From: Klebsiella grimontii
GTDB taxonomy: Bacteria > Pseudomonadota > Gammaproteobacteria > Enterobacterales > Enterobacteriaceae
Length of the DNA: 64,000 bases
NCBI RefSeq assembly: GCF_900200035.1
Contig: NZ_FZTC01000052.1
Coordinates: forward strand, 124,001 to 188,000
Reading direction: 5' to 3'
The notes under the pieces: model-generated
Seen by the model: only the letters and a program-made list of their open reading frames with translations
The model's database searches: none
Told to the model about the DNA's origin: nothing
Part shown: positions 1 through 64,000 of the stretch, piece after piece
How positions within the stretch are numbered: the first letter of the stretch is position 1
Layout of the letters: each line of letters opens with the position of its first letter
Translations under genes and position numbers: made by a program

Positions 1-75
1 GGTGGCCTGTTTCTGGCACAGCTGTCCGGCGCAGCTCAGCAGGCTGGCGAAAACCAGACAGATCCACACGCTCAT
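1..75 (-). CDS. arnE: ArnE, undecaprenyl-phosphate-L-Ara4N flippase subunit (partial, N-terminus only)
   Basis: Only the first 25 codons are present; the gene continues off the left edge. The visible peptide starts [20 protein letters not shown], the first membrane helix of the small EamA-like ArnE subunit. With ArnF, ArnE is thought to flip undecaprenyl-phosphate-Ara4N to the periplasmic face for ArnT. The ATG overlaps the arnT stop codon in an ATGA arrangement (72-75), so the two are translationally coupled. Identification rests on the short peptide plus its fixed place after arnT in arnBCADTEF. Confidence 0.85.
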
Positions 76-1727
76 TGCGGCAGGTACTGGATAAACACCA
101 CGCGCCCCAGCTCGTAGAAGCTGTCCGGTTTCGGTAGCGCTAAATCAGCCATACTTTCTCCTTTGTCCATCAGCAGAACCAGCGAGACGGGTCCCTGCTG
201 GCGGTGCGTCGCCAGCCAGTCAGCAAAATGCGCCTGATCGACAAACTGGTGCTGCGCGTCCGGCCAGGAGAGACCGTACTTCAGCTCGCCCTGCTTGTCG
301 AACAGAATGATATCGCTGCGCTTGAGCTCCCACGACAGCCCGCCGGCGATACCGACGTTATTGGTCAACACGTAGCGGCTCGGCGTCAGCGATTCGCTGA
401 CGATATCCACCAGAAACTGCGGCTGCTTGCTGTCGATCACCCGATCCGGGATAGCGAAGCCCACCAGCAGCGCCAGCCCGAGCGGGCAGCAGGCGGCGAG
501 GGTCCAGCGGCGGCCGTTATCCTTCATCGCCAGCCAGCCCATCAGCGCCCACCAGCCAAATATCAGCGCCGCCAGCAGGCACTTATACAGCTCAATGTGG
601 CTCCATACCGGCTTGTGCATAAAGCCCCACGGCGAAACCACCAGCACGGCGACCAGGCCAATCAGGCCAAAGGCCAGGTTGATCGCGCCGTTAATTTTCA
701 GCGCTTTCACCCCCGCCTTCGCCGCATCCAGCGCGTAGCGCGCCATCAGAATCGACAGAGGAGCAAAACAGGGCAGGATGTAGGTCGGGAGCTTACCCTT
801 AGCAATGCTGAAGAACAGCAGCGGCATCGCCACCCATCCGAGCAAATAGAGCGCACCGCGCGCCTCATCGCGCTCGGTCCAGCCGCGCTTGAGCGCCCCC
901 GGCAGCAGCGCCAGCCACGGCAGGCTGCCGGCAATCAGGAACGGAATGTAGTACCAGAACGGCGCTTTATGCTGGGCATCTTTTTCCGCGAAACGCTGGA
1001 TATGCTCCACCCAGAAGAAGTAGCGCCAGAAATCCGGCTCGCGTTTGGCGATGGCGAGCCCCCACGGCAGCACCACCAGCGCGCAGACGCCCACCGCCAG
1101 CCAGCCGTAAGTCAGCACTTCGCGCCAGCGCTTACGCGCAATCACCCACGGCAGCACTCCGACCACCGGCACCGCCAGCGCAAGGAAGCCTTTGGTCATC
1201 ACTCCCATCCCGCAGGCCACGCCGAGTAAAACATAGCCGAAAATTTTACCGCCGTGGCTTTGAGCCTGCGTCGCGCCCCAGAAGCTGCACATCGCCAGCG
1301 CCATCCACATGGTGATCATCGGGTCGAGCACCGCGTAGGTGCCGATACCGTAGACCAGCAGCGCGGTCAGGAAGATAACCGGCGACAGAATCGCGACGCG
1401 TTTATCGCGGAAAAGACGCCACGCCAGCCAGGCAACCAGCAGCGCGGTAACGGTAATCGAAAATACCACCCCAAAGCGGACGGCGAAATTATTGTGGCCG
1501 AATAGCCACTGGCCGATGCTGTTGATCCAGTAGCCGGCAATCGGTTTTTCAAAGTAGCGTAGCCCGAGGAAATGCGGCACCACCCAGTCGCCGGTCGCCA
1601 GCATTTCGCGGCTGATCTCCGCGTAGCGGGTTTCATCAGGCTGCCAGAGCAGGCGGAAGTTGAGCGGCAGTATATAATAGAGGACAAAAAGGGCGACCAG
1701 AGAGGCGCCGTAGCGAATGCTTTTCAT
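72..1727 (-). CDS. arnT: ArnT, lipid A 4-amino-4-deoxy-L-arabinose transferase
   Basis: This inner-membrane GT83 glycosyltransferase moves L-Ara4N from undecaprenyl phosphate to lipid A phosphates on the periplasmic side, lowering negative charge and giving polymyxin resistance. The 551-residue length matches the family (about 550). The N-terminal helix is followed by the acidic [15 protein letters not shown] loop with the DE pair typical of ArnT/PMT-like enzymes, then about a dozen hydrophobic helices and a soluble C-terminal domain. I chose the ATG at 1727 over the in-frame TTG three bases upstream because it overlaps the arnD stop (TGATG) and gives the usual MKSIRYG start. Confidence 0.97.
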
Positions 1728-2629
1728 CAAACACCCGAATTGAGTAATTGTTCACGTCCAAGCCAGCCTTCCCGGCCGGCCAGTTCACCACGAACCACCT
1801 TCCCTCGCGGCAGCGCGCTAAAATCGGCGGGCAGCAGCTGGCTTAGCGGGCAAAACTGGATCTCTTCCTGTGCGGCCATGGTCAGCAGTTCATCAAACTG
1901 ATCCGCGAAAGCAATGCCCTCCACTTCAGCATGGATGGTATAGACCGGCGTCCCCGCGTCGCGGTGGATGCAGTCCAGCAGATAGCGGTTGAAGCCCGCA
2001 ATATCCACCGCGTTTCCCACCGCTTCATCCCAGGTCGGTAAGGTCACCGGGATCTGCACGGTCCCCGGCGCGCCGTTCCCCAGCTGCGGCAGAAAAGGCC
2101 CGGTCCCCCGGCAGTCGCTGTTATAGAGGAAATCGAAAGCCTCTTTGGCTTTGATCACCCGCTGATCGGCGCGCCAGCCGGCAACGGCGGAACAGGTTAC
2201 CGGGCGACCGATAATCCGCTCCAGCTCCAGCAGCCCGCGTTCAACCTCCAGCGTCAGCCTTTCCTGCGGCCAGACGCCGCTCCACGCCTGCCAGCTATAG
2301 TGATCCCAGGCGTGCAGGCCAACTTCATGCTCCTGCGCGGCGGCGCGGATAACCTCTTCATTCCGCGCGCCGATCCTGCGCCCTGGCCAGGCGGTGCCGG
2401 CCAGCAGGATATCCCAGCCGTACAGCGACGCGGCCTTTGAGCGCAGCATCTTCCACAGAAACTTCGGCTTTACCAGGCGCCAGATATGACGCCCCATGTT
2501 GTCCGGCCCGACGCTGAAAAAGAAGCTTGCCTGAATCCCGTGCTGGCTTAGCAGAGCCAGCAGTCGCGGGACCCCGTCCCGCGTACCGCGAAAGGTATCG
2601 ACATCGATGCGTAAGCCGACCTGTTTCAT
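1727..2629 (-). CDS. arnD: ArnD, undecaprenyl-phosphate-Ara4FN deformylase
   Basis: ArnD removes the N-formyl group from undecaprenyl-phosphate-4-formamido-4-deoxy-L-arabinose, making Ara4N synthesis irreversible before transfer by ArnT. At 300 residues it is a NodB-type polysaccharide deacetylase: the metal and catalytic Asp pair is in [10 protein letters not shown] near the N-terminus and the metal His motif in [11 protein letters not shown] around residue 110. Its start overlaps the arnA stop by 4 bp and its stop overlaps the arnT start by 1 bp, so it is an internal operon gene. Confidence 0.96.
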
Positions 2630-4611
2630 GATTTGCCGCTGTCCGTCAGTTCAACCGTGCGCAGGAAGAAGTCCAGGGTATGTTCCACGGTCTCTTCCAT
2701 TTCCACCGTCGGCACCCAGTTCAGGCAGCGCTTCGCGTTGCGAATGCTCGGCTTACGGTGTTCAACATCCTGGTAGCCTTTACCGTAGTAATCGCTACTT
2801 TCCACTTCGCGGAATCCGGCGAAAGGCGGGAAGCGGTCGCGCAGCGGATGGCGTTCAAAGCAGGCCAGCAGCATTTCCGCCAGCTCTTTGATACTCGCTT
2901 CGTTATCCGGGTTGCCGATGTTGATGATTTGCCCGTCGCAGCGGCCGTCCTTGTTCTCAATGATGCGGAACAGCGCTTCGATACCGTCGCTGATATCGGT
3001 AAAGCAGCGCTTCTGCTTACCGCCCTCAATCAGCTTGATCGGCGAACCTTCGACCAGATTGAGGATCAGCTGGGTGATGGCGCGAGAGCTGCCGATGCGC
3101 GCGGCGTTGAGGTTATCGAGGCGCGGCCCCATCCAGTTAAACGGCCGGAACAGGGTAAACTTCAGGCCGTTCTTATCGCCGTAGGCCCAGATCACGCGGT
3201 CCAGCAGCTGCTTGGAGACCGAGTAAATCCAGCGCTGTTTGTTAATCGGCCCGACCACCAGGTTGGAGGTGTCTTCATCGAAGTTGTTGTCGGTACACAT
3301 GCCGTACACTTCCGACGTCGACGGGAAGATGATGCGTTTATCGTATTTCACGCAGTCGCGGATAATCTTCAGGTTCTCTTCAAAATCCAGCTCAAACACG
3401 CGCAGCGGGTTGCGGGTATATTCGATTGGCGTGGCAATCGCCACCAGCGGCAGGACCACGTCGCACTTCTTAATGTGGTACTCGATCCACTCGGAGTGGA
3501 TGCTGATATCGCCTTCAACAAAGTGGAAGCGCGGGTTGTCGAGGAAGCGGCTGATGGCGTCGGAGCCAATATCCAGGCCGTAAATCTCGTAGTTGTCGTC
3601 CTGCAACAGACGCTCGGTCAGGTGGTTACCGATAAAGCCGTTCACCCCGAGGATCAGCACGCGGGTGCGGCGCTTAATCGCCACCACCGGTTTGCTGCTC
3701 AGCACCGCGCCGGCAACCAGGCCCAGCGCCTGCGCCAGCTGGGTACCCTGCATATAAACGCCGCGCTCGGTCTGCCCGGTAACGATTTCTAACGCCCCTT
3801 CCTGACAGGCGACGACCAGCGGCGCAACGGAGAGCACCGTCCCCGCTTTGGCGGCGGCCAGATCGTGGCGCACGCGTGATTTCCAGACGATAAACTTGTT
3901 TGCGCCGGCGTAGCCGAACGCGCCCGGCCACGGATCGGAAACCGCGCGGACGAGGTTGTGCAGCGTCTGGGCCGAACGTTCCCAGTCGAGGCGACCGTCT
4001 TCCGGCGTACGGCGACCGACGTAAGTCGCCTGGCTTTCATCCTGGACGCGCTCTTCGGTTTTACCGTCGCGGATGGCGGGCAGCGCCTGAGCCAGCAGAT
4101 CCGACGCTGCGGCGCAGAGTTTACGGTGCAGCGCCAGCGCCGCGTCATCCGCGCCAATCGCTACGCTTTTCTGCGCCACGATATTGCCGGCATCGGCGCG
4201 GTTAACCATACGGTGCAGCGTCACGCCGGTTTCGCTTTCGCCGTTCACCAGCACCCAGTTCAGCGGCGCGCGGCCGCGGTATTTCGGCAGCAGTGAACCA
4301 TGCAGGTTAAAAGCCCCCTGCGGCGCAATATTCAAAATGTCATCGCACAGCAGGTTGCGATAATAGAACGAGAACAGCACGTCCGGTTTTATCTCGCGGA
4401 TACGTTCGATCCACAGCGGATGATTCACATCTTCCGGCGCCCATACCGGGATGCCTTGCTCAGCGGCGATACGCGCCACGGAGCCAAAGAAATGGTTTTC
4501 GCCAGGGTTATCCGGATGGGTAAAAATAGCGGCGATGTCATAACCGGCGTCCAGCAGAGACTGAATACCTGCACAACCCATATCGTGATAAGCGAAGACT
4601 ACGGCTTTCAT
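2626..4611 (-). CDS. arnA: ArnA, bifunctional UDP-L-Ara4N formyltransferase / UDP-glucuronate decarboxylase
   Basis: This cytoplasmic two-domain enzyme (661 residues, family length 660) performs the first and third steps of the pathway. Residues about 1-300 are a formyltransferase with the [16 protein letters not shown] motif carrying the catalytic Asn and His. Residues about 315-660 are an extended SDR decarboxylase with the [10 protein letters not shown] Rossmann motif and a YSVSKQ Tyr-x3-Lys pair. It overlaps arnC by 4 bp upstream and arnD by 4 bp downstream. Both active sites look intact. Confidence 0.98.
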
Positions 4612-5591
4612 GAACGATCTTCCTCTTGAGATGCCGTTTCCGGCTGGCGAACAACACGTTGAATAAAGTAGCGGGGGCGGGCGCGGACATCGTTATAGAT
4701 GCGGCCGATATACTCCCCGAGCAGGCCCATCCCGACGAACTGGGCGCCGATAAACATGAACAGCACCGCGAACAGCATGAACACCCCTTCTGCCGCCCAC
4801 TGGGGACCAAACACCAGACGCAGCACCACCAGCATCAGGCCGAAGGCAAAGCCCAGCAGGGCGATAGCGCTGCCGAACAGGCTCAGCAGGCGCAGCGGCG
4901 TGGTGGTCAGGCAGGTCACCAGGTCGTACATCAGGTTAATCAGGCGCATAAAGCTGTATTTGGAGTCGCCGAATTCGCGCTCGGCGTGCATCACCGGGAT
5001 CTCAACCGCCCGGCGGGCAAAAGTGTTTGCCAGAATCGGGATAAAGGTACTGCGCTCATGGCAGTTAAGCATCGCGTCGATGATATGGCGGCGATAGGCG
5101 CGCAGCATGCAGCCATAGTCGCCCATCGCTTTACCGGTGGTGCGCTGGATCAGGCGGTTGATCATCTTCGAGGCGCTTTTACGGAAGAAGGTGTCCTGAC
5201 GGTTCTGGCGCACGGTACCGACCACGTCGTAGCCCTCGTCGGCCTTCTCGACCAGGCGCGGGATCTCTTCCGGCGGGTTTTGCAGGTCGGCGTCAAGGGT
5301 AATGATCAGGTCGCCGGTAACGTGGCTGAAGCCCGCCATAATCGCCGAGTGCTGGCCGTAGTTGCGGTTCAACAATACCGCCACCACGTGGCTGCCTTCG
5401 GCCTCGGCGGCTTCGGTGAGCATCCGCGCCGAGTCATCGCTGCTGCCATCGTCGACCAGCAGAATTTCATACTGCCGACCGAGCGTCGCGCAGGCGGTAT
5501 CTGTACGGCGGATAAGCTCCGGCAGGCTCTCCTGCTCGTTATAGACAGGAATGACGACCGAGACCTTTTTCACGGGAGGATAGCTAAACAT
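4608..5591 (-). CDS. arnC: ArnC, undecaprenyl-phosphate Ara4FN transferase
   Basis: ArnC is a GT2 enzyme that transfers Ara4FN from UDP to undecaprenyl phosphate at the inner membrane. The product is 327 residues if started at the ATG at 5591 ([13 protein letters not shown]), which matches the family start. An upstream in-frame ATG at 5645 would lie inside arnB and add 18 residues unlike the family. Visible features are the nucleotide-sugar fold [13 protein letters not shown], the [10 protein letters not shown] metal motif around residue 100, and two C-terminal helices (about 235-300). One base separates it from the arnB stop. Confidence 0.96.
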
Positions 5592-5592
5592 A

Positions 5593-6732
5593 TCAACGTC
5601 CTGACAGCTGGTGCAGTGCGGAAATGACCCGAGTGACATCGTCATCGGTCATATCCGGGAACAACGGGATGGAACAAATGCGCGCGCTGTTCCATTCCGT
5701 ATGCGGTAATGAAACTTCAGGGAAACGCTCGCGGTAATACTTTTGCGTATGCGCCGCGCGGAAGTGCAGGCCGGTGCCAATGCCCATGGCCTTCAGTTTT
5801 TCCATCAGGGCATCGCGGCTGATGCCGCAGGCGGCTTCGTCAACGCGGATAATAAACAGGTGCCAGGCGTGCTGATGCTCCCACGACGGCGCCACCAGCG
5901 GCCTGAAGGGCGTATCCGCTAGCTCTCGCAGATAGCGTTGCGCGATGGCGGCGCGACGCTGATTGGCGTGGGCGAGCTTGTCTAGCTGCACCAGCGCCAG
6001 CGCGGCGTTGATATCCGCGAGATTGTATTTAAAGCCCGGCGAAATCACCTCCGCCTGCGGAGCGCGGCCCAGGGTCTGGCGGTCATAAGCATCGACGCCG
6101 AGGCCGTGGAACTTCAGGCTGCGAATACGCGCGGCCAGCTCGTCATCGTCGGTCACCACCAGCCCGCCTTCGGCGCAGGTCATATTTTTGATCGCATGGA
6201 ATGAGAAAATGGCGGTACCGCGCCAGCCGACGTGGCGGCCTTTGTAGTACGTCCCCGCCGCGTGGGCGGCATCTTCAATCACCGGAATAGCGTGACGCTC
6301 GCCAATCGCGCGAATGGCGTCGATATCCGCCGGCGCGCCCGCATAGTGCACAGGGATAATTGCTTTGGTTCGCGGGGTGATTGCCGTTTCAACCGCTTCG
6401 GGGGTAATCATTAGATTGTCGGGATCGACATCGATCATCACCGGGGTCGCGCCGAGCAGGCAGATCATGTTCAGCGTGGAGACCCAGGTCTGGGAAGGGG
6501 TGATCACTTCATCGCCCGCACCGATACCCAGCGCCATCAGCGTGACGTGCATGCCGCCGGTCGCCGAACTGACGGCGATGGCGTGGCGGTTGCCGGTTAA
6601 CGTGCAGAACGCCTCTTCCAGCGCCTGATTTTTCGGTCCGGTAGTGATCCAGCCCGATTGCAAAACTTCACGCAGCGCAGCCAGCTCTGCGTCGCCCATC
6701 GACGGGCGCGAAAACGGCAAAAAATCGCTCAT
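5593..6732 (-). CDS. arnB: ArnB, UDP-4-amino-4-deoxy-L-arabinose aminotransferase
   Basis: ArnB is the PLP-dependent, glutamate-using aminotransferase that converts the ArnA 4-keto product to UDP-L-Ara4N. It belongs to the DegT/DnrJ/EryC1 family. The PLP lysine is K182 in [14 protein letters not shown], and EDAAHAAG holds the cofactor Asp. There are two adjacent ATGs; the second (6732) is better placed behind AGGAAC and gives the family start [10 protein letters not shown], 379 residues. This is the first gene of the operon; the long AT-rich leader upstream holds a PmrA-type box. Confidence 0.97.
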
Positions 6733-7133
6733 CATGTTCCTGTTCTGTCAATGACCCGCCGAAAAACGGGGTCGATAAGAAATATCCTGCACCTGCTGAC
6801 CTAAACAAAATGAAAATGAACGCGAAATCAGCCCGATGGCGCATTTCATTATTTTGTATTCAGATGTTATTAAATTTAGTCAGCTTTGCTTAGGATAATA
6901 TTAAGAAATTAATATTAATTAGATATGCATAATGATTCTGTTAAAAATCATTTAGATAGAGTGGGATTTATCGTAAAAAAAGGTGCTATAGCGTTCCCGC
7001 CGGACGGAGAAATAGCGGGAACGCATTGGCGAAAAGTAAACGGATGCTCAACCAGATTCTAATAAATCTATCTTTAAACATCGTTCAGGGAATATAAAAA
7101 ATCCAGGCGAATCACGAAACTATTTCAAAATGA
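6733..7133. other. Non-coding stretch between arnB and padC
   Basis: About 400 bp that is clearly more AT-rich than the flanking genes and has no credible ORF. Both neighbours are on the minus strand, so it holds the padC 3' end and the arnB promoter and leader. The PmrA box at 6889-6905 is the only site I recognise. A hairpin-forming pair (GTTCCCGC at 6992-6999 and GCGGGAAC at 7015-7022) is a plausible padC terminator. Confidence 0.6.
6889..6905 (-). promoter_or_regulatory. PmrA-type box upstream of arnB
   Basis: On the minus strand the site reads CTTAAT-ATTAT-CCTAAG, two half-sites with 5 bp between them. It fits the known PmrA (BasR) direct-repeat pattern YTTAAK-N5-YTTAAK with one changed base in the second half. 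It lies about 157 bp upstream of arnB, with AT-rich promoter-like sequence (TAAATTTAATA) 8-20 bp downstream. PmrAB control of arn is established in related species; use of this particular site is inferred. Confidence 0.7.
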
Positions 7134-7637
7134 TTACAGGTTGCCAGGAAAATTGTCAGGTAATTCGTTAGCCGGGCAATTAATCACTTCGTCGTTATCC
7201 GCGCCGCAATCGCGCACAAAAGTGATGGTGGCGAACTCATCAATCACTTCTGTCGGATACGCCGGGCCAGCTTCACGATAAGAGACCATCAGCGGGATAT
7301 GATCGTTCTGGAAGCAGACGGTTTTCTCCGGATTATTCATTACCCAACGCGGGAAAAAGATGGTGCCGTGAAACAGTTTGTCGCCGAGGTTAACGATCAG
7401 GCTCACGTCGGTGCCGGTCGGTTCGGTCCAGGAAATTTTGTAGATGCTTTCGCCGACGCGAACGATGTAAGCGTGCTGATCTTTCACCCAACGATTCGCG
7501 ACGATACCGCTGTGAATGCGATAATCCAGGGTGGTGCCATTTTTAACGTAAATTTCGTAGTTCCAGCCATTATCGTAGGTATAAACCAGATGTTTGCCGA
7601 TAAAACCGCTCAGGTCATGTTTGTCGAATGTGCTCAT
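7134..7637 (-). CDS. padC: Phenolic acid decarboxylase (ferulate / p-coumarate decarboxylase)
   Basis: This cytoplasmic, cofactor-free enzyme decarboxylates p-coumaric, ferulic and caffeic acids to vinylphenols, detoxifying plant phenolics. The 167-residue protein has the conserved start (M)STFDKHDLSGFIGKHLVYTY and the GWNYEIYVKN and DYRIHSGIV stretches of the lipocalin-like PAD beta barrel. I chose the ATG at 7637 because GAGGAG lies 9 bases upstream; an upstream in-frame start would add 10 unconserved residues. A divergent LysR-type gene shares the 100 bp promoter region and is the likely regulator. Confidence 0.94.
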   Translation of the reverse strand: MSTFDKHDLSGFIGKHLVYTYDNGWNYEIYVKNGTTLDYRIHSGIVANRWVKDQHAYIVRVGESIYKISWTEPTGTDVSLIVNLGDKLFHGTIFFPRWVMNNPEKTVCFQNDHIPLMVSYREAGPAYPTEVIDEFATITFVRDCGADNDEVINCPANELPDNFPGNL

Positions 7638-7654
7638 AATCTGTTCTCCTCTAT

Positions 7655-7667
7655 TTGTTGAGAACAA
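7655..7667. promoter_or_regulatory. Inverted repeat in the padC / LysR divergent promoter
   Basis: TTGTT-GAG-AACAA lies 18 bp upstream of the padC start, just before its ribosome binding site. Its position near the expected padC transcript start suits an operator or a leader hairpin. It is a candidate only; LysR-type proteins usually bind T-N11-A sites further upstream. Confidence 0.35.
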
Positions 7668-7737
7668 GCATACTGCTTTAAAAAATGGATGAATAACGCT
7701 ATGTTTGGATTAAACTCATTCACTTTTTAGATAGATT

Positions 7738-8598
7738 ATGCACAAGACTACGCTGGAACAATGGGCGCTGCTGGAGAAAGTGGTCGAGCTGGGTAGCTTC
7801 GCGAAGGCGGCGGACGAGACCCACCGCAGCCAGTCGTCGGTGAGCTATAATCTCGCCCTATTGCAGGAGCGCCTCGGCGTCACGCTGCTCACGCCATCGG
7901 GACGCCGCGCGGTGCTGACCCCGGCAGGCGAGCTGCTGCTCGGTCAGGTTAAGCCGCTGCTGCAGGCCTTCGCTTACGTCGAAACCCATGCCGCTACCCT
8001 GCGTGACGGCGCCCGGACCCGGCTGGATCTGGTGGTCGACAGCATTTTCCCACGCGAACGGCTGTTCGCCATTCTGCGCCAGTTTCAGCAGCGCTACCCG
8101 CAAACTCAGGTCAGGCTGACCGAAGTGCTGGAAAACGTTGAGGAAGAGCTTCCGGCCCGCAGCGAGGCGGATGTGATGGTGCTGACCCGTCGTCAGGATA
8201 TTACCGGCCGCGGCGAATGGCTGATGAATATTGATTTTGTCGCCGTCGCCCATCGCGATCACCCGCTATCCGCCCTCGAAGGGCCGCTGGATGATAACGC
8301 GCTGGCTCCCTGGCCGCTGGTGCGCATCGCCGATCGCGGCAACGACCCGCAGTCCGCCCGCGACGCGTGGACGTTTTCCACTATTGATGCCGCCATCGAT
8401 GCGGTGCTGTATCAGGTTGGGTTTGGCTGGCTGCCGGAAGAGCGTATTCGCCCACAGCTTCAACAAGGGGTGCTGAAAGCGCTGCCGCTGGGACACGGCG
8501 CGCGGCGGGCAACGCCGCTGCACCTGATCGTGAAGCGTGATTTAACGCCTATTGATGAGCAGGTCGCCACGCTGTTGGATCTGTTCAGAACGCCCTGA
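7738..8598 (+). CDS. LysR-family transcriptional regulator, probable padC regulator
   Basis: A 286-residue LysR-type protein. An N-terminal winged helix-turn-helix (residues about 5-65, including GSFAKAADETHRSQSSVSYNLALLQERLG) is followed by a periplasmic-binding-protein-like effector domain to the C-terminus. It is divergent from padC with 100 bp between starts, the usual layout for a LysR protein and its target. Phenolic acid as inducer is inferred from context; Gram-positive padC genes use the unrelated PadR repressor. Confidence 0.85.
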   Translation: MHKTTLEQWALLEKVVELGSFAKAADETHRSQSSVSYNLALLQERLGVTLLTPSGRRAVLTPAGELLLGQVKPLLQAFAYVETHAATLRDGARTRLDLVVDSIFPRERLFAILRQFQQRYPQTQVRLTEVLENVEEELPARSEADVMVLTRRQDITGRGEWLMNIDFVAVAHRDHPLSALEGPLDDNALAPWPLVRIADRGNDPQSARDAWTFSTIDAAIDAVLYQVGFGWLPEERIRPQLQQGVLKALPLGHGARRATPLHLIVKRDLTPIDEQVATLLDLFRTP

Positions 8599-8707
8599 TG
8601 GGCCTGTTTTACCCGGCTTGCGCTGCGTTTAGCCGGGCTGCAGGCTGGTTCGCCATCCCATACAGCCAAAAGAGCGATATCGTTTTCTTATACTTTCAGG
8701 CGCTATA

Positions 8708-8721
8708 TTGATCCAGCTTAC
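8708..8721 (+). promoter_or_regulatory. Possible FNR half-site upstream of nikA
   Basis: TTGAT-CCAG-CTTAC has a perfect left FNR half (TTGAT) and a poor right half. It lies just upstream of the NikR operator. E. coli nik is FNR-activated because nickel is needed for anaerobic hydrogenases, so an FNR site is expected here, but the match is partial. Confidence 0.4.
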
Positions 8722-8728
8722 GCCGAAA

Positions 8729-8756
8729 GTATGATGAATCATTAAAATCGTCATAC
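8729..8756 (+). promoter_or_regulatory. NikR operator
   Basis: GTATGA, 16 bases, then TCATAC: an exact match to the established NikR operator GTATGA-N16-TCATAC. It ends 23 bp before the nikA start, where bound Ni-NikR would block transcription. The cognate repressor gene nikR is the last gene of the operon, giving closed autoregulation. Confidence 0.95.
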
Positions 8757-8779
8757 TTTCCTGTCGCTGAGAAAAAGCC

Positions 8780-10348
8780 TTGTCTATTATCCGCACCACG
8801 CTGCTGGCGCTACTCGCCTGCGTTCCTTTGCTGGCCCGCGCCGCGCCGAATGACATCACCACCGCATGGCCGGTCAACGTGGGGCCGCTCAACCCGCACC
8901 TCTACACGCCCAATCAGATGTACGCCCAAAGCATGGTGTATGAACCGCTGGTGAAGTATCAGGCGGATGGCTCGGTGAAGCCCTGGCTGGCCACAAGCTG
9001 GAGGCACTCGGAGGACGGCAAAGTCTGGACCTTCACCCTGCGCGATGACGTAACATTCTCCAACGGCGAAGCGTTTGACGCCGTTGCGGCGGCGGAGAAC
9101 TTTCGCGTGGTGCTCGATAACCGCCAGCGCCACGCCTGGCTGGAGCTGGTCAATCAGATCGTCGATGTCAAAGCGCTCGACAAAAGCCATCTGCAAATCA
9201 CCCTGAAAAGCGCCTATTACCCGTTCTTACAGGAGCTGTCGCTGCCGCGTCCTTTCCGCTTTATCGCTCCGTCGCAGTTCAAAGACAATGAGACCCTGCG
9301 CGGCATTAAAGCGCCGATGGGCACCGGTCCGTGGGTACTGAAGGAATCAAAACTCAATCAGTATGACGTGCTGGTGCGTAACGACCGCTACTGGGGTGAA
9401 AAGCCGCACATTCAAAAGATTACCGTCAAGGTGATCCCGGACCCGACCACCCGCGCGGTGGCGTTTGAAACCGGCGATATTGATCTGCTCTACGGCAACG
9501 AAGGGCTGCTGCCGCTCGACACCTTTGCCCGCTTCAGCCACAACCCGGCCTACCGCACCCAGCTTTCCCAGCCGATAGAAACGGTGATGCTGGCGCTGAA
9601 CTCCGCCAAAGCCCCCACCAACGAGCTCTCGGTGCGTGAAGCGCTGAACCATGCGGTGAATAAAAAATCGCTGATTGATAACGCCCTGTACGGCACCCAG
9701 CAGGTTGCCGATACGCTGTTCGCCCCCACCGTGCCCTATGCCGATATTGGCCTGAAGCCGCGTCGCTACGATCCGCAGCAGGCGAAGATGTTGCTGGAAA
9801 AAGCGGGCTGGGTACTGCCTGCAGGGAAAGATATTCGCGAGAAAAACGGCCAGCCGCTGCGCGTTGAGCTGTCGTTTATCGGCACCGACGCGCTGAGCAA
9901 ATCGATGGCCGAAATCATTCAGGCCGATATGCGCCAGGTTGGCGTCGACGTGGCGCTGGCCGGCGAGGAAGAAAGCAGTATTTATGCCCGTCAGCGCGAT
10001 GGTCGCTTCGGCATGATTTTCAACCGCACCTGGGGCGCGCCGTACGATCCGCACGCCTTTATGAGTTCAATGCGCGTGCCATCGCACGCCGATTTTCAGG
10101 CGCAGCAGGGTTTAGCCGACAAACCGGTTATTGATAAAGAGATTGGCGAGGTGCTGGAAACCCGCGATGAAACGCAGCGTCAGGCGCTGTATCGCGACAT
10201 TCTGACGCGTCTGCACAACGATGCCGTCTACCTGCCCATCAGCTACGTCTCGATGATGGTGGTCGCCAGGCCGGAGTTGGGCGCGATCCCCTATGCGCCG
10301 ATCGCGTCTGAAATTCCGTTTGAACAGATTAAGCCGGTGAAACCCTGA
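8780..10348 (+). CDS. nikA: NikA, periplasmic nickel-binding protein
   Basis: This is the solute-binding protein of the nickel ABC importer that supplies NiFe hydrogenases. It has 522 residues (E. coli 524): a signal peptide [20 protein letters not shown] cleaved near ARAAP, then the SBP_bac_5 domain starting with [20 protein letters not shown]. The start is TTG: an in-frame TGA lies four codons upstream and no ATG fits before the signal peptide. The ribosome binding site is weak. The stop overlaps the nikB ATG by one base. Confidence 0.96.
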
Positions 10349-11292
10349 TGTTACGCTACGCGCTGCGGCGGGTCGCGCTGCTGATACCGATGATCTTCGC
10401 CGCTTCGGTGATTATTTTTTTGATGCTCCGCCTGGGCACCGGCGACCCGGCGCTCGACTATTTGCGCCTGTCGAACCTGCCGCCGACGCCGGAGATGGTA
10501 GCCTCGACCCGCGCGATGCTGGGGCTGGATCAACCGCTTATCATCCAGTACGGCAGCTGGCTGTGGCGGGCGCTGCAGCTGGATTTTGGCGTTTCGTTCG
10601 CCACCCAGCGTCCGGTGCTGGATGACATGCTGAGCTTTCTGCCCGCCACCCTGCAGCTAGCCGGTGCCGCGCTGGTGCTGATCCTCCTCACCTCCGTGCC
10701 GCTCGGCATCTGGGCGGCGCGCCACCGCGACCGCCTGCCGGATTTTATTGTGCGGATCATCGCCTTTCTCGGCGTGTCTATGCCCAACTTCTGGCTGGCT
10801 TTCCTGCTGGTAATGTTCTTTTCGGTTTATCTGCAATGGCTACCGGCGATGGGCTATGGCGGCTGGCGGCACATCATTCTGCCGGCGGTGTCGATTGCCT
10901 TTATGTCGCTGGCGATCAACGCCCGTCTGCTGCGCGCCAGCATGCTGGAAGTCGCCGGGCAGCGTCACGTAACCTGGGCCAGACTGCGCGGCCTGAACGC
11001 TAAGCAAACCGAGCGTCGCCATATTCTGCGCAACGCCTCGCTGCCGATGATTACCGCCGTGGGAATGCATATCGGCGAGCTGATTGGCGGCACGATGATT
11101 ATCGAGAATATCTTTGCCTGGCCCGGCGTGGGCCGCTACGCCGTCTCGGCGATTTTTAACCGCGACTACCCGGTCATTCAGTGTTTTACCCTGATGATGG
11201 TGATCGTTTTTGTGGTTTGTAACCTGATGGTTGATCTACTGAACGCCGCGCTGGACCCGCGCATTCGCCGCCATGAAGGAGCGCGCTCGTGA
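10348..11292 (+). CDS. nikB: NikB, nickel ABC transporter permease
   Basis: First integral membrane subunit of the NikABCDE importer, 314 residues, with six predicted helices of the OppB type. The N-terminal helix and [15 protein letters not shown] motif are typical of dipeptide/nickel permeases, and the EAA-like coupling loop ([20 protein letters not shown]) sits near residue 200. It overlaps nikA by 1 bp and nikC by 4 bp. Confidence 0.95.
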
Positions 11293-12122
11293 ACTTTTTC
11301 TTCTCTTCACGCGGGTCAGTCCGCATATCTTTGCTCATCATCGCCCTGCTGGCGATCGTTGCCCTCACCAGCCAGTGGTGGTTGCCGTACGATCCGCAGG
11401 CCATCGATCTGCCTTCGCGCCTGCTGCCGCCCGGCGGCCAGCATTGGCTCGGCACCGATCATCTGGGGCGCGATATCTTCTCGCGCCTGCTGGCGGCGAC
11501 CCGCGTATCGCTTGGCTCGGTAATGGCCTGCCTACTGCTGGTGCTGGCGCTGGGGCTCATCGTCGGCGGCAGCGCCGGGCTTATCGGCGGCCGCGTCGAT
11601 CAGGCCACCATGCGCGTCGCGGATATGTTTATGACCTTCCCGACCTCAATCCTCTCTTTCTTTATGGTAGGGGTACTGGGAACCGGGCTGACCAACGTGA
11701 TTATCGCCATCGCCCTGTCGCACTGGGCGTGGTATGCGCGGATGGTGCGCAGCCTGACGATCTCCCTGCGCCAGCGCGAGTTTGTGCTCGCCGCGCGGCT
11801 TTCCGGCGCGGGCCATATTCGGGTATTTATCGACCATCTTGCCGGTGCGGTGCTCCCCTCGCTGCTGGTGCTGGCGACCCTGGATATCGGGCATATGATG
11901 CTGCACGTCGCCGGGATGTCGTTTCTCGGCCTCGGCGTCACCGCGCCCACCGCCGAATGGGGAGTGATGATTAATGACGCCCGCCAGTATATCTGGACCC
12001 AGCCGCTGCAAATGTTCTGGCCGGGGCTGGCGCTGTTTATCACCGTCATGGCCTTCAACATGGTGGGCGACGCGCTGCGCGATCGCCTGGATCCCCACCT
12101 GATCGCGGAGCACGCCCACTGA
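11289..12122 (+). CDS. nikC: NikC, nickel ABC transporter permease
   Basis: Second permease subunit (277 residues, OppC type): a long N-terminal helix, a periplasmic segment with [16 protein letters not shown], then five helices with an EAA-type loop around [18 protein letters not shown]. The start is GTG inside the overlap with the nikB stop (GTGA); the stop overlaps the nikD ATG by one base. Confidence 0.95.
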
Positions 12123-12882
12123 TGCCGCAACACATTGAACTGCAAAACATCGTCTTACAGGCTGAGCGTGCGCTGGTGCACGGCGTTTCATTGACGATCA
12201 AACGTGGGCGCGTGCTGGCGCTGGTTGGCGGCAGCGGCAGTGGCAAATCGCTGACCTGTGCCGCAGCGCTGGGCATTTTGCCTCCCGGCGTGCGGCAAAC
12301 AGCGGGAACCATTCTTGCCGACGGCAAGCCGGTTTCTCCCTGCGCGCTGCGCGGCAGCAAAATCGCCACCATTATGCAGAACCCGCGCAGCGCTTTTAAT
12401 CCGCTGCGGACAATGGCCGATCACGCGCGGGAAACCTGCCGGGCATTGGGTAAAGCAGCAGACGACGCCACGCTTATTGCAGCGCTGGAGGCCGTCGGAC
12501 TGGAGAACGCGCCGCGCGTGCTGAAGTTATACCCATTTGAGATGAGCGGCGGCATGCTGCAGCGGATGATGATTGCCATGGCGCTGCTGTGCGATGCGCC
12601 GTTTATCGTTGCCGACGAACCCACCACCGATCTCGACGCGGTGGCCCAGGCGCGCATTCTCGATCTGCTGGTAAATATTATGCAAAACCGCGGACCCGGG
12701 ATGCTGCTGGTGACGCATGATATGGGCGTCGTGGCGCGGCTGGCGGACGATGTGGCGGTGATGGATAACGGCTGCATTGTAGAACAGGGCGATGTTGACT
12801 CTCTGTTTCGCGCCCCGCAGCACAGCGTCACCCGCGGTCTGGTGGCGGCGCATCTCGCCCTCTATGGTCTGGAGCTGGCCTG

Positions 12883-12883
<1 letters not shown>
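12122..12883 (+). CDS. nikD: NikD, nickel ABC transporter ATPase
   Basis: First of two ATPase subunits (253 residues). The Walker A motif is GGSGSGKS, the ABC signature is MSGGMLQR, Walker B is FIVADEPTT and the switch His is in LLVTHDMG. It pairs with NikE on the cytoplasmic face of NikBC. It is translationally coupled on both sides by 1 bp overlaps. Confidence 0.95.
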
Positions 12884-14075
<1,192 letters not shown>

Positions 14076-14239
14076 ACTGTGCGCGGCGATAAACGGCTTT
14101 TTAACTCGCGAGCGGGCTAATGCGATCATGCTGGCTCGTTGGCCCATGCGCCTCGTAGCGGTTTTTCTCAACCATTAATAAACCATATGAATTATACGCT
14201 TGGTGAATTATCTCTCTTCGCTAATAATCACGCCTCATT
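14076..14239. other. Gap between nikR and the mgtE leader
   Basis: This 164 bp stretch has no convincing gene. It must contain the nik operon 3' end and the promoter for the riboswitch-mgtE transcript. The AT-rich part 14170-14235 is the likely promoter zone, but I see no clear -35/-10 pair. Confidence 0.4.
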
Positions 14240-14420
14240 TAACGATCTCGTTATGGCGAGGCTCCTGCATAAACATAAGTTACCGCCCTGTTGGTATCGA
14301 GAGAGACCACTCAGGGAAATACAGGCTTCCATCGAATCAAGGTGTTGCCAAGGTAACTTCTGACGGCGTTCATGCCGGACAGATACGTTGTGCAGTGCTA
14401 AAACCAGGACGTAGGGATCT
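14240..14420 (+). ncRNA. M-box-like (ykoK) magnesium riboswitch leader
   Basis: The leader contains the conserved blocks of the M-box aptamer in the right order: GAGGCTCCTGCATAAACA (14258-14275), TACCGCCC (14281-14288), the ATCGAGAGAGACCAC segment (14296-14310), and an AAGGTGTTGCCAAGGTAAC block (14339-14357). M-box RNAs bind Mg2+ and switch off Mg2+ transporter genes; the next gene is an MgtE. The 5' and 3' limits are approximate. Small ORFs crossing this region are rejected as coding. Confidence 0.85.
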
Positions 14421-14446
14421 GCCTGTGCTCATCCTGTCTTGTTCGC

Positions 14447-14470
14447 CCCTATGAGTGATTTTTTATAGGG
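14447..14470 (+). promoter_or_regulatory. Hairpin that would mask the mgtE ribosome binding site
   Basis: CCCTAT (14447-14452) can pair with ATAGGG (14465-14470) across a 12-base U-rich loop. The 3' arm contains the AGGG Shine-Dalgarno of mgtE, whose ATG is at 14480. This could be the riboswitch expression platform acting on translation. A 5-codon ORF (ATG at 14451, TAG at 14466) coincides with the hairpin; whether it is translated is unknown. Confidence 0.45.
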
Positions 14471-14479
14471 AATTAAACC

Positions 14480-15493
14480 ATGTCTTCCATTCAACTGTGC
14501 GCCGCACGCCACGCCACCTCAGCTTTCGACGGCGACGCGATCGCCCAGTACATGCGTACCGATTTCATCACCCTGCCGGAACATCTCAGCGTGCATGAAG
14601 CCCGTGAGCTGTTCGTTTCTCAGCTGGCCAGCGATGAGATCCCCGGCCAGGTTTTTGTCGTCGCCGGAAAAAAACTGCGCGGCAGTTTATCGATAAAAAA
14701 GCTGCTGCAGGAGAGCGATACCGCGCAATCCATTCGTTATTTAATGGATAGCTGCCTGTTTCGCGTCAGGCCCGACGATCCGCGCCCGCAGGTAGTCGCC
14801 GAACTCGGCGAGCGCGGGCTCGATCTGGTGCCGGTAGTCGAAAAGGGCGAGCTGGTCGGCTGCCTGATGGAAAAAGAGATTGCGCATCTGCTGGAAGATG
14901 ACGTAACCGAGGATGCTCAGCGCCAGGGGGCGACGCTGCCGCTGGAAAAGCCCTATCTGGAAACCAGCCCGTGGGCGCTATGGAAAAAACGTTCGGTATG
15001 GCTGCTGCTGCTCTTTGTCGCCGAAGCCTACACCAGCAGCGTGTTACAGCATTTTGAAGAGGCGCTGGAATCGGCTATCGCGCTGGCCTTTTTCATTCCA
15101 CTGCTGATTGGTACCGGCGGTAACAGCGGAACGCAGATAACCTCTACGCTTGTGCGTTCGATGGCGCTCGGGGAAGTGCGGCTGCGCGATATGGGACGCG
15201 TGATCCGTAAAGAAGTTTCAACCTCGCTGCTGATCGCCATTACGCTCGGCCTGGCGGGCTGCCTTCGCGCCTGGATGATGGGTATCGGCATGGAGATCAC
15301 CCTGATTGTCAGCCTGACGCTGGTATGCATCACTCTGTGGAGCGCGGTGGTGTCGTCGGTGATCCCCCTGACGCTTAAGCGCCTCGGCATCGACCCGGCT
15401 GTGGTCTCAGCGCCTTTTATCGCCACCCTCATCGACGGTACCGGGTTAATTATCTATTTTAAAATCGCCCAGTATTTTCTCGGGCTGAACTGA
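14480..15493 (+). CDS. mgtE: MgtE-family magnesium transporter, short form
   Basis: A 337-residue Mg2+ channel or transporter. Residues about 20-150 form a CBS-domain pair that in the family senses cytoplasmic Mg2+. A connecting helix leads to a five-helix MgtE domain starting near residue 175, with the pore motif FFIPLLIGTGGNSGTQ around residues 210-225. Typical MgtE proteins have about 450 residues and an extra N-terminal superhelical domain; that domain is absent here. The M-box-like leader upstream indicates control by Mg2+. Confidence 0.93.
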   Translation: MSSIQLCAARHATSAFDGDAIAQYMRTDFITLPEHLSVHEARELFVSQLASDEIPGQVFVVAGKKLRGSLSIKKLLQESDTAQSIRYLMDSCLFRVRPDDPRPQVVAELGERGLDLVPVVEKGELVGCLMEKEIAHLLEDDVTEDAQRQGATLPLEKPYLETSPWALWKKRSVWLLLLFVAEAYTSSVLQHFEEALESAIALAFFIPLLIGTGGNSGTQITSTLVRSMALGEVRLRDMGRVIRKEVSTSLLIAITLGLAGCLRAWMMGIGMEITLIVSLTLVCITLWSAVVSSVIPLTLKRLGIDPAVVSAPFIATLIDGTGLIIYFKIAQYFLGLN

Positions 15494-15791
15494 TTATTTT
15501 GCCCGGCGGTGAAGACTCGCCGGGCCGTTTTATTCCCGCGCGAATATCCGCAATCGCATTGAGTAATCTCAGTAATTCTGGAGCAAGCCGGTAAAAAGCG
15601 TGCCCTTTCTCCGTTAGAGTAACTTTTCTGATATTCCTGCCGCGCGTAATCAGGTTAAAACCCAGTTCATTTTCAAGCGCACATACGCTGGTTGTTATCA
15701 ACGAAGGCACAATACCCAACCGCTGCGATGCAATATGAATACTCCCATCCCGAACCATCAGCATGAATATCTCCACCTGTGATTTATTCAT
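15459..15791 (-). CDS. Stand-alone LysR-type DNA-binding domain protein
   Basis: A 110-residue product whose residues 1-65 are a LysR-type winged helix-turn-helix (SQVEIFMLMVRDGSIHIASQ, then LTEKGHAFYRLAPELLR at the wing and linker helix). The effector-binding domain of about 200 residues is missing. I chose the ATG at 15791 because a strong AGGAGG lies 10 bases upstream. The last 20-25 codons read across the mgtE terminator and into the mgtE 3' end, so the tail may be a by-product of truncation. It is divergent from the 16125-20424 operon with a 333 bp gap. It may be a decayed LysR gene or a working short DNA-binding protein. Confidence 0.65.
   Translation of the reverse strand: MNKSQVEIFMLMVRDGSIHIASQRLGIVPSLITTSVCALENELGFNLITRGRNIRKVTLTEKGHAFYRLAPELLRLLNAIADIRAGIKRPGESSPPGKIISSARENTGRF
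15501..15531 (+). terminator. Rho-independent terminator after mgtE
   Basis: GCCCGGCG (15501-15508) and CGCCGGGC (15518-15525) form a perfect 8 bp GC-rich stem, followed by CGTTTTAT. It starts 8 bp after the mgtE stop. It lies inside the 3' coding part of the small convergent LysR-type gene. Confidence 0.85.
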
Positions 15792-15977
15792 TGCCAAAAT
15801 TCCTCCTGATCAAACCTTTGGTTTACGTTTTAAGTTGTCCGGCACGCAATGTCAATCGGTACAAACGGTCCCTCCGCCATACAAATAAAATAAAGTGTGA
15901 AGCTGACCGAACGTGCATTTAATTATGCATTTCAGCCATTTCATTATTAAATACACGACCTCGAGGCGGTGTCCGAG

Positions 15978-15992
15978 GATGTGAAGGACATC
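15978..15992. promoter_or_regulatory. Candidate upstream activator site (inverted repeat)
   Basis: GATGT-GAAGG-ACATC is a perfect 5 bp inverted repeat. It sits about 82 bp upstream of the sigma-54 promoter, within the usual range for enhancer-binding proteins. The larger context (GGTGTCC ... GGACATCACC) extends the symmetry. Assignment to the activator at 20565-22448 is inferred. Confidence 0.4.
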
Positions 15993-16073
15993 ACCAAAAG
16001 CCAGCGAAGCAAAAAAACAAAATAAGCATATTTATCAGGTAATTATGAAAAAAATCCCGCCTGAATTAATTTA

Positions 16074-16089
16074 TGGCACACGCCATGCA
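16074..16089 (+). promoter_or_regulatory. Sigma-54 promoter of the accessory operon
   Basis: TGGCAC-ACGCC-ATGCA matches the sigma-54 consensus TGGCAC-N5-TTGCA at every position but one, with the invariant GG (16075-16076) and GC (16087-16088) correctly spaced. Transcription would begin near 16100, about 25 bp before the first gene. A sigma-54 activator gene is encoded at the end of the same cluster, which supports the assignment. Confidence 0.85.
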
Positions 16090-16124
16090 ATTACCTCCAC
16101 GTAATCAACACTGGAGATAGTTAA

Positions 16125-17078
16125 ATGACGTACAAAATTTTACTCCCGCAGGAAATTATGGCGGAAGGAAGAGAATATCTGGAAAGCCGCGGTTATCAAC
16201 TGATTAACGGCTCAGGGATGGAAGAAGAAGATATCATTCGCGACATCGGAGATTGCGACGGTATTATCGTACGCCTTTCAAAAATGTCCGATCGCGTATT
16301 TGAGGCGGCTAAAAATCTGAAAGTCGTTGCACGACACGGTGCCGGTTACGATACGGTCGATCTGGAGTCAGCGAAACGTCACGGCGTAGTCGTATTAAAT
16401 GCGCCAATTGCTAATAGCATGTCCGTTGCCGAACTGGCCATATTTTATATGCTGCACTGCTCGCGTAATTTCAAGCTGGTACAGGAAAAGATGCTTGAAG
16501 ATTATTACTGGGCAAAATTGCGCACGCCAAAAGTGGAACTGGATGGTAAAACGCTGGGCCTGATTGGCGTGGGAAATATCGGTTCACGCGTGGCAATCAA
16601 AGCGCTGCATGGCTTTAATATGAAAGTTATCGCCTACGATCCGTATAAAACCCAGCAGCAGATCCCCGAAGGCGTAGAGCTTACCGACGATTTTGACCGT
16701 ATTTTCACAGAGAGCGACTTCGTTTCTCTGCACTGCCCGACGACCGCGGAAACCACCGATTTTGTTGGTGAGAAACAGTTTTCCATGATGAAACCCAGCG
16801 CCTACTTCATTAATACCGCACGCGGAAAGCTGGTTGATGAAAAAGCGCTGTATCACGCCTTGAGCACCCACGCTATCGCCGGAGCGGGCGTGGACGTCTT
16901 AAAGAAAGAGCCGTTTGATGCCAACGATCCGATTTTCTCGCTAAGCAATATCGTGATTGCCCCGCACATTGGCGCCGCCACTATCGAAGCGACCGACAGA
17001 GCCTCGCTCCATTCCGCAATTGGCATTGATGAAGTCTTATCCGGTAAGAAACCGTCCTGGCCGGTCCCGGGTTTTTAA
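16125..17078 (+). CDS. D-2-hydroxyacid dehydrogenase (NAD-dependent, SerA/LdhA-like)
   Basis: A 317-residue cytoplasmic D-isomer-specific 2-hydroxyacid dehydrogenase, expected to interconvert a D-2-hydroxyacid and its 2-oxo acid. The NAD motif is GVGNIGSR (about residue 150). The catalytic Arg is in INTARGKLVDE, the Glu in KKEPFDAND and the His in IAPHIGAAT. It lacks the C-terminal ACT domain of E. coli SerA, so a catabolic role is more likely than serine synthesis. It has a clear GGAG ribosome binding site and is first in an operon with an aldolase-like gene, a transporter and a hydrolase. The exact substrate is unknown. Confidence 0.88.
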   Translation: MTYKILLPQEIMAEGREYLESRGYQLINGSGMEEEDIIRDIGDCDGIIVRLSKMSDRVFEAAKNLKVVARHGAGYDTVDLESAKRHGVVVLNAPIANSMSVAELAIFYMLHCSRNFKLVQEKMLEDYYWAKLRTPKVELDGKTLGLIGVGNIGSRVAIKALHGFNMKVIAYDPYKTQQQIPEGVELTDDFDRIFTESDFVSLHCPTTAETTDFVGEKQFSMMKPSAYFINTARGKLVDEKALYHALSTHAIAGAGVDVLKKEPFDANDPIFSLSNIVIAPHIGAATIEATDRASLHSAIGIDEVLSGKKPSWPVPGF

Positions 17079-17088
17079 GGAGAAAAAC

Positions 17089-17787
17089 ATGACTATTGGT
17101 AACCGTATTTTTTTAAAACGTCCGGCCTGCAGCGTCGATCTTCTTAAAGAATTTGAACAGCTCCCGGCGGCGAATATTGCTGACACCATGAATCGTATTG
17201 CCGTACTGGGTAACGGGATTAAACGTATTTCTTCGCCGAAAAAACCGATTATGGCGGGCTTCGCCATCACCGTAAAAGTTCGCGCGGGCGATAACCTGAT
17301 GCTGCACGCCGCGCTGGATATGGCGGGTGAGAACGATGTGATTGTGGTCTCCAACGAAGGCGACCGTTCGCGAGCGCTGATGGGCGAGATCATGGTGGCC
17401 TACGCCCACTGCATGAAGAAAGTCGCCGGTATCGTGCTGGACGGGCCAATCCGTGACATCGATGCGCTGTCGGTTCTCGATTTTCCGCTGTTCGCCACCG
17501 GCTCCAACCCCGCAGGCCCGTTTAAACAAGGTCCGGGCGAGGTGAACACGCCGATCGCCGTTGGCGGCGTCGCGGTTTGTCCGGGCGACCTGATCGTCGG
17601 CGATGCGGATGGCGTGATTGTTATCCCCCTCGGTGACGCAGAAGCCGTACTAAATAAAGCCAAAGATTATGCAAAATTCGATGCCAGCAAAGTAGAGGCC
17701 GCGAAAAACGGCACCGCGAATCGCCTTTGGGTCAAAAAATCACTGGATGAGACAGGCGTTGAGTTTATCGACGACATGTATCGTTAA
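17089..17787 (+). CDS. RraA-family protein (HMG/CHA aldolase or oxaloacetate decarboxylase-like)
   Basis: A 232-residue member of the RraA / 4-hydroxy-4-methyl-2-oxoglutarate aldolase family. The conserved core is GIVLDGPIRDIDAL (catalytic Arg-Asp), and VGDADGVIVIP is the second signature. Family enzymes cleave 4-hydroxy-2-oxo acids or decarboxylate oxaloacetate; RNase E-inhibitor RraA is a shorter relative. Placement directly after a 2-hydroxyacid dehydrogenase favours an enzyme acting on the 2-oxo acid product. I chose the ATG at 17089 (AAGGAG 7 bases upstream) over an upstream in-frame ATG inside the previous gene. Confidence 0.85.
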   Translation: MTIGNRIFLKRPACSVDLLKEFEQLPAANIADTMNRIAVLGNGIKRISSPKKPIMAGFAITVKVRAGDNLMLHAALDMAGENDVIVVSNEGDRSRALMGEIMVAYAHCMKKVAGIVLDGPIRDIDALSVLDFPLFATGSNPAGPFKQGPGEVNTPIAVGGVAVCPGDLIVGDADGVIVIPLGDAEAVLNKAKDYAKFDASKVEAAKNGTANRLWVKKSLDETGVEFIDDMYR

Positions 17788-17853
17788 TTTGATTAAATAA
17801 TATCAGGCCGCGGTGCCCTGACGGGCCGTGGCTTTAAAGCAAAGGTAATAAAA

Positions 17854-19248
17854 ATGCTTTATTTAAAACTCTTGCCCATTATCTTTTTTCCCGTTTTATT
17901 TTGGATAATACCGCACCCGGAAGGCGTCGCCGCACCGACCTGGCACATGGTTGGCATCTATCTGGCGATGCTGTGCGGACTGGTTTTACGTCCGTTTACC
18001 GATGCGGTCATTATGCTGATTATTCTCGGGTTTGCCTCTCTGGTTCTCGACCCTGCTCCTCTGTTTGCGGGTTTTGGTAGCCCGATGGTCTGGTTTATCA
18101 TCAGCGCCTTTATTATTTGCAAAGCGTTTGTCATTACCGGTCTGGGTAAACGTATCGCCTATCTGTTGCTAAAACGCTACGGTAAAAATACCCTCACCCT
18201 GGGTTATCTGATGATGGTGACGGATACCGTACTGGCCCCGGCAACGGGTTCAAATATGTCCCGTTCCGGAGGCATTACCTATCCCATCTTCAGGAATATC
18301 GCCGAAGCGCTGGGCTCGAAGCCCGACGACGGTAGCCGGAAAATCGGCGCCTATCTGACCATCCTGATGTACGTCGTCTCAATGGGAACCTCCAGCCTGT
18401 TTCTGACGGGGATGGCGACCAACTCAATTACCGTCTCGCTGGCCAACGAGATCATGAAAGTGAATCTCGAATGGATGACCTGGTTTAAAGCCGCCGTGGT
18501 GCCCGCCGGACTGGTGCTGCTGCTCGCGCCGTGGATACTGTATAAAATCTACGCGCCAGAACTGAAAGTTATCGATAACGTCAATGAAATTGCCGAGAAG
18601 GGTCTGCGTGAGCTCGGTCCGGTAAAACGAGAAGAGAAGCTGCTGATCGTATTCTTTATTCTGGGCGTACTCGGCTGGATGACGGGTTCCATCACCGGTA
18701 TCGCCTTTATTCCCGTCGGCCTGGCTTTCCTCGCCTGCCTGCTGCTTTTCGGCGTTCTGAGCTGGAATGACGTGGTGAGCGAAAAATCGGCCTGGCAGAC
18801 CTTCGTCTGGTACGGCGCGTTTTATGGGTGCGCGGTTGCGCTATCAAAAGGCGGGTTCTATGTCTTCCTGGTCGACGTCATCAAAAACTATCTCGACCTG
18901 TCACACCTGAATGAAATCAGCGCGATTGCCGTGCTGGTCTTTATCAGCCTTGCCGTCCGCTATTTCTTTGTCTCTAATAGCGCGTTCGTCGTCTCATTCT
19001 ACCCGGTACTTTTTACCCTGGGAATGACGACTCAGGCGCATCCTATGTACGTGGCGCTATCTCTGGCCTTCTCCGCAGGCTATGGCGCATTGCTTACGCA
19101 TTATGGCAATGGCGCCGGCGTATTTACGTTCTCCAGCGGCTACGTCCCACAAAAAACGTTCTGGATGCTGGGCACCATCATGGTGGTGGTCAACGTATTA
19201 ATCTTTTTCCTGATCGGCATACCCTACTGGAAGTTTATTGGCATTTAA
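17854..19248 (+). CDS. DASS-family anion:sodium symporter
   Basis: A 464-residue, highly hydrophobic membrane protein of the divalent anion:Na+ symporter family (CitT, YbhI and SdcS relatives), with about 12 segments and reentrant loops. The Ser-Asn-Thr-like motif in LAPATGSNMSRSGG and the second half FFVSNSAFVVSFYPV correspond to the two substrate/sodium loops. Such carriers import di- or tricarboxylates and related organic acids. In this operon it probably takes up the pathway substrate. The ATG follows AAAGGTAATAAA. Confidence 0.85.
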   Translation: MLYLKLLPIIFFPVLFWIIPHPEGVAAPTWHMVGIYLAMLCGLVLRPFTDAVIMLIILGFASLVLDPAPLFAGFGSPMVWFIISAFIICKAFVITGLGKRIAYLLLKRYGKNTLTLGYLMMVTDTVLAPATGSNMSRSGGITYPIFRNIAEALGSKPDDGSRKIGAYLTILMYVVSMGTSSLFLTGMATNSITVSLANEIMKVNLEWMTWFKAAVVPAGLVLLLAPWILYKIYAPELKVIDNVNEIAEKGLRELGPVKREEKLLIVFFILGVLGWMTGSITGIAFIPVGLAFLACLLLFGVLSWNDVVSEKSAWQTFVWYGAFYGCAVALSKGGFYVFLVDVIKNYLDLSHLNEISAIAVLVFISLAVRYFFVSNSAFVVSFYPVLFTLGMTTQAHPMYVALSLAFSAGYGALLTHYGNGAGVFTFSSGYVPQKTFWMLGTIMVVVNVLIFFLIGIPYWKFIGI

Positions 19249-19260
19249 CAGGAGCATAAA

Positions 19261-20424
19261 ATGAAACTGGATATTCTGATTAAAAATGGTCTGGTCGCCG
19301 ATCTTGATAGCCGCGATTATATTAATCGCAATATTGGCATCATCGGCGATCGTATCGTTGACTTGAATGCCGTTGATGATTTGCAGGCCGAAACGGTGAT
19401 TGATGCCGCGGGTTGTATCGTGCTGCCTGGCTTAATCGACTTCCATGGCCATGTTTTTCATGGCGGAACCGCCATCAGCGTTAACCCTGATATCGTATGC
19501 TTGCCTAATGGGGTCACCAGTATGGTCGATGCCGGCAGCAGCGGCTGGGTAAATTATCAGCTTTTTCGCAATAGCGTGATTCATCCTGCCATGGTGAAAA
19601 TCAAAAGCTATTTGAACGTGGTCAACGTTGGGCTTTCTACCCTCGGCGGCGGCCCGACCGGTTATCTGGAAAATACCAATCCGGCAAATTACAACGAGGA
19701 GAAGATAGCGCAAACGCTGAATGGCAACAGAGACAATATTCTCGGCTTGAAACTACGCTACAGCCAGGATATCGCCAAAGGGAAACAGTACGCCAGCGAC
19801 CCGCTTCTCTCTACCGTCTCCCTGGCGCGTAAACTCGATACGACGATTTGCGTTCACGTCACGGATTCTCTTCTCTGCGCCGATGAACTGATCCGCTATT
19901 TTAATGCCGATGATATTTATGCGCACTGCTTCCACGGCACCGGCCACTCGATTCTTAATGAACAGGGCGAGGTCTATGCGGCGATAACAGAGGCGCAGTC
20001 CCGGGGTGTTATCTTTGACTGTTCAAACGGCGTGGCCCACTTTGATTTTCACGTTGCCAGAACCGCCATGGAGCAAGGATTTTATCCGGATATCATCAGT
20101 ACCGATCTCACTTTGCGAAATAGCTTACGGACGGATAAGGTTTACAGCCTGCTCCACGTCATGTCGAAATATCTCAACATGGGAATGTCCTTCTTCGATG
20201 TTGTTCGCGCGGTAACCGCTACGCCCGCCCGCCTGATGAAGATGCAGGGGCAAATTGGTACCCTGGCACCCGGCGCTTTTGCTGACGTTTCGATTGTTAA
20301 ACTGCAAAAAGAGAAGATTGTTTTTGAAGATACTCAGGGCGTTAAAATTGAAGGCGACCGTTACATTGATAACTGCGCTACCCTGTGTAATGGTCAAATT
20401 GTCTACCGCCGCCTGCGCTTCTAG
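19261..20424 (+). CDS. Amidohydrolase-superfamily hydrolase (cog3964 type)
   Basis: A 387-residue metal-dependent hydrolase. The HxH metal motif is in GLIDFHGHVFHGG (about residues 59-63), a candidate carboxylated Lys is in GLKLRYSQ, further His ligands are in CVHVTDS and AHCFHGTGHS, and the catalytic Asp is in IISTDLT. It resembles proteins often mislabelled dihydroorotase (EF_0837/Atu3266 type). To my knowledge one such enzyme hydrolyses acetyl-(R)-mandelate, an ester of a D-2-hydroxyacid. The start is 12 bp after the symporter stop, behind AGGAG. A role releasing a D-2-hydroxyacid fits the upstream dehydrogenase. Confidence 0.82.
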   Translation: MKLDILIKNGLVADLDSRDYINRNIGIIGDRIVDLNAVDDLQAETVIDAAGCIVLPGLIDFHGHVFHGGTAISVNPDIVCLPNGVTSMVDAGSSGWVNYQLFRNSVIHPAMVKIKSYLNVVNVGLSTLGGGPTGYLENTNPANYNEEKIAQTLNGNRDNILGLKLRYSQDIAKGKQYASDPLLSTVSLARKLDTTICVHVTDSLLCADELIRYFNADDIYAHCFHGTGHSILNEQGEVYAAITEAQSRGVIFDCSNGVAHFDFHVARTAMEQGFYPDIISTDLTLRNSLRTDKVYSLLHVMSKYLNMGMSFFDVVRAVTATPARLMKMQGQIGTLAPGAFADVSIVKLQKEKIVFEDTQGVKIEGDRYIDNCATLCNGQIVYRRLRF

Positions 20425-20436
20425 TCGCTAATTATT

Positions 20437-20470
20437 AAGCCTTACGCCTACATCGGCGTAAGGCTTTTAT
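20437..20470 (+). terminator. Rho-independent terminator of the accessory operon
   Basis: AAGCCTTACGCC and GGCGTAAGGCTT form a perfect 12 bp stem around a TACATC loop, followed by TTAT. It separates the four-gene operon from the downstream regulator gene, which therefore has its own promoter. Confidence 0.92.
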
Positions 20471-20564
20471 TCTGAATCACGCATAATCTGACTTCCCTCA
20501 TTGATTCTCCTCGCTCTCATCATATACTAAGACTTGCCTACCCTGATGTCTGCGAGAATAATGC

Positions 20565-22448
20565 ATGAATAATAATGAAATTGTTATCTTTTCAGTTTCC
20601 AGGACAATAACCCAACGAATTATGAATGTCCTTATTGAAAGGAAACTCGATATCCCCGTGTTTGAATTTCGTTATTCAGATGTTCTCGATAAAGCCCATG
20701 AGATGATTCAATCCGGCACTAAGATAATTATTAGCCGGGGCGGTACCGCCGCACTTTTGCGTAGCAACATTACTATCCCTGTCATTGAAATCGCCCATGA
20801 TTTCCATGGCGTTTATCGCATCTTACAGGAAGCCAACAGCAAATCGCAAAAAATTGCCGCCGTTGGTTTCCCGCAGTTTTGTAGCGCCTTACGCCATTAC
20901 CAAAACATGACTAATGAAGAGTTTAAAATTTGCCAGGTTTACAACCATCACGATATTGAAAATGTTATAAAAAATCTTTCGGAGAATAATTATCATACCG
21001 TAATCGGCGGGCTGACCGTTGCTGAAATGGCGCAAAAATATCACCTCAATGCTATTATGGGTGATACCGATAATATTTCCATCGAGCAGGCCATCAATGA
21101 AGCTCACAGTTTATTGAAATACATTAATCGAGAACACAGCAAACTGATCATGAGCCACTCAGCATTGAATCAGGCGCGTGAAGGTATTATGTGCATCGAT
21201 CAGCTTGGTGAAATTATCAATATCAACGCCACCGGCGTGGCATTATTCCAATGTCAAGCTGGAGATAAAATATTCAAAAAAGAAGCTTTTAAAGAGATCT
21301 ACGCCAGCATTATTAATGAATTAGACATCAAAGAGCAGGCTATAGACATCAACGGCGTAACGATTCATATTTCCGTGCGCCACTTTTCTAACCGAAAAAT
21401 ATCTTATGCCGTTATTACGGGGTTAAGCCAGGAGAGTACGCTTTGGCAAAACAGCGTCAACAAAAAAAGTAAGCTCCGCGGTTTTTCCACCACCTGGTCT
21501 TTCGATGATATTATTGGTCAGTCTCCAGCAATACTCGATGTCATAAAAAAAGCCAAACTGTGCGCCCGCCATGAACTTCCCATCCATATTTTGGGCGATA
21601 CCGGCACGGGCAAAGAGCTTTTCGCCCAGAGTATTCATAACCATAGCGCCAGAAGCCATAGCCCTTTTATCGCGATTAACTGCGCGGCCATCCCTGAGGG
21701 TATTCTGGAAAGCGAACTCTTTGGCTATGCCGACGGCGCATTTACCAGCGCGCGTAAGGGCGGAAAACCGGGGGTGTTTGAAATGGCGATGAACGGCACG
21801 GTGTTTATCGATGAAATCAGCGAAGCGCCGCTATCGGTACAGGTCAAACTACTGCGCGTATTGCAGGAGAAGCAGTTTTCTCGTCTCGGCGGCGATACGC
21901 TTATTACCGCCGATTTTCGCCTGATCACCGCCAGCAATAAGGATCTACGCCCGCTCGTCGCCAGCGGTGAGTTCAGGCAGGATCTGTACTATCGAATCAA
22001 TATTCTTGAGTTGAGTCTACCGGCCTTATGCCAGCGACCGGGCGATATCATGCCGTTGATTCAGCACCTGCTTCATCAACAGGGTAAGCAAATCACCTTT
22101 ACCCCCGATGCGGTGGATTTTTTGCATCGTTATCGCTGGCCTGGCAACATTCGTGAACTCCAGGCGGTGATCTACCGACTCATCGTCCTGGTGGATATTG
22201 ATCGAGTGAGCAAAGAGATTTTGCTGCAGGTCAGTCAAATATCGCCGGATGACGACAATGAGGGCTCTCACCTCCCGGCCACGGGCGTGACATCAGATGA
22301 AACCGATTTATTAAAGAAACAAGAGAAACGGCTGATTACCCATGTCATAGAAAAAACCGACGGGGACAGGACCAAAGCCTCGGTGATGCTCGGCATCAGC
22401 CCCACGACCCTATGGCGCAAATTAAAGCAGCACAATATCAGCGGATAA
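20565..22448 (+). CDS. Sigma-54-dependent activator with PrpR-type sensor domain
   Basis: A 627-residue enhancer-binding protein. Residues about 1-190 resemble the PrpR N-terminal ligand domain (ISRGGTAALLRSNITIPVIEI); 195-290 is a PAS-like segment. The AAA+ domain (about 320-550) has Walker A GDTGTGKE and the sigma-54 contact loop written GAFTSA instead of GAFTGA. The C-terminus is a Fis-type helix-turn-helix (TKASVMLGISPTTLWRKLKQ). It presumably senses a pathway organic acid and activates the sigma-54 promoter at 16074-16089. Confidence 0.92.
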   Translation: MNNNEIVIFSVSRTITQRIMNVLIERKLDIPVFEFRYSDVLDKAHEMIQSGTKIIISRGGTAALLRSNITIPVIEIAHDFHGVYRILQEANSKSQKIAAVGFPQFCSALRHYQNMTNEEFKICQVYNHHDIENVIKNLSENNYHTVIGGLTVAEMAQKYHLNAIMGDTDNISIEQAINEAHSLLKYINREHSKLIMSHSALNQAREGIMCIDQLGEIININATGVALFQCQAGDKIFKKEAFKEIYASIINELDIKEQAIDINGVTIHISVRHFSNRKISYAVITGLSQESTLWQNSVNKKSKLRGFSTTWSFDDIIGQSPAILDVIKKAKLCARHELPIHILGDTGTGKELFAQSIHNHSARSHSPFIAINCAAIPEGILESELFGYADGAFTSARKGGKPGVFEMAMNGTVFIDEISEAPLSVQVKLLRVLQEKQFSRLGGDTLITADFRLITASNKDLRPLVASGEFRQDLYYRINILELSLPALCQRPGDIMPLIQHLLHQQGKQITFTPDAVDFLHRYRWPGNIRELQAVIYRLIVLVDIDRVSKEILLQVSQISPDDDNEGSHLPATGVTSDETDLLKKQEKRLITHVIEKTDGDRTKASVMLGISPTTLWRKLKQHNISG

Positions 22449-22481
22449 GGCGGAGCCGGGTCTGCTGATACAGAGCAGGAA

Positions 22482-23678
22482 TTATTTCTGTTCCGCTAAA
22501 GCCTGCGCGCAAGCCCAGGCTGATGCCCACGCCCACTGGAAGTTATAGCCGCCCAGCCAGCCGGTAACGTCCATCACTTCGCCGATAAAGTACAGACCGG
22601 GCACCCCGCGGGCTTCCATGGTGCGCGAAGAGAGCTCATTCGTATCGACGCCGCCGAGGGTTACCTCCGCCGTGCGATAGCCTTCGGTGCCATTCGGCTG
22701 GACGCGCCATGCGGTCAACGTCTCCACCAGCGCCTGCTGCTCACGAACGTTAAGCTGTTTCAGGGTGACATCCGGAAGCTGGCCCAGCTGCTGTAAGCAC
22801 TCAACCAGCCGCTTCGGCAGCTGCATCGCGAGGGTGTTTTTCAGGCTTTGATTGGGATGCGCCGCGCGCTGCTCGTCGAGGAAGTCATCAAGATGGCAAT
22901 CCGGCAGCAGATTGATGCTGACGAATTCTCCCGGCTGCCAGTAGCTGGAAATTTGCAATACCGCCGGTCCGGACAGCCCACGGTGGGTAAAGAGCAGATT
23001 TTCCCGGAAGACGGTACCGTTTTCCGCCGTGATGGTCGACGGTACCGACACCCCGGAAAGCACCTGCAGCTGTTCAAGCAGCGGCTTATGTAAGGTAAAC
23101 GGCACCAGGCCCGCTCGGGTCGGCAGCACCTTCAGGCCAAACTGCTCGGCAAGCTTATAGCCGAACGGCGAAGCGCCCAGACCGGGCATGGATAACCCGC
23201 CGGAGGCGACCACCAGCTTTTTCGCCGCCACCGTCTCGCCGTTAAGCTGCAGCGTGTAGCCCTCATCATCCCGCTCAACGCTGATAATTTCGCTGCGCAG
23301 GCGAATTTCAACGCCGCCTTTTTCACACTCGGCCAGCAGCAGGTTAACGATTTGCTCGGCGGAATCATCGCAGAAAAGCTGGCCCAGGGTTTTCTCATGC
23401 CAGGCAATACCGTATTTGCCCACCAGATCGATAAAGTCCCACTGGGTGTAGCGCGCCAGCGCAGATTTGCAAAAATGCGGGTTTTGACTGAGATATGCCG
23501 CGGGTTCGATATACATGTTAGTAAAGTTGCAACGGCCACCGCCAGACATCAGGATTTTACGCCCGGGCTTTTTGCCGTTATCGAGTAACAGCACCCGGCA
23601 ACCTGCCTGCCCCGCCTGCGCCGCACAAAACATTCCCGCCGCTCCGGCGCCGATTACGATGGCATCAAACCTTTCCAC
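22482..23678 (-). CDS. yhiN: YhiN, HI0933-family flavoprotein
   Basis: A 398-residue FAD-binding protein of the HI0933/YhiN family; the biochemical role in E. coli is not established. The N-terminal dinucleotide motif is IGAGAAGMFCAAQAG. The KPGRKILMSGGGRCNFTN segment is characteristic of the family, and the C-terminal GWLGGYNFQWAWASAW closes the FAD site. Its place beside pitA matches E. coli. Confidence 0.93.
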   Translation of the reverse strand: MERFDAIVIGAGAAGMFCAAQAGQAGCRVLLLDNGKKPGRKILMSGGGRCNFTNMYIEPAAYLSQNPHFCKSALARYTQWDFIDLVGKYGIAWHEKTLGQLFCDDSAEQIVNLLLAECEKGGVEIRLRSEIISVERDDEGYTLQLNGETVAAKKLVVASGGLSMPGLGASPFGYKLAEQFGLKVLPTRAGLVPFTLHKPLLEQLQVLSGVSVPSTITAENGTVFRENLLFTHRGLSGPAVLQISSYWQPGEFVSINLLPDCHLDDFLDEQRAAHPNQSLKNTLAMQLPKRLVECLQQLGQLPDVTLKQLNVREQQALVETLTAWRVQPNGTEGYRTAEVTLGGVDTNELSSRTMEARGVPGLYFIGEVMDVTGWLGGYNFQWAWASAWACAQALAEQK

Positions 23679-23907
23679 ACAACATTCCTCATATCCCGAT
23701 TGTCGGGAATTGTAAATTTTTCACTCTGGTCGCACCAGCCTGAAAAAAACAGATTTCTGTACCTCATTGAAAGATATAGGAATACTCCCAACAAGGTAAA
23801 ACTTAAACAGGAAGAAAATCAAAAAAAGTCTATATTTCACTTTGCCCGCGCCGCGAAAGTCACTGATAATGCGCCGCGTTCATGTCCTCAAAATGGCGTA
23901 ACGTCCT

Positions 23908-25404
23908 ATGCTACATTTATTTGCCGGTCTGGATTTACATACCGGGCTATTATTATTGCTTGCTCTGGCTTTCGTGCTTTTTTACGAAGCGATCAATGGT
24001 TTTCATGATACCGCAAACGCTGTTGCAACGGTGATCTACACACGCGCAATGCGGTCGCAGCTTGCTGTGGCGATGGCGGCTCTTTTTAACTTCTTCGGCG
24101 TTCTGTTGGGCGGTCTCAGCGTAGCCTATGCCATCGTGCATATGTTGCCGACCGACCTGCTGCTTAACATGGGTTCAGCGCATGGCCTCGCCATGGTCTT
24201 TTCCATGCTGCTGGCGGCAATCATCTGGAACCTCGGCACCTGGTACTTCGGCCTTCCGGCTTCCAGCTCGCACACCCTGATCGGCGCGATCATCGGTATT
24301 GGTTTAACCAATGCGCTGATGACCGGCACGTCGGTGGTGGATGCGCTGAACATCCCGAAAGTCATGGGTATTTTTGGCTCGCTGATCATCTCGCCAATCG
24401 TAGGTCTGGTGGTGGCGGGCGGCCTGATTTTCATTCTGCGTCGCTACTGGAGCGGAACCAAAAAACGCGCCCGTATCCACCTGACCCCCGCCGAGCGTGA
24501 AAAGAAAGACGGCAAGAAAAAGCCGCCGTTCTGGACGCGTATTGCGCTAATTCTGTCCGCCATTGGCGTCGCGTTCTCCCACGGCGCGAACGATGGCCAG
24601 AAAGGCATTGGCCTGGTGATGCTGGTGCTTATCGGCGTTGCCCCGGCGGGCTTCGTGGTCAATATGAACGCTTCCGGCTACGAAATCACCCGTACCCGCG
24701 ATGCGGTCAACAACGTGGAAACCTTCTTCCAGCAGCGCCCTGAGCTGTTGAAGAAAGCGACCGGCGCCGAGCAGCTCATTCCGTCTCCGGACGCAGGGGC
24801 CGCCGCTAACGGCGAGTTTCACTGCCACCCGGCAAACACCATCAACGCGCTTGACCGCGTGAAGACGATGCTGGCCGGTACCGAAAGCTACGACACGCTC
24901 TCCGTTGAGCAGCGTAGCCATCTGCGCCGTATTATGCTCTGCATCTCCGACACCACCGATAAAGTGGCTAAACTGCCGGAAGTGAATGCTGACGATAAGC
25001 GTCTACTGAAGAAGCTGAAAACCGATATGCTGAGCACCATCGAGTATGCGCCAATCTGGATTATTATGGCGGTTGCTCTGGCGCTGGGAATCGGCACCAT
25101 GATCGGCTGGCGTCGCGTGGCGACCACTATCGGCGAGAAAATCGGTAAGAAAGGGATGACCTATGCGCAGGGTATGTCAGCGCAGATGACCGCAGCCGTA
25201 TCGATTGGTCTGGCGAGCTATACTGGGATGCCGGTTTCCACCACCCACGTGCTCTCCTCCTCGGTAGCGGGGACGATGCTCGTTGATGGCGGCGGCCTGC
25301 AGAAGAAAACCGTCACCAGCATCCTGATGGCCTGGGTGCTCACCCTGCCCGCAGCGATTCTGCTGTCCGGTGCGCTGTACTGGCTCTCGCTGCAGTTTAT
25401 CTAA
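23908..25404 (+). CDS. pitA: PitA, low-affinity inorganic phosphate (metal-phosphate) transporter
   Basis: A 498-residue inner membrane symporter of the PiT family, moving metal-phosphate complexes with protons. It carries the two family signatures: [14 protein letters not shown] near the N-terminus and [13 protein letters not shown] near residue 228. A large cytoplasmic loop separates the halves, and the last helices include [13 protein letters not shown]. The gene order yhiN-pitA-uspB-uspA matches E. coli. Confidence 0.97.
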
Positions 25405-25430
25405 GCGGGTATCAGTCAGAAGAGAGACAA

Positions 25431-25458
25431 ACGGGTCAGGAAACTGGCCCGTTTTTTT
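25431..25458 (+). terminator. Rho-independent terminator after pitA
   Basis: ACGGGTCAG and CTGGCCCGT pair (9 bp, one G-U) around a GAAA tetraloop, followed by seven T residues. The stem starts 27 bp after the pitA stop and lies between convergent pitA and uspB, so it may serve both. Confidence 0.92.
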
Positions 25459-25471
25459 GCCTGCCGTAAAG

Positions 25472-25807
25472 CTAGTGCCAGATAGCCAGAGCAATCATGC
25501 TGACCACCACCAGGCCGCATAGCGCGCTGGTGAGGATAAACTGCCGACGAACCCGCTCGCAGCGGCGGATAAACTCATCGTCATGGTGATCGCGGTAGCG
25601 CTGAGCGTAGATATACCACACCAGGCGCATCTGTTTGCTGGGCTGCCCGTGCGACGTAAAAAAACCGCCGCCGTCGACATATTGATAGAGCAAAGGGTCA
25701 CAACCACGTAGCACAACAAGCAATGCACGCAGCGACGAGAAGTAGCGTGCCATATTCACTACACATACGATACACAGGGCCCAAAACAGCGCAATAGTGC
25801 TGATCAT
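25472..25807 (-). CDS. uspB: UspB, universal stress protein B
   Basis: A 111-residue small inner membrane protein with one hydrophobic helix at each end (about 1-23 and 90-110). The conserved middle reads [19 protein letters not shown]. In E. coli it is sigma-S-dependent and linked to ethanol tolerance in stationary phase. It is divergent from uspA with 380 bp between them. Confidence 0.95.
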
Positions 25808-26187
25808 ACCTCCTCCCCGGCGACCCGTCCTCGGAGGCTCCCTCCGGGACTACCGCTCCCCAATAGCAAACCGACTGTACAGTAAAAGAGTGCGATTCCG
25901 ATCACGTTTATTTATCCGACCGGCTCATTAAATAGTGTAGGAGATCAGTTAATTTTTTTACCACAACGTTAATCATTATCAATGCATAAGTCGGATATAT
26001 TTGTTTAACTATTCGCTGAACAAGGTGGATTGACGGATCGCGAGGGGCGCTATAAGGTAGAAATATCTTCTACAATTAGGTCCTTAAGGACTAGCCCCCG
26101 CGAATGTAGCACGCAGGACGCGGGCGAAGCGGCAGCGCTGGCTGTCAGGTCCAACGGTCATCGACAACTTATGGAAGGAGTAACACT
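25808..26187. other. uspB / uspA divergent promoter region
   Basis: No gene is seen. The half next to uspB is GC-rich with a potential GGAGG/CCTCC hairpin in its leader (25830-25846). On the uspA side TTGACG (26030-26035) and TATAAG (26051-26056) could be -35/-10 elements, but the 15 bp spacing is short. The uspA leader of about 130 nt can form a CCCGCG...CGCGGG hairpin (26096-26123). Confidence 0.4.
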
Positions 26188-26625
26188 ATGGCTTACAAAC
26201 ATATTCTTATTGCAGTAGACCTGTCCCCGGAAAGCAAAGTACTGGTAGAAAAAGCCGTTTCTATGGCCCGTCCCTACAATGCAAAAGTTTCCCTGATCCA
26301 CGTGGATGTGAATTACTCCGATCTCTACACCGGCCTTATTGACGTCAATCTGGGCGACATGCAGAAACGCATCTCTGAAGAAACTCACCACGCGTTAAGC
26401 GAGCTGTCGACGAACGCGGGCTACCCGATCACTGAAACCCTCAGCGGCAGCGGCGATCTCGGCCAGGTTCTGGTTGATGCGATTAAAAAATATGATATGG
26501 ACCTGGTGGTTTGTGGTCACCATCAGGACTTCTGGAGCAAGCTGATGTCCTCAGCGCGTCAGCTTATCAACACCGTTCACGTTGATATGCTGATTGTCCC
26601 ACTGCGCGACGAAGAAGAGGAATAA
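26188..26625 (+). CDS. uspA: UspA, universal stress protein A
   Basis: A 145-residue cytoplasmic protein (E. coli 144) with the Rossmann-like Usp fold, starting with the conserved [20 protein letters not shown]. It is induced by many growth-arresting stresses; in E. coli it is a phosphoprotein that does not bind ATP. The ribosome binding site GGAGTAAC is strong. Confidence 0.98.
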
Positions 26626-26654
26626 CAGGACGTTATTTAATCCGCTGATGACCA

Positions 26655-26679
26655 ACGCCCGCTAACGCGGGCGTTTTTG
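26655..26679 (+). terminator. Rho-independent terminator after uspA
   Basis: ACGCCCGC-TAAC-GCGGGCGT is a perfect 8 bp stem with a 4-base loop followed by TTTTG. It lies 30 bp after the uspA stop. Confidence 0.95.
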
Positions 26680-26887
26680 TTTCTCGCCTCACCCGCCGCA
26701 TAAAAAGCACATACGTCCAAATAATTGCCACAATGCCAGATTGATCAACCATTTCACAGGCAATTTACCCATATAATAATTTGTTAACAGCCATAAACAT
26801 CATATCATTACGCAAAATAAAGCTTTTTCAGCGCGTTTTGGCATACGCGTTCATACTTTTCCGGACAGGACTTAAAGGCGAAGAAAG

Positions 26888-28360
26888 ATGAATTCAACCG
26901 CACCGACAGGCTTGCTGCAGCAACCTCGCCCATTCTTCATGATCTTTTTTGTGGAACTATGGGAGCGATTTGGCTATTACGGCGTTCAGGGCATCCTGGC
27001 CGTATTCTTTGTTAAACAGCTTGGCTTTTCTCAGGAGCAGGCGTTTATTACCTTTGGCGCGTTTGCCGCGCTGGTCTACGGCCTTATCTCCATCGGCGGC
27101 TATGTCGGCGATCACCTGCTCGGCACTAAACGCACGCTGGTACTTGGCGCGATTGTGCTGGCCGCAGGCTACTTTATGACCGGTCTGTCGCTGCACCAAC
27201 CCAATCTGATTTTCATCGCACTGGGGACCATTGCGGTGGGAAACGGGCTATTTAAAGCCAACCCGGCGAGCCTGCTCTCCAAGTGCTATCCGCCAAAAGA
27301 TGCCCGCCTGGATGGCGCCTTCACGCTGTTTTATATGTCGATCAATATCGGTTCGCTGCTGTCGCTCTCGCTGGCGCCGGTAATTGCCGATAAGTTCGGC
27401 TACGCGGTGACCTACAACCTGTGCGGCGCGGGGCTGATCGTCGCCCTGCTGGTTTACTTCGCCTGTCGAGGGATGGTGAAGGATATCGGTTCTGAGCCGG
27501 ACCGCAGGCCGCTAAGCCTGCGCAACCTGCTGTACGTGCTGGCCGGAACGGTGGTCATGATTTTTGTCTGCGCCTGGCTGATGCATAACGTCAAAATTGC
27601 CAACCTGGTGCTGATTATCCTCTCGGTGGTGGTGACGATTTTCTTCTTCCGCGAGGCCTTCAAGCTTGATAAGACCGGGCGCAACAAAATGTTCGTCGCC
27701 TTTATCCTGATGCTGGAGGCGGTGCTGTTTTATATTCTGTACGCGCAGATGCCCACCTCGCTCAACTTCTTTGCGATCAACAACGTCCACCATGAAATTC
27801 TCGGCTTCGCGATTAATCCGGTGAGTTTCCAGGCGCTAAACCCGTTCTGGGTGGTGGTGGCCAGCCCGATCCTCGCCGCTATCTATACGCGTTTGGGCAA
27901 TAAGGGCAAAGATCTGACCATGCCGATGAAGTTCACCCTCGGGATGTTCCTGTGCGCGCTGGGTTTTTTGACGGCCGCCGCGGCGGGAATGTGGTTTGCC
28001 GATGCCCAGGGGCTGACCTCGCCGTGGTTTATCGTGCTGGTCTATCTGTTCCAGAGCCTGGGGGAACTGCTGATTAGCGCTCTGGGGCTGGCGATGGTCG
28101 CCGCGCTGGTACCGCAGCATCTGATGGGCTTTATTCTTGGGATGTGGTTCCTGACGCAGGCCGCCGCGTTTCTGCTGGGCGGCTACGTCGCGACCTTCAC
28201 CGCCGTACCGGACAATATTACCGACCCGCTACAGACGCTGCCGATTTATACCGATGTCTTCAGCAAAATCGGTCTGGTGACCCTGGGCGTAACGGTGGTC
28301 ATGGCGATCATGGTGCCGTGGCTAAACCGGATGATTAATACACCGGATACCAAACAGTAA
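26888..28360 (+). CDS. dtpB: DtpB, proton-dependent di/tripeptide permease
   Basis: A 490-residue inner membrane peptide:H+ symporter of the POT/PTR family. The ExxER-type motif lies in [17 protein letters not shown] near the N-terminus, the PTR2 signature in [15 protein letters not shown] (about residue 140), and the protein has about 14 helices. Its position next to uspA is as in E. coli; dtpA or dtpC are less likely on context. Confidence 0.95.
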
Positions 28361-28368
28361 TTATCATT

Positions 28369-28436
28369 GCCGGATGGCGGCTAATGCCTTATCCGGCCTT
28401 CTTTGCGCGCGCCCGATGAGCCTTGCGCTATCGGGC
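28369..28436. repeat. REP pair (BIME) after dtpB
   Basis: Two palindromic units. GCCGGAT ... ATCCGGC spans 28369-28397 and is the classic enterobacterial REP core. GCCCGAT ... ATCGGGC spans 28411-28436. They lie between convergent dtpB and the Rrf2 gene and probably stabilise or terminate transcripts. Confidence 0.8.
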
Positions 28437-28447
28437 GGTTCCGGCGA

Positions 28448-28951
28448 CTACGCTTTTCGCGCGGCAATCCAGTCCTGCACTTCAACCACAAAAGTATCCG
28501 GCGCTTTGCGGTACATTTTACGCGCCAGATCGAGGATGGTGTGCTGGCCTAAAGCCTCCTCCATCCGCTGCTGCGCCATATCCATCACCGAGCGCACGCC
28601 GCAAATGCCTTCACAAGCCCACTGCGGAGGCTGCTCCTCAAATACCGCCAGACGCTGGCGAATTTCACGGCATTCAAAAATCCGTTTATCACCATCAATG
28701 GCGTTCGCCACGTCGAGAACCGTAATGTGTTCAGCCGCTTTCGCCAGCTGAAAACCGCCGCCCTTACCCTCGATGCTGCGTACCAAACCGGCCTTTGACA
28801 GACGGGTGAAAATTTTGGCCAGGTAATCGTAGGGCACACTTTGCAAGTCAGCAATCTCACGTACGCTCATGTCGCGGGCATCGCCCTTGCTGTCCACCAT
28901 ACACATCAGGCTATGGATGCCGTATTCAACCCCGGAACTGTAGAATGCCAT
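28448..28951 (-). CDS. Rrf2-family transcriptional regulator (Fe-S type)
   Basis: A 167-residue protein of the Rrf2 family (IscR, NsrR, RsrR relatives). The N-terminal winged helix covers residues about 1-75 (YGIHSLMCMV, IPYDYLAKIF-like VPYDYLAKIF, GKGGGFQLAK). Three cysteines, one in RIFECREI and two in QWACEGICG, sit where IscR/NsrR bind an Fe-S cluster. It is divergent from an NADH dehydrogenase-like gene, so redox or NO/iron sensing is likely. It does not match IscR or NsrR context. Confidence 0.88.
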   Translation of the reverse strand: MAFYSSGVEYGIHSLMCMVDSKGDARDMSVREIADLQSVPYDYLAKIFTRLSKAGLVRSIEGKGGGFQLAKAAEHITVLDVANAIDGDKRIFECREIRQRLAVFEEQPPQWACEGICGVRSVMDMAQQRMEEALGQHTILDLARKMYRKAPDTFVVEVQDWIAARKA

Positions 28952-29040
28952 ACTCTTATCTCAGCCAAAATTAATCTGAGTTCATTGTAGCTTTTTAAAA
29001 ATACAGATTCCAGACAGTCAGAGCCAAGCCACGATTATTG

Positions 29041-29062
29041 GATATATAATTAATTAAATATC
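29041..29062. promoter_or_regulatory. 22 bp palindrome in the Rrf2 / NADH dehydrogenase promoter region
   Basis: The 22 bp site consists of GATATATAATT and AATTAAATATC, which match as inverted halves at 10 of 11 positions. It lies 90 bp from the Rrf2 gene and 121 bp from the divergent oxidoreductase. Rrf2 proteins bind AT-rich palindromes of this size, so it is the best operator candidate in the gap. Confidence 0.5.
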
Positions 29063-29182
29063 AAATAGATAATTATAAAACAACGCACAAAGCAATCCGT
29101 TCAGCTGAAATCACATTGCATTTCTAAACTACGACCAATAAAATCCGAGTAAATTCTTCATCGTTACCAGTGAGAAACTCCA

Positions 29183-30382
29183 ATGCGTAAACAAATTCTG
29201 ATCGTGGGCGCTGGCTTTGCCGGTATGTGGGCAGCGCTGAGCGCCGCACGTCTGGCGGATAAAAATCAGCAGGACATTGATATTACGGTGATTGCGCCAC
29301 AGCCTGAACTGCGTGTGCGCCCGCGTTTTTATGAAAGCGCCGTTCAAACGCTGGTTGCGCCACTGCAACCGCTGTTCGACGTCACCGGGGTGACTTTCCT
29401 GCGCGGCACGGTTGAGAAAATCCTTCCGGCCTCCAAAGAGGTAAGCTGGAAAGATGCCAACGGTGAAATGCGCCAGCATCGCTACGACCGCCTGGTGCTG
29501 GCCAGCGGCAGCCAGGTCAATCGCAGTACGGTCGCCGGAGCCGCAGAGTACGCATTCGACCTCGATCAACTGGAAAGCGCTACCGTACTGGAGCAGCATC
29601 TGCAAGATCTGGCCCGGCAGCCAGAGAGCACGGCACGTAATACCGTGGTGGTCTGCGGCGGCGGCTTCACCGGTATTGAGATGGCGCTGGAGCTACCGGG
29701 TCGTCTGCGGGCAATTCTCGGCGCCGCTGCTAAGACCAGAATTGTCGTAGTTGAGCGAGGCCCGCAGCCAGGCTCACGCTTCAGCGATGAGCTACGCGAG
29801 GTGATTATTCAGGCTTCAGAAGAGCTGGGCGTCGAGTGGCTGGTCAATGCCGAAGTGGAGAACGTTGATAGCTCTGGTGTGACGCTGAAAGAGGGTCGGA
29901 CGATTGCATCACAGACGGTCATATGGACCGTTGGCGTTCAGGCTAACGGCTTAACGGCACAGATCGACGCCCCGCGCGACCGTCAGGGTCGTCTGCACGT
30001 GAATGCTAATCTTCAGGTTGTGGAGCATGAAGAGATTTATGCCACCGGCGACGTGGCTTATGCCGCCACCGATGATAAGGGTAATCACGCGTTAATGACC
30101 TGCCAGCACGCGATTCTGCTGGGCAAGTTTGCCGGGAATAACGCGGCTGCAAGCCTGCTGAACGTTGAACCGTTGCCGTATCGTCAGGAGATGTACGTCA
30201 CCTGTCTGGATCTGGGCGAATGGGGCGCGGTTTACACCGAGGGCTGGGATCAGCAGGTGAAACTGACGCGCGCCGAAGCGAAAAAACTCAAGATGTCGAT
30301 CGTCAGCGAGCTGATTTATCCGCCACAAGCCGATAAAGCGGTGGCGTTCGAGACTGCCGACCCGCTTGCCCCGTTTGTATAA
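29183..30382 (+). CDS. Type II NADH dehydrogenase-like FAD oxidoreductase
   Basis: A 399-residue pyridine nucleotide-disulfide oxidoreductase family protein of the Ndh/YjlD type. The FAD-binding motif is VGAGFAGMWAAL at the N-terminus, the NAD-binding motif is VVVCGGGFTGIEMALEL (about residue 155), and the second FAD motif is IYATGDVAY (about 287). No CxxC disulfide is visible, which excludes thioredoxin-reductase-type chemistry and favours NADH:quinone oxidoreduction. The divergent Rrf2 gene is the likely regulator. E. coli has no gene here. Confidence 0.85.
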   Translation: MRKQILIVGAGFAGMWAALSAARLADKNQQDIDITVIAPQPELRVRPRFYESAVQTLVAPLQPLFDVTGVTFLRGTVEKILPASKEVSWKDANGEMRQHRYDRLVLASGSQVNRSTVAGAAEYAFDLDQLESATVLEQHLQDLARQPESTARNTVVVCGGGFTGIEMALELPGRLRAILGAAAKTRIVVVERGPQPGSRFSDELREVIIQASEELGVEWLVNAEVENVDSSGVTLKEGRTIASQTVIWTVGVQANGLTAQIDAPRDRQGRLHVNANLQVVEHEEIYATGDVAYAATDDKGNHALMTCQHAILLGKFAGNNAAASLLNVEPLPYRQEMYVTCLDLGEWGAVYTEGWDQQVKLTRAEAKKLKMSIVSELIYPPQADKAVAFETADPLAPFV

Positions 30383-30390
30383 ATAAACAT

Positions 30391-30418
30391 TCCCTGCCAG
30401 CACGGCAGGGGAATTTTT
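30391..30418 (+). terminator. Rho-independent terminator after the oxidoreductase gene
   Basis: CCCTGCC (30392-30398) and GGCAGGG (30404-30410) form a 7 bp stem around AGCAC, followed by GAATTTTT. Confidence 0.88.
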
Positions 30419-30816
30419 CACTGCATCATCACTTCACGCACGAACTCTTTCCTGAGCTGCGCGCTGTAGACCTTACCGTAAAACTGTACATCGGTGTCGG
30501 GGCGCTTCACGTCCGGGCTGACCTGCCTGTTCCTCGGCGTGGAGCCGGAGGCTTTACTCAGCGCCTGTTGCGTTTCGAGGAGGATCGGCCAGTTAAGGAA
30601 CAGCCGGGAGGTGATGGCCCCGGTTTTTTGCAGCCCGGCCAGATGCTCTTCCCAGGCGGACATCAGCATCAGCTCGCCGCCGTTCAGACGCGTCAGATTG
30701 TCGGCACCAGAGGCGGTGCGGGTGATTAACGAAGGACAGAGCTAGCGCAATACGCGCTCGAATGATTCCTGGAGTGCGGCAAACGTGCTGTACGGCCCGC
30801 GGCGGTGTATTAAAAC
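30418..30816 (-). pseudogene. Remnant of an unrecognised gene with an in-frame stop
   Basis: One minus-strand frame stays open from about 30816 to 30418 apart from a single TAG at about 30744. Upstream of the stop it reads YSTFAALQESFERVLR; downstream it continues in frame through LITRTASGADNLTRLNGGEL to an 83-codon open tail ending VREVMMQ. The 5' end disappears into a REP element. The balanced amino acid composition suggests real former coding sequence, but I do not recognise the family. Calling it a pseudogene is an inference from the stop codon and missing start. Confidence 0.5.
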
Positions 30817-30818
30817 TT

Positions 30819-30916
30819 CCCCGGAGGCGGAGCTACGCACCTGTCCGGGCTACAAAACCGCCAGACCGCACGAACCCGTAGCCCGGGCAAGGCGCGCCGA
30901 GCGCCGCCCCCGGGGA
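30819..30916. repeat. BIME: two inverted REP units upstream of the rsmJ 3' end
   Basis: Two REP-like arms face each other. CCCCGGAGGCGG ... CCGGGCTAC spans 30819-30852 and GTAGCCCGGGC ... GCCCCCGGGG spans 30878-30916. The same sequence family occurs at 38178-38332 and 46845-46940. Confidence 0.85.
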
Positions 30917-30932
30917 AAGCGCGCACGCTATT

Positions 30933-31712
30933 TCAGTCAGAAACATGCCCGGATTGCGGCTCAATCACCGTTCCGGCGTAGATATCAAACCGGTGGCCTT
31001 TGGTCACCACCGCGTTGGGCGTCGCCACGTCCGCCAGCGGCGGCGCATAGTCCGGGCGCTTGACCACCACGCGTTTGGTTGCCAGCTGACGCGCAGGTTC
31101 CAGCAGACCGTCGGCGTCTAAATCCGGTCCCACCAGCGACTGAAAGACCCGCATCTCTTTTTTCACCAGCGCGCTTTTCTGCTTATGCGGAAACATCGGG
31201 TCGAGATAGACCACCTGCGGGCGCGGGGTAATATCGGTCAGCGCCGTCAGGCTGGAAGCGTGGATCAGCTGCAACCGCTCCTGCAACCACGGGCCGATTT
31301 CCGCATCGGCGTAGCCGCGCGCCAGGCCATCGTCAAGCAGCGCGGCAACCACCGGGTTACGCTCCAGCATCCGCACGCGACAGCCCACGGAAGCAAGAAC
31401 AAAGGCATCCCTTCCCAGGCCGGCGGTCGCATCGACCACATCCGGCAGGTAGTCGCCTTTAATACCCACCGCTTTCGCCACCGCCTCGCCGCGACCGCCG
31501 CCGAACCTGCGACGGTGGGCCATCGCCCCGCCGACAAAATCGACGAAGATGCCGCCAAGCTTCGGCTCATCGCGCTTGCGAAGCTCCAGATGCTCGGGCG
31601 TCATCACCAGCGCCATCAGGTTGTCTTCGTCCTGCTCCAGCCCCCAGCGGGCGGCCAGAACGGATAAGGCGCCGTCTCCGGCGCCCGTTTCATCAATTAA
31701 ACAAATTTTCAC
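30933..31712 (-). CDS. rsmJ: RsmJ, 16S rRNA m2G1516 methyltransferase
   Basis: A 259-residue SAM-dependent methyltransferase that methylates G1516 of 16S rRNA. The SAM motif is [20 protein letters not shown] (about residues 85-104), and [17 protein letters not shown] carries the DPxF-type catalytic motif. The start is a GTG at 31712 ([10 protein letters not shown]), matching the E. coli N-terminus and lying 8 bp after the prlC stop. A longer in-frame reading would extend into prlC and is rejected. The C-terminus is slightly extended before the REP element. Confidence 0.95.
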
Positions 31713-31719
31713 AACAGGA

Positions 31720-33762
31720 TTAACTCTTGATACCGTAATGCTCAAGCATCGCATCCAGCTGCGGCTCACGTCCGCGGAAGCGTTTGAACAGCACCATTGG
31801 CTCTTCCGACCCGCCGCGGCTAAGGATGTTGTCGAGGAACGACTGGCCGGTTTCGCGATTGAAGATCCCCTCCTCTTCGAAGCGTGAGAAGGCATCCGCC
31901 GCCAGCACGTCGGCCCACAGATAGCTGTAGTAGCCCGCCGCATAACCTCCGGCGAAGATATGGCTGAAGGCGTGCGGGAAACGGCCCCACGACGGCCCGG
32001 GAATCAACGCGACCTGCTGCTTAATTTCCGCCAGCGTTTCGAGGATTTTCGCGCCCTGCTGCGGGCTGAACTCCGCATGCAGGCGGAAGTCGAACAGACC
32101 AAACTCCAGCTGGCGCAGAATAAACATCGCCGCCTGGTAGTTTTTCGCTGCCAGCATCTTCTCCAACAGCTCCTGCGGCAGCGGCTCGCCGGTTTCATAG
32201 TGGCCGGAGATAAACGCCAGCGCTTCCGGCTCCCAGCACCAGTTTTCCATAAACTGGCTCGGCAGCTCGACCGCATCCCACGGTACCCCACTGATACCGG
32301 ATACGCCGGCGGTATCGATACGGGTCAGCATATGGTGCAGACCGTGGCCAAATTCGTGGAACAGGGTGATCACTTCATCGTGGGTGAACAGCGCCGGCTT
32401 ACCGCTGACGGGACGGTTAAAGTTGCAGGTCAGATAAGCGACCGGCTTTTGCAGCGTACCGTCAAGCTTGCGCATCTGGCCGACGCAGTCATCCATCCAT
32501 GCCCCGCCGCGTTTATGTTCGCGGGCGTAGAGGTCGAGGTAGAAGCTGCCGCGCAGCTCATTTTTATCATCATAAAGTTCGAAGAAGCGCACTTCCGGAT
32601 GCCAGACATCAACATCGGTACGCTCTTTCGCGGTAATGCCGTAAATACGCTTAACCACTTCGAACAGGCCGTTAACGGCTTTGTTTTCAGGGAAGTACGG
32701 GCGCAGCTGTTCATCGCTGATGCTGTAAAGATGCTGCTTCTGTTTTTCGCTGTAGTAAGCGATATCCCACGGCTGCAGCTCATCAACGCCGCATTCGGCT
32801 TTGGCGAAGGCGCGCAGCTGGGCCAGCTCTTTCTCACCCTGCGGACGGGCGCGTTTGGCCAGGTCGGTCAGGAAGTCGAGCACCTGCTGCGGATTTTCCG
32901 CCATTTTGGTCGCCAGCGACTTATCGGCATAGCTGTCAAAGCCCAGCAGCTGCGCCAGTTCGTGGCGCAGGGCGAGGATTTCCGCCATCACCGGGCCGTT
33001 ATCCCATTTTCCAGCGTTTGGCCCCTGGTCGGAGGCACGGGTGGAATACGCGCGATACAACTCTTCACGCAGCGCCTGATTGTCGCAGTAGGTCATCACC
33101 GGCAGATAGCTCGGAATATCGAGGGTCAGCAGATACCCCTGCAGCTCTTTAGCTTCAGCCTGGGCTTTCGCGGCGGCCAGCGCGCTTTCCGGCATCCCGG
33201 AGAGCTCGGATTCATCGGCGATCAGCTTGGTCCAGCCCATGGTCGCGTCGAGCACGTTGTTGCTGTACTGATTGCCCAGCTCGGACAGGCGGGCGGCGAT
33301 TTCGCCGTAGCGTTTCTGCTGCTCTTTCGCCAGGCCAATACCGGAGAGTTCAAAATCACGCAGCGCGTTATCGACCGCTTTTTTCTGCGCGGTATTCAGG
33401 GTGGCGTAATGATCGCCGTCGCGCAGGTCGCGGTACGCTTTGTACAGACCTTCATGTTGCCCAACCCAGGTGCTGTACTCGGAGAGCAGCGGCAGGGTTT
33501 GTTCGTAGGCTTCGCGCAGCTCCGGGCTGTTTTTAACCGAGTTCAGGTGGCTGACCGGAGAAAAAAGACGCCCCAGCACATCGTCCACTTCCGCCAGCGG
33601 CTGGCAAAGATTTTCCCAGGTATACGGCGCCCCTTGCGCCACCGCGCGCTCTACCGCCGCCCGGCAGTCATCCAGCGCTTTAGTGACCGCGGGGACCACG
33701 TGCTCGGGTTTGATTGCAGAAAATGGCGGTAATGAAAAAGGCGTCAGTAATGGATTGGTCAT
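31720..33762 (-). CDS. prlC: PrlC / oligopeptidase A
   Basis: A 680-residue cytoplasmic M3 zinc metallopeptidase (same length as E. coli OpdA) that degrades signal peptides and other short peptides. The zinc motif HEFGHGLHH lies near residue 470. I chose the ATG at 33762 ([14 protein letters not shown]), the family N-terminus; an in-frame extension of 49 codons upstream overlaps the promoter and is rejected. rsmJ follows 8 bp downstream as a probable cotranscribed gene. Confidence 0.97.
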
Positions 33763-33826
33763 ATGCGCAGTCCTGTTGAATAGGGTGAATGAAGCGCGCG
33801 TCCCGCGCTGTAGCATGAGATCTAGA

Positions 33827-33852
33827 ATGGGGGATAGTTGGGTGAATTTCAA
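33827..33852 (-). promoter_or_regulatory. Sigma-32 heat-shock promoter of prlC
   Basis: On the minus strand TTGAAA (33852-33847) is followed by 14 bp and CCCCAT (33832-33827). This fits the heat-shock consensus CTTGAAA-N13/17-CCCCATNT, with A for C at the first base. It lies 65 bp upstream of the prlC ATG. E. coli prlC is a known heat-shock gene. Confidence 0.82.
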
Positions 33853-33916
33853 TGTCAGGCGCCGCGCGCAGGCGGGTATTACTGCGATAAGTCTGGCCGT
33901 GGTGGCCATCGCGCAT

Positions 33917-33949
33917 AAAAAAGCCGGGTTCGCATCGCGGCGACCCGGC
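33917..33949 (-). terminator. Rho-independent terminator after gntT
   Basis: Read on the minus strand, GCCGGGT and ACCCGGC form a 7 bp stem (33949-33943 with 33929-33923), followed by six T residues (33922-33917). It lies 23 bp after the gntT stop. Confidence 0.88.
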
Positions 33950-33971
33950 CCGTTTTAGGCTGACAAGCAGC

Positions 33972-35288
33972 TTATACCACCATCCCCAGTAGCAGACAGC
34001 CTACCAGGCCGCACACGGAGATAATGGTTTCCAGTACCGACCACGACTTAATGGTCTCGCCGATGGTCAGGTTGAAGTATTCCTTAAACAGCCAGAAGCC
34101 CGGATCGTTAACGTGGGAGAAGATAACGCTGCCGGAGCCCACGGCGATAACCATCAGTTCCGGGCTCACGCCGGTGGTGGCGATCAGCGGCGCGGCGATA
34201 CCGCCCGCGGTGATAGCCGCAACGGTGGCGGAACCCAGGGCGATACGCAGTACCGCGGCAATCGACCACGCCATAAACAGCGGGGACATATTGGATTCAT
34301 GCATGATAGAAGCAATGTATTTATCCATGCCGCTATCGACCAGCACCTGCTTGAAGGCGCCGCCGCCGCCGATGATCAGCAGCATCATGGCGATGATTTT
34401 AATCGAGGAGGTCAGCGTATCGTTAATCTGCTCCATTGAACGACCACGGTTGAGACCGAAGGTGAACATCGCGATCAGTACCGCGATCAGCGTCGCCATC
34501 ACCGGGTCGCCGAAGAATTCAGCAATCGGCAGGAAGGCATGGCCTTTCGGCAGAACCATCTCGGCCACGGCGCGCATCGCCATCAGGATAACCGGGACCA
34601 GCGAGGTCCAGACGCTGACGCCAAAGCCCGGCATCTCTTCTTCAGTGAAGGTTTTCGGGTTATGCAGCCCTTCCGGAATCGGCTTATCGATACCTTTCAG
34701 GAAGCGCGCATAAACCGGGCCCGCGAGGATAACCGTCGGGATCGCCAGAATCGTACCGAACAGCAGGGTCTTGCCCATGTCGGCATGGAAAATAGTGGCA
34801 ATCGCCGTCGGGCCCGGGTGCGGAGGCAGGAAGCCGTGGGTCACGGAGAGCGCGGCCGCCATCGGGACGCCGATATAGAGCAGCGGGATACCGGCGGATG
34901 CCGCGATGGTAAAGACCAGCGGCAGCATCAGCACGAAGCCCACTTCATAGAACAGGGCGAAGCCGACGGTAAAGCCGGTGAGCACAACCGCCCACTGAAT
35001 ATGTTGTTTACCAAATTTGGCAATCAGCGTGGTGGCGATACGCTGCGCACCGCCGCAGTCCGCCAGCATTTTACCGAGCATCGCGCCGAAGCCCATGATC
35101 AGCGCGAGGCTGCCGAGGGTTCCCCCAACGCCGTTTTTAATGGATACGATCACTTTATCCAGAGGCATGCCCTGCATGAGCCCGACGGCAAGTGCCACCA
35201 GAACCAGAGCGATAAACCCGTTCAGCTTGAAACGGATCATCAGCAACAATAACAGGGCAACCCCGATAGCAACGATGACTAATGGCAT
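33972..35288 (-). CDS. gntT: GntT, high-affinity gluconate permease
   Basis: A 438-residue membrane protein of the GntP family with about 12-14 helices. The sequence begins with PLVIVAIGVALLLLLMIRF and includes the conserved FLPPHPGPTAIATIF loop near residue 155. It imports D-gluconate with protons. The upstream GntR operators and the adjacent nfuA-gntX order support GntT over GntU, GntP or IdnT. Confidence 0.95.
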   Translation of the reverse strand: MPLVIVAIGVALLLLLMIRFKLNGFIALVLVALAVGLMQGMPLDKVIVSIKNGVGGTLGSLALIMGFGAMLGKMLADCGGAQRIATTLIAKFGKQHIQWAVVLTGFTVGFALFYEVGFVLMLPLVFTIAASAGIPLLYIGVPMAAALSVTHGFLPPHPGPTAIATIFHADMGKTLLFGTILAIPTVILAGPVYARFLKGIDKPIPEGLHNPKTFTEEEMPGFGVSVWTSLVPVILMAMRAVAEMVLPKGHAFLPIAEFFGDPVMATLIAVLIAMFTFGLNRGRSMEQINDTLTSSIKIIAMMLLIIGGGGAFKQVLVDSGMDKYIASIMHESNMSPLFMAWSIAAVLRIALGSATVAAITAGGIAAPLIATTGVSPELMVIAVGSGSVIFSHVNDPGFWLFKEYFNLTIGETIKSWSVLETIISVCGLVGCLLLGMVV

Positions 35289-35450
35289 GATTTACCTGGC
35301 CTTAATTTGTTATGGGTAACGTCATAGTTTCAACATTGACTTCATCCGTTCCGAGCGGAACAAAAAATGTCTGACGCCGTAGAAGCTGGCTTTATCCTTA
35401 CCCAGAGAAAGGATAGCTGGCTATTTTTTTATCTGTGGCGCCTGAAGTGA

Positions 35451-35466
35451 ATGATACGGGTAACAT
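35451..35466 (-). promoter_or_regulatory. GntR operator, promoter-proximal
   Basis: On the minus strand the site reads ATGTTACCCGTATCAT, close to the established GntR palindrome ATGTTACC-GGTAACAT. It lies 163 bp upstream of gntT. GntR repression relieved by gluconate is known for gntT in E. coli. Confidence 0.85.
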
Positions 35467-35560
35467 ATGAAGTTTGAGAATCACCTGGGCGGTGAAAATT
35501 TCAAATATGAGACTTAAGTCATACTCTTTCCCGGGTTTTTGCCGGGTCGCTTAGCGGGGA

Positions 35561-35577
35561 ATGTTGCTCGGTAACAT
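35561..35577 (-). promoter_or_regulatory. Second GntR-like operator
   Basis: ATGTTGCTCGGTAACAT has perfect outer arms (ATGTT/AACAT) and one extra base at the centre compared with the first site. It lies 110 bp further from gntT, close to the nfuA 3' end. A two-operator arrangement is known for E. coli gntT; the weaker centre makes this one less certain. The rest of 35289-35619 is the gntT leader, with nothing else recognised. Confidence 0.55.
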
Positions 35578-35619
35578 AGGGGGAGCCGCCCGGCCGCGCA
35601 AAGGCAGCCGGGCGGATAA

Positions 35620-36195
35620 TTAGTAGTAGGAGTGCTCGCCGCGCTGGTGTTCAGTCAGATCGCGTACGCCTTTCAGTTCCGGGAACTCGTTCAGCATCTG
35701 CTTCTCGATCCCTTCTTTCAGCGTCACGTCGACCATCGAACAGCCGTTGCAGCCGCCGCCGAACTGCAGGATCGCCAGGCCATCTTCGGTGATTTCCATC
35801 AACGTGACGCGCCCGCCGTGCCCGGCCAGCTGCGGGTTAATCTGCGACTGCAGCAGGTACTCGACGCGCTCCATCAGCGGGGCATCGTCGGACACTTTGC
35901 GCATCTTGGCGTTTGGCGCTTTCAGCGTCAGCTGGGAGCCCAGTTGGTCGGTAACAAAATCGATTTCAGCGTCTTCCAGATACGGCGCGCTAAGTTCATC
36001 GACATACGCGGTGAGCTGTTCAAACTTCAGCGCAGTATCGGAATCTTCCACCGCATCCGGTGGGCAGTAGGACACGCCGCACTCGGCGTTAGGGGTGCCG
36101 GGATTGATCACAAATACGCGAATTTGTGTCCCTTCTTCCTGATTTGCCAGCAGTTTGGCAAAGTGCGCTTGTGCAGCATCGGAAATACGGATCAT
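35620..36195 (-). CDS. nfuA: NfuA, Fe-S cluster carrier protein
   Basis: A 191-residue cytoplasmic protein that carries and delivers 4Fe-4S clusters, especially under oxidative stress or iron shortage. Residues 1-100 are a degenerate A-type domain ([16 protein letters not shown]). The C-terminal Nfu domain carries the cluster-binding CxxC in GGGCNGCSM (about residue 149). Length and order beside gntX are as in E. coli. Confidence 0.97.
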
Positions 36196-36253
36196 AGCGT
36201 TGGCCTAATAGTTGACTATTTTACTGGGTTATAATACGCCCATCAGCAGGGGT

Positions 36254-36928
36254 CTACAAGGTACGGCATATACACCATACCTGAACCGTCGCGGCGCCGT
36301 TTCGCAAAAGCAGGCGGGATATCTCGGCGACGGTGCTTCCGGTGGTGACGACATCATCCACAATGGCGATATGGTGGCCCTGTAGCGACAATTCAAGCTG
36401 AAAGGCGTTTTTCAGGTTCTGTTTACGCAATCTGGCGCTGAGCTGATGCTGGGTGGCGGTACGGCGCCGACGGGTCAGCGCATCGCTACGCCAGGCGCAG
36501 CCCAGCCAGCGGGATAGCGGCCGACACAGCAGATCGCTCTGATTAAACCCCCGCTTCCACTGGCGCCGCTGCCAGAGCGGTACGCTAATGATCCGGTCCG
36601 GTCGGGGAAGATCCCGACGCTGGCGTATACGCAGCAGCAGCAGACGCGCCAGCGCCGGGGCCAGCTCGGGCCGCTGAGTAAATTTCAACTGGTGAATCAG
36701 GCCGCTCAGCGGCGGACGATAGTCATTGACCGCCACCAGCCGCTGCCACGGCGGCGGTTTTTGCAGGCAGCGCCCGCAGGGCAGCGCGTCTGACCGAGCC
36801 GGCAGGCCGCACTGCGGGCAAAGCGGTTCAGAATCCAGCAGCGCAGACGCGCAACGCGAGCAGATCCCCCAGCGGGCAATGGCCAGCGGCATTTGGCATA
36901 GCCAGCATAAGCTGTGTGCTGTTAGCAT
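36254..36928 (-). CDS. gntX: GntX / ComF-family phosphoribosyltransferase-like protein
   Basis: A 224-residue protein with an N-terminal zinc-finger-like cysteine cluster (CWLC, CSRC, CPQCG, CGRC) and a C-terminal phosphoribosyltransferase fold with the PRPP motif IAIVDDVVTTGSTV. Family members include ComF of competence systems; in E. coli it was linked to gluconate uptake and to use of DNA as a nutrient. I chose the ATG at 36928 because GAGGGGAAAT lies directly upstream. It is divergent from bioH with 37 bp between starts. Confidence 0.9.
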   Translation of the reverse strand: MLTAHSLCWLCQMPLAIARWGICSRCASALLDSEPLCPQCGLPARSDALPCGRCLQKPPPWQRLVAVNDYRPPLSGLIHQLKFTQRPELAPALARLLLLRIRQRRDLPRPDRIISVPLWQRRQWKRGFNQSDLLCRPLSRWLGCAWRSDALTRRRRTATQHQLSARLRKQNLKNAFQLELSLQGHHIAIVDDVVTTGSTVAEISRLLLRNGAATVQVWCICRTL

Positions 36929-36965
36929 ATTTCCCCTCATTGTGGTGGAAAGAGAACAGTAACTG

Positions 36966-37748
36966 ATGAAAGAGTTGGCGTGGCAGACTACGGGCGAAGG
37001 AAATTGTCATCTTGTGCTGCTGCACGGATGGGGGCTGAATGCCGGGGTGTGGGATTGCATTACGCCGCAGCTGTCCTCGCATTTTACGCTGCACCTCGTC
37101 GACCTTCCGGGCTATGGCCGCAGCGGCGGCTTTGGCGCAATGTCGCTGGAGGAGATGACGCAACGGGTGCTGGAGCAAGCGCCGGACCGCGCGATCTGGC
37201 TTGGCTGGAGCCTCGGCGGGCTGGTAGCCAGCCAGGCGGCAATAACGCATCCCGAGCGCGTGCAGGCGCTGGTCACCGTCGCCTCTTCCCCCTGCTTTAG
37301 CGCTCACGACAGCTGGCCCGGCATCAAGCCCGAGGTGCTAAGCGGATTTCAACAGCAGCTGAGCGAAGATTTTCAGCGCACCGTCGAGCGCTTTCTGGCG
37401 CTGCAAACCATGGGTACCGAAAGCGCGCGCCAGGACGCGAGAGCGCTGAAGAGCACGGTGCTGTCGCTACCGATGCCGTCGCCGGAGGTTTTAAACGGCG
37501 GGCTGGAGATCCTTAAGACCGCCGATTTACGTCAGGCGTTGACCACCCTCGACGTGCCGTTTTTGCGCCTGTACGGTCGCCTGGATGGCCTGGTGCCGCG
37601 TAAAATCATCCCGATTCTCGATGCGCTGTGGCCAAAAAGCACGTCGATGATTTTCGATAAGGCCGCCCACGCGCCGTTCATTTCACATCCGCAGGCGTTT
37701 TGCGCTCCTCTGATTGAGCTGAAGCGTGAGTTCGATAAATTTTTATAG
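36966..37748 (+). CDS. bioH: BioH, pimeloyl-ACP methyl ester carboxylesterase
   Basis: A 260-residue alpha/beta hydrolase that releases pimeloyl-ACP from its methyl ester, ending the disguised fatty acid phase of biotin synthesis. The oxyanion motif LLHGWGLN and nucleophile GWSLGG (Ser near residue 82) are clear. The catalytic Asp is in YGRLDGLVP and the His in [11 protein letters not shown]. It is separate from the other bio genes, as in E. coli. Confidence 0.96.
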
Positions 37749-37859
37749 CGGGACGTGGTAAAAACGCAGGGTGCAGCAATACTTAGGTTGTTGCGGGGGT
37801 TGACTATTTCACGCCGGACCCGTGACCTAAAAAAAACAACCTAATGGAGAGTAGAGGCT

Positions 37860-38129
37860 ATGAAATTTGTTACAGGAATTGTTGCATCTCTGGTGATTGG
37901 CTCCCTGTCCTTCGGCGCGTTCGCCGCCAAGGAAATTCAAAAAGACGAAGTGGCTAAGATGAACCTGACCAAAATCGGTTCGATTACCACCTCAAGAACG
38001 ACCTCTCCGATGGATGCAAAGCGCGATCTGTCGAAAAAAGCGGATGAGCTGGGCGGCACCTATTTCGTGGTGATTGCAGGCGAGAAGAACGAGAAAACGG
38101 TTCACGCTAACGCGGACGTCTACAAGTAA
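37860..38129 (+). CDS. DUF1471 (YhcN/BhsA-like) small periplasmic protein
   Basis: An 89-residue exported protein. A signal peptide (MKFVTGIVASLVIGSLSFGAFA) is followed by the short DUF1471 domain (KIGSITTSRTTSPMDAKRDL ... ADELGGTYFVVIAG). Relatives YhcN, BhsA and McbA respond to acid, peroxide or biofilm stress. The specific member cannot be named. It is not part of the E. coli bioH-feo interval as far as I know. Confidence 0.85.
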   Translation: MKFVTGIVASLVIGSLSFGAFAAKEIQKDEVAKMNLTKIGSITTSRTTSPMDAKRDLSKKADELGGTYFVVIAGEKNEKTVHANADVYK

Positions 38130-38136
38130 GCCAGAA

Positions 38137-38156
38137 AGCGGGTCCCGGGACCCGCT
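38137..38156. terminator. Perfect 20 bp palindrome after the DUF1471 gene
   Basis: The sequence AGCGGGTCCC|GGGACCCGCT is a perfect inverted repeat 8 bp after the stop codon. It has no T-run and no unpaired loop bases, so it may act as a transcript-stabilising end rather than an intrinsic terminator. Confidence 0.55.
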
Positions 38157-38177
38157 TGCGGTATATGCCGCAGCAAG

Positions 38178-38332
38178 TTCCCGGAGGCGGCGCGTTGCGC
38201 CTGTCCGGGCTACCCACCCCAAACCGTACCAATCTGTGGTCGAATCTCCGGGGTCGCGGCGTAAACGCCTTACCCTGGCTACCAGACTGTCTCTCGTAGC
38301 CCGGATAAGGCGTTAGCCGCAATCCGGGGAAA
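38178..38332. repeat. BIME of about three REP units between the DUF1471 gene and feoC
   Basis: REP-like units at about 38178-38213, 38246-38280 and 38296-38332 share TCCGGGCTAC / GTAGCCCGGAT type arms and alternate in orientation. They fill the gap between the convergent DUF1471 gene and feoC. Confidence 0.85.
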
Positions 38333-38350
38333 CCAGCCTTTACATACCCA

Positions 38351-38587
38351 TCAGCGCAGCGACCACCACTCCCGCAGGCAGGCTTTGCCTTCCGGGCAGC
38401 TTTTACAGCTGCCGGAGAGGCAGCCATCGGCATCTTCGGTTACTTTGACCGCTTTACCCATCGCTTCCAGACGACCCAGCATCGCGTCGATCAACGGCTG
38501 CGGCGCTTGCAGGCGGGCGCTGAGCTGCTTTGCGTCCATCCTCCCCTGCAGGGCCAGCATATCGCGCACATCAATTAACGACGCCAT
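38351..38587 (-). CDS. feoC: FeoC, ferrous iron transport accessory protein
   Basis: A 78-residue winged-helix protein. In Klebsiella and Salmonella it is reported to protect FeoB from FtsH proteolysis and to bind an oxygen-sensitive Fe-S cluster. Four cysteines (56, 61, 64, 70) lie in the loop [15 protein letters not shown]. It lies 9 bp after feoB, as the last gene of feoABC. Confidence 0.95.
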
Positions 38588-38596
38588 TATCGCTCC

Positions 38597-40915
38597 TTAG
38601 TGACAATCGCCAGCCGGACTCTGGCAGCAGGACGACGGCGTTTTGCGCGTCGCCAGCAGCGAGACGTCCACCCGGCTACGCGCTCTGCGCAGCAGGCCAA
38701 AGACCACGATATTGAACAGCACTACCGCCAGAATGCACACCAGACTATAGCGCGGATGCTGGCTAAAGCTGACGGTCTGGTAGTACAGCGTAGAGAGCGA
38801 ATAGGCGATATTCAGCCCCCACAGGACCGAGAACATCATCCAGCCGCGGCTTGACTCGCGGGCAATCGCCCCCATCACCGAGATGCAGGGAATATAGAGC
38901 AGAACGAATATCAGGTAGCTGTACGCCGCGGCGGCGCTGCCGAATTTGCTGCCCATGACGCCCATCGCGCCGGTTGCCATTTCGCCGTCGCCCTTGCTGG
39001 CTTCGATGGGGTTCGCCAGCACGCTCAGGCTAAACGTGTCTTTCAGGCTCTGCCAGGTCTCATCCACCGCGGCCAGTAGCTCATCGCCGAGGCTAAACGC
39101 CTGCGGATTAAACGCTTCGTTCTGGATATCTTCGGCGGTGTAGAGGGTGTTCAGCGTCCCCACCACCACTTCTTTCGCCATCGCGCCGGTAAACAGGCCG
39201 ACGGTCGCCTGCCAGTTATCCTCATGTACGCCAATCGGCTTAAACACCGGGGTAATCACCCGGCTGACCGACGCCAGCGCCGAGTCGTTGATATTATCGA
39301 CGATCTTACCGTTCAGCGAGAAGCTGTTCAGCGCGCTGAGGAAGATACTGACGATAACGATCACTTTACCCGCCCGCAGGACGAAGCCTTTCAGGCGCTG
39401 CCAGGTCTGGATAAGCAGGCTCTTCACGTGCGGAACGTGATACACCGGCAGCTCCATCACGAACGGCGAAGCTTCGCCGCGCATAATGGTATGCTTCAGC
39501 ATCAGTCCGGTCGCAATCGCCATCACGATCCCCAGCACGTACAGGGAGAAGACCGCCAGCGCGCCGTTCTGGCCGAAAAAGGCGGCGGCGAAGACGGCGA
39601 AAATCGCCAGCCGCGCGCCGCAGGACATAAACGGCGCCATCATAATGGTCATCAGACGCTCGCGCGGCGCATCAAGCGTACGCGCGCCCATCACCGACGG
39701 GACGTTACAGCCAAAACCTACGATGAGCGGCACGAAGGATTTCCCCGGCAGACCCAGCGCCTGCATCAGGCGGTCCATCACAAACGCCGCCCGCGCCATA
39801 TAGCCAGAGTCTTCAAGGAAAGAGAGGAACAGGTACATCATGCCGATCTGCGGCACCAGCGGCAGCACGGTATTGATCCCCCCGCCAATCCCCTGGGCGA
39901 GGAATACCGTCAGCCAGTCCGGGAAATGCAGGGTATAGCCAATCCACTGTATACCGTGAATAAAGATAGCCACGGAACCGGCATCAAAAATAGGCTGCAG
40001 CGCGCCGCCAATATTAATCGCCAGTAAGAACATCAGATACATGACGAACAGGAAGACCGGCAGGCCGAGGAAGCGGTTGAGGATCACTTTATCCATCGCC
40101 GCGGTAAAGCGGCTGGGTTCGGCGGTGAGGGTATTACTGACCGCATCGCAAATGGCGGCAATGCTTTGGTAGCGGGCATCGGCGATGTGCAGCGCCGGGT
40201 CATCCAGCTCTTCGCTCAGGTGCGCCAGGGCTACGTCCAGCTTGTGGGCGGCGTCTCCGGCGAAGGCGCGGCTGTAAATATCGCCTTCAAGCATCTGTAA
40301 ACCCAGCCAGCGGCGCTGGCGCGGCGGAATGTCCGTGGCCATCATCTCCGCCAGCTTGTCCGCCTCCCGCAGCAGCGGCCGCGGATAGTGCACCAGTTCA
40401 ATATCCTGATTTTGCTGATGGCGGTCGATAGCCATTTTCAAGGCTTCGATACCGCGCCCGCGGGTGGAAACCAGCGGGATTACCGGGCATCCAAGGCGGG
40501 CGGCCAGCGCGTCGACATCGATGCGGATGTTCTGTTTTTCCGCGATATCGAGCATATTCAGCGCGACCACGCAGGGGATGCCGAGCTCCAGCAGCTGCAG
40601 CGTCAGATAGAGGTTACGCTCCAGATTGGACGCATCGACCACGTTTATCAGCATGTCGGCGTCGCCGCTGAGAATATAGTGGCAGGCAATCTGCTCATCC
40701 AGCGAGGTTTGCGAGGAGATGGTGGTCAGGGAATAGGTGCCCGGAAGGTCTACCAGCGTGACCTGATGATCGGTGGTGTTGAAGCCACCCTCTTTGCGCT
40801 CAACGGTCACCCCCGCCCAGTTCCCGACACGCTGGCGCGCGCCGGTGAGCTGGTTAAACAGCGTTGTTTTCCCGGAATTTGGATTACCAATTAAACCAAG
40901 GGTTAATTTTTTCAT
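38597..40915 (-). CDS. feoB: FeoB, ferrous iron transporter
   Basis: A 772-residue inner membrane Fe2+ transporter with an N-terminal G domain. G1 is GNPNSGKTT, G3 is DLPGTYSL and G4 is NMLD. A helical GDI domain (about 170-270) precedes the two Gate regions (CGARLAIF around 430 and the later YIPCISVMG). I chose the ATG at 40915 (MKKLTLGLIGNPNSGK) over one two codons upstream, by family start. It follows feoA by 27 bp. Confidence 0.97.
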   Translation of the reverse strand: MKKLTLGLIGNPNSGKTTLFNQLTGARQRVGNWAGVTVERKEGGFNTTDHQVTLVDLPGTYSLTTISSQTSLDEQIACHYILSGDADMLINVVDASNLERNLYLTLQLLELGIPCVVALNMLDIAEKQNIRIDVDALAARLGCPVIPLVSTRGRGIEALKMAIDRHQQNQDIELVHYPRPLLREADKLAEMMATDIPPRQRRWLGLQMLEGDIYSRAFAGDAAHKLDVALAHLSEELDDPALHIADARYQSIAAICDAVSNTLTAEPSRFTAAMDKVILNRFLGLPVFLFVMYLMFLLAINIGGALQPIFDAGSVAIFIHGIQWIGYTLHFPDWLTVFLAQGIGGGINTVLPLVPQIGMMYLFLSFLEDSGYMARAAFVMDRLMQALGLPGKSFVPLIVGFGCNVPSVMGARTLDAPRERLMTIMMAPFMSCGARLAIFAVFAAAFFGQNGALAVFSLYVLGIVMAIATGLMLKHTIMRGEASPFVMELPVYHVPHVKSLLIQTWQRLKGFVLRAGKVIVIVSIFLSALNSFSLNGKIVDNINDSALASVSRVITPVFKPIGVHEDNWQATVGLFTGAMAKEVVVGTLNTLYTAEDIQNEAFNPQAFSLGDELLAAVDETWQSLKDTFSLSVLANPIEASKGDGEMATGAMGVMGSKFGSAAAAYSYLIFVLLYIPCISVMGAIARESSRGWMMFSVLWGLNIAYSLSTLYYQTVSFSQHPRYSLVCILAVVLFNIVVFGLLRRARSRVDVSLLATRKTPSSCCQSPAGDCH

Positions 40916-40942
40916 ATTCATACTCTTAGTGCCGGTCAGGCA

Positions 40943-41266
<324 letters not shown>

Positions 41267-41274
41267 TCAATGGA

Positions 41275-41293
41275 AATAATGATAATGAGAATA
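41275..41293 (-). promoter_or_regulatory. Fur box upstream of feoA
   Basis: The 19 bp site reads AATAATGATAATGAGAATA, matching the Fur consensus GATAATGATAATCATTATC at 14 of 19 positions by my count, including an 11-base uninterrupted run. It lies 105 bp upstream of feoA. Fur repression of feo is established. Confidence 0.75.
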
Positions 41294-41356
41294 GTTTTTA
41301 TCATCAATACATATAATGCGCTCGATTCTTTTTTTAAACAGGAAATTGAGCATTTG

Positions 41357-41370
41357 TTGATATTGAGCAA
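41357..41370 (-). promoter_or_regulatory. FNR box upstream of feoA
   Basis: TTGAT-ATTG-AGCAA matches the FNR palindrome TTGAT-N4-ATCAA with one mismatch. It lies 187 bp upstream of feoA. Anaerobic activation of feo by FNR is known in E. coli. A second Fur-like site (41389-41407, 13 of 19) and a weaker one (41455-41473, 11 of 19) lie further upstream. Confidence 0.65.
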
Positions 41371-41552
41371 ACTCTATTTTGTCACGACCGTAGAGAGAAT
41401 CATTATTTCTGCTTAGCGAATGTTTAATAAAGGTGTCATTGGTTAACGAAATGAAAATAATAATCTCATTATCCGTAATTCGCGCTTATTAAGAGGTTAT
41501 AAGAAAATACTGATGCTTGTTTGCGCAATATGGCGAAGAGCAGAGAAGAAAC

Positions 41553-41572
41553 GGCCCCTCAGAAAAGGGGCC
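41553..41572 (-). terminator. Rho-independent terminator after tex
   Basis: On the minus strand GGCCCCT and AGGGGCC form a 7 bp stem with a 6-base loop, followed by GTTTCTTCTCT, ten bases after the tex stop. The T-rich tract is interrupted, so efficiency is uncertain. Confidence 0.7.
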
Positions 41573-41581
41573 GGAAAGAGA

Positions 41582-43912
41582 TTAGCGTTTTTTACCCATT
41601 GCCGCCGCCAGCGCGTCCATCATCGCGCTGTTGCCCGCTGGCTGCGCCTCGCGACCGCGAGGTTTAGCGGCCTTCGCCGCCGGGCGGTTGCCCTGAGGAC
41701 GATCGTTTCCGCCGCCGCGGCGCGCGTTGCTGTCGCCAGGCTGTTCGTCCAGACGCATCGTCAGCGCGATACGCTTCCTCGGCAGGTCAACTTCCATCAC
41801 TTTGACCTTCACGATATCGCCCGCTTTGACCACCGTGTGCGGATCTTCAACGAACTTATTCGACAGGGAAGAGATATGCACCAGGCCGTCCTGGTGAACG
41901 CCGATATCGACAAACGCGCCGAAGTTGGTGACGTTGGTCACCGCGCCTTCGAGGATCATTCCCGGCAGCAGGTCGTTCATGGTCTCTACGCCATCGGCGA
42001 ACTGGGCGGTTTTAAACTCCGGACGCGGGTCGCGGCCCGGTTTTTCCAGCTCTTTGATAATGTCGGTTACCGTCGGCACGCCGAATTTATCATCAGTGAA
42101 ATCAACGGCTTTCAGATTACGCAGCTCGCTGCTGTTGCCCATCAAATCTTTCAGCGCCTGCTGAGTCGCCGCCAGAATGCGCTCCACCACCGGATACGCT
42201 TCCGGGTGCACGGTTGAGGCGTCCAGCGGGTTGTCGCCGTGGTTGATGCGCAGGAAGCCCGCGCACTGCTCAAACGCTTTCGGCCCCAGACGGCTCACCT
42301 TCAGCAGCTGCTGACGGTTCTGGAACTGACCGTTCTCATCGCGCCAGGAGACGATATTCTGCGCCATCATGCGGGTCAGACCGGCGACGCGGGTAAGCAG
42401 CGGGACGGAAGCGGTATTCAGGTCGACGCCGACGGCGTTCACGCAGTCTTCCACCACCGCGTCCAGCTTACGCGCCAACTGGGTCTGGCTGACATCGTGC
42501 TGATACTGGCCGACGCCGATGGATTTCGGATCGATCTTCACCAGCTCGGCCAGCGGGTCCTGCAGACGACGGGCGATAGAGACCGCGCCGCGCAGGGAAA
42601 CATCGAGATCCGGGAACTCCAGCGCCGCCAGTTCGGAGGCGGAATACACGGACGCGCCCGCTTCGCTGACGATAACCTTTTGCGCGGTCACTTTCGGGAA
42701 CTGCTTCTGCACGTCGAGGAAGAAACGCTCGGTTTCACGCGAAGCGGTACCGTTGCCGATCGCCACCAGCTCAACGTTGTACTTTTCACACAGCGCGGCA
42801 ACCGCCACCGCCGCTTTAGCGGCCTGCCCGGTATGCGGGTAGATGGTATCGGTAGCCACCAGCTTGCCGGTGCCGTCAACGACGGCGACTTTCACGCCGG
42901 TGCGCAGACCCGGATCGAGGCCCATGGTGGCGCGCAGCCCGGCCGGAGCGGCCATCAGCAGGTCGTGCAGATTGCGGGCGAAGACGTTAATCGCCTCATC
43001 TTCCGCACGTTCGCGTACGGTGCCCATCAGTTCGGTTTCGAGGTGCATCAGCACCTTGATGCGCCACGTCCAGCTCACCACGCCCTTACGCCAGCTGTCC
43101 GCCGGGGCGTTGTTCAGGCGCAGGCCGAGATGGTCGATAATGATTTGCTCGCCGTGACTCTCTTTCGGCGGCTCGTCGAACTGCGGGTCGGCGTTTAAAG
43201 AGAGCTGCAGCACGCCTTCATTGCGGCCGCGGAACATCGCCAGCGCGCGGTGCGACGGCACGGTGGCGATCGGTTCGTGATGATCGAAGTAGTCGCGAAA
43301 TTTCGCCCCTTCCTCTTCCTTACCGCTGACGACGGTCGCCACCAGGTGGGCGTTTTTCCACAGATAGTCGCGCACTTTCGCCAGCAGGGCGGCGTCTTCC
43401 GCAAAGCGCTCCATCAGGATATAGCGCGCGCCGTCGAGGGCGGCCTTGCTGTCCGCGACGCCTTTATCCGCGTCGATATATTTGGCGGCTTCGGTTTCCG
43501 GGTCGTGAGACGGTTCGTTCCACAGCAGCTCGGCCAGCGGCTCCAGCCCGGCCTCAATGGCGATCTGCCCGCGGGTGCGGCGCTTCGGTTTGTACGGCAG
43601 GTAGAGGTCTTCGAGCTCGGTCTTACTCAAGGTCCCGTTGATGGCTTTTTCCAGCGCCTCGGTCAGTTTGCCCTGTTCACCGATGGACTTCAGGATTGCC
43701 TGACGGCGATCTTCGAGTTCACGCAGATAACCCAGGCGGGTTTCCAGATTACGCAGCTGCGTGTCATCCAGACCGCCGGTGACTTCTTTACGATAGCGTG
43801 CGATAAACGGCACGGTGTTCCCTTCATCAAGCAGGCGAACGGCAGCTTCTACCTGTTCAGCCCTGGCCTGAAGTTCACCCGCAATAATGCGGCAGAGCGA
43901 ATCATTCATCAT
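41582..43912 (-). CDS. yhgF: Tex / YhgF, RNA-binding transcription accessory protein
   Basis: A 776-residue cytoplasmic protein of the Tex family. It has a helical N-terminal domain, a YqgF/RuvC-like domain near 330-420 ([19 protein letters not shown]), tandem helix-hairpin-helix segments near 490-560, and an S1 RNA-binding domain near 650-720 ([20 protein letters not shown]). The tail is Arg/Gly/Pro-rich. Start at [10 protein letters not shown]; the first two Met codons are adjacent. In E. coli the gene lies next to feoABC and greB, as here. Confidence 0.97.
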
Positions 43913-44013
43913 CGGTTTAATTCATCTTTAGGATCAAAAATCAGGGGGATAGTTATACGGACTGACACGGTAAAATGCCAGCCACGACCCAAGCCTCTCG
44001 GAATGTTCCGGGC

Positions 44014-44487
44014 TTAATTGACGTATTCAATTTCATTAACATACCAGGCCGCCTCGCCCGCGGGCGTGTTAACGATAGCTAAATCGCCGACCTCTTTTTT
44101 CAGCAGCGCGCGCGCCATTGGCGAATCAATGGAGATGTAGTCATTGCGGCCAAAGATTTCATCGTAGCCGACAATCCGAAAGCGCTTCGTCTCGCCCGCA
44201 TCGTTTTCAATTTCCACCCACGCGCCGAAAAAAACCTTCCCCTCCTGCTGCGGCGAATAATCGACGATTTTCAGCTGCTCAAGGCATTTGGTCAGATAGC
44301 GCACCCGGCGGTCGATTTCACGCAGGCGCTTTTTATTGTACTGATAGTCGGCGTTTTCGCTGCGGTCGCCAAGGCTCGCCGCCCAGGTCACTTTTTTGGT
44401 AACTTCCGGACGTTCTTCGCGCCACAGGGTGTCCATCTCTTTCTTCAGTTTTTCATACCCTTCACGGGTGATCAGCGGCGTTTTCAT
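44014..44487 (-). CDS. greB: GreB, transcript cleavage factor
   Basis: A 157-residue RNA polymerase secondary-channel factor that rescues backtracked complexes. An N-terminal coiled coil (about 1-75) carries the conserved acidic tip in GDRSENADYQYNKKRLREID. The C-terminal FKBP-like domain ends GEAAWYVNEIEYV. Divergent from ompR with 237 bp between, as in E. coli. Confidence 0.97.
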   Translation of the reverse strand: MKTPLITREGYEKLKKEMDTLWREERPEVTKKVTWAASLGDRSENADYQYNKKRLREIDRRVRYLTKCLEQLKIVDYSPQQEGKVFFGAWVEIENDAGETKRFRIVGYDEIFGRNDYISIDSPMARALLKKEVGDLAIVNTPAGEAAWYVNEIEYVN

Positions 44488-44724
44488 CGAAGGTTCCGGC
44501 TCCTGATTACAAATCTTTGTGCAATGCTGCGCACAATTCGTCGCACGTCATCATAGCAACAGGATAAATAATGTGTCTTATGCTTAAATGTATACTTAAG
44601 CTGCTGTTAAATATGCTTTGTAACAATTTAGCCTGGAATATATACCAGATTTCGCTGGTGGGCGACCCGGGCTTTTTTGAGAATACGTACTGACAATTGC
44701 AGTGAACCTTTGGGAGTATAAACA

Positions 44725-46802
<2,078 letters not shown>

Positions 46803-46844
46803 ATCGGCCTTAAACCAACCTCATCCGGTACGCCCGCATAAAAC

Positions 46845-46940
46845 CGCCCGGCGGCGGCTCGCGCCTTACCGGGACTACGAGCTCACCACCGTCTGCGGAC
46901 CAGTAGCCCGGACAAGGCGCGTCAAGCGCCGCCTCCGGGA
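46845..46940. repeat. BIME: two REP units after envZ
   Basis: Two inverted units, CGCCCGGCGGCGG ... CCGGGACTAC (46845-46878) and GTAGCCCGGACAAGGCGC ... CTCCGGGA (46903-46940). They fill the space between convergent envZ and the acid phosphatase gene and share arms with the other BIMEs in the window. Confidence 0.85.
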
Positions 46941-46961
46941 CGTTGCCGGACTGCTTCAGGT

Positions 46962-48233
46962 TTAATGCGCTTTATTCGCCATCTGATACGCCGCCGGCAG
47001 ATTCAGCCGCTGCCAGAACTGCTGAGCGTCATTCTCACCGGAGAGCGGATACCCTGCGGGTAGCGCCGTTTTGACCATCAGCGCCCGACGCTGCGCGGCG
47101 GACAGATTCGGCAGCGCAGCCTCCAGCAGCACTTCAGCCCCTTGCGGCACCTTCAGGCTCTGTTTTTCGCCCTTCTGCTGCGGCAAATCGTAGGTCATGG
47201 TGAAACGATAAAACGCCTTCATCGCCGGGTCGCGATACGGATCGTCTTTCGCAGGCATCTTCGCGCATTCCGCCAGCGTCGTGCCGCACTCCTTCTCCAG
47301 CGCGGCGCGCAGCTGGTCGCGGGCCTCATTAAACAGCCCGCGATACTTCGCGTCATTCAAATAGTGGGCGACGTTGCGCTGCGCCACCATCCGCGAGCCC
47401 ATCACGTCCAGCGGATAGTGCACGCCCAGCACGATGCGCGAATAGCCATAGCGAGCGCCGCGGGTAACCAGCGCATCGAAGCGCTCCGGGATCATCTCCG
47501 CCATTAGCAGAGCGTCGGTATAGCCTGTATTGGTGTGCCCGCTTGGAAACGAGCCGCCGTCTGCGGTATAGGGCTTATTGTCCTTAACGACCACATCGTC
47601 CGGCACCAGATGGATGGTATTGCCCTGAATCAGGAACGGACGCGGGTTGTTAAAGTGCTTTTTCGCCGCCCCGGTACTCACTTCAGAAGCTTTGATCAGC
47701 GCCGCCGCCTTACCGAGCTCGCCTTTGTCGTAGGCGGCGAGGAACGCTTTACCGAGGCGCGGCCCCAGCGCATCGCTGAGGAAGTAGAGATAGCTGATGC
47801 CCTCGGCATCCGCCAGCGCCTGATGGCGGGAGGTCTGTACGGCATCGCGGTTAATGGCGGTGACCGTCGCCAGATTTTGCTCAATCACCGCCTGCGGCAG
47901 CGCAGTGAACGCCGAGAGCAGCTCGATTCCTGCCTGCTGGTTGGCTTTGGTCTGAAAGTCGTACCCGCTGGCCTTCAGCCACGCGGTATCCGCCTGGGTT
48001 TTATTCTGTCTGGCGTGTTCAAGCTGGTCGCGAGTCAGGGTCGCCGCATCGCCCTTCAGCGCGTTGCGCAGCTGCGACAGGCTTTGGCTCTCCAGCGCGT
48101 CAAACGCCGGGCTGGCGGCGGCTGGCGTCACGGCGTTGGCCATTGTTGCCGCCTGGTTCAAAGGGACCTCTTTCGCCAGTACCGGCAGCGCCAGCACGAG
48201 CGCCGTTGCGAGAAGCGTGATTTGCATTTTCAT
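46962..48233 (-). CDS. Exported PAP2-family acid phosphatase (class A-like)
   Basis: A 423-residue periplasmic phosphatase. A signal peptide (MKMQITLLATALVLALPVLA) is followed by the three-part PAP2/class A signature: K-x6-RP in AKKHFNNPRPF, PSGH in SFPSGHTNTGYT, and SR-x5-H-x3-D in YSRIVLGVHYPLDVMGSR. Class A nonspecific acid phosphatases such as PhoN are about 250 residues, so this one has roughly 100 extra residues at the N-terminal side and a C-terminal extension. Substrate unknown. It occupies the place that pck has next to envZ in E. coli. Confidence 0.88.
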   Translation of the reverse strand: MKMQITLLATALVLALPVLAKEVPLNQAATMANAVTPAAASPAFDALESQSLSQLRNALKGDAATLTRDQLEHARQNKTQADTAWLKASGYDFQTKANQQAGIELLSAFTALPQAVIEQNLATVTAINRDAVQTSRHQALADAEGISYLYFLSDALGPRLGKAFLAAYDKGELGKAAALIKASEVSTGAAKKHFNNPRPFLIQGNTIHLVPDDVVVKDNKPYTADGGSFPSGHTNTGYTDALLMAEMIPERFDALVTRGARYGYSRIVLGVHYPLDVMGSRMVAQRNVAHYLNDAKYRGLFNEARDQLRAALEKECGTTLAECAKMPAKDDPYRDPAMKAFYRFTMTYDLPQQKGEKQSLKVPQGAEVLLEAALPNLSAAQRRALMVKTALPAGYPLSGENDAQQFWQRLNLPAAYQMANKAH

Positions 48234-48418
48234 TATTTTTCCTTTTATTCAAACAATTACCTTGCCTGTACGTGACGCTAGCCTCTCTGTTTGACGCTTT
48301 TATGACACGGTTATGTTTTGCAACGCTTTAAGCGGAATGGAAACAGCGCGGCGGTAATCCAGGCCGATCTGCGGTAAACTATCGGTAATCTTGTCTAAAT
48401 CCCGGAATCACCGTATCC

Positions 48419-49261
48419 ATGCTCAGTTATCGTCATAGCTTTCACGCAGGCAACCACGCCGACGTTCTTAAACACACCGTTCAGAGCCTGATCATTGAAT
48501 CGCTCAAAGAGAAAGAAAAACCGTTTCTCTATCTGGACACCCACGCCGGGGCTGGCCGCTATCAGCTGAGCAGCGAACACGCCGAACGTACCGGTGAATA
48601 TCTCGAAGGCATCGCCCGCATCTGGCAGCAGGATGACCTGCCCGCCGAGCTGGAGCCGTATGTCTCCGTCGTTCAGCACTTCAACCGTAGCGGCCAGCTG
48701 CGCTACTACCCCGGCTCGCCGCTGATTGCCCGCCAGCTGCTGCGCGAGCAGGACAGCCTGCAGATGACCGAACTGCACCCGAGCGATTTTCCGCTGCTGC
48801 GCGCCGAGTTTCAGAAAGACGACCGCGCCCGGGTTGAAAAAACCGACGGCTATCAGCAGCTGAAGTCTAAGCTGCCGCCGGTTTCTCGCCGTGGGCTGGT
48901 GCTGATCGACCCGCCTTACGAAATCAAAAGCGACTACCAGGCGGTCGTGACCGGTATTCATGAAGGCTACAAACGCTTTGCCACCGGCACCTACGCGCTG
49001 TGGTATCCGGTGGTGCTGCGGGCGCAGATTAAGCGCATGATCAAAGAGTTAGAGGCCACCGGCATTCGCAAAATTCTGCAAATCGAGCTAGCGGTGCGCC
49101 CGGACAGCGACCAGCGCGGGATGACCGCTTCCGGGATGATCGTCATCAACCCGCCGTGGAAGCTGGAGCAGCAGATGAACAACGTTCTGCCGTGGCTGCA
49201 TAAAAAGCTGGTGCCGACCGGCATCGGCCATACCACCGTCAGTTGGATCGTGCCTGAGTAA
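48419..49261 (+). CDS. rlmJ: RlmJ, 23S rRNA m6A2030 methyltransferase
   Basis: A 280-residue SAM-dependent methyltransferase modifying A2030 of 23S rRNA. The N-terminus MLSYRHSFHAGNHADVLKH is family-specific, the SAM motif is LDTHAGAGRYQL and the catalytic motif is LIDPPYEIK (DPPY type). It precedes gor by 71 bp, the same order as E. coli. Confidence 0.97.
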   Translation: MLSYRHSFHAGNHADVLKHTVQSLIIESLKEKEKPFLYLDTHAGAGRYQLSSEHAERTGEYLEGIARIWQQDDLPAELEPYVSVVQHFNRSGQLRYYPGSPLIARQLLREQDSLQMTELHPSDFPLLRAEFQKDDRARVEKTDGYQQLKSKLPPVSRRGLVLIDPPYEIKSDYQAVVTGIHEGYKRFATGTYALWYPVVLRAQIKRMIKELEATGIRKILQIELAVRPDSDQRGMTASGMIVINPPWKLEQQMNNVLPWLHKKLVPTGIGHTTVSWIVPE

Positions 49262-49332
49262 TCGCAGTCATCGGTGGAAACTATTGATTTCAGGTATACA
49301 ATCGCGCCAATCAGACATTAAGGATAAGACTC

Positions 49333-50685
49333 ATGAGCAAGCATTATGACTATATCGCCATTGGCGGCGGCAGCGGCGGTATCGCCTCCATTAACCGTGC
49401 CGCTATGTACGGCCAGAAGTGCGCGCTGATTGAAGCGAAAGACCTGGGCGGTACCTGCGTAAACGTCGGCTGCGTACCGAAGAAAGTGATGTGGCATGCG
49501 GCGCAGATTCGCGAAGCTATCCATCTGTATGGCCCGGATTACGGTTTTGATACCACGATCAATCACTTCGACTGGGATAAACTGGTCGCCAGCCGTAGCG
49601 CCTATATCGAGCGTATCCACACCTCCTACGATAACGTGCTGGGCAAAAATAAGGTCGACGTGATTAAAGGCTTCGCCCGTTTTGTCGATGCGAAAACCAT
49701 CGAAGTGAACGGCGAGACGATAACCGCCGATCATATTCTGATCGCCACCGGCGGACGCCCGAGCCATCCGAATATCCCCGGCGTCGAATACGGCATTGAT
49801 TCCGATGGTTTCTTCGAACTGCCGGCGCTGCCGAAACGCGTTGCGGTTGTCGGCGCGGGCTATATCGCCGTTGAGCTGGCGGGCGTGATTAACGGCCTGG
49901 GCGCGGAGACGCACCTTTTCGTGCGTAAACACGCGCCGCTGCGTAGCTTCGATCCGCTGATTGTGGAAACGCTGGTTGAGGTGATGAACGCCGAAGGCCC
50001 GCAGTTGCACACCAACGCCATTCCGCAAGCGGTGGTTAAAAATGCCGACGGCAGCCTGACCCTGGAACTGGAAGACGGCCGCAGCCAGACCGTGGACTGC
50101 CTGATTTGGGCGATCGGTCGCGAACCGGCGACTGATAACTTCAACCTCGCCGCTACCGGGGTAAAAACCAACGATAAAGGCTATATCGTGGTCGATAAAT
50201 TCCAGAACACCAACGTTCCGGGTATTTACGCCGTGGGCGATAATACCGGCGCCGTCGAGCTGACCCCGGTCGCCGTCGCCGCAGGCCGTCGTCTCTCCGA
50301 GCGTCTGTTTAACAACAAGCCGGACGAACATCTGGACTACAGCAACATCCCGACCGTGGTGTTCAGCCATCCGCCTATCGGCACCGTCGGCTTAACTGAG
50401 CCGCAGGCGCGCGAGCAGTACGGCGATGAAGCGGTGAAGGTGTATAAATCCTCTTTCACCGCCATGTATACCGCCGTGACCTCACACCGCCAGCCGTGCC
50501 GCATGAAGCTGGTCTGCGTCGGCCCGGAAGAGAAGATTGTCGGTATTCACGGTATCGGCTTCGGGATGGATGAGATGCTGCAGGGCTTCGCGGTGGCGCT
50601 GAAAATGGGCGCAACCAAGAAAGACTTCGACAATACCGTGGCTATCCACCCAACCGCCGCGGAAGAGTTTGTGACCATGCGCTAA
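49333..50685 (+). CDS. gor: Gor, glutathione reductase
   Basis: A 450-residue FAD- and NADPH-dependent enzyme that keeps cytoplasmic glutathione reduced. The FAD motif is [12 protein letters not shown], the redox disulfide is C42/C47 in [13 protein letters not shown], the NADPH motif is [13 protein letters not shown], and the proton-relay His is H439 in IHPTAAEE. Length is identical to E. coli Gor. Confidence 0.98.
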
Positions 50686-50702
50686 GACGCGCACCACGCA
50701 TG

Positions 50703-50733
50703 AAAAAGAAGCTCTCAGGAGCTTCTTTTTTTA
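50703..50733. terminator. Bidirectional terminator between gor and the GST gene
   Basis: GAAGCTC-TCAG-GAGCTTC is a perfect 7 bp stem flanked by AAAAA on the left and a seven-base T-run on the right. It can end transcripts of both convergent genes. Confidence 0.93.
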
Positions 50734-50736
50734 TCT

Positions 50737-51360
50737 CTACGCCACGCCATTATTGCCGTGGCGCTTAAACGCCGGCCGCTGATTCAGCGCCATATACCAG
50801 CGCTCCACTTCCGCCATTTCAGGATGGGCGAACGGCGTCATTTTCCAGCGATGCACCGACAGGCCAAGGACAATATCCGCCAGCGTAAACTCGCTACCGG
50901 CGACCCATGCCCCGGTTTGCTGCAGCTGCGTATTGACGATCTGCACGCAGCGGGTCCAGGCGGCGATACTCTCTTTGATAGCCGCCGGGTCCTGGAAGCG
51001 CGGGTCCTTGCGCACCAGCCCCATAAAGGCGTAGCGCCAGGCCGTGTTAAATTCCGTTGCCTGCCAGTCCATCCAGTGCTCAACCTCGGCGGCAGCCCGC
51101 GGCGCCGTGGGGAGCAGGTCTTCCCGCCCGGCTTTGCGCGCCAGGTAGCGGCAGATGCTGTTCGACTCCCACAGCACAAAGTCGTCATCCAGCAGCACGG
51201 GTACCAGACTGTTCGGGTTAAGGGCGCGAAACTCAGGCGTCTCGATGGACTGAAACCCGCTGCCGTAATCCTCCTGCTGATACTCAAGTCCCGCTTCCTC
51301 GCAGGTCCACAGCGCTTTACGCACGTTAATTGATGAGCGTTTGCCCAGTATTTTTAGCAT
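50737..51360 (-). CDS. Glutathione S-transferase family protein
   Basis: A 207-residue GST. The thioredoxin-like N-terminal half starts MLKILGKRSSINVRKALWTC; the Ser-Ser-Ile-Asn segment aligns with the catalytic Ser region. VPVLLDDDFVLWESNSICRYL carries the cis-Pro and the glutathione-contacting ES pair in shorter blocks. The C-terminal helical domain covers about 88-200. I chose the start at 51360; an in-frame extension would overlap the divergent promoter. Substrate unknown; the gor neighbour may be coincidental. Confidence 0.9.
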   Translation of the reverse strand: MLKILGKRSSINVRKALWTCEEAGLEYQQEDYGSGFQSIETPEFRALNPNSLVPVLLDDDFVLWESNSICRYLARKAGREDLLPTAPRAAAEVEHWMDWQATEFNTAWRYAFMGLVRKDPRFQDPAAIKESIAAWTRCVQIVNTQLQQTGAWVAGSEFTLADIVLGLSVHRWKMTPFAHPEMAEVERWYMALNQRPAFKRHGNNGVA

Positions 51361-51481
51361 TGTCAGCAATTCCTCAATCAAAAGAGATGGTTGTTTCACA
51401 ATACTGCATCGGCGACGCATGTACACCCGGATAATGTGTATAGTGGATTGCAGGATTTTTCTCCAGAACAGGTTATCCGAC

Positions 51482-52630
51482 ATGCTGACCTCTTTTAACG
51501 TTTTAACGCCGGGCAATATCCGCTTTGGGCGCGGCCTTACTTGTAGCGCTGCGCCCTGGCTCGCCGGACGTTGCGCACAGATACTGCTGGTTCACGGCGC
51601 CAGCCTGACGCGCGCAGAGTTTTTGTTAAGCGAACTCCACGCGCGCCAGCTGCACGTCACTACGCTCTCTATCGCCCATGAACCCAGCCTGCAGGACATT
51701 GAACGGGGCGTTCGTCTGGCGCAGGAAAAAGGCGTCGGGGCGGTGGTCAGCCTCGGCGGCGGCGCGGTCATTGATGCGGGCAAAGCCATTGCGGCGCTGG
51801 TGCCCGCTCAGGGACCCGCGATTGAATATCTGGAAGTGGTGGGCACCGGGCGCCTGTTAGAGGCCAATCCGCTGCCGTTCGTCGCCATTCCCACCACGGC
51901 CGGTACCGGGGCGGAAGTCACAAAGAACGCGGTGATCAACGTCCCTGAACAGCAGCGTAAAGTCAGCCTGCGCGATGACCGCATGCTGCCGGATCTGGCG
52001 ATTATCGACCCGTCGCTCACCGACAACGCGCCGCGCGCGGTGACCTTAGCCTCCGGTCTCGACGCCATCACCCAGGTGATTGAGCCGTGGCTGTGCGCCC
52101 GCGCCAATCCGTTTACCGACGCGCTCTGCCGGGAGGCGATCCCGCGCGGCATCAAAGCGCTCAGAACGCTGATGGTAAAAGAGTGCCCGGATAGCCGCGA
52201 TGAGATGGCATGGGTCAGCCTGTGCGGCGGACTGGCGTTAGCCAACGCCGGCCTCGGCGTGATTCACGGTCTGGCAGGCCCCTTAGGCGGTCTGAGCAAC
52301 GCCGCCCACGGCGCGCTTTGCGGCAGCCTGCTTCCCTTCGGCCTGGCGCTCAATGAAACCCAGGTTAGCGACGAAAAAATCCGCCAGCGCTTTGTCGACG
52401 TACGCCAGTGGCTGGCGGCGGGGCTGGACGTCGACCCGAACAACGCCTGGGAGAGCCTGCGCGAGTGGAGCCAGCGCGCCGGGCTGGGCAACCTGCGCGA
52501 GCTCGGCGTCCCCCGCGAAGCGCTGGAACCCGCGGCCCTCGCCGCCAGCAGTTCATCATCGATGAAGGCTAACCCGGTCATGCTGACCAGCGAGCAACTG
52601 CTGGAGATGCTGGAAGCCGCGTGGGAGTAA
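51482..52630 (+). CDS. Iron-containing alcohol dehydrogenase family protein
   Basis: A 382-residue NAD(P)-dependent group III alcohol dehydrogenase-fold protein. The nucleotide motif is SLGGGAVIDAGKAI (about 97). Of the usual Asp/His/His/His metal ligands, the Asp (SGLDAITQVIE) and two His (VIHGLAG and AAHGALCG) are present, but the His four residues after the Asp is Gln. I chose the ATG at 51482 (MLTSFNVLTPG) because earlier in-frame Met codons lie in or near the divergent GST gene. Substrate unknown. Confidence 0.85.
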   Translation: MLTSFNVLTPGNIRFGRGLTCSAAPWLAGRCAQILLVHGASLTRAEFLLSELHARQLHVTTLSIAHEPSLQDIERGVRLAQEKGVGAVVSLGGGAVIDAGKAIAALVPAQGPAIEYLEVVGTGRLLEANPLPFVAIPTTAGTGAEVTKNAVINVPEQQRKVSLRDDRMLPDLAIIDPSLTDNAPRAVTLASGLDAITQVIEPWLCARANPFTDALCREAIPRGIKALRTLMVKECPDSRDEMAWVSLCGGLALANAGLGVIHGLAGPLGGLSNAAHGALCGSLLPFGLALNETQVSDEKIRQRFVDVRQWLAAGLDVDPNNAWESLREWSQRAGLGNLRELGVPREALEPAALAASSSSSMKANPVMLTSEQLLEMLEAAWE

Positions 52631-52896
52631 TGGCTTTATTGCTAAAGCGCCCGGAAATTTAGATTTTGTTGCAAAACGAAATCTCCGAATTTTTTGGCGC
52701 AATACGAAGCGGTTAAAATGGTTTTAATGCGCCAGGTCAAATAGTTAAAGCAGAAACCTCGAGCTGAAGGCGTAGAACAAAGCGTGATCTACCGCACACT
52801 TCTCTTTTCGTTTCCCGCTGCGAATGTCTAAGCTTAATAGACAGGTCGGGCGCGCCCGGCATCCTCTACTGACGCAATCCGGAGGTCCGTACCACT
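52631..52896. other. treF upstream region
   Basis: This 266 bp gap contains the treF promoter. In E. coli treF is weakly induced by high osmolarity through sigma-S; no clear promoter motif can be assigned here. A good GGAGG sits 9 bases upstream of treF. No gene is seen. Confidence 0.4.
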
Positions 52897-54549
52897 ATGT
52901 TCAGCCAGAAATTACGCAACGTTGATGACGATGAGCTCAGGATCGAAAACGATCCGTGCTACGAAGCCGATCCGTATGAGTTAAAGCTGGATGAAATGTT
53001 CGACGCCGAACCCGAACCGGAGATCATTGAAGGGCTGCCCGCCTCGGATGCCCTGACCCCTGCCGATCGCTATCTGGAACTGTTCGCTCACGTCCAGAAG
53101 TCACGCATTTTCGCCGATAGCAAAACCTTCCCTGACTGCGCGCCGAAGCAGGACCCGCTGGATATTTTGATTCACTACCGTCGCGTAAGGCGCACTCCCG
53201 GATTCGATCTCCGCCAGTTCGTTGAAGATCACTTTTGGCTGCCGGATAGCCGCGCCGAGGATTACGTCTCCGATCCTAATCGATCGTTAAAAGAGCATAT
53301 TGATAACCTGTGGCCCGTGCTGACCCGCGAGCCGCAGGATCATATTCCCTGGTCGTCGCTGCTGGCGCTGCCGCAGTCATATATCGTTCCCGGCGGCCGT
53401 TTTAGCGAAACCTACTACTGGGATTCCTACTTCACCATGCTCGGGCTGGCGGAAAGCGGCCGCGAAGATCTGCTGAAGTGCATGGCCGACAACTTCGCGT
53501 GGATGATTGAAATCTACGGCCATATTCCCAACGGCAACCGCACTTATTATCTCAGCCGCTCGCAGCCCCCGGTCTTTGCATTGATGGTTGAACTGTTTGA
53601 AGAAGATGGCGTCCGCGGCGCTAAACGGTACCTTGACCATCTGCAGATGGAGTACAGCTTCTGGATGGACGGCGCGGAATCGCTGATCCCCAATCAGGCC
53701 TACCGCCACGTGGTGCGTATGCCGGACGGCTCGCTGCTAAACCGCTACTGGGACGATCGCGATACGCCGCGCGATGAGTCATGGCGGGAAGATGTCGAAA
53801 CGGCAAAACACTCCGGCCGCCCGCCGAACGAGGTCTATCGCGACCTGCGCGCCGGAGCGGAATCCGGCTGGGATTACTCCAGCCGCTGGCTGCGCGATAT
53901 CACCCGGCTGGCGAGCATCCGTACCACCCAGTTTATCCCCATCGATTTGAACGCCTTCCTGTTCAAGCTGGAGAACACCATCGCCAACCTCTCCGGCCTC
54001 AAGGGCGATCGGGAAACAGAGGCCGCGTTTCGCCAGAAGGCCAGCGACCGCCGGGCGGCGGTGACCCGCTATCTGTGGGATGACGAGAGCGGCTGTTTTC
54101 GCGATTACGACTGGCGCCGCGAGCAGCTGGCGCTGTTTTCCGCCGCCAGCATCGTCGCGCTCTACGTCGGCATGGCGACCCATGAACAGGCCGACAGGCT
54201 CGCCGACGCGGTACGCGCCCGCCTGCTCACTCCGGGCGGTATTATGGCGACCGAATATGAAAGCGGCGAACAGTGGGATAAACCCAACGGCTGGGCGCCG
54301 CTGCAGTGGATGGCGGTACAGGGTTTTAAAATGTACGGCCAGGATCCGCTCGGCGATGAGATAGCGCAGAGCTGGCTGCAAACGGTGAATCATTACTATA
54401 AACAGCACTACAAGCTGATTGAAAAGTACCATATCGCCAGCGCCACGCCCCACGAAGGCGGAGGGGGTGAATATCCCCTCCAGGACGGCTTCGGCTGGAC
54501 CAACGGCGTGGTGCGCCGGCTTATCGGCCTGTACGGCGAGCCGTTGTAA
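52897..54549 (+). CDS. treF: TreF, cytoplasmic trehalase
   Basis: A 550-residue GH37 enzyme that splits trehalose into two glucose molecules in the cytoplasm. Both trehalase signatures are clear: [15 protein letters not shown] near residue 165 and [13 protein letters not shown] near 455, with a [18 protein letters not shown] glycine-rich end. There is no signal peptide, and an acidic N-terminal extension is present, separating it from periplasmic TreA. Confidence 0.97.
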
Positions 54550-54617
54550 AAGCGCGCTATTCCCGGGGTCGATGTCCTGCTATGTTCATGGCATCGACTT
54601 TCGCCGGAACTCTTGCC

Positions 54618-55145
54618 ATGCCTGAACTGGTTACCCCACGCCTGCGCTGCTCGCCGCTGCAGCTTGACGACTGGCCCTTTTTTCTCAGCCTACAGCAAGA
54701 CCCCCAGGTCATGCTCTACGTCGCGGATCCTCGCCCGGTAGCGGAAATTCGCGATGCTTTTGATTCGCGGCTTCCCGCGTGGTCGCCGGGGGCGCCCCAC
54801 TGGCTGTGCCTGGTGGTACGCGACCGCTATACCCACGCCCCCCTTGGCCTCACCGGTTATCATCACCATGCCCCCGACAGCGCTGAAGCGGGTTTTCTGT
54901 TCGCTCCCCATGCACAGGGCAAGGGTTACGGCTATGAATCTCTGCGCGCGCTATGCGATTACGCCTTCTCCACGGGCGGCATCCGGCGGCTTACGGCAAC
55001 CGTCACCGCGGGCAACCTGGCATCCAAAAATCTGCTCCAGAAGGTGGGTTTTCACCAGGAAGGCGAGCTACGCGAATGCTACTGGCTCAACGGTCGCTGG
55101 CACAACGATTGGCTTTTTGGCCTGCTGCGCCGCGATTACAACTAG
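54618..55145 (+). CDS. GNAT acetyltransferase (RimJ/RimL-like)
   Basis: A 175-residue N-acetyltransferase of the Acetyltransf_3 type. It starts with the family-like MPELVTPRLRCSPLQLDDWP. The acetyl-CoA motif A is FLFAPHAQGKGYGYESLRAL (about 94-113) and motif B includes VTAGNLASKNLLQKVGF. I chose the ATG at 54618 (GGAAC 8 bases upstream); another in-frame ATG lies 12 codons earlier. Target unknown. Confidence 0.87.
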   Translation: MPELVTPRLRCSPLQLDDWPFFLSLQQDPQVMLYVADPRPVAEIRDAFDSRLPAWSPGAPHWLCLVVRDRYTHAPLGLTGYHHHAPDSAEAGFLFAPHAQGKGYGYESLRALCDYAFSTGGIRRLTATVTAGNLASKNLLQKVGFHQEGELRECYWLNGRWHNDWLFGLLRRDYN

Positions 55146-55220
55146 CCTGGGCCATCTGGCGAATAGGGGGCGACGAGCTTTTCCTCTACACTGCAGGCCG
55201 ACAACAGAGGAAGGCAATAA

Positions 55221-55649
55221 ATGTCCCCAACGATACCGCCGCTAAGCCTGCAGGGCCTTGAGTTTATTAAGCGCGCCCAGGGATTAGCGCTCGTCCCCTA
55301 TCGGGACGAAAGCGGCCTGCGCGTGATTGGCTACGGCCATGTTCTCAACGACTATGAAACGTTCAGCCACTTCACGCGCGAGGTCGCGGAGACCTTACTT
55401 ACTGTGGATCTACTGCAATGCCAGCGCGAGCTTAAGCGCAGCCTGCGGGTTACGCTTAATCAAGCGCAATATGATGCGCTGGTCTCTTTAGCCTTTAGCT
55501 GCGGGGCGGCGTCTCCGGCGCTTAATATTGTTTTGACCCATCTTAACCATCAGCGGTTCGCTGAAGCGTTGAACGCATGGGGAAATATTCGCAGCGGCCG
55601 CGAACAGCGGCGCGAAGAGTGCGCACGATTCAAAGCCTGCACCGATTAA
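55221..55649 (+). CDS. GH24 lysozyme-like protein with altered catalytic residues
   Basis: A 142-residue protein matching T4/P1-type lysozymes throughout: GLEFIKRAQGLALVPYRDES then IGYGH near the N-terminus, and REQRREECARF at the C-terminus. Aligned to the T4 catalytic triad E11/D20/T26, the residues here are Q20, D29 and V35, so the catalytic Glu and Thr are both replaced. There is no signal peptide and no neighbouring holin or phage gene. The ribosome binding site is GAGGAAGG. The gene overlaps convergent yhjB by 4 bp. Confidence 0.85.
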   Translation: MSPTIPPLSLQGLEFIKRAQGLALVPYRDESGLRVIGYGHVLNDYETFSHFTREVAETLLTVDLLQCQRELKRSLRVTLNQAQYDALVSLAFSCGAASPALNIVLTHLNHQRFAEALNAWGNIRSGREQRREECARFKACTD

Positions 55650-56254
55650 GTTTCGCTAATGCTATTAAAAATCATCGCCGCCTGGGTACGATTCTTCACG
55701 TTAAGCCGGCGATAGAGCGACTCAAGATGGGCCTTTACCGTGCCGACGCTAATATTTAACGTACGGCTAATCTCTTTATTTGAATCACCGGCGGCCAGCA
55801 GTTGTAAAACCTCACGCTGGCGCTGGCTTAAATGAACCCATTTATTATCCCGCGCTTCCGCCGTCATTAGCCAATCGCCCGGTAGACGGAGCAGTCCCAA
55901 CAGGACGCTGTTGATCGCCTGAGCGAAAGTTTGCAAACCTTCCTCGCGTTGCACGATGCCCCGCACATTGTAAGGCAGCGCGCGCTGTAGCCAGCTCTTA
56001 TTATTGTCAGAAACAGTCAGCAGTACCTGAGATTGCGGGAAGCGAAGCTGTTTTTCCTGCAACAACCAACAACAAAACTCGCTGTGCATATCACCATCCA
56101 GAATGAGCAGCGCGTCAGGGTGCGCCGTCAGCATCTGCCAGAGCTGTTCAGGCTGACAGGTGCCAAAAAGATCAATTTCGGGAATGTATTGCTGAAGGCC
56201 AATTTTCATGCCATGAATAAATATCGACTGCCTGTCAAACATGATTACCTGCAT
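55646..56254 (-). CDS. yhjB: YhjB, LuxR-type response regulator-like protein
   Basis: A 202-residue regulator. The receiver-like N-terminal half (MQVIMFDRQSIFIHGMKIG) keeps D53 in LILDGDMHSEF, with a non-standard surrounding. The C-terminal LuxR/FixJ helix-turn-helix is LSQRQREVLQLLAAGDSNKE with GTVKAHLESLYRRL. It matches E. coli YhjB, whose function is unknown, and lies downstream of treF as in E. coli. Confidence 0.93.
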   Translation of the reverse strand: MQVIMFDRQSIFIHGMKIGLQQYIPEIDLFGTCQPEQLWQMLTAHPDALLILDGDMHSEFCCWLLQEKQLRFPQSQVLLTVSDNNKSWLQRALPYNVRGIVQREEGLQTFAQAINSVLLGLLRLPGDWLMTAEARDNKWVHLSQRQREVLQLLAAGDSNKEISRTLNISVGTVKAHLESLYRRLNVKNRTQAAMIFNSISET

Positions 56255-56613
56255 GGATTTATCTCCATCAAAGAAATGCCCGATTTAATCAGGGGGAGGG
56301 GAATATCAGCAAGTAAAATAAGCGCTCGCTGTTTGGCCCGGGGCATTTTACCGATAGAGAGAATTAACTAAATATCATAACAATGAATAGTTACAGGCCT
56401 TGTTGATACCATTACTCATTCACAATAATTATTACACTTAAATTAAGGAAATCCTTAATTACCGGGCAAGAAAAGAATAAACACAATATTAATTTTTCTA
56501 TTTTAAACGAACCCGGAAACGCAGGCGATGGCAAAATCAGGAATGTATGTTACGGAGTAAGAAAACGCATGAAATGCGCGTTGCCCCGCCATCATCGATG
56601 GCGGGGCGCTCGA
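56255..56613. other. AT-rich gap between yhjB and the SDR gene
   Basis: About 360 bp with no gene seen; it carries the yhjB promoter. A perfect 10 bp stem (GCCCCGCCAT at 56583-56592 with ATGGCGGGGC at 56598-56607) lies 7 bp after the SDR stop and probably ends that transcript, though no T-run follows on the minus strand. The markedly low GC of 56390-56520 stands out from its neighbours. Confidence 0.6.
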
Positions 56614-57372
56614 TCACAAAAACATCCCGCCTGACACTTCTACGCGCTGGGCGTTCATCCAGCGCAAGTCATCGCTCAGTAGCGCGGCGATGGCATCGCC
56701 AATATCATCCGGAAGCCCTACTCTTCCCAGCGCCGTTTGCGCGGCAATATGCTGATTCACCTGAGCGTTATCCCTTACGACGCCGCCGCCAAAATCGGTT
56801 TCAATCGCGCCAGGCGCGATGATATTGACCGAAATTCCGCGTGCCCCTAGCTCCTTCGCCTGATAGCGCGTCAGCACCTCCATCGCGCCTTTCATTGAGG
56901 CATAGGCCGCGTAGCCCGGCAGAGCAAAACGCGCCAGCCCGCTGGAAACATTGAGGATCCGCCCCCCGTCCTGCAATAACGGCAGCAGGCGTTGGGTGAG
57001 GAAGAACGGCCCCTTAAACTGGATGTTCATTAATTCATCAAACTGCGCTTCGCTGGTTTCAGCAAAAGGAATATTCAGACCGATTCCGGCATTGTTCAAT
57101 AAATAGTCGAAGGTATCCCGTTTCCAGCGCTCCTGCAGCACCTCCGCCACCTGCTGAGCAAAAGCGTCGAAACTGCCGACATCACCGACGTTTAACGGTA
57201 ATGCCGCGGCTTTCACGCCCGTTCGCTCAATTTCAGCCACCACGTCCAGCGCAGCCTGCTGGTTGCTGCGCCAGGTCAGAATAATATCAGTTCCCTTCGC
57301 AGCCAGCTTCAATGCGGCGTTTTTTCCCAATCCACGGCTGCCGCCGGTGACTAAAGCGATACGTTGTATCAT
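56614..57372 (-). CDS. Short-chain dehydrogenase/reductase (SDR)
   Basis: A 252-residue classical SDR. The NAD(P) motif is TGGSRGLGKNAAL, the NAG motif is NNAGIGLNIPF, the catalytic Ser is in ILNVSSGLARFAL and Tyr/Lys is in YAAYASMKGAME. The TWRSNQQ segment after strand 2 with its Arg suggests NADPH preference. I chose the ATG at 57372 (MIQRIALVTGG). It is divergent from yhjC, a common LysR/SDR layout, and is absent at this place in E. coli. Substrate unknown. Confidence 0.9.
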   Translation of the reverse strand: MIQRIALVTGGSRGLGKNAALKLAAKGTDIILTWRSNQQAALDVVAEIERTGVKAAALPLNVGDVGSFDAFAQQVAEVLQERWKRDTFDYLLNNAGIGLNIPFAETSEAQFDELMNIQFKGPFFLTQRLLPLLQDGGRILNVSSGLARFALPGYAAYASMKGAMEVLTRYQAKELGARGISVNIIAPGAIETDFGGGVVRDNAQVNQHIAAQTALGRVGLPDDIGDAIAALLSDDLRWMNAQRVEVSGGMFL

Positions 57373-57491
57373 CAGAAAACCCCTTCTCGGTTGCATTTGC
57401 AGAGTTAAAGAGCTTATTAGCTGCTATAAAAACAATAAATATGGCAAATTACGTTTTACTGTTTCCCGAAGAACAACAATAGGCCGCCGGG

Positions 57492-58391
57492 ATGGATAAA
57501 ATTCACGCAATGCAGCTGTTCATTAGGGTAGCGGAGCTGGAAAGTTTTTCCCGCGCCGCCGACACCCTTGGCCTGCCGAAAGGGAGCGTATCGCGCCAGA
57601 TTCAGGCGCTCGAGAGCCACCTTGGCGCTCGCCTGCTGCACCGCACGACCCGCCGGGTGCAGCTGACCCAGGACGGCATGGTCTACTACGAACGCGCCAG
57701 AGACCTGCTGAGCAATCTTGAGGAGCTCGACGGTATGTTTCAGCTCGACCCCTCCAGCATCAGCGGGCGTCTGCGGGTTGATATGCCCGTCGCAGTGGCG
57801 AAAAAGCTGGTCATTCCGCAGCTGCCGGCGTTTTTGCAGCAGTATCCGGGCATCGAACTGGAGCTCAGCAGCAGCGATCGGTTAGTCGACGTGGTCCGCG
57901 AGGGCTTTGACTGCGTGGTGCGCGTCGGTACGCTGAAAGATTCCGGGCTGATCGCGCGGCCGCTAGGCAAGCTCACGCAAATTAACTGCGCCAGTCCGCA
58001 GTACCTGACGCGCTTTGGCTATCCGCAGTCGCTGGACGATCTCGCGGATCATGCGCTGATCCACTACGCCAGCAATCTGGGCGTTCGTCCGCTCGGATTT
58101 GAAGTGGTCAGCGATGGCGCGGTTCGCTGGGTTAAAGCGGGCGGCGTGCTTACGGTCAATAGTACCGAGACCTATCAGGCGTCGTGTCTGGCCGGACTGG
58201 GGATTATTCAGGTTCCACGGATAGGCGTTCGCGAAATGCTGCGCACCGGCGAACTGATCGAAATTCTTCCCCACTACCGCGCCGAACCGCTGCCGGTGTC
58301 GCTCATTTACCCGCACCGGCGTAATCTCTCGCGGCGGGTACATCTGTTTATGGAGTGGCTCGGCGGGATGATGAAAAACTATGTTGATTAG
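57492..58391 (+). CDS. yhjC: YhjC, LysR-family transcriptional regulator
   Basis: A 299-residue LysR-type protein with N-terminal helix-turn-helix (MQLFIRVAELESFSRAADTL, GSVSRQIQALESHLG) and a LysR substrate-binding domain. It resembles E. coli YhjC along its length, including the ending of the FMEWLGGMMK type. It lies between yhjB and yhjD as in E. coli, but with a divergent SDR gene inserted that it may regulate. The shared promoter gap is 119 bp. Confidence 0.92.
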   Translation: MDKIHAMQLFIRVAELESFSRAADTLGLPKGSVSRQIQALESHLGARLLHRTTRRVQLTQDGMVYYERARDLLSNLEELDGMFQLDPSSISGRLRVDMPVAVAKKLVIPQLPAFLQQYPGIELELSSSDRLVDVVREGFDCVVRVGTLKDSGLIARPLGKLTQINCASPQYLTRFGYPQSLDDLADHALIHYASNLGVRPLGFEVVSDGAVRWVKAGGVLTVNSTETYQASCLAGLGIIQVPRIGVREMLRTGELIEILPHYRAEPLPVSLIYPHRRNLSRRVHLFMEWLGGMMKNYVD

Positions 58392-58641
58392 TCCGCATGA
58401 TGAAAAATCCGTATTTGAGAGGGTGCCGATATTTTCTGCCGGATGGCGGGTGAGGCCTGAATAAGAATAAAAAATCAACTATATCATTGCATTATCAACT
58501 TCCCGCAGGCCTGGACAATGGCAGAAGAGCGCGCTTCAACCGCTCTCGGATTCATAGACCCGATGGCCCCGGTACGCCTTATCCGCGATTTTACGTATAT
58601 AATTTTGATGAATACCGCTGTAAAAAAGGAAGAAATAATTT

Positions 58642-59673
58642 ATGACGCCGGAAAACGACGCTCAACGCCCAACCGAGGATCCGGGCCAGCAGCCGGATAA
58701 AAACAAAAGCGCGATGGCTGCGATAAACGACTCTACCGTGGCGAAAAAAGCCAACCAGGCGCTGAAAAGCGTCACCGGAACGGCGGAAAAAGTTCAGCGT
58801 AACCATATGGTCGCCCATATCATCCGCGCCGCGGAGCGCTTTAACGACAGGCTGGGTAATCAGTTTGGCGCGGCAATCACCTACTTCTCGTTTTTATCGA
58901 TGATCCCGATCCTGATGGTCTCTTTTGCGGCCGCCGGTTTTGTTCTCGCCTCGCATCCCACGCTGCTACAGGACATCTTCGATAAAATCCTGCTGAACGT
59001 TAGCGACCCGACGCTGGCGGCAACGCTGAAAAATACCATCAATACCGCCGTACAGCAGCGTACCGCCGTCGGTATCGTCGGCCTGCTGGTGGCGCTCTAC
59101 TCCGGCATTAACTGGATGGGCAACCTGCGTGAGGCCATCCGCGCCCAGTCGCGCGACGTCTGGGAGCGCACGCCGCAGGATCAGGAGAAAATCTGGGTCA
59201 AATATTTCCGCGACTTTATCTCGCTGATCGGCCTGCTGGTGGCGCTGGTCATTACCTTGTCGATCACCTCCATCGCCGGCTCGGCCCAGCAGATGATTAT
59301 CTCGGCGCTTTACCTTGATTACATTGAGTGGCTGAAACCGGCGTGGCGGCTGATTGGCCTGGCGATTTCCATCTTCGCTAACTATCTGCTGTTTTTCTGG
59401 ATTTTCTGGCGGCTCCCGCGCCACCGCCCTCGCCGCAAGGCGCTGATTCGCGGCACTCTGATTGCGGCCGTCGGCTTTGAGATAATCAAAATCATCATGA
59501 CCTGGACGCTGCCGGCGCTGGTGAAATCCCCCTCCGGGGCGGCGTTCGGCTCGGTGTTGGGGATAATGGCCTTCTTTTATTTCTTTGCCCGCCTGACGCT
59601 GTTCTGCGCCGCATGGATTGCCACCGCCGAATATAAAGACGACCGCCGGATGCCGGGTAAAGCCCACGACTAA
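58642..59673 (+). CDS. yhjD: YhjD, YihY-family inner membrane protein
   Basis: A 343-residue membrane protein of the YihY/virulence factor BrkB family with a hydrophilic 65-residue N-terminus and six helices. The conserved segment FGAAITYFSFLSMIPILMVS starts the membrane domain. In E. coli, YhjD variants can bypass the need for normal Kdo-lipid A export, but its physiological function is unsettled. The E. coli protein is slightly shorter. Confidence 0.94.
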   Translation: MTPENDAQRPTEDPGQQPDKNKSAMAAINDSTVAKKANQALKSVTGTAEKVQRNHMVAHIIRAAERFNDRLGNQFGAAITYFSFLSMIPILMVSFAAAGFVLASHPTLLQDIFDKILLNVSDPTLAATLKNTINTAVQQRTAVGIVGLLVALYSGINWMGNLREAIRAQSRDVWERTPQDQEKIWVKYFRDFISLIGLLVALVITLSITSIAGSAQQMIISALYLDYIEWLKPAWRLIGLAISIFANYLLFFWIFWRLPRHRPRRKALIRGTLIAAVGFEIIKIIMTWTLPALVKSPSGAAFGSVLGIMAFFYFFARLTLFCAAWIATAEYKDDRRMPGKAHD

Positions 59674-59680
59674 ATCATTA

Positions 59681-59714
59681 TTGGGCTGAATAAAAGACGC
59701 AAAATTCAGCCCAA
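59681..59714 (+). terminator. Long inverted repeat after yhjD
   Basis: TTGGGCTGAAT (59681-59691) and ATTCAGCCCAA (59704-59714) form a perfect 11 bp stem, 7 bp after the yhjD stop. No T-run follows, so it may be a transcript-stabilising or Rho-assisted end rather than a standard intrinsic terminator. Confidence 0.65.
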
Positions 59715-59943
59715 CCTGGCATTTCAGCATATAAATCCAACGTGTAACTTTTATTTAACCTAAACCTGGTTTTATTGACCATTATTTGAATTATGTGAAG
59801 CATTTCATAGAAGTTATTTTTCTGGCACAGAAATTATTCACTTTTTGCCTATTTTTTAACCTCCCCCACCCCTTGTTACAGATTGAAATGTCCCCAAGGC
59901 TGTGGCTATATGGCCTTTCGTTCGCAAAAAATAAGAAAGATCT

Positions 59944-61266
59944 ATGCAAGCCACAGCCACCACACTCGACAACGCGCAGGACACCGTTCCGGTTAACTCA
60001 CGCAATAAAGTCGTCGTCGCCTCACTCATTGGCACCGCCATCGAGTTCTTCGACTTCTATATCTACGCCACCGCGGCAGTTATTGTATTTCCACATATAT
60101 TCTTCCCGCAGGGCGATCCCGCCGCCGCGACGCTACAATCGCTGGCCACCTTCGCTATCGCCTTTATCGCCCGCCCTATCGGCTCCGCGGTATTTGGCCA
60201 CTTCGGCGACCGCGTAGGCCGTAAAACGACTCTGGTGGCCTCGCTGCTGACGATGGGGATCTCTACCGTGGTTATCGGTCTGCTGCCCGGCTATGAAACC
60301 ATTGGTATTATGGCGCCGGTGCTGCTGGCGCTGGCGCGCTTTGGCCAGGGGCTCGGCCTTGGCGGCGAATGGGGCGGCGCGGCGCTGCTGGCGACGGAAA
60401 ACGCTCCGCCGCGCAAGCGCGCGCTGTACGGCTCTTTCCCGCAGCTGGGCGCGCCGATTGGCTTCTTCTTCGCTAACGGCACCTTCCTGCTGCTCTCCTG
60501 GCTGCTGACCGACCAGCAGTTTATGGAGTGGGGCTGGCGTATGCCGTTTATCTTCTCCGCCGTGCTGGTGATTATCGGCCTGTACGTCCGCGTTTCGCTG
60601 CACGAATCGCCGGTATTCGCTAAGGTTGCCGCCGCGAAGAAACAGGTCAAAATTCCGCTGGGCACGCTGCTGACCAAACACGTCCGCGTGACGGTGCTCG
60701 GCACCTTTATCATGCTGGCGACCTACACGCTGTTTTACATCATGACCGTCTACTCCATGACCTTCAGTACCGCCGCCGCGCCGATTGGCCTCGGTTTGCC
60801 GCGTAACGAAGTGCTGTGGATGCTGATGATGGCGGTTATCGGTTTTGGCGTGATGGTGCCGGTTGCCGGCCTGCTGGCGGATGCATTCGGTCGTCGTAAG
60901 AGCATGGTGGTGATCACTACCCTGATCATTCTCTTCGCGCTGTTTGCCTTTAAACCGCTGCTTGGTTCCGGCAACCCGCTGCTGGTCTTTGCCTTCCTGC
61001 TGATTGGCCTGAGCCTGATGGGGCTGACGTTTGGCCCAATGGGCGCGCTGCTGCCGGAGCTGTTCCCGACGGAAGTTCGCTATACCGGCGCATCGTTCTC
61101 CTACAACGTCTCGTCGATCCTCGGGGCGTCCGTGGCGCCGTATATCGCCGCCTGGCTGCAGGGCAACTACGGTCTGCCTGCGGTCGGACTCTATCTGGCC
61201 GCCATGGCGGCGCTGACGATGATCGCGCTGTTGCTGACTCACGAAACGCGCCACCAGTCGCTGTAA
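59944..61266 (+). CDS. yhjE: YhjE, MFS metabolite:H+ symporter family transporter
   Basis: A 440-residue MFS transporter of the metabolite:H+ symporter group (ShiA, ProP, KgtP relatives) with 12 helices. The family start ASLIGTAIEFFDFYIYATAA and the loop 2-3 motif GHFGDRVGRKTTLV are present, and the second-half motif is GLLADAFGRRKSMV. Substrate unknown. Order yhjD-yhjE-yhjG matches E. coli. Confidence 0.95.
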   Translation: MQATATTLDNAQDTVPVNSRNKVVVASLIGTAIEFFDFYIYATAAVIVFPHIFFPQGDPAAATLQSLATFAIAFIARPIGSAVFGHFGDRVGRKTTLVASLLTMGISTVVIGLLPGYETIGIMAPVLLALARFGQGLGLGGEWGGAALLATENAPPRKRALYGSFPQLGAPIGFFFANGTFLLLSWLLTDQQFMEWGWRMPFIFSAVLVIIGLYVRVSLHESPVFAKVAAAKKQVKIPLGTLLTKHVRVTVLGTFIMLATYTLFYIMTVYSMTFSTAAAPIGLGLPRNEVLWMLMMAVIGFGVMVPVAGLLADAFGRRKSMVVITTLIILFALFAFKPLLGSGNPLLVFAFLLIGLSLMGLTFGPMGALLPELFPTEVRYTGASFSYNVSSILGASVAPYIAAWLQGNYGLPAVGLYLAAMAALTMIALLLTHETRHQSL

Positions 61267-61277
61267 TTCTCCGCCCG

Positions 61278-61303
61278 CTCCCCTGACCATCCGGCCAGGG
61301 GAG
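61278..61303. terminator. Hairpin between convergent yhjE and yhjG
   Basis: CTCCCCTG (61278-61285) and CAGGGGAG (61296-61303) form a perfect 8 bp stem, followed by TCTCCTTTCC on the plus strand. It lies in the 49 bp between convergent genes and probably ends yhjE transcripts. Confidence 0.75.
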
Positions 61304-61315
61304 TCTCCTTTCCGA

Positions 61316-63367
61316 CTATTTTTTCATCTGCGACAGTATGGTCCGGCACTGATTCGCCTCGCCTTCGGCGGGTGAGATCAGCGCCAGCAGCGCGGCGGCT
61401 GGCGTCACCAGCGTCGCCAGCGCTGCCGCCACCGCGCCGCGCGCAATCAGCGGACCCGCCTTCACGCCCGCGTTCGGCGACTTAAAGCTGCCGCGAACGT
61501 ACAGCGGGGAACGCAGGGTGATAATACGAAAGCCCTTACTCTCCGGATCGATAGTGAGGTCCAGCTGCTCCGATGCAAAGCTGGCGGTCCCGGTGACGTT
61601 GATCAGCGCGTTTTCGGTATCAAACGCGAACACCTGCGGCCGGGCGACGCCGTTGACCACGTCGATATTGGCCGCCGCGCAGTTTACCCGCACCTCATCG
61701 TCGCCAAAGATCTGCCCGATGATATAGTTACCGACGTTCAGACCGAGGATTTCCATCAGGTTGCGGCTGATTAGCCCGTCGTTCATCAGCAGCTTCAGGT
61801 TACCGTTACTGTTGCCCAGCAGCGCGGCGACGGAGTTGCCGGTACCGCGAAGCTGCACATCGCCGTTCATTTCGCCGAGGGTTTTCTGCATCATCTCCAC
61901 GTTTGGCATCAGCGCTTTCAGTTTCATGCGGCGCGCCTGCAGGTTCGCCGTCCCCTGCAGCGGTTTTTTATCCCCCTCCAGATGAATGCTGCCGGCAATG
62001 GTGCCGTTGGCCAGCCCCAGACGCAGCGGCTGCAGGCGCAGGTCGCCCCGTTCGAGGATCACGTGGGTGGAGAGGTCGCTGATGGGCAGCGTGCCGCCGT
62101 GCTCAATGCGCCGCCCTTTAAAGCGCACATCGGCATCCATCACTTGCCACTTGTCGGTTTCAAAGCGGTCATACGGCAACACTTTTCCGGCTGGCTGCGG
62201 AGAAGACTCGCCTTTACGCTGTTCGGTTTTGCTCCCTTTGCCGCCGGAGTCGACGCCGATTAGCGGCCCCAGATCCGCCAGCCTTAGCTGCCTGGACTCG
62301 AGATCGCCCTCCAGCTTAGGCCGGGGTTTGCCGGTGGTGTAGGTCAGCGAACCGTGGATATCGCTCTCGCCGATACGGCCATTAAAATCCTGATAGGCGA
62401 AGCGTGAACCGGCCTTATCCTTGAAGGTGGCCCGTAGATGCCCGTCGGTCGAAAACGCCGGCGTATCCGGCAGCAGCACGCCGGTCAGGTCGTAGAGATC
62501 GCCCAGCGAATCGCCGGAAAACTTCAACCGTAGATCGACGCCGCCGAGGTTAAGCGGGTCGCTGACCGTGCCGATAAAAGCGACCCGGGTAGTGCCGGAA
62601 CGAAAATCCCCCTGCAGCGGGAACGGCGTACCTTCGCTGCGCAGCGCCAGCATACCGCCGATTTTTCCGTTACCGGCGAGCGGCTGTCCGTTGTAGCTGC
62701 CTTTCGCCTGCAGGCCGAAGACGTAATCGCCGACTTTCTGCGACTGCCCTTTCCCCTTTTCACCGGTCACTTCACTAAACGCCAGCGGCTTACCGAGCGG
62801 GTCAACCACAATCGTCAGGTCTGCGCGCGACACCTTGTCGTCGATAGCAATCTTGCCGCGGTCAAAAAGAATATTGTCGAGACGGAAAGACCAGTTGGAA
62901 GGCGGCGCATCTTTCTCAGACGCCCCCGCCGAGGCCAGGTCGAAGGTCCAGTTGTTGGTCTTCTCCGACAGTCGAATCAGTCGCGCGTCGGGCTGTTCAA
63001 GCTTTATCCACGGCAGGTAGACCGTTTTGCTGAGCAGCGCCAGCGGGGCGAGCGTCGCCTCAACGCGCGGCAGGTGCACCATCGTGACCTGTGGGATATC
63101 AGGCGGGTTGCCGAGGACGATATCTTCGGCGTGAACGTGCGGCCAGGGGATCCAGCTTCGCCAGCCGCTTTCGCCGGGCTGGCGTTCCCAGACGACGCCC
63201 AGATCGCCGCGAATCGCGAACGGGCGGTTCAGCTCGGCCGACACTTTCTGATTAATCGTCGGCTTCAGGCGGTTCCAGTCAAAGGTCGCCAGCACGATAA
63301 AAAACAAAACGATCAGTATGACTATCGTTCCAAGAATAATAGCAACGGTTTTTCGGGTTCTGCTCAT
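61316..63367 (-). CDS. yhjG: YhjG, AsmA-family inner membrane-anchored protein
   Basis: A 683-residue AsmA-like protein: a single N-terminal membrane helix (VAIILGTIVILIVLFFIVLA), then a long periplasmic region rich in beta strands, with the conserved C-terminal AsmA part around 490-640. AsmA-like proteins are thought to form bridge-like lipid conduits between the membranes; YhjG itself is uncharacterised. I chose the ATG at 63367 (MSRTRKTVAI); an extension of 28 codons upstream lacks support. Confidence 0.93.
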   Translation of the reverse strand: MSRTRKTVAIILGTIVILIVLFFIVLATFDWNRLKPTINQKVSAELNRPFAIRGDLGVVWERQPGESGWRSWIPWPHVHAEDIVLGNPPDIPQVTMVHLPRVEATLAPLALLSKTVYLPWIKLEQPDARLIRLSEKTNNWTFDLASAGASEKDAPPSNWSFRLDNILFDRGKIAIDDKVSRADLTIVVDPLGKPLAFSEVTGEKGKGQSQKVGDYVFGLQAKGSYNGQPLAGNGKIGGMLALRSEGTPFPLQGDFRSGTTRVAFIGTVSDPLNLGGVDLRLKFSGDSLGDLYDLTGVLLPDTPAFSTDGHLRATFKDKAGSRFAYQDFNGRIGESDIHGSLTYTTGKPRPKLEGDLESRQLRLADLGPLIGVDSGGKGSKTEQRKGESSPQPAGKVLPYDRFETDKWQVMDADVRFKGRRIEHGGTLPISDLSTHVILERGDLRLQPLRLGLANGTIAGSIHLEGDKKPLQGTANLQARRMKLKALMPNVEMMQKTLGEMNGDVQLRGTGNSVAALLGNSNGNLKLLMNDGLISRNLMEILGLNVGNYIIGQIFGDDEVRVNCAAANIDVVNGVARPQVFAFDTENALINVTGTASFASEQLDLTIDPESKGFRIITLRSPLYVRGSFKSPNAGVKAGPLIARGAVAAALATLVTPAAALLALISPAEGEANQCRTILSQMKK

Positions 63368-63478
63368 CCCTTCTGCACTCCTTTTGCGTATCGCCAGTCC
63401 TGAATATAGTTGAGAAACGCCAGTTGCTCCGCCGAATGAGGTTTTCGTCACATAATCCGCGCCAGGTCAAAAAAATAA

Positions 63479-63493
63479 TGGAACGTTGTTTTA
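63479..63493. promoter_or_regulatory. Candidate KdgR operator upstream of kdgK
   Basis: TGGAA-CGTTG-TTTTA resembles the KdgR palindrome TGAAA-N5-TTTCA with one mismatch per arm and AT-rich flanks. It lies 70 bp upstream of kdgK. KdgR control of kdgK is known in related bacteria. Confidence 0.45.
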
Positions 63494-63562
63494 ATATCAT
63501 TGACCATAAAAGCGGCCCAGCGCACACTAGGGTTAATATTGATTTAATTTCAGGTCATCACT

Positions 63563-64000
63563 ATGTCTAAGAAAATTGCCGTCATCGGCGAATGCATGAT
63601 TGAGCTGTCAGAGAAAGGCGCGGCGGTAAATCGCGGCTTTGGCGGCGATACCTTAAACACTTCCGTCTACATTGCGCGTCAGACCGACGCCAGCGCGCTG
63701 GGCGTGCACTACGTAACCGCCCTGGGAACGGACACCTTCAGCCAGCAAATGCTTGAATCCTGGCAGAGCGAGAATGTCCAGACTGACCTGATTCAGCGCA
63801 TGGCCGACCGGCTACCGGGCCTCTACTACATCGAAACCGACGATACCGGCGAGCGCACCTTTTACTACTGGCGTAATGAAGCCGCAGCGAAGTTCTGGCT
63901 GGAGAGCGAGCAGTCCGCGGCCATCTGTGAAGAGCTGGCGACCTTTGATTATCTGTATCTCAGCGGCATCAGCCTGGCGATCCTTAACCCAACCAGCCGC
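63563..64000 (+). CDS. kdgK: KdgK, 2-keto-3-deoxygluconate kinase (partial, N-terminal 146 codons)
   Basis: PfkB-family sugar kinase that phosphorylates 2-keto-3-deoxy-D-gluconate in hexuronate catabolism, feeding KDPG aldolase. The start MSKKIAVIGECMIELSEKG and the substrate-binding GFGGDTLNTSVYIAR motif are family-specific. The gene runs off the right edge before the ATP-binding and catalytic part. It follows yhjG directly (195 bp, divergent), with no pdeH gene between as in E. coli. Confidence 0.96.
   Translation, partial: MSKKIAVIGECMIELSEKGAAVNRGFGGDTLNTSVYIARQTDASALGVHYVTALGTDTFSQQMLESWQSENVQTDLIQRMADRLPGLYYIETDDTGERTFYYWRNEAAAKFWLESEQSAAICEELATFDYLYLSGISLAILNPTSR

Follow-up and report, generated by a model that had tools for sequence, protein, structure and literature searches.

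Among the described systems closest to the locus considered here, the prp operon, with the genes prpBCDE, has an activator, PrpR, that combines PrpR_N, AAA+ and HTH_8 domains and adjoins a sigma-54 promoter. The amidohydrolases of the cog3964 type include a protein whose label 'Amidase' is the depositor's (8JE0), Atu3266 (2OGJ), which we take to cleave O-acetyl hydroxyacids, and EF_0837 (2ICS); a literature search found no physiological role for any of the three, and did not find the 8JE0 entry named. In the HMG/CHA aldolase (PDB 3NOJ), R123 and D124 are described as the catalytic and metal pair (excerpt of PMC5065237). The DASS transporter LaINDY has been assigned to an exchanger clade, with its authors stating that exchange is not certain (excerpt of PMC7553777), and the exchangers CitT and TtdT are placed in the same family (PMC7553777, figure legend).

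The window, i.e. the 64,000-nucleotide stretch of Klebsiella grimontii DNA that was analysed, contains on one strand a four-gene operon (16125-20424) coding for a D-2-hydroxyacid dehydrogenase (HADH), an RraA-type lyase (RraA), a DASS transporter and a cog3964-type amidohydrolase (AMH), which is followed by a terminator and a PrpR_N-containing activator (Table 1). Open reading frames, profile matches and the terminator stem all agree with this layout, which is that of the original prediction. The RraA gene is taken to start at an internal ATG of a longer, TTG-initiated frame listed from 16957.

Table 1. Features of the locus, with positions in the window
Feature	Position	Strand	Basis or remark
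Stand-alone LysR-type DNA-binding domain, 112 aa, lacking an effector domain, divergent from the operon	15459-15797	-	PF00126, E=6.5e-11
Two palindrome-like putative activator-type sites, TTTAATTATGCAT ... TTTCATTATTAAA	15918-15951	.	Upstream alignment of 17 loci
CRP-like site GTGA-N6-TCAC	15981-15994	.	Kept across loci
IHF-like site (weak evidence)	16033-16045	+	Present around -90 to -102, with no more than one mismatch, in most loci
Sigma-54 -24/-12 promoter, TGGCACACGCCATGC	16074-16088	+	Conserved in 17/17 loci
HADH: D-2-hydroxyacid dehydrogenase, PGDH-like, NAD-type Asp172	16125-17078	+	PF02826/PF00389
RraA-family class II aldolase/decarboxylase, PRK06201 subfamily	17089-17787	+	PF03737, NF004850
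DASS transporter, resembling the exchanger clade	17854-19248	+	PF00939/TIGR00785, score above cut-off
AMH: cog3964-type metal-dependent amidohydrolase (PRK12394)	19261-20424	+	NF009060
Intrinsic terminator at the end of the four-gene operon	20437-20466	+	12-bp stem, T-rich tail
Activator: PrpR_N, AAA+ sigma-54 activator, Fis-type HTH	20565-22448	+	PF06506, PF00158 (Sigma54_activat), PF02954 (HTH_8)

The five genes occur in identical order in all 17 loci examined, across which AMH is 67.7-100% identical and the activator gene is syntenic throughout. An orthologous DASS (at least 88% identity) was found in 9 of 295 genomes of the family, and each of the nine also has AMH (at least 68%); the co-occurrence across genomes that the original prediction had proposed as a check is thus strong. 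A stem-loop is predicted by folding, without a shuffled control, within the first 75 bases 3' of AMH in every locus, a few of them having no clear T run. All checked catalytic and metal residues are invariant in the 17 loci, and dN/dS lies between 0.00 and 0.07 across the five genes (21 of 25 comparisons with estimable dS, many with dS above 1). Within Klebsiella an AMH ortholog is present in 4 of 20 genomes, a megablast of 16125-20424 against 20,395 E. coli records returned zero matches, and no close relatives of HADH were found at E<=1e-75 in 368 other genomes of the class. The set, patchily spread in Klebsiella and other enterics, appears to be a tightly controlled pathway dedicated to the import and breakdown of a hydroxy-dicarboxylic acid masked by an amide or ester. 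In Pantoea it is plasmid-borne.

One mismatch separates the sigma-54 site at 16074 from the motif; with up to two allowed, the motif matches the window 51 times against 80 expected, so that a lone match is not significant; we dropped it as evidence and used conservation across loci instead. TGGCAY-N6-TGC starts 48-61 bases 5' of the HADH start codon in 17/17 loci (shuffled mean 0.07 loci), which places the promoter on firmer ground than the match originally reported. The CRP-like box is exact in 14 loci and has at most one mismatch in all 17, where shuffling gives on average 0.035 and 0.8 loci, respectively; for the IHF-like site, shuffled sequences yield one somewhere in 9.9 of the 17. Farther upstream, the two palindromes are spaced 21 bp start to start, the first being imperfect in the window. 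Pairs exactly 21 bp apart, with each site having at most two mismatches, are present in seven loci, the second site alone passing in the window. Counted by themselves, palindromes occur in 17 loci, only moderately more than after shuffling (mean 6.4, maximum 12), and a pattern written to include the window's site has no second occurrence, at up to one mismatch, in the 6.17 Mb genome. These results are suggestive of activator-type sites.

An unexpected extra beside the operon is the short LysR-type ORF, which the original prediction did not mention and which falls inside its interval, the reason why that interval begins at 15459. Similar ORFs of 90-112 aa occupy the same place in 7 of the 17 loci. 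Their dN/dS is 0.08-0.29 in five of six pairs, the sixth being saturated, and the values within Klebsiella (0.18-0.29) indicate moderate constraint; together with the similar length across genera they disfavor a decayed fragment. As the palindromes also occur in the 10 loci with no tblastn match to the short LysR, we set aside LysR binding as their main interpretation.

Comparisons with known proteins bear on each predicted step. In HADH, Arg233, Glu262 and His281, together with Asp172, are invariant in all loci, and presumably represent the Arg/Glu/His triad and the NAD-type Asp of the family motifs. RraA narrowly passes the NF004850/PRK06201 cut-off (239.6 against 231 bits) and, aligned to 3NOJ, has its key residues invariant in all 17 loci. 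At E<=10 the solved relatives of the transporter are four chains, namely DiT1, DiT2.1 and two constructs of LaINDY, with no others of DASS and a fifth match (E=1.1) to a ribosomal protein. We take the clade of DiT1 and DiT2.1 to be exchangers, so that the protein resembles the exchanger clade and not the sodium symporters, which corrects its earlier description as a symporter. The Na1-surrogate Arg159 of LaINDY corresponds to R137, whereas its Na2-surrogate His392 is replaced by Arg369 (charge kept, residue changed) and His401 by Phe378, both invariant in 17/17 loci. Given these two differences and the uncertainty voiced by the LaINDY authors, exchange is proposed here from relatedness alone.

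AMH scores 597.5 bits against NF009060/PRK12394 (cut-off 442), and His62, His64, Lys164, His199, His222 and Asp282, which we assume to be the metal ligands (HxH, Lys, His, His, Asp), are invariant in all loci. It shares its length and metal-ligand positions with the cog3964 amidohydrolases mentioned above and is 87.1% identical to the solved chain 8je0_A. Genomic context among distant relatives is variable. Of 46 places listed, one of them the host's own paralog, 20 stretches were inspected; an RraA homolog was present in two (L134, L136), and no HADH or DASS match was found at E<=1e-8 in the 20. AMH alone therefore does not predict the pathway. In five annotated plasmid stretches the cog3964 relatives have operon partners unlike those of AMH. 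Four alphaproteobacterial or Thermomicrobium plasmid stretches divide into two in which the amidohydrolase lies with genes for an ABC carrier, RidA and a class V aminotransferase and two with different neighbors. Where relatives of about 40% identity occur on a plasmid of Salmonella and in two family genomes, they accompany an MFS carrier, without HADH or RraA. STM4413 appears once in PMC3853940.

Among related gene sets, one (L080) contains RraA, DASS and HADH at 48-52% identity without AMH, which makes AMH look like a detachable front step. Another (L081) encodes on one strand an Fe-ADH, a DHDPS-family lyase in place of RraA, HADH, an MFS carrier and AMH, and in three alphaproteobacterial sets (L039, L041, L042) a tripartite tricarboxylate transporter accompanies HADH and RraA. 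The sets of HADH, RraA and an anion carrier, and that of AMH with HADH, fit hydrolysis, oxidation and then C-C cleavage. The sequence of import, hydrolysis, oxidation and cleavage suggested originally is plausible, with L080 and L081 fitting it; an 'acylated' substrate is not favored over an amidated one.

From gene content, co-inheritance, retained catalytic residues and promoter elements we infer the individual reactions, their order, the pairing of regulator and site and the chemical class of substrate. With a probability of about one half, the operon would serve to catabolize a D-2-hydroxy (di)carboxylic acid in masked form. The PrpR_N activator would occupy both palindromes, probably once it has bound either the substrate or an intermediate, and would act together with cAMP-CRP, and possibly with IHF, to open the sigma-54 promoter. 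The organic anion would enter through DASS, probably by exchange against an internal dicarboxylate; AMH, a metal-dependent enzyme, would split an amide (or acyl ester) to release the D-2-hydroxyacid; HADH with NAD+ would oxidize this to the 2-oxo acid; and the RraA-type class II lyase would convert the latter to pyruvate-level products by aldol cleavage or decarboxylation. Our guess for the preferred substrate class, taken from the nearest named relative of AMH, is an amide of an (R)-2-hydroxy dicarboxylate. We raise only tentatively the fuller proposal of an undescribed pathway for such amides, patchily passed among Enterobacterales (in Pantoea on plasmids), with a divergent DASS exchanger and under joint control by the PrpR_N activator and CRP, to which some lineages would add the stand-alone LysR domain. 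A literature search covering titles and abstract openings found no described pathway with this gene set, and likewise no homologous operon already assigned, in keeping with the original prediction.

Against catabolism of a masked hydroxyacid speak the distant AMH relatives, mostly without HADH and RraA neighbors, and the possibility that HADH works in the reducing direction. The nature of the mask is the closest point of dispute. An O-acyl (ester) or N-acyl D-hydroxy or amino acid, as envisaged earlier on the strength of cog3964 relatives, could enter the same route, as AMH aligns to 2OGJ at E=4.5e-44 with metal-ligand positions kept, and the acetyl-hydroxyacid activity that we assume for that group leaves room for an ester. 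The much closer solved relative is nonetheless named an amidase, which makes an amide of a hydroxy acid no less likely than an acyl ester, and a D-amino acid is not an expected substrate of HADH; we consider an acyl mask rather improbable, if still worth entertaining.

Less likely again is a scheme in which an imported 4-hydroxy-2-oxo (di)acid goes first to RraA, HADH works reductively to recycle NADH, and AMH is an accessory that widens the substrate range. The conserved R122/D123 of this PRK06201 relative of the HMG/CHA aldolase and the AMH-less L080 set would suit it, and exchangers such as CitT and TtdT, of the same family as DASS, serve fermentations; yet L081 has AMH adjoining HADH with another lyase, and AMH is kept in all nine family genomes with orthologous DASS. 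That AMH is an amidase of broad specificity, for detoxification or nitrogen scavenging, and loosely linked to a hydroxyacid pathway formed by the other genes, would accord with the relatives beside MFS carriers, but the same co-occurrence, an order fixed across genera and the short DASS-AMH gap (12 bp in the window, 10-17 bp over 17 loci) make it very improbable.

If the catabolic reading holds, five genes of scattered enterics known only by family name become one testable pathway, for which the sigma-54 promoter, with a paired site found just once in the host genome, offers a built-in reporter. Through its close relatives 8JE0, named merely 'amidase', would gain a probable natural setting, and the RraA family another likely metabolic role.

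Set against the known systems, RraA falls below the HMG/CHA aldolase cut-offs (TIGR02798, 110.7 against 304.5 bits; NF006731, 127.2 against 179), and the operon has no aromatic-cleavage gene. R40, N71, R123, D124 and K147 of that enzyme have kept equivalents, R123/D124 aligning with R122/D123, and E199 is represented by Asp, whereas R195 and T145 are replaced by Tyr194 and Pro144; these two differences imply that the substrate need not be HMG-like. The activator shares the domain architecture of PrpR and likewise adjoins a sigma-54 promoter, but scores 355 bits against the PrpR equivalog TIGR02329 (cut-off 499), carries GAFTSA instead of GAFTGA, and is accompanied by none of prpBCDE. The alphaproteobacterial sets differ in the absence of AMH, the transporter, a full-length LysR and, in the stretch seen, no annotated sigma-54 activator, but they share with the Klebsiella locus adjacent HADH (36-40%) and RraA (43-46%), a carrier for carboxylates and a LysR in divergent orientation.

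The dehydrogenase (HADH), the RraA-type lyase, the DASS transporter, the cog3964-type amidohydrolase (AMH) and the PrpR_N activator are encoded together in 17 loci, and the sigma-54-linked cluster of the original prediction is real and well framed. The loci (fetched stretches bear L-numbers, searched genomes G-numbers) come from the window, K. oxytoca, K. michiganensis, a further Klebsiella (L093), Citrobacter sedlakii, Intestinirhabdus alba, Kosakonia, two Phytobacter, Mixta, Pectobacterium fontis, three Pantoea, Leminorella grimontii, its congener L085 and Candidatus Symbiopectobacterium. As they were picked by AMH similarity, the presence of AMH follows from the selection; the other four genes played no part in it. 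Weak AMH matches were left out: L035 (41%), in which HADH, RraA and DASS were not matched, and L036 and L037 (partial), with no match for any protein of the operon set. Across the 17 loci the spacing is 2–11 bp for HADH-RraA, 62–87 bp for RraA-DASS and 10–17 bp for DASS-AMH. In an independent test on 295 genomes of the family, DASS at E<=1e-130 matched 10, nine of which, with DASS proteins 88–100% identical, also have AMH (68–100%); the tenth, G146, has a DASS of 48% and an AMH relative of just 31%, located elsewhere. AMH at E<=1e-60 was found in 12 genomes, three of them with only 42–44% copies and without DASS at the search threshold. Comparison of the window with five other loci gave dN/dS of 0.00–0.07 in 21 of 25 cases, many of these 21 with dS >1, and saturated dS in the remaining four. 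Invariant positions are most frequent in HADH (233/317) and DASS (357/464), and less so in RraA (153/232), AMH (188/387) and the activator (227/627).

The upstream regions of the 17 loci are poorly alignable outside a few shared blocks, which makes these blocks informative. TGGCAY-N6-TGC is present in all 17 at positions -48 to -61 relative to the start codon (shuffled mean 0.07, maximum 2), and GTGA-N6-TCAC lies at -142 to -162, exactly in 14 and with at most one mismatch in all 17 (shuffled 0.035 and 0.8, respectively). A palindrome, TTTCANNNTGAAA, likewise occurs in every locus at up to two mismatches, a count that by itself is only suggestive because shuffled sequences average 6.4 loci (maximum 12). 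Paired palindromes exactly 21 bp apart are seen in seven loci (L027, L029, L032, L033, L034, L085 and L093); the first site of the window has more than two mismatches. A degenerate pair pattern, built to include the window site, is unique to that site in the host genome at up to one mismatch, and its reversed control has 0 matches. At about -90 to -102 there is a plausible IHF-like block, at a frequency not above chance. The layout may be read as putative activator sites, CRP, perhaps IHF, and sigma-54. Loci with no short LysR match have the palindromes too, so these would be sites of the PrpR_N protein and not of the short LysR.

The activator is a PrpR_N/AAA+/HTH_8 protein, yet not PrpR itself, as it scores 355 bits where the cut-off is 499. 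Its loop at the GAFTGA position reads GAFTSA in five loci, GAFTNA in seven, GAFTHA in two, and GAFTDA, GAFTGT and GAFTGA in one each; the fifth residue is thus variable (S, N, H, D, G), with the full canonical motif in one of the 17 activators. The short LysR, which contains HTH_1 only, without an effector domain, recurs divergently from the operon as ORFs of 90–112 aa (112 aa in the window) in 7/17 loci, and HTH_1 was found in all five of the seven that were scanned; that of L093 has an additional sub-threshold plasmid-stability match. Its dN/dS of 0.08–0.29 in five of six pairs (the sixth being saturated) favours a genuine stand-alone DNA-binding protein over a broken gene; it might also be a regulator that was truncated and retained for its domain.

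HADH is a D-2-hydroxyacid dehydrogenase for which PGDH models are nearest, with scores below their cut-offs, and RraA scores above the cut-off of the PRK06201 subfamily. RraA retains 3NOJ residues R40, N71, R123, D124 and K147 (R36, N69, R122, D123 and K146) and differs in having Asp198 for Glu199, Tyr194 for Arg195 and Pro144 for Thr145; all these positions, kept and changed, are invariant in the 17 loci. PMC5065237 describes roles for 3NOJ R123, D124, E199 and R195. AMH scores above the NF009060 cut-off and is 87.1% identical to PDB 8je0_A, named amidase; more distant relatives are 2OGJ, 8WZY and 2ICS, and its invariant H62, H64, K164, H199, H222 and D282 line up with those of 2OGJ. The substrate and metal dependence of two published amidases (Shaw 2002 and Wu 2017) would suit the AMH family, to which they may belong. 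With an amidase as the nearest solved relative, the "acylated" substrate that had been proposed is better worded as an amide or ester, the ester part being kept and the amide slightly preferred. DASS, earlier called a symporter, is instead probably an exchanger-clade carrier: DiT2.1, DiT1 and LaINDY are the only solved structures related to it, the one further match (E=1.1) being due to chance. PMC7553777 assigns LaINDY to the exchanger clade and describes two residues, Arg159 and His392, as sodium surrogates that exchangers conserve; in replying to reviewers, its authors treat exchange by LaINDY as not certain. In the register of the alignment with the solved relatives, Arg159 corresponds to R137 in DASS, His392 to Arg369 and His401 to Phe378, all invariant in the 17 loci, and from the differences at Arg369 and Phe378 this DASS is predicted to have a binding site of its own.

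Coordinates of the operon, its flanks and related features (window positions unless a locus or contig is named)
Feature	Position	Strand	Remark
mgtE	14480-15493		left flank, convergent with yhiN-like gene
short LysR ORF	15459-15797	minus	window
HADH	16125-17078	+
RraA	17089-17787	+
DASS	17854-19248	+
AMH	19261-20424	+
activator	20565-22448	+
yhiN-like gene	22482-23678	minus	right flank
short LysR ORF	L023:5199-5531
short LysR ORF	L024:5199-5531
short LysR ORF	L093:4344-4622
short LysR ORF	L027:5233-5508
short LysR ORF	L028:5229-5528
short LysR ORF	L029:5235-5507
host's second cog3964 paralog	G000:C34:98462-99481		32%
HD-domain/RraA/DASS/HADH/LysR set	L080:7308-11123		G146
Fe-ADH/DHDPS/HADH/MFS/AMH run	L081:8656-14443		G236

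In the 6.17 Mb host genome (G000, with the window at C42:124001-188000) the operon (49.4% G+C; left 59.0%, right 54.7%) is flanked by genes that we take to be mgtE and yhiN. Its proteins are 95–100% identical to their K. oxytoca NBRC 105695 counterparts and 90–99% to the K. michiganensis ones, and the host is accordingly treated as a member of the K. oxytoca group. Twelve Klebsiella stretches were fetched from 19 other genomes of the genus searched: three contain the operon, six have mgtE and yhiN matches 44–90 bp apart, one has them 1.6 kb apart, and two without the operon lack an mgtE match. In three of the twelve (L092, L094 and L093) yhiN is seen without an mgtE match in the stretch, L093 having the operon there. 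AMH orthologs (92–100%) are present in 4/20 Klebsiella genomes, the host counted, and a distant paralog (31–33%) in 20/20. Orthologs of AMH, RraA and DASS are carried by four Pantoea plasmids of 157–528 kb, with all five genes in both of those opened. When 14 loci were searched for four host neighbour genes, yhiN and pitA adjoined the operon in K. oxytoca, K. michiganensis, Citrobacter sedlakii and Intestinirhabdus, nikR was upstream in five (K. oxytoca, K. michiganensis, Intestinirhabdus, Kosakonia and P. diazotrophicus), and none of the four was found in eight. Because host neighbours flank some loci and none flank others, the distribution may reflect partly old inheritance at one site plus loss, and partly transfer. 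The operon is likely to be mobile.

Related gene sets are relevant to the order in which the steps would proceed. L080 combines an HD-domain protein, RraA (51%), DASS (48%), HADH (52%) and a LysR without AMH; two ORFs nearby look integrase-like by eye. Six annotated plasmid regions around RraA relatives were opened, out of 40 listed from a total of 264 records. An HADH homolog adjoins the RraA relative in five of them, a DUF1932 protein is present in the sixth, L040, and four of the six encode a tripartite tricarboxylate transporter. In the alphaproteobacterial L039, L041 and L042 such a transporter recurs together with LysR, HADH and RraA. L081 encodes an Fe-ADH, a DHDPS-family lyase, HADH (35%), an MFS carrier that comes closest to the galactonate model but does not reach its cut-off, and an AMH (44%); this run may serve a parallel pathway for some sugar-acid-like derivative. 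AMHs of 40–41% that have an MFS partner, and no HADH or RraA match beside them, were seen in two family genomes and on a plasmid from Salmonella, whose stretch was judged by annotation. From this gene company we infer, as the simplest reading, a core of HADH, a carbon-carbon lyase and an anion carrier, to which AMH would supply the hydroxyacid by unmasking it. The proposed pathway chemistry is plausible. A search of openly licensed papers found no described operon with this gene set; the novelty would lie in a pathway that is assembled, without a described counterpart in those papers, from known kinds of enzymes.
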